Shown: positions 1-12,810 of the stretch, in pieces
How positions within the stretch are numbered: the stretch's first letter is position 1
How the letters are laid out: the number at the start of each line of letters is the position of its first letter
Assembly: GCA_037442505.1 (NCBI GenBank)
Contig: JBBIPZ010000035.1
Coordinates: 1 to 12,810, forward strand
Length of the DNA: 12,810 bases
Origin: JBBIPZ01 sp037442505 [NCBI: Deltaproteobacteria bacterium]
GTDB lineage: Bacteria > CALINM01
Direction of reading: 5' to 3'
The notes under the pieces: generated by a model
What the model was told of the DNA's origin: nothing
The model's database searches: none
Seen by the model: the letters and a program-made list of their open reading frames with translations, nothing else
Position numbers and translations under genes: made by a program

Positions 1-129
1 TTCAAAAAAAAGATATAGAGTAGGAAATAAGACCTCAAATCAAAGGGATTGCGACGACGGCCCTATGTGCTCAATGTACTCTTCTTCCTCTTGTAGGAAA
101 TAAGACCTCAAATCAAAGGGATTGCGACG
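1..129 (+). CRISPR. CRISPR array, right-hand end (two repeats, array continues to the left)
   Basis: Two identical repeat copies lie at 20-55 and 93-128, starting GTAGGAAATAAG and ending GGGATTGCGAC. The next base (G at 56 and 129) also matches, so the unit is 36 or 37 nt. The period is 73 and the complete spacer is 57-92 (36 nt). Bases 1-19 are the end of another spacer, so the array continues beyond the left edge. The 3' end GGGATTGCGAC resembles the ATTGAAAC-like tails of many type I/III repeats. If that governs orientation, the array is read on the plus strand, the leader lies to the left outside the window, and this is the old, leader-distal end. No cas gene is in the window and no degenerate third repeat follows base 129. 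Orientation and type are inference. Confidence 0.85.
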
Positions 130-239
130 GCTCGGAAGATTTCTAATTAAGAAAAAACAGAGTTGGCGTAATAATTTGTTTTTAAGTTAAAGGATAGTAA
201 ATCATTGTCATCTAAATGTGTTTGTTTGGTGACAGAGTT

Positions 240-258
240 GATTATGCTAAACATAATC
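240..258. repeat. Perfect 7-bp inverted repeat between livF and the CRISPR end
   Basis: GATTATG (240-246), a 5-base loop CTAAA, then CATAATC (252-258). It lies 34 bases beyond the livF stop codon, so it could be a weak 3'-end hairpin for the transporter mRNA. The stem is AT-rich and has no following T tract on either strand, so it is not a convincing intrinsic terminator. The rest of 130-291 is AT-rich and shows nothing else I can interpret apart from a 9-base direct repeat ACAGAGTTG (157-165 and 232-240). Confidence 0.4.
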
Positions 259-291
259 TGTTGTTATGAAGTAAACGTGGTATGGCATATT

Positions 292-999
292 TTAAATCAT
301 TAAATATTTATGTTTTATTTCTTCATTCTTACTTAGCTCATCTATGCTACCTTCGTATTCTATCTTACCCTTATTTATTACATAGGCTCTATCTGCAATT
401 TGCATAGAAAACCTAACGTTTTGTTCAGAAAACAGTATTGTAAGCCCAAGCTGTTTGAGTTTTAAAAGTTTTTCAGCAAAATCTTTTACAACTAATGGTG
501 CCAGCCCCTCTACTGGTTCGTCTAATAAAATCATTTCCGGGTTTCCCATCAAAGTTCTACCAATTGTTAGCATCTGCTGTTCACCACCACTTAGGTGTCC
601 TCCTAAATGTTTGTCGAGTTTTTTTAAGTAGGGGAATATATCATAAATCATGTCAACATTCCACTTTTGTGATAAGCTGTATTTAGAATCCTTCCTGCCA
701 AGTAAAAGATTTTCTCTTACGGTTAAATCTGGAAAAATTAACCTGTTATCAGGGACATAACCTATCCCTATGTTGGCTATGTAGTAAGGTGGTTTTCCTT
801 TAATATCTTCATTGTGAAATTTAATACTGCCCGATTTAGGTGGAGTTAGCCCCATCAGGCTTCTTAAGGTGGTTGTTTTTCCAGATCCATTTCTACCAAG
901 AAGACAAACAAGCTCTCCTTTTTGGATTTTTAAAGATATGTTAAAAAGAATATGACTGGTGCCATAATAGGTGTTTATATCTTTAGCTTCTAAAATCAT
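292..999 (-). CDS. livF: HAAT/Liv-type ABC transporter ATP-binding protein LivF
   Basis: A 235-residue ATPase subunit that, paired with LivG, powers uptake through LivH/LivM on the cytoplasmic face of the inner membrane. Visible motifs are Walker A GRNGSGKT (residues 35-42), the ABC signature LSGGEQQ (136-142), Walker B MILLDEP (156-162) and the SEQN switch region (191-194), where LivF proteins have Gln instead of the usual His. Length is normal for the family. The ATG overlaps the livG stop by 4 bases (ATGA, 996-999), so translation is probably coupled. It is the last gene of the six-gene operon. The name livF gives the family, not the substrate: the dehydrogenase at the head of the operon suggests the cargo may not be a branched-chain amino acid. 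Confidence 0.93.
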   Translation of the reverse strand: MILEAKDINTYYGTSHILFNISLKIQKGELVCLLGRNGSGKTTTLRSLMGLTPPKSGSIKFHNEDIKGKPPYYIANIGIGYVPDNRLIFPDLTVRENLLLGRKDSKYSLSQKWNVDMIYDIFPYLKKLDKHLGGHLSGGEQQMLTIGRTLMGNPEMILLDEPVEGLAPLVVKDFAEKLLKLKQLGLTILFSEQNVRFSMQIADRAYVINKGKIEYEGSIDELSKNEEIKHKYLMI

Positions 1000-1745
1000 A
1001 TTTCCTCACCAAGATAGCATTTTTGTACATCTTCATTTTTTCTCACTTCTTCGGGCAAACCATCTGCTATTATTTTCCCCTGATATAATACAGAAAGTCT
1101 CATTGCATACCCAAATATCACAGATATATCATGCTCAGTAAATAGAATGGTTACCCCCACATTTTTATTAAGCCTTTTTACCAGTTCCATCGTTTCAAAT
1201 GTTTCTTCTGCTGACATACCTGCCGTTGGCTCGTCTAAAAGCAGAAGTCTTGGCTTACCTGCTAATGCTAAAGCAAGCTCTAATTTTTTTTTGTCGCCTT
1301 GTGATAAAACACCAGCGATTATCCCTTTATTTTCGATTAAGCCGGTGAGTTCAAGTAGTTCTTCTGTTTCAATTTTTGCAAGTTTGGAAGCAGAAGTAAA
1401 AATGTTTAAAGTTTTTTTTTGCTGGGCAAGCACCGCTTGTCTGACATTTTCATAAGTGGATAATCTTGGATAAATATTACTAACTTGAAAAGCTCGACTA
1501 ATGCCTATATGAGCAATCTTATGTCTTTTCCAGTTTGTAATATCAATATCATTAAATAAAACAGTTCCTTTATCGAGATGATGATAACCTGTAATTAGAT
1601 TGAATAGGGTGCTTTTACCAGCACCATTTGGACCAATTATTGCCGCAATCATCCCATCAGGTAATTCGTAATTAACATCTGTCAACACCTGATAAGTACC
1701 AAAAGATTTTCTAAGGTTTTTTATAGTTAAAATTTTTTTCTCCAT
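996..1745 (-). CDS. livG: HAAT/Liv-type ABC transporter ATP-binding protein LivG
   Basis: A 249-residue ATPase subunit and partner of LivF. Motifs are Walker A GPNGAGKS (38-45), the Q-loop Gln near residue 87, the signature LSQGDKKKLE (147-156; LivG proteins commonly deviate from LSGGQ here), Walker B LLLLDEP (167-173) and the switch His in FTEHD (about 205). The start ATG is preceded by GGGAGA about 11 bases upstream. The gap to livM is 21 bases and the downstream end overlaps livF by 4. A run of nine A on the coding strand (1412-1420) encodes part of QQKKT and is a possible slippage site, but the frame is intact here. Confidence 0.93.
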   Translation of the reverse strand: MEKKILTIKNLRKSFGTYQVLTDVNYELPDGMIAAIIGPNGAGKSTLFNLITGYHHLDKGTVLFNDIDITNWKRHKIAHIGISRAFQVSNIYPRLSTYENVRQAVLAQQKKTLNIFTSASKLAKIETEELLELTGLIENKGIIAGVLSQGDKKKLELALALAGKPRLLLLDEPTAGMSAEETFETMELVKRLNKNVGVTILFTEHDISVIFGYAMRLSVLYQGKIIADGLPEEVRKNEDVQKCYLGEEI

Positions 1746-1766
1746 GTATATTTAATCTCCCGCTTT

Positions 1767-2693
1767 TTAAACGCTTATAATAAATCTTTTAATCTTGCTA
1801 AATAAGCCAAAAAAGCCATCGGGTAAAAGCAAAACAACGGTAATAATAATAGTTCCGCTTATAAGAGGCCAATACTCTGTGTAACCAGTAACAATAGCCA
1901 TTAATAAGGTATATATAATTGAACCTGCAAGCGGTCCAAAAAAATTAAAAGGGCCACCAAGTACAGACATAAACACAGGAATGCCTGAATGTTGCCAATT
2001 GCATAAATCTGGGGATACGCTTCTTGAAAACGGTCCCCAAAGTGCACCAGCTAAGCCAGCAAACATAGCTGCTATAACAAAGTTTATGTGCATATATCGT
2101 TTCACATTAATGCCGAGAAACTCTGTTCTTTCAGCATTGTCTCTTATAGCTCTCAGTGTGTAACCAAAAGGGGATTCCCCAATTTTGTAAAGTAGAAACG
2201 ATGCAACAATAAAAACTATAAGTGTAAAATAATAGTAGTTGTAAATATTTTTGAGCATCTCAGGAGGATTTATACCTTGTAGTCCATTGTCTCCACCGGT
2301 AAAAGAATATGACTGAAAGATTATGTAATAGACTAACTGTCCAAAAGCCATTGTTAGTATGGCAAAATAAATACCTCTAAGTTTGACACAAAAAAACCCC
2401 AAAACCAACGCAAAAATACCAGCCGTTAACATCGATATGGGAAGACAATACAGCAGTGGCAAGTCAGCTTTTACCATTAGTAGCCCTGTGGTATACGCAC
2501 CAATACCATAATAAGCTGCATGTCCAAAGCTAAGCTGCCCCATATAACCAAAAATTAGATTGAAGCTTAAAGCAAAAAGGGCATGTATTAGTATTTCTGA
2601 CAGAATGTGTACCCAGAACTCTTTTACTATAAGTGGCAATATAAAAAATAAGCCTGAAAGAAAGATGAGCATATTGATTTTCCGTATATTCAT
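1767..2693 (-). CDS. livM: HAAT/Liv-type ABC transporter permease LivM
   Basis: A 308-residue inner-membrane permease of the branched-chain amino acid permease family (BPD_transp_2). The protein is almost wholly hydrophobic with multiple predicted membrane helices. Recognisable family stretches include FNLIFGYMGQLSFGHAAYYG (about residues 44-63) and the cytoplasmic coupling segment around GYTLRAIRDNAERTEFLGIN, which contacts the ATPases. The start ATG lies 3 bases after the livH stop, and its AAGGA ribosome site is inside the end of livH, so the two permeases are translationally linked. Length is typical of LivM without extra domains. Confidence 0.92.
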   Translation of the reverse strand: MNIRKINMLIFLSGLFFILPLIVKEFWVHILSEILIHALFALSFNLIFGYMGQLSFGHAAYYGIGAYTTGLLMVKADLPLLYCLPISMLTAGIFALVLGFFCVKLRGIYFAILTMAFGQLVYYIIFQSYSFTGGDNGLQGINPPEMLKNIYNYYYFTLIVFIVASFLLYKIGESPFGYTLRAIRDNAERTEFLGINVKRYMHINFVIAAMFAGLAGALWGPFSRSVSPDLCNWQHSGIPVFMSVLGGPFNFFGPLAGSIIYTLLMAIVTGYTEYWPLISGTIIITVVLLLPDGFFGLFSKIKRFIISV

Positions 2694-2696
2694 AAT

Positions 2697-3584
2697 TTAC
2701 ATCCTTGTAGGAGAGCCAAAAAGCCCCCACGGTCTAACAATTAAAACTGCTGCTGTAATTACAAAAATTAATACCATTGCACCACCAGGCCAGAATAAAA
2801 TAGCGAAGGAATAAATTTCGCCAATTATTAATGCTCCGACAAAAGTTCCAATTAAGCTTCCAAAACCGCCTATTACTACAACACAAAATGCCTGAATAAT
2901 GATTGCTATGTCCATCCCAAGCGTTACAGATCCTATTGGAGCTTGAACAGCACCAGCCAAACCAGCTATAAATATGCCAAGAGCAAACACAAATGTATAT
3001 ATCTTAGGAATCGGTATTCCAAGTGCACTTACCATCTCTCGACTATATACGGCAGCCTTTATAATGTGTCCATATCTTGTGAATCTAAGAAACCACCATA
3101 ATCCAACTGCAACTAAAAATCCTACCAAATAAACAAATATAAAATAAGAGTCAAAGGGGGCACCTAAAATAAAAATGGGCTTTCTAATTATTTCTGGTCT
3201 TTCGATAAGTTTATCGGTAACCCCCCAAAAAATTTTTATTAAATCACCCAAAATTAATGTAAGTGAGTAAGTGATCAAAAGCTGTTCGTATAACTCTCTT
3301 TTGTAAATTCTTCTAATAAGCACTATCTCAATAAACGCTCCAATTATCGCCATAGCAATCGCTGCGAGAGGTATGCTTAACCACAAAGCAATAGAAAGCG
3401 ATTGATTTAGGTAGCTCCAGAATGAGTAACAAAAATAAGCCCCAATCAGCCAAAATGTTGCGTGTGCAAAGTTTAAGATATTCATTACCCCAAATATTAA
3501 TGATAGCCCCGCAGCGACAAGGAATAACATTATTCCATAGGTAAGACCACTCAAAAATTGAGATAGTATAAAGGTAAAATTCAC
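2697..3584 (-). CDS. livH: HAAT/Liv-type ABC transporter permease LivH (GTG start)
   Basis: A 295-residue permease forming the membrane channel with LivM. The N-terminus LSGLTYGIMLFLVAAGLSLI followed by FGVMNILNFAHATFW is the hallmark of LivH, and multiple hydrophobic helices run throughout. The start codon is GTG at 3584, chosen because GGAGAG sits about 7 bases upstream and because it gives the expected family N-terminus. The preceding binding-protein gene ends 12 bases upstream, so the Shine-Dalgarno overlaps that gene's stop region. It is the third gene of the operon. Length and topology are normal. Confidence 0.92.
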   Translation of the reverse strand: MNFTFILSQFLSGLTYGIMLFLVAAGLSLIFGVMNILNFAHATFWLIGAYFCYSFWSYLNQSLSIALWLSIPLAAIAMAIIGAFIEIVLIRRIYKRELYEQLLITYSLTLILGDLIKIFWGVTDKLIERPEIIRKPIFILGAPFDSYFIFVYLVGFLVAVGLWWFLRFTRYGHIIKAAVYSREMVSALGIPIPKIYTFVFALGIFIAGLAGAVQAPIGSVTLGMDIAIIIQAFCVVVIGGFGSLIGTFVGALIIGEIYSFAILFWPGGAMVLIFVITAAVLIVRPWGLFGSPTRM

Positions 3585-3596
3585 GGTGAATCTCTC

Positions 3597-4823
3597 CTAT
3601 TTTGCTGTCTTTCTTGCTTCTAATATCTCTTTTTCTGGTCTTTCGCTTTCTTCACCTTTAACTTCTATGATATTCTTATAAATTGGAAATGGATATTTAG
3701 GATCATCAGAAACAACACCAACATATGAAGAACATCTAAGTTGGTTATCAATCTCTCTAAATTTTAACTTTCCTCTTGTTAAAGAAACCGTCATGCCCTT
3801 CATAGCATCCTTTACTTTTTCTGAATCAATAGTTTTCGCCTTCTCGATGCCTTGTTTTAATGCATAAACAGCATCATAGCCCATAACTGCCCAGTCTGTT
3901 GGATATTGGTTATACTGAGCAAAATAGCGTTTAACAAAATTTGACATCATTTTGTTGTTAAGGTGAGCAAAGAATGGAGCTCTTGTTAAACCAATGATTC
4001 CTCTTGGGAGTGTTTTCGCTTCTAAAATAAGCTCAGAAACACTAATTAACGATCCTGGATAAGGTATTTTGTCAAAAAAACCATATGCCTTTGCTTGCTC
4101 CATCCAGGAAACATTATCCTTTGAAGCTAAACTACCATATACAAAATCGGGCTGCATAGCCATAATGCTTGTTATGTAAGAGGTAAACTGTGTTTCTCCA
4201 AGTCTTGGCCAAAACTCTTTTTTAAGAGTGAGTTCTGGGGCAAGTTCCTTTAAAAATTTTACGGCTTCTTTTTGCGTAGAACGGCCCCATTCGTAATCAG
4301 AAGCTATGGTTACATATGTTTTCCATTTTTTTGCTTTAGCCATTTTTGCGATAGCAATAGCAGAAGCCTTTGCCTGCATATAGCTGTTAGGAACTACTTG
4401 AAAGGTGTATGGACTATAGTTAATTTTTGTAATGTTTTCGGAGTTGCTTATGGCTGCAATATGAATAACCTTATACTCATTAGCTATCGGTTTAACTGCC
4501 ATTGCAACTGCACTGGAATAATCATTAATCAAAGCCTTTACACCATCTCTCAAAATTAGGTCTTTTACAACTCTTACGCCCACATCTGGTTTTGTTTGGG
4601 TATCGGCAATATGAAGTTTGATCTTGTATTTGCCTAAAAAACCACCCTTTGCGTTAATCTCTTCAACAGCAAGTTTAATTCCGTTTACCTGCTCAGCGCT
4701 ATATAACGCTCCTGTTCCCGTAAGACTTAATGCAACACCAAGCGGATACTCCTGTGCACCAAAAGAAACTTTAGAAACTAAAAGAAACATTAACGACAAG
4801 AATAAACAGACAACCTTTTTCAT
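3597..4823 (-). CDS. Periplasmic solute-binding protein of a HAAT/Liv ABC importer (Peripla_BP_6)
   Basis: A 408-residue exported receptor that delivers ligand to LivHM. A Sec signal peptide is clear: MKKVVC, a hydrophobic core, then a cleavage region near SFGA-QE (about residues 22-24). The mature part begins with the type I binding-protein pattern PLGVALSLTGTGALYSAEQ and VNGIKLAVEEINAKGG. There is no lipobox, so it should be soluble in the periplasm. The ATG has a very strong AGGAGGGG ribosome site, consistent with the high expression expected of a binding protein. It follows the dehydrogenase gene by 19 bases. Ligand identity cannot be read from the sequence; co-transcription with a 3-hydroxybutyrate-dehydrogenase-like enzyme makes a small carboxylate or hydroxyacid as plausible as Leu/Ile/Val. 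Confidence 0.9.
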   Translation of the reverse strand: MKKVVCLFLSLMFLLVSKVSFGAQEYPLGVALSLTGTGALYSAEQVNGIKLAVEEINAKGGFLGKYKIKLHIADTQTKPDVGVRVVKDLILRDGVKALINDYSSAVAMAVKPIANEYKVIHIAAISNSENITKINYSPYTFQVVPNSYMQAKASAIAIAKMAKAKKWKTYVTIASDYEWGRSTQKEAVKFLKELAPELTLKKEFWPRLGETQFTSYITSIMAMQPDFVYGSLASKDNVSWMEQAKAYGFFDKIPYPGSLISVSELILEAKTLPRGIIGLTRAPFFAHLNNKMMSNFVKRYFAQYNQYPTDWAVMGYDAVYALKQGIEKAKTIDSEKVKDAMKGMTVSLTRGKLKFREIDNQLRCSSYVGVVSDDPKYPFPIYKNIIEVKGEESERPEKEILEARKTAK

Positions 4824-4842
4824 AACCCCTCCTTTTTAAGTT

Positions 4843-5694
4843 TTAATATGTTAAAACCATACCACCATCAAACAATAAATCGCCCCCAACTAAATATTTG
4901 GAAAATCTTGAGAAGCCAAAGATAAAAAGGTTAGCCACTTCTATAGGAGTCATCATTTCTTTAACCCTCGACCTGCCAAGCATCACTTCTCTAACAACTT
5001 CTTCATCTGTGATTTTCCTCTGTTCTGATTGAGCCTTAATCTGGTTAAGCGCTAAAAACGTCCTTACAAAACCGGTACTTACCGTAAAGGACCTTATTTT
5101 TCCTTCACCTTCTGCAGATATTGATTGACTTAAAGCCCTTAAACCGAACTTGGTGATATTGTAAACAGGCTTATTCATTGTGCAAATGTGTCCATGAACA
5201 GAACTCATATTGCCTATGACACCTTTGCCATCGAGATTTTTTTTGAAATGTGGAATAACAAGCTTTGATAAAAGAAAAGGAGCCCTTAACATAAGAGACA
5301 TCATAAGATCATATTTTTCCATGGGGAAATCTGATACAGAGTCAATATGCTGAATGCCAGCAATATTTGCTAAATATCTAATGTTTCCAAGCTTTGCCGC
5401 TTCATTTACTGCTGCTATTACCTGTTCATCTTTGGTTAAATCAGTTTTGATAAATATCATCTGTCCATTGAATTTTCTGGCTAATTTTTGTGTCTCCTTG
5501 CCAGCCTTCTCATCAATATCAAGTCCAACTGTCATAAGATTATTTACAGAAGCCGCAATTGCAGTTGCTTTACCTATGCCACTTCCACAACCTGTAACAA
5601 TACATACGTTATTTATATTAAAATCTTTATCATCTAACCTAAGTACCTCCTCAATTTTAATGACAGGTTCTTTAATAAGTTTTTTATCTCTCAT
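4843..5694 (-). CDS. Short-chain dehydrogenase/reductase, 3-hydroxybutyrate dehydrogenase-like
   Basis: A 283-residue NAD(P)-dependent oxidoreductase. Motifs are the Rossmann TGCGSGIG (34-41), an acidic residue after beta-2 (GLDID, favouring NAD), NIAG (110-113; usually NNAG), catalytic Ser 165 and the pair Tyr 178/Lys 182 (YNITK). The C-terminal pattern GFVRT ... ITDEEVVREVMLG closely follows 3-hydroxybutyrate dehydrogenases, which interconvert 3-hydroxybutyrate and acetoacetate. The usual Pro of PGFVRT is Thr (STGFVRT), and a 28-residue N-terminal extension precedes the fold. The start at 5694 is chosen because AAGGAG lies 6 bases upstream; the longer frame to 5748 would begin on top of the sigma-54 promoter. 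First gene of the transporter operon. SDR membership is certain; the substrate is inferred. Confidence 0.85.
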   Translation of the reverse strand: MRDKKLIKEPVIKIEEVLRLDDKDFNINNVCIVTGCGSGIGKATAIAASVNNLMTVGLDIDEKAGKETQKLARKFNGQMIFIKTDLTKDEQVIAAVNEAAKLGNIRYLANIAGIQHIDSVSDFPMEKYDLMMSLMLRAPFLLSKLVIPHFKKNLDGKGVIGNMSSVHGHICTMNKPVYNITKFGLRALSQSISAEGEGKIRSFTVSTGFVRTFLALNQIKAQSEQRKITDEEVVREVMLGRSRVKEMMTPIEVANLFIFGFSRFSKYLVGGDLLFDGGMVLTY

Positions 5695-5731
5695 ATTGTG
5701 CTCCTTATGTAAAACAATGTTATAGAGTAAC

Positions 5732-5748
5732 AGCAACCTTGATGCCAA
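5732..5748 (-). promoter_or_regulatory. Sigma-54 (-24/-12) promoter of the dehydrogenase-transporter operon
   Basis: Read on the minus strand the site is TTGGCATCAAGGTTGCT, matching the sigma-54 consensus TGGCAC-N5-TTGCW at all but one position. The invariant GG (5746-5745) and GC (5734-5733) are separated by exactly 10 bases. Transcription would begin near 5721, leaving a leader of about 27 bases that contains the AAGGAG ribosome site (5706-5701) and the ATG at 5694. It lies beside a divergently transcribed sigma-54 activator gene, which strongly supports function. Confidence 0.85.
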
Positions 5749-5821
5749 TTAAAGACAGTTTTAAGATAATTATTTTTTTTTCCAAGAAATAAAACAGTTT
5801 TTAGTTTTTTGTATTGCATTA

Positions 5822-5909
5822 TTAGTATCAAAACAGGTATCATTATTGTAGAAAAATTGATACATAAATGTGTTTGATAACGACGCAAAATGTATCTTTT
5901 TTGATACAA
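5822..5909. promoter_or_regulatory. Cluster of TTGATACA-like repeats, candidate enhancer (UAS) for the sigma-54 activator
   Basis: Six related half-sites occur in 88 bases: GTATC at 5825-5829, 5837-5841 and 5892-5896; GATAC at 5859-5863 and 5903-5907; and a degenerate GATAA at 5876-5880. Written in one orientation their consensus is about TTTGATACA. Two form a perfect palindrome TGTATC-TTTTTT-GATACA (5891-5908), ending 5 bases before the regulator ATG. Relative to the inferred operon start near 5721 the cluster lies at roughly -104 to -187, the usual enhancer range. A T9 tract (5773-5781) between the cluster and the promoter could favour bending. The proximal palindrome also suits autorepression of the regulator. 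Binding is inferred from repetition and position. Confidence 0.65.
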
Positions 5910-5913
5910 AAAA

Positions 5914-7302
5914 ATGAAAAGAACAGATTATTTAAAACAGCTTAAAGAAAGGTTAGAATTTTTAGAACTTGTTATTGACAATATTTATAATGGAGTTATT
6001 ATTACTGATTCTACAGGGAAAATTTTATACTTTAACAAACCGTATGGTCAATTTCTTGGTATCAATGCAAAAGACCAAATTGGAAAAGATGTTAGGGATG
6101 TGATCGAAAACACAAGAATGCATATAGTTGCTAAAACAGGAATCCCTGAACTTAATAAAGCTCATAAAATCAAGGGACAGGATATGGTTGTGCAGAGGAT
6201 ACCCATTAAGAAAGATGGTAGAGTAATAGGAGTCTTCGGTCAGGTTATGTTTAAAAATGTTACAGATGTGACAACACTTGCGAACGAACTTTCGCTTCTT
6301 GAATCAAAGATTAAGTTATATGAGGAAGAACTGGTTTCGTTGAGGTCCACAAGGTATACATTAGATAGTATTGCAGGAGTGAGCAAATCAATAGTAGAAC
6401 TAAAAAACGAGGCTATTAAGGCTGCAGGAACAAATTTTCCAATTCTTATTACAGGAGAGTCTGGTACAGGTAAAGAGATATTTGCTCAAGCTATTCATAA
6501 CTTAAGTGATAGACGTGCCTATCCCTTTGTCAGGATTAACTGTTCTGCTATACCAAAAGAACTTCTTGAGATGGAGCTGTTTGGATATGAAAAAGGAGCT
6601 TTTACTGGTGCAAGAGAAGAGGGGAAATATGGTAAGTTTGAACTTGCTCATAGAGGAACTATTTTTCTCGATGAAATTGGAGATATGCCACTGGAAATGC
6701 AGCCCAAGTTGTTGAGAGTGTTGGAGGAAAAGGAGATAGAAAAGATTGGAGGCAAAGCCCCCAAAAAGGTAGATTTCAGGTTAATAGCTGCAAGTAATCA
6801 AAATATGGAAGAATTAGTAGCATCCGGAAAATTTAGAAAAGATCTATTCTATAGGATAAACGTCATAAGGCTTCATATTCCACCTTTGAGAGAAAGAAGG
6901 GAAGATATTATTCCAATTGCCAAGGCATTTCTGAATTCTGTAGAGGAAGAAGGATTAAAGAAAAGATTTTCAATTAACCCACGTGCGGAAGATATACTAA
7001 AAGAGTATCAATGGAGTGGAAATGTTAGAGAGCTTGTCAATGTGCTTAGCAGGATTGTCTGTTTCATTGATAGAGAGGAAATTTTGCCTCTCGACATTCC
7101 AGCATATATAAGAAATGCAAATAATGAAAATTCTACAAATAACACTAATCTTACCTTGGGAAGTCTTACTGAAAATATCGAAAAGGAAGAGATAGAGAGG
7201 GCTTTAATTAATACTAATAACAACAAAACAAAAGCAGCCAAAATACTTGGTATTCATAGAACACATTTGTATAAAAAAATAAAAAAATACGGAATTAAAT
7301 AG
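5914..7302 (+). CDS. Sigma-54-dependent transcriptional activator (PAS - AAA+ - Fis HTH)
   Basis: A 462-residue enhancer-binding protein. The N-terminal PAS sensor (about 13-118) is followed by a short coiled-coil linker (about 120-145). The AAA+ domain shows Walker A GESGTGKE (181-188), the sigma-54-contacting GAFTGA loop (228-233) and Walker B GTIFLDE (248-254), with the arginine-finger region near FRKDLFYR. A Fis-type helix-turn-helix occupies about 423-460 (NKTKAAKILGIHRTHLYKK). There is no receiver domain, so activity is probably controlled by a ligand or partner of the PAS domain rather than phosphorylation. 5914 is the most upstream start, because TGA at 5902-5904 closes the frame. No Shine-Dalgarno is visible, so translation may be weak or from a very short leader. 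Its probable target is the divergent operon. Confidence 0.92.
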   Translation: MKRTDYLKQLKERLEFLELVIDNIYNGVIITDSTGKILYFNKPYGQFLGINAKDQIGKDVRDVIENTRMHIVAKTGIPELNKAHKIKGQDMVVQRIPIKKDGRVIGVFGQVMFKNVTDVTTLANELSLLESKIKLYEEELVSLRSTRYTLDSIAGVSKSIVELKNEAIKAAGTNFPILITGESGTGKEIFAQAIHNLSDRRAYPFVRINCSAIPKELLEMELFGYEKGAFTGAREEGKYGKFELAHRGTIFLDEIGDMPLEMQPKLLRVLEEKEIEKIGGKAPKKVDFRLIAASNQNMEELVASGKFRKDLFYRINVIRLHIPPLRERREDIIPIAKAFLNSVEEEGLKKRFSINPRAEDILKEYQWSGNVRELVNVLSRIVCFIDREEILPLDIPAYIRNANNENSTNNTNLTLGSLTENIEKEEIERALINTNNNKTKAAKILGIHRTHLYKKIKKYGIK

Positions 7303-7403
7303 CAAAAAACTGCCGATAGTCTATAATCTTTAGCTCTTTAATATTTCTCAAAAATCTGTTTTTTCAACTTAAAATTTTTATCAAAATGGCATAAAATGTT
7401 TCT

Positions 7404-7901
7404 ATGAAAAGAGACTTGCCTATGATAATCGCTTTTGTTGGCTATTCTGGCTCAGGAAAGACTACATTGCTTACAAAGATCATCTCTATTCTTTCGGAAA
7501 AAGATTATAAAGTAGGAACAATCAAGCACACCCATCATAATTTTGAAACAGATAAACCAGGCAAAGATTCTTATCTTCATTTTCATTCTGGTGCATACGC
7601 ATCTATGATTATCTCTGATAAAAAAATCGCTTTTGTTAAAAGAAGTAACGAGCAAAACATATCTGAAATAGTAGCTAAATATTATTCTGATTGTGATGTA
7701 GTCTTTATAGAAGGGTTTAAGGATTATGATCTTCCAAAAATAGTTGTACATAGAAAAGAGTTAGGAAAACAGCCTTTATATGATAAGCTTAGCAATGTTA
7801 TCGCGGTTGCTACGGATGAGGAGATGAATTTTTCTATCCCAGTTTTTAATATAAACGAGCCTGCAAAGATATCTGCCTTTATAGAAGAGAAATTTTTGTA
7901 A
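7404..7901 (+). CDS. mobB: Molybdopterin-guanine dinucleotide biosynthesis adaptor protein MobB
   Basis: A 165-residue P-loop GTP-binding protein of the MobB family, which assists MobA in attaching GMP to molybdopterin for bis-MGD enzymes such as formate dehydrogenases and DMSO-reductase-family reductases. Visible features are Walker A GYSGSGKTT, the motif KHTHHNFETDKPGKDS followed by SGA, EGFKDYDLPKIVVHR, and VIAVATDE near the C-terminus. Length is typical. 7404 lacks a ribosome site. An in-frame ATG at 7422 gives MIIAFVGYSGSGKTT, the more usual family N-terminus, with a weak AGAGA upstream, so the true start may be 18 bases later. The 101-base gap after the regulator holds a TATAAT (7322-7327) without a recognisable -35. 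Confidence 0.88.
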   Translation: MKRDLPMIIAFVGYSGSGKTTLLTKIISILSEKDYKVGTIKHTHHNFETDKPGKDSYLHFHSGAYASMIISDKKIAFVKRSNEQNISEIVAKYYSDCDVVFIEGFKDYDLPKIVVHRKELGKQPLYDKLSNVIAVATDEEMNFSIPVFNINEPAKISAFIEEKFL

Positions 7902-7948
7902 TTAACGTTTGCTTTTTGTTGATAGCATAGGGAAAATAAGGTAACATA

Positions 7949-8323
7949 ATGTTAAAGAGGTGCTTGATGAAGATTGTATTTAAAATTTCTTTACTGTTGT
8001 TGTGTCTGATGGTTTTAATGGGACAGGTTGGCATAAAAAGCTTTGAACACGATTTTGGCAAAGTGAAGCCAGATGAATATGTATACCATACCTTTGAGAT
8101 TGAAAACTCAACAGAAGGCAATTTAGTGGTAGAAAATGTTCAGGCAGGCTGAGGCGTAAAATACAGCTTTCCCTCGGGTAGGGAAGTGAAAACAGGCGAA
8201 ATTTTACAGATCAAAATTGGTTATAAGCCTTGTGCGAGAGAGGGTTTTGAAAAAATAATTCTAGTAAGGATAAATAAACAACCAAAATTTATTAATTTTT
8301 TCATTAAAGGTGTTGCAGAATAG
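7949..8323 (+). CDS. DUF1573-family exported protein, predicted selenoprotein (in-frame TGA at 8150-8152 read as Sec)
   Basis: The frame runs 67 codons, meets TGA, then continues 56 sense codons to TAG (8321-8323), giving 124 residues. Residues 1-25 form a signal peptide or membrane anchor. SFEHDFGKVKPDEYVYHTFE and IENSTEGNLVVENVQAG match the DUF1573 pattern FGxIxxGexVxHxFxxxNxGxxxLxI ending at ASCGC. The TGA falls on the first Cys of that CGC motif (Sec68-Gly-Val; the second Cys is Val). The part after the TGA (PSGREVKTGEILQIKIGY to FIKGVAE) completes the beta-sandwich. A SECIS-like hairpin follows the TGA. Treating TGA as a stop would leave a 177-base hole in a tightly packed operon. Start 7949 has AAGGT 6 bases upstream; in-frame ATG 7967 with AGAGGTG at 7956-7962 is at least as good (Sec would be residue 62). 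One other mature Cys, residue 95. Function is unknown: perhaps periplasmic thiol or selenol redox. Confidence 0.72.
8150..8186 (+). promoter_or_regulatory. Candidate bacterial SECIS element (UGA codon plus downstream hairpin)
   Basis: After the UGA (8150-8152) and 14 linking bases, C8167 plus TTTCCCT (8168-8174) pairs with AGGGAAG (8180-8186) around a five-base loop CGGGT (8175-8179). Pairing C8167 with G8186 gives seven base pairs, with one U of the UUU run bulged. A bulged U plus a G-containing apical loop just downstream of UGA is the known arrangement of the E. coli fdhF SECIS bound by SelB. There the upper stem begins 11 bases after UGA, so this one is three bases (one codon) further away. 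The hairpin is seen directly; SelB recognition is inferred. Confidence 0.65.
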
Positions 8324-8329
8324 CTAAAG

Positions 8330-9367
8330 ATGGGTTTTATTTTGGATGGCACTTTCAAAATATTTTTAGTACCTTTAGCTGTAGCTATTGGTACTTTTTT
8401 TGTGTTGGTAATACTGCGTGGTATCGCATTTAAGCTGCTTCACAAATGGGCTGACAAAACGCATACAAAACTTGATGATATTGTTATCGTTTCCTTAAAG
8501 CTCCCTTCTTTATTTTGGTGTTTAGCTATTGGACTTTATCTTGGTGTTGCTGTTTCATCTTTCCCTGAAAAATATCTTTTTTATATCACTAAAACTATTT
8601 ATGTTGTAATCGTCTTTTCTATAACCCTTGTTGCTGCTAATCTTTCTGCCAAAATATTTAGAAATTACATTCAATCTTCTAATTTGCCTGTTCCAACAAC
8701 GGGACTTTTTTATGGCTTGTTAAAGGGAATAATACTGATAATAGGTTTTTTAATTATTCTCTCAATACTTGGCGTTTCCATTACGCCTCTTATAACAGCA
8801 TTAGGTGTTGGAGGTTTGGCGGTAGCACTTGCTTTACAGGACACGCTTGCAAATCTATTTGCGGGGCTGCATATTCTGGTAGAACGTTCAATAAGAGTGG
8901 GTGATTTTATAAGGCTTGAAACTGGTCAGGAAGGGTATGTTGAAGACATAACATGGCGAACCACCAGAATCAGAATGTTGCCCAACAACATCGTCGTGAT
9001 ACCCAATAGCAAACTATCACAGAGTATTGTTACAAATTATTATCTGCCAGAAAAAAGAATGGCGCTTTTAATTCCAGTAAGCGTTAGCTATGCATCTGAT
9101 CCGGAAAAAATAGAAAAACTGCTCTTGGATATTGCGGAATCGGCTATAGGTAAGATAGACGGTTTGCTATCAGACCCAAAACCAGCGGTGAGATTTATAC
9201 CTGGGTTTGGTGATAGTTCGCTTGATTTTACGTTAATCTGTCATGTTAGAGAGTTTACTGATCAATATCCTGTTCAGCACGAAATAAGAAAACTAATATT
9301 TAAGCGTTTTAGAGAAGAAGGGGTTGAGATTCCGTTTCCTCAACGCGTTGTCCATTTAAAACAATAA
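8330..9367 (+). CDS. mscS: MscS-family small-conductance mechanosensitive channel
   Basis: A 345-residue inner-membrane channel that opens under membrane tension and releases solutes on hypo-osmotic shock. Several N-terminal hydrophobic helices (about residues 8-30, 55-76, 84-106 and 122-148) precede the pore helix region ITALGVGGLAVALALQDTLA (about 155-175, Gly/Ala rich). Then comes the MscS beta domain: ERSIRVGDFIRLE, GYVEDITWRTTRIR, and NNIVVIPNSKLSQSIVTNYY. A mixed alpha/beta C-terminal domain ends in EIPFPQRVVHL, as in the family. It starts 6 bases after the selenoprotein-candidate stop and shows no strong ribosome site, so translational coupling to that gene is likely. It is longer than E. 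coli MscS because of additional N-terminal membrane helices. Confidence 0.93.
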   Translation: MGFILDGTFKIFLVPLAVAIGTFFVLVILRGIAFKLLHKWADKTHTKLDDIVIVSLKLPSLFWCLAIGLYLGVAVSSFPEKYLFYITKTIYVVIVFSITLVAANLSAKIFRNYIQSSNLPVPTTGLFYGLLKGIILIIGFLIILSILGVSITPLITALGVGGLAVALALQDTLANLFAGLHILVERSIRVGDFIRLETGQEGYVEDITWRTTRIRMLPNNIVVIPNSKLSQSIVTNYYLPEKRMALLIPVSVSYASDPEKIEKLLLDIAESAIGKIDGLLSDPKPAVRFIPGFGDSSLDFTLICHVREFTDQYPVQHEIRKLIFKRFREEGVEIPFPQRVVHLKQ

Positions 9368-9368
9368 A

Positions 9369-10115
9369 ATGTCAAAAAAAATCCGTGCAGACGAAGCAAT
9401 TTTTCAGATGGGCTTGGCAGAAACAAGAAGTCGCGCAAAAACATTGATAATGATGGGAAAGGTGTATTGCGATGGAAAAAAGATTGACAAAGCAGGCGAT
9501 CTTGTTTCTATTGAACAACATTTTGAGATTAAGGAAGCTCTGCCATACGTGAGCAGAGGAGGGCTTAAATTAGAAGCTGCTATTAAAGAGTTTGGGATTT
9601 CATTGAATAACAAGATTTGTGTTGATATTGGAGCGTCTACAGGCGGATTTACTGACTGCATGCTTAAATTTGGTGCAAGAAAAGTTTATGCGATTGATGT
9701 GGGTTATAGAGTATTAGATGAAAGACTGGTTAAGGATGAAAGAGTTGTTAATATTGAACGGACAAACATTCGATACTTAGACAATAAGCTAATCAAAGAT
9801 GAAATCGATTTTATAAGCATTGATGTTTCTTTTATTTCTTTGACGCTTGTCTTGCCAAAGGCTTTTGAAATCCTGAAACAAAATGGAGAAATTGTTGCTT
9901 TAATAAAACCACAATTTGAGTTAACGCCTAAAGATGTGGGTAAAGGCGGAATTGTTAGAGACGAGACCAAGCATAACAAGGCTATTGAAAAGATACTTGA
10001 TTTTGTAATGACATTTAATTTAAAAGTAGGTGGGATTGTTTCGTCTCCTATTCTTGGACGAAAAGGCAATAAAGAGTTTTTGATTTTCCTGATTAAGAGG
10101 GGGCACGTTGATTAA
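9369..10115 (+). CDS. tlyA: TlyA family rRNA 2'-O-ribose methyltransferase / putative hemolysin
   Basis: A 248-residue protein with an N-terminal S4 RNA-binding domain (about 3-60, KIRADEAIFQMGLAETRSRA) and a C-terminal FtsJ/RrmJ-like SAM methyltransferase domain. The SAM site is DIGASTGGFTD (86-96). Likely K-D-K-E catalytic residues are Lys67 (YVSRGGLKLE), Asp152 (IDVSFISL), Lys180 (LIKPQFE) and Glu236 (GNKEFLIF). Family members 2'-O-methylate cytidines of 16S and/or 23S rRNA, which affects capreomycin susceptibility; hemolysin is an older label. It starts one base after the mscS stop and overlaps the next gene by 8 bases. Full length, with nothing unusual. Confidence 0.94.
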   Translation: MSKKIRADEAIFQMGLAETRSRAKTLIMMGKVYCDGKKIDKAGDLVSIEQHFEIKEALPYVSRGGLKLEAAIKEFGISLNNKICVDIGASTGGFTDCMLKFGARKVYAIDVGYRVLDERLVKDERVVNIERTNIRYLDNKLIKDEIDFISIDVSFISLTLVLPKAFEILKQNGEIVALIKPQFELTPKDVGKGGIVRDETKHNKAIEKILDFVMTFNLKVGGIVSSPILGRKGNKEFLIFLIKRGHVD

Positions 10116-11043
10116 CATTTTATTTCCTTTCTTCATAATTATTGGCTGTGGAGTTATATTCAGATATCTAAAGCCAGGCGGATTAGATGCTGACAAAATA
10201 AGGCTTGCAATCAACACAACGGTTTTTAACCTGTTTTTACCAGCACTATGTGTAAAGGTTTTTACTACAGCAAGTTTTGGCATAGAAACACTTTCTATCC
10301 CTTTAACAGCTTGGGGTACTTTATTTATAATGATTTTAGTAAACTACTTCATATTTTTTAAATTTTTAGGCAAAAAAGGGATAGAAAATAAAAGTATAGG
10401 AGCACTTATAATTGCGGCAACACTGGGCAATGTTACTTATCTGGGCTTGCCTTTTTTAACAGGATTGTACGGGAGCAATGCAGCACAATATGCACTTTAT
10501 TATGACCTATTGGCAACAACGCCTTTTCTCTGGCTGGTTGGTGTTAGATTTGGGGGACACTTTGGAACGGGGAAAAAGTTGAGTATCAAAGAATCTTTGG
10601 TCAAGCTATTGTTCTTGCCGCCACTTTGGGGAATTGTGATAGGTGCTTTGATAAATTTATCTGGCATAACTTTGCCACATTTTATCTATAAGTCAATAGA
10701 AATGATGGCTGGGGTCGTTATTCCACTAATGACTTTTAGTGTTGGGCTTTCCCTATCCGTGTCTCATTTAGACAAGATAAATTGGCTTATAACTTTGATA
10801 GTAATGAAACTTTTAATATCGCCTTTTGTATCTTTATTTATAGGCAAACTTTTAGGACTAAGTGGAGTCCCACTATTTGCTTGTTTTCTCGAAGGAGGAA
10901 TGCCAACTATGGTGCTTTCATTGTTAATCGCTGCAGAATTTGGGCTTGATGTAGCTCTTGCAGCATTATGTATTGTTGTTACAACTGTTTGTAGTTTCTT
11001 AACACTGCCTATTCTTGTGTATTTGACCAAATTTTTTCTATAA
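10108..11043 (+). CDS. AEC-family (auxin efflux carrier-like) transporter, TTG start
   Basis: A 311-residue polytopic inner-membrane protein with about ten hydrophobic helices. It matches the AEC/malonate-type transporter family by length, by the N-terminal IIIGCGVIFRYLKPGG, and by conserved stretches NVTYLGLPFL (first half) and EGGMPTMVLSLLIAAEFGLD (second half), where Gly, Pro and Asn/Met-rich helix breaks recur. Characterised bacterial relatives carry malonate, malate or other carboxylates, but the substrate here is not deducible. The start is TTG at 10108, supported by AGAGGGGG with a 4-base spacer. It overlaps the end of tlyA by 8 bases and closes the mobB-side operon. The transcript is followed by an 84-base gap without a clear terminator. 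Confidence 0.87.
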   Translation: MINILFPFFIIIGCGVIFRYLKPGGLDADKIRLAINTTVFNLFLPALCVKVFTTASFGIETLSIPLTAWGTLFIMILVNYFIFFKFLGKKGIENKSIGALIIAATLGNVTYLGLPFLTGLYGSNAAQYALYYDLLATTPFLWLVGVRFGGHFGTGKKLSIKESLVKLLFLPPLWGIVIGALINLSGITLPHFIYKSIEMMAGVVIPLMTFSVGLSLSVSHLDKINWLITLIVMKLLISPFVSLFIGKLLGLSGVPLFACFLEGGMPTMVLSLLIAAEFGLDVALAALCIVVTTVCSFLTLPILVYLTKFFL

Positions 11044-11072
11044 AAAACGAAAAAATAATCGAAATTACCTAT

Positions 11073-11101
11073 TTTACTTAATAAAACGTATAAAATATAA
11101 T
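11073..11101 (+). promoter_or_regulatory. Sigma-70-type promoter of the rhodanese gene
   Basis: A -35 TTTACT (11073-11078, four of six consensus positions), a 17-base spacer and a perfect -10 TATAAT (11096-11101). Predicted start is near 11108. The short leader of about 20 bases contains AGGAGGG (11116-11122) with a 5-base spacer to the ATG at 11128. The upstream AT-rich tract (11041-11060) could act as an UP element. Confidence 0.75.
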
Positions 11102-11127
11102 TAGCCAAAAAAAACAGGAGGGCTTTT

Positions 11128-11637
11128 ATGAAGCTTAAATTATTTACAAAACTAACTATTTTAGCCTTAATTTCGATAGTTTGTTTATCTGGATCTGCAT
11201 CGGCATTTGGCACAAAGGAAATTGACACTGAAAAGATTGCTGTTAACTTTTATCGAGAAGCTATAAAGGGAGGCTATAAAGTTTTAACAGCAAAAGAGTT
11301 GAAAGATTGGATTGATCAAAAGAAGGATATGATAATTCTTGACACAATGCCTTTTGAAGCAAGTTACAAAAAACGTCATATTCCAGGTGCTGTTAATGTA
11401 GAATTTCCTATTTCAGAATTAACGACACTGGATGATAATAAAAAAAATGAACTGATAAAAGCTATTGGTACGGATAAAGAAAAAACAATAGTTTTTTATT
11501 GTGGCTTTACCACCTGCACAAGAAGTCATAATGGTGCAATGTGGGCAGTCAAGTTAGGTTATAAAAATGTATATCGTCAGCCTGGAGGAATAAATGCCTG
11601 GCTTGATGCTGATTACCCCGTAGAGAAAGTAAAATAG
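11128..11637 (+). CDS. Exported rhodanese-like sulfurtransferase with two-cysteine active loop
   Basis: A 169-residue single-domain rhodanese. A signal peptide (MKLKLFTKLTILALISIVCL to SASA-FG, about residues 1-27) sends it to the periplasm. The domain shows ILDTMPFEASYKKRHIPGAVN and the active loop FYCGFTTCTRSHNGA, then GYKNVYRQPGGINAWLDADYPV. The loop carries two Cys four residues apart (CGFTTC), instead of the single-Cys CxxGxRS loop of GlpE/PspE-type enzymes. This resembles periplasmic CGGxxCxxS variants, so catalysis could involve a disulfide as well as a persulfide. It has its own strong promoter and ribosome site, suggesting steady expression. A role in periplasmic thiosulfate, polysulfide or sulfur handling is inferred. 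It converges on the next gene with only 5 bases between stop codons and no terminator hairpin seen. Confidence 0.88.
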   Translation: MKLKLFTKLTILALISIVCLSGSASAFGTKEIDTEKIAVNFYREAIKGGYKVLTAKELKDWIDQKKDMIILDTMPFEASYKKRHIPGAVNVEFPISELTTLDDNKKNELIKAIGTDKEKTIVFYCGFTTCTRSHNGAMWAVKLGYKNVYRQPGGINAWLDADYPVEKVK

Positions 11638-11642
11638 CGAAA

Positions 11643-12521
11643 CTATAAAGCCCTAAAAATCTCTGGTTTAAGGTAGTCGCTGTTTTTCTCATTAATCACT
11701 TTTTCAAGCAGGGCTATGGCTGAAGGTTTATCTTTTGGCATGCGAATTTTGAGTGGTAAATAGTTGGAGGCATGGTTTGCCATAAAAAGCCCTGCTTTCA
11801 GATCTGTGTTTTCGAGCATCAATTTAAGCTCTGATAACAATTCAAAAGGGGACGGCAACACAAAGTCCCCACTTTTTTGCTCTTCATATAAGGGGGTGTT
11901 TTCAACGACCATAACGGTCAATGCGCCGATATAATTAGGCTGCATAACTGATAGTAGTGTGCCAGTATCAATTGCATGAGCATTAGATAACTTTTTCCCA
12001 CCGATACCTAACAAAACAGTCACACTTAACTTAATGCCAGCATCTATGATTTTTAAACCTGCTTCTAACATCTGGTCACGAGATACACCTTTACAAATCT
12101 TTTTAAGAACAAGATCGTTGCCAGACTCTATCCCTAAATAAACTATGCCTAAGCCCTTTTCTTTTAAAAGAAGGAGATCTTCTTTTGATTTTCTTAAAAT
12201 ACTTTTTGCGTTAGCATATAGGCCAATACGTTGAAGATAAGGAAATGCTGCATGTAGTTTTTCAAATAAGCCTAACAGATAATCTGTTTTTAATACAAGA
12301 ACGTCGCCATCACATAAAAATACGCGTCTTACAAAATTGCCATACTGTTTTGATGCGAACGAAATGTCTTTTTCAATAATAGATTGGTCTTTTAATTTAA
12401 ATTTGACGTCTTTGTATGTAGGGCAGAAAGTACATTTATTATGCGAACAACCAACAGTGATCTGTAAAATAATACTATTTGCCTCGCTGGGAGGCCTAAT
12501 AATTATTCCTTGATAATCCAT
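11643..12521 (-). CDS. Radical SAM protein of the Elp3-like clade (CX4CX2C cluster motif)
   Basis: A 292-residue iron-sulfur enzyme. The [4Fe-4S] ligands are Cys25, Cys30 and Cys33 in GCSHNKCTFC. The spacing is CX4CX2C rather than the classical CX3CX2C, but GCSHNKCTFC followed by YKDVKF is the usual form of a small, mostly uncharacterised radical SAM subfamily. Other family marks are VFLCDGDVLVL (about 67-77, often LADGD in relatives), the SAM-contacting GIESGND (about 130-136) and LGIGGKKLSNAHAIDT. No TRAM, SPASM or B12 domain is visible. The reaction is unknown. ATG 12521 has no Shine-Dalgarno; a possible own promoter lies immediately upstream inside the tRNA terminator. Confidence 0.88.
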   Translation of the reverse strand: MDYQGIIIRPPSEANSIILQITVGCSHNKCTFCPTYKDVKFKLKDQSIIEKDISFASKQYGNFVRRVFLCDGDVLVLKTDYLLGLFEKLHAAFPYLQRIGLYANAKSILRKSKEDLLLLKEKGLGIVYLGIESGNDLVLKKICKGVSRDQMLEAGLKIIDAGIKLSVTVLLGIGGKKLSNAHAIDTGTLLSVMQPNYIGALTVMVVENTPLYEEQKSGDFVLPSPFELLSELKLMLENTDLKAGLFMANHASNYLPLKIRMPKDKPSAIALLEKVINEKNSDYLKPEIFRAL

Positions 12522-12544
12522 AACATTAGAAAAAAAGTAAAAGA

Positions 12545-12573
12545 ATTATAAAAAAACCTCAAAAGAGGGTTAA
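12545..12573 (-). promoter_or_regulatory. Possible promoter of the radical SAM gene, embedded in the tRNA terminator
   Basis: On the minus strand, TTAACC (12573-12568, four of six -35 positions), a 17-base spacer and a perfect TATAAT (12550-12545). The predicted start near 12538 leaves only about 16 untranslated bases and no ribosome site. The element shares its bases with the terminator hairpin and T tract, so the TATAAT could also be a by-product of the T-rich tail. Confidence 0.4.
12550..12571 (-). terminator. Intrinsic terminator of the tRNA-Lys/tRNA-Glu transcript
   Basis: On the minus strand, AACCCTC, a TTTT loop and GAGGTT form a six-pair stem with one bulged C, followed at once by a run of T (complement of the A run at 12550-12556). 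It begins 8 bases after the CCA end of tRNA-Glu. The stem is modest but the position and T tract are typical. Confidence 0.7.
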
Positions 12574-12579
12574 CTTTTA

Positions 12580-12655
12580 TGGCGTCCCCACGGGGATTCG
12601 AACCCCGGTTACAGCCGTGAAAGGGCTGGGTCCTTGGCCACTAGACGATGGGGAC
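12580..12655 (-). tRNA. tRNA-Glu (anticodon TTC), CCA encoded
   Basis: A 76-base cloverleaf on the minus strand. The acceptor stem GTCCCCA pairs with TGGGGAC, with discriminator G and an encoded CCA (12582-12580). The anticodon stem CAGCC/GGCTG encloses the loop CTTTCAC with anticodon TTC. The T arm is CCGGG-GTTCGAA-TCCCCG-like and complete. It lies 18 bases downstream of tRNA-Lys and is presumably cleaved from the same transcript. Confidence 0.96.
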
Positions 12656-12673
12656 AATGACCAAATTGACATA

Positions 12674-12746
12674 TGAGCCGCGATGGATTCGAACCATCGA
12701 CCACCTCCTTAAAAGGGAGATGCTCTACCTACTGAGCTAGCGGCCC
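12674..12746 (-). tRNA. tRNA-Lys (anticodon TTT), CCA not encoded
   Basis: A 73-base cloverleaf on the minus strand. The acceptor stem GGGCCGC pairs with GCGGCTC (one G-U pair), with discriminator A. The D arm is CTAGCTCAGTAGGTAGAGC. The anticodon stem TCTCC/GGAGG encloses CTTTTAA with anticodon TTT, and the T arm CGATG-GTTCGAA-CATCG is intact. The bases after the discriminator are TAT, so CCA must be added by the nucleotidyltransferase, unlike the adjacent tRNA-Glu. Confidence 0.96.
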
Positions 12747-12765
12747 CTCGCTTATTAGACTAATA

Positions 12766-12795
12766 CTTATACAACAATTTAAACACAAATGTCAA
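12766..12795 (-). promoter_or_regulatory. Sigma-70 promoter of the tRNA operon
   Basis: On the minus strand, a perfect -35 TTGACA (12795-12790), an 18-base spacer and a -10 TATAAG (12771-12766, five of six). The predicted start is near 12759, about 13 bases before tRNA-Lys. This is the strongest -35 in the window, as expected for a stable-RNA gene. Confidence 0.8.
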
Positions 12796-12810
12796 GCATT
12801 TTTCTCCCTA

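What the first reader, a model, noticed from the sequence alone, without database searches (positions are those of the whole stretch)
7949..8323. Unrecognised selenoprotein: DUF1573-family exported protein with Sec in place of the CGC-motif cysteine
Seen directly: one in-frame TGA at 8150-8152, followed by 56 sense codons to TAG with no frame change. The residues before the TGA match the N-terminal half of DUF1573 up to the conserved SCGC position, and those after it match the C-terminal half. The TGA sits on the first Cys of the motif. The next gene begins 6 bases after the TAG, so reading through also restores the tight operon spacing. Established: Sec usually replaces a conserved redox Cys and needs a local SECIS. 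Inference: this is a selenoprotein, implying a redox role for at least some DUF1573 proteins. I do not recall DUF1573 among classical selenoprotein families but cannot check this.
Basis: partly seen in the sequence, partly recalled or inferred. Interest (0 to 1): 0.88.

Follow-up and report, generated by a model that had tools for sequence, protein, structure and literature searches.

The report
Probable DUF1573 selenoprotein, unusual motif
This gene probably makes a small exported protein with selenocysteine at its active site; selenoproteins of this family have been listed since 2008, but this one lacks the usual partner cysteine beside the selenium.

Summary
One in-frame TGA (8150-8152) splits a DUF1573 gene (7949-8323), and reading through it gives a 124-residue Ig/PapD-like domain. 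Both halves match PF07610, and downstream codon use looks coding. The TGA lies on the first-Cys column, which is Cys (95) or TGA (22) in 117 distinct aligned relatives; a profile built without the window agrees.

"Unrecognised" does not hold. DUF1573/OS_HP2 is a listed selenoprotein family (2008 GOS paper; 2022 and 2026 reviews; an NCBIfam model).

The motif here is U-G-V, whereas the second Cys is present in 117 of 117 relatives and in the published UGC/UxC motif. A Cys (residue 95) sits in another loop, where 0 of 117 relatives have one.

Best reading: a genuine selenoprotein, a variant of a known kind (about 0.75). The main rival is a nonsense mutation in a gene whose motif had already decayed. 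I could not settle this: no genome is held for the window, so SelB and tRNA-Sec could not be sought, and no close relative was found. A hairpin fits the published bacterial SECIS rules but is weak evidence. That Cys95 replaces the lost partner Cys is a testable guess.

The parts
7949..8323 (+). DUF1573 (PapD/HYDIN-like Ig domain) gene, read through TGA as Sec; 124 residues from ATG 7949, or 118 if it starts at ATG 7967
7954..7962 (+). AAAGAGGTG, ribosome-binding-like stretch for a start at ATG 7967
   Evidence: read from the sequence; inference
7967..8032 (+). hydrophobic N-terminus, signal-peptide-like (MKIVFKISLLLLCLMVLMGQVG)
   Evidence: read from the translation; predicted helix 2-23, low confidence; no signal-peptide program was run
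8150..8152 (+). in-frame TGA, codon 68, on the first-Cys column of the DUF1573 motif; proposed Sec
8156..8158 (+). GTA (Val70), where 117 of 117 distinct aligned relatives have Cys
8166..8187 (+). SECIS-like hairpin: 8-bp stem with a bulged U, 5-nt loop CGGGU at 8175-8179, 22 nt after the TGA
   Evidence: centroid; -10.5 kcal/mol, tied 2nd-4th of 376 TGA triplets; weak against shuffles (z -0.46)
8231..8233 (+). TGT (Cys95) in the loop between predicted strands 85-92 and 100-108; possible partner of Sec68
   Evidence: the pairing is inference
8330..9367 (+). MscS-type mechanosensitive channel, next gene, 6 bases after the TAG
7404..7901 (+). MobB (molybdopterin-guanine dinucleotide biosynthesis), gene upstream

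Best explanation
The gene encodes a small, probably exported, single-domain DUF1573 protein in which the UGA at codon 68 is decoded as selenocysteine (SelB, tRNA-Sec and a SECIS hairpin just downstream). It is a divergent relative of the already known DUF1573/OS_HP2-type selenoproteins. It keeps the Sec at the first motif position but lacks the second motif cysteine (U-G-V, not U-G-C). Sec68 would be the nucleophile of a thiol/selenol redox site in the loop between predicted strands 59-66 and 70-73. Cys95, the only other Cys after residue 23, lies in a loop that by Ig topology is at the same end of the domain and could be the resolving partner. Shown: the frame, the homology of both halves, the exact column, the predicted fold, the absence of the second Cys. 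Inferred: Sec insertion, export, redox role, Cys95 partnership.
For: The TGA falls on the one column that is Cys or TGA in 117 of 117 distinct relatives (95 C, 22 TGA), also with a profile made without the window. TGA-containing DUF1573 genes are common in the sampled relatives of G001 (28 places among the rows listed, in 16 of 98 genomes), and 15 of those 16 genomes have a tRNA-Sec match of 62 bits or more. The family is listed as a selenoprotein family. Both halves match PF07610 in register, and the C-terminal half keeps in-frame coding bias. The downstream 56 residues supply the last predicted strands of the domain, and the model matches PapD/HYDIN-like structures over residues 25-124. A hairpin meets the bSECIS rules printed in PMC13188914 (loop 5, stem 8 bp, G at loop position 2 followed by G, spacing 22, energy -10.5): tied 2nd-4th of 376 TGA triplets, 18 of 376 reaching -7.5.
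Against: The second Cys, present in 117 of 117 relatives, is Val here, as could happen in a decaying gene. Sec machinery could not be sought in the own genome, and no tRNA-Sec was found in the window. No close relative was found to show the TGA conserved. The SECIS evidence is weak: z -0.46 and -0.75 against shuffles; ranks varied with the scoring rule (5, 24, 3 and 2 of 376, the last two tied); and the same rule barely separates the relatives' TGA genes from other TGAs (12 of 21 against 165 of 374). NF041425 scores 32.7, under its cut-off of 100. tRNA-Sec is not specific to the TGA-bearing genomes: 17 of the 20 others tested have it.
Confidence: 0.75

Rival explanations
1. Nonsense mutation: a former DUF1573 gene, its motif already relaxed (second Cys lost), has acquired a premature TGA and makes at most a 67-residue fragment.
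For: Second Cys absent, unlike 117 of 117 relatives; no relative shows conservation of this TGA; SECIS evidence weak.
Against: A random nonsense change would have to hit the one column of about 120 where this family is known to use Sec, and be TGA rather than TAA/TAG. The 56 downstream codons have no further stop, keep coding bias and homology, and run to a stop 6 bases before the next gene.
Confidence: 0.18
2. Sequencing or assembly error: the true codon is a sense codon.
For: A single base is enough; read data are not available.
Against: The error would have to fall on the known Sec column; the other window genes give full-length-looking family matches where scanned.
Confidence: 0.05
3. TGA is reassigned to a sense codon (for example Gly or Trp) throughout this organism.
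For: None beyond the open frame. The one other gene that ends in TGA (LivG) meets a TAG one codon later, so it is weak proof that TGA is a stop.
Against: The other 13 genes were listed by a tool that breaks frames at TGA, yet 12 of them run to TAA or TAG and none looks truncated; with TGA as a common sense codon several should be broken up. The TGA sits on a known Sec column.
Confidence: 0.02

Closest known systems
DUF1573 / OS_HP2 selenoproteins (PF07610, NCBIfam NF041425; PMC2398784, PMC9312934, PMC13188914, passages only)
   Same: DUF1573 domain, Sec at the first Cys of the CGC motif
   Different: Published motif UGC/UxC; here UGV, with a Cys in another loop. NF041425 score 32.7, under its cut-off of 100.
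DUF1573 proteins of a Planctomycetota MAG and its relatives found here (L001, L002, L054-L073)
   Same: Same Sec column and similar context (NVKPGUGC against NVQAGUGV)
   Different: The search output gives open frames of several hundred residues around the matches, against one 124-residue domain here; second Cys always present; only 22-23% identity to the two L001 domains in alignment A1
HYDIN/ASH/MSP/PapD-like Ig domains (for example 2e6j, 2qsv)
   Same: Similar fold over residues 25-124
   Different: Fold similarity only; no shared function shown

Membership tests
DUF1573 (PF07610) | Pfam score above gathering cut-off 26.1 | tested here: met
   55.5 bits, residues 30-122, with Cys written for the TGA
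UGC/UxC-type DUF1573 selenoprotein as listed in the literature | Sec followed by Cys two positions on | tested here: not met
   First position TGA, second position Val; 117 of 117 relatives have Cys at the second
OS_HP2 selenoprotein subfamily (NF041425) | NCBIfam score above cut-off 100 | tested here: not met
   32.7 bits. The cut-off is strict: 71 of 98 relatives of G001 match, only 3 of 98 over it.
Bacterial selenoprotein | in-frame TGA on a conserved Cys column with conserved flanks | tested here: met
Bacterial selenoprotein | SECIS hairpin 16-37 nt downstream | tested here: inconclusive
   Fits the printed rules, tied 2nd-4th of 376, but poor z-scores and a poorly separating rule
Bacterial selenoprotein | selA, selB, selC, selD in the genome | not testable with these tools
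   No whole genome held; no tRNA-Sec in the window
Bacterial selenoprotein | selenium incorporation shown by label or mass spectrometry | not testable with these tools
   needs an experiment

The most novel reading that the evidence does not exclude
A DUF1573 selenoprotein whose resolving cysteine has moved: Sec68 in one loop pairs with Cys95 in another loop at the same end of an Ig/PapD-like domain, replacing the CxC pair by a cross-loop selenylsulfide. This would show that the motif is a true redox pair rather than, for instance, a metal site.
Probability: 0.25. Interest if true: 0.5.

Novelty: new variant of a known kind. Interest (0 to 1): 0.35.

Why it matters
Pfam still calls DUF1573 a protein of unknown function. 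A member that keeps the Sec but lacks the neighbouring Cys would argue that the first position is the catalytic one, and gives a simple protein (one domain, two such residues after the N-terminus) for testing whether the domain is redox active. It is also a gene that standard annotation would probably cut at codon 67. As a selenoprotein family it is not new.

Tried and rejected
Close relatives: a genome-contig scan with P0001 gave one relative, a Planctomycetota MAG; viral-contig scans with P0001, with alignment A1 and with the MscS protein gave none; plasmid tblastn with P0001 gave none; the PDB sequence search gave two matches at E 1.3, taken as chance; PHROGs gave none.

Lineage of the window: tblastn of the radical SAM and LivK proteins against plasmids was not informative. 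blastn of 7400-12810 against plasmids gave 155 records, none covering most of the query; in the 20 rows listed the matches are short, in the TlyA or MscS genes or near the tRNA end. P0001 against 294 genomes of the phylum of G001 gave 46 genomes with weak matches (best 38.4 bits), none of the 46 matches listed with an internal stop. I suspected a Desulfurella/Hippea-like bacterium from memory and could not test it (literature search, listing only).

Altered genetic code: disfavoured, not excluded. Rfam match near the TGA: none at E 10. tRNA-Sec as a discriminator: not useful.

First regex extraction of TGA domains was faulty because loci were not reoriented; replaced. The SECIS control used the 21 TGA places that one search had in the right orientation, of 28 listed. 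One search did not enforce the closing pair; replaced. A third dot-bracket line was off register and is ignored.

Full report
WHAT IS THERE. The window gene 7949-8323 has one in-frame TGA at codon 68 (8150-8152) and then 56 sense codons to TAG. Read through, it is a DUF1573 domain: PF07610 at 55.5 bits over residues 30-122. Each half also matches by itself and in register, each below the cut-off of 26.1: profile positions 4-40 before the TGA (24.8 bits) and 52-97 after it (20.0 bits). Codon use in the downstream half scores 0.244 per codon in frame, like the first 168 bases of MscS (0.209) and MobB (0.212), both of which were in the training set, and is below zero in the other five frames. Of the other 13 genes 12 end in TAA or TAG and LivG ends in TGA. 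Their lack of internal TGA is partly by construction, since the ORF tool stops at TGA; the point is that none looks truncated.

THE FOLD. AlphaFold2 on the window protein with two L001 domains gives mean pLDDT 74.6, pTM 0.59 and an all-beta domain after an N-terminal helix. Foldseek and VIA-align match it to PapD/HYDIN/MSP-like domains over residues 25-124, for example 2e6j (E 2.5e-07) and 2qsv, a Porphyromonas gingivalis protein of unknown function. The predicted strands 70-73, 78-80, 85-92, 100-108 and 113-123 all lie after the TGA, so a product ending at codon 67 would lack much of the domain. The hydrophobic N-terminus suggests export (inference; no signal-peptide program was run).

THE COLUMN. 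I entered 132 loci (L002-L073 and L076-L135), taken from the hits and fetched there or, plus the window. These come from the genome of a Planctomycetota MAG, its relatives and its phylum; the tool tells no kinship. Ten loci cut off at contig ends were too short and were dropped; the other 122 each gave one row, so 123 rows with the window, of which 118 were distinct, the window included. A few distinct rows are the same place fetched twice with different ends (for example L031/L050, L036/L090, L044/L096). The profile was built from 14 of these domains and the window. In the 117 others the first motif position is Cys in 95 and TGA in 22; the second is Cys in 117; of the TGA rows 21 read UGC and one USC. 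The window's TGA falls exactly on the first position, and still does so with a profile of 13 Cys-type domains without the window and with X at the TGA (33.0 bits). Its second position is Val. It also has Cys95, where 0 of 117 have a Cys within five columns. So after the first 23 residues this protein has exactly two such residues, Sec68 and Cys95.

WHAT IS KNOWN. The claim of an unrecognised selenoprotein family fails. PMC2398784 (2008) lists OS_HP2, pfam07610, motif UxC in its table of selenoproteins (passage). PMC9312934 (2022) and PMC13188914 (2026) list 'DUF1573 domain-containing protein', PF07610, motif UGC, in their selenoprotein tables (passages). The original description is cited there by number; I believe it to be the 2007 Olavius symbiont paper, which is not held. 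NCBIfam has NF041425 'OS_HP2 family (seleno)protein'. Library searches were made for OS_HP2 or OS_HP and for DUF1573 with selenoprotein, selenocysteine or cysteine. I saw no UGV form in the passages read, which is not proof that none is in print.

FAMILY IN OTHER GENOMES. With NF041425, 71 of 98 relatives of the L001 genome have a match, 3 of 98 over the cut-off. The listed rows show 28 places with one internal TGA, in 16 genomes (the list is truncated). For tRNA-Sec I gave 36 of these 98 genomes: 15 of the 16 TGA genomes have a match of 62 bits or more, and so do 17 of the 20 others, so tRNA-Sec does not discriminate there. That search also rang in all 14 control genomes, in 5 above the cut-off, so only high scores count.

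SECIS. A hairpin at 8166-8187, with an 8-bp stem and a bulged U, carries the loop CGGGU 22 nt after the TGA (centroid). It meets the bSECIS constraints printed in PMC13188914 (section read), though the loop ends C and U do not pair as in most examples. Strictly scored, it ties for 2nd-4th of 376 TGA triplets of the window, and 18 of 376 reach -7.5 kcal/mol. Other scoring variants gave rank 5, 24 and 3, tied. Against shuffles it is unremarkable (z -0.46 and -0.75). On 21 TGA genes of the relatives the same rule passes 12, against 165 of 374 other TGAs, so it has little power. I treat it as permissive, not as proof.

WEIGHING. For Sec: exact column, known Sec family, TGA not TAA/TAG, intact and coding-like downstream half, tight spacing to the next gene, permissive hairpin. 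Against: absent second Cys, no own genome, no close relative. I put Sec at about 0.75, nonsense mutation 0.18, sequencing error 0.05, reassigned code 0.02. Sec families with UxxS, UxxT or UxxV motifs are listed in the same sources, so a lone Sec is not unusual in principle.

MECHANISM. SelB-dependent Sec insertion at UGA; export; a selenol on the loop after strand 59-66 acting as redox nucleophile. In Ig topology (recalled) that loop and the loop holding Cys95 (between strands 85-92 and 100-108) are at the same end; no coordinates were available to measure the distance. Cys95 as relocated partner is a guess at about 0.25 overall. Membership: DUF1573 by profile, yes; NF041425 subfamily, no (under the cut-off); UGC-type DUF1573 selenoprotein, no (second Cys absent). 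It would work like one if Sec is confirmed.

Noticed in passing
L001 about 6013-6294 and 7582-7878 (G001:C141); also G012:C163, G005:C31, G008:C94, G014:C87, G004:C27: In several relatives of the Planctomycetota MAG a Cys-type and a TGA-type DUF1573 copy lie about 1.2-1.6 kb apart on the same strand, a Cys/Sec paralogue pair next to each other.
   Followed up: partly
L001 7582-7878: One TGA-type copy reads U-S-C instead of U-G-C.
   Followed up: no
window 8330-11043: MscS channel, TlyA-type methyltransferase and AEC-type transporter genes follow the DUF1573 gene with gaps of 6 and 1 bases and an 8-base overlap, probably one transcription unit; no strong ribosome-binding site was seen by eye before MscS, so it may be translationally coupled to the DUF1573 gene.
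   Followed up: no
window 292-7302: Branched-chain amino-acid-type ABC transporter genes on the minus strand (labels LivF/G/M/H/K recalled; only the binding protein was scanned), with a short-chain dehydrogenase gene beside them and a sigma54 activator with PAS domain on the other strand.
   Followed up: no
window 12580-12746 (-): Adjacent tRNA-Lys and tRNA-Glu genes.
   Followed up: no
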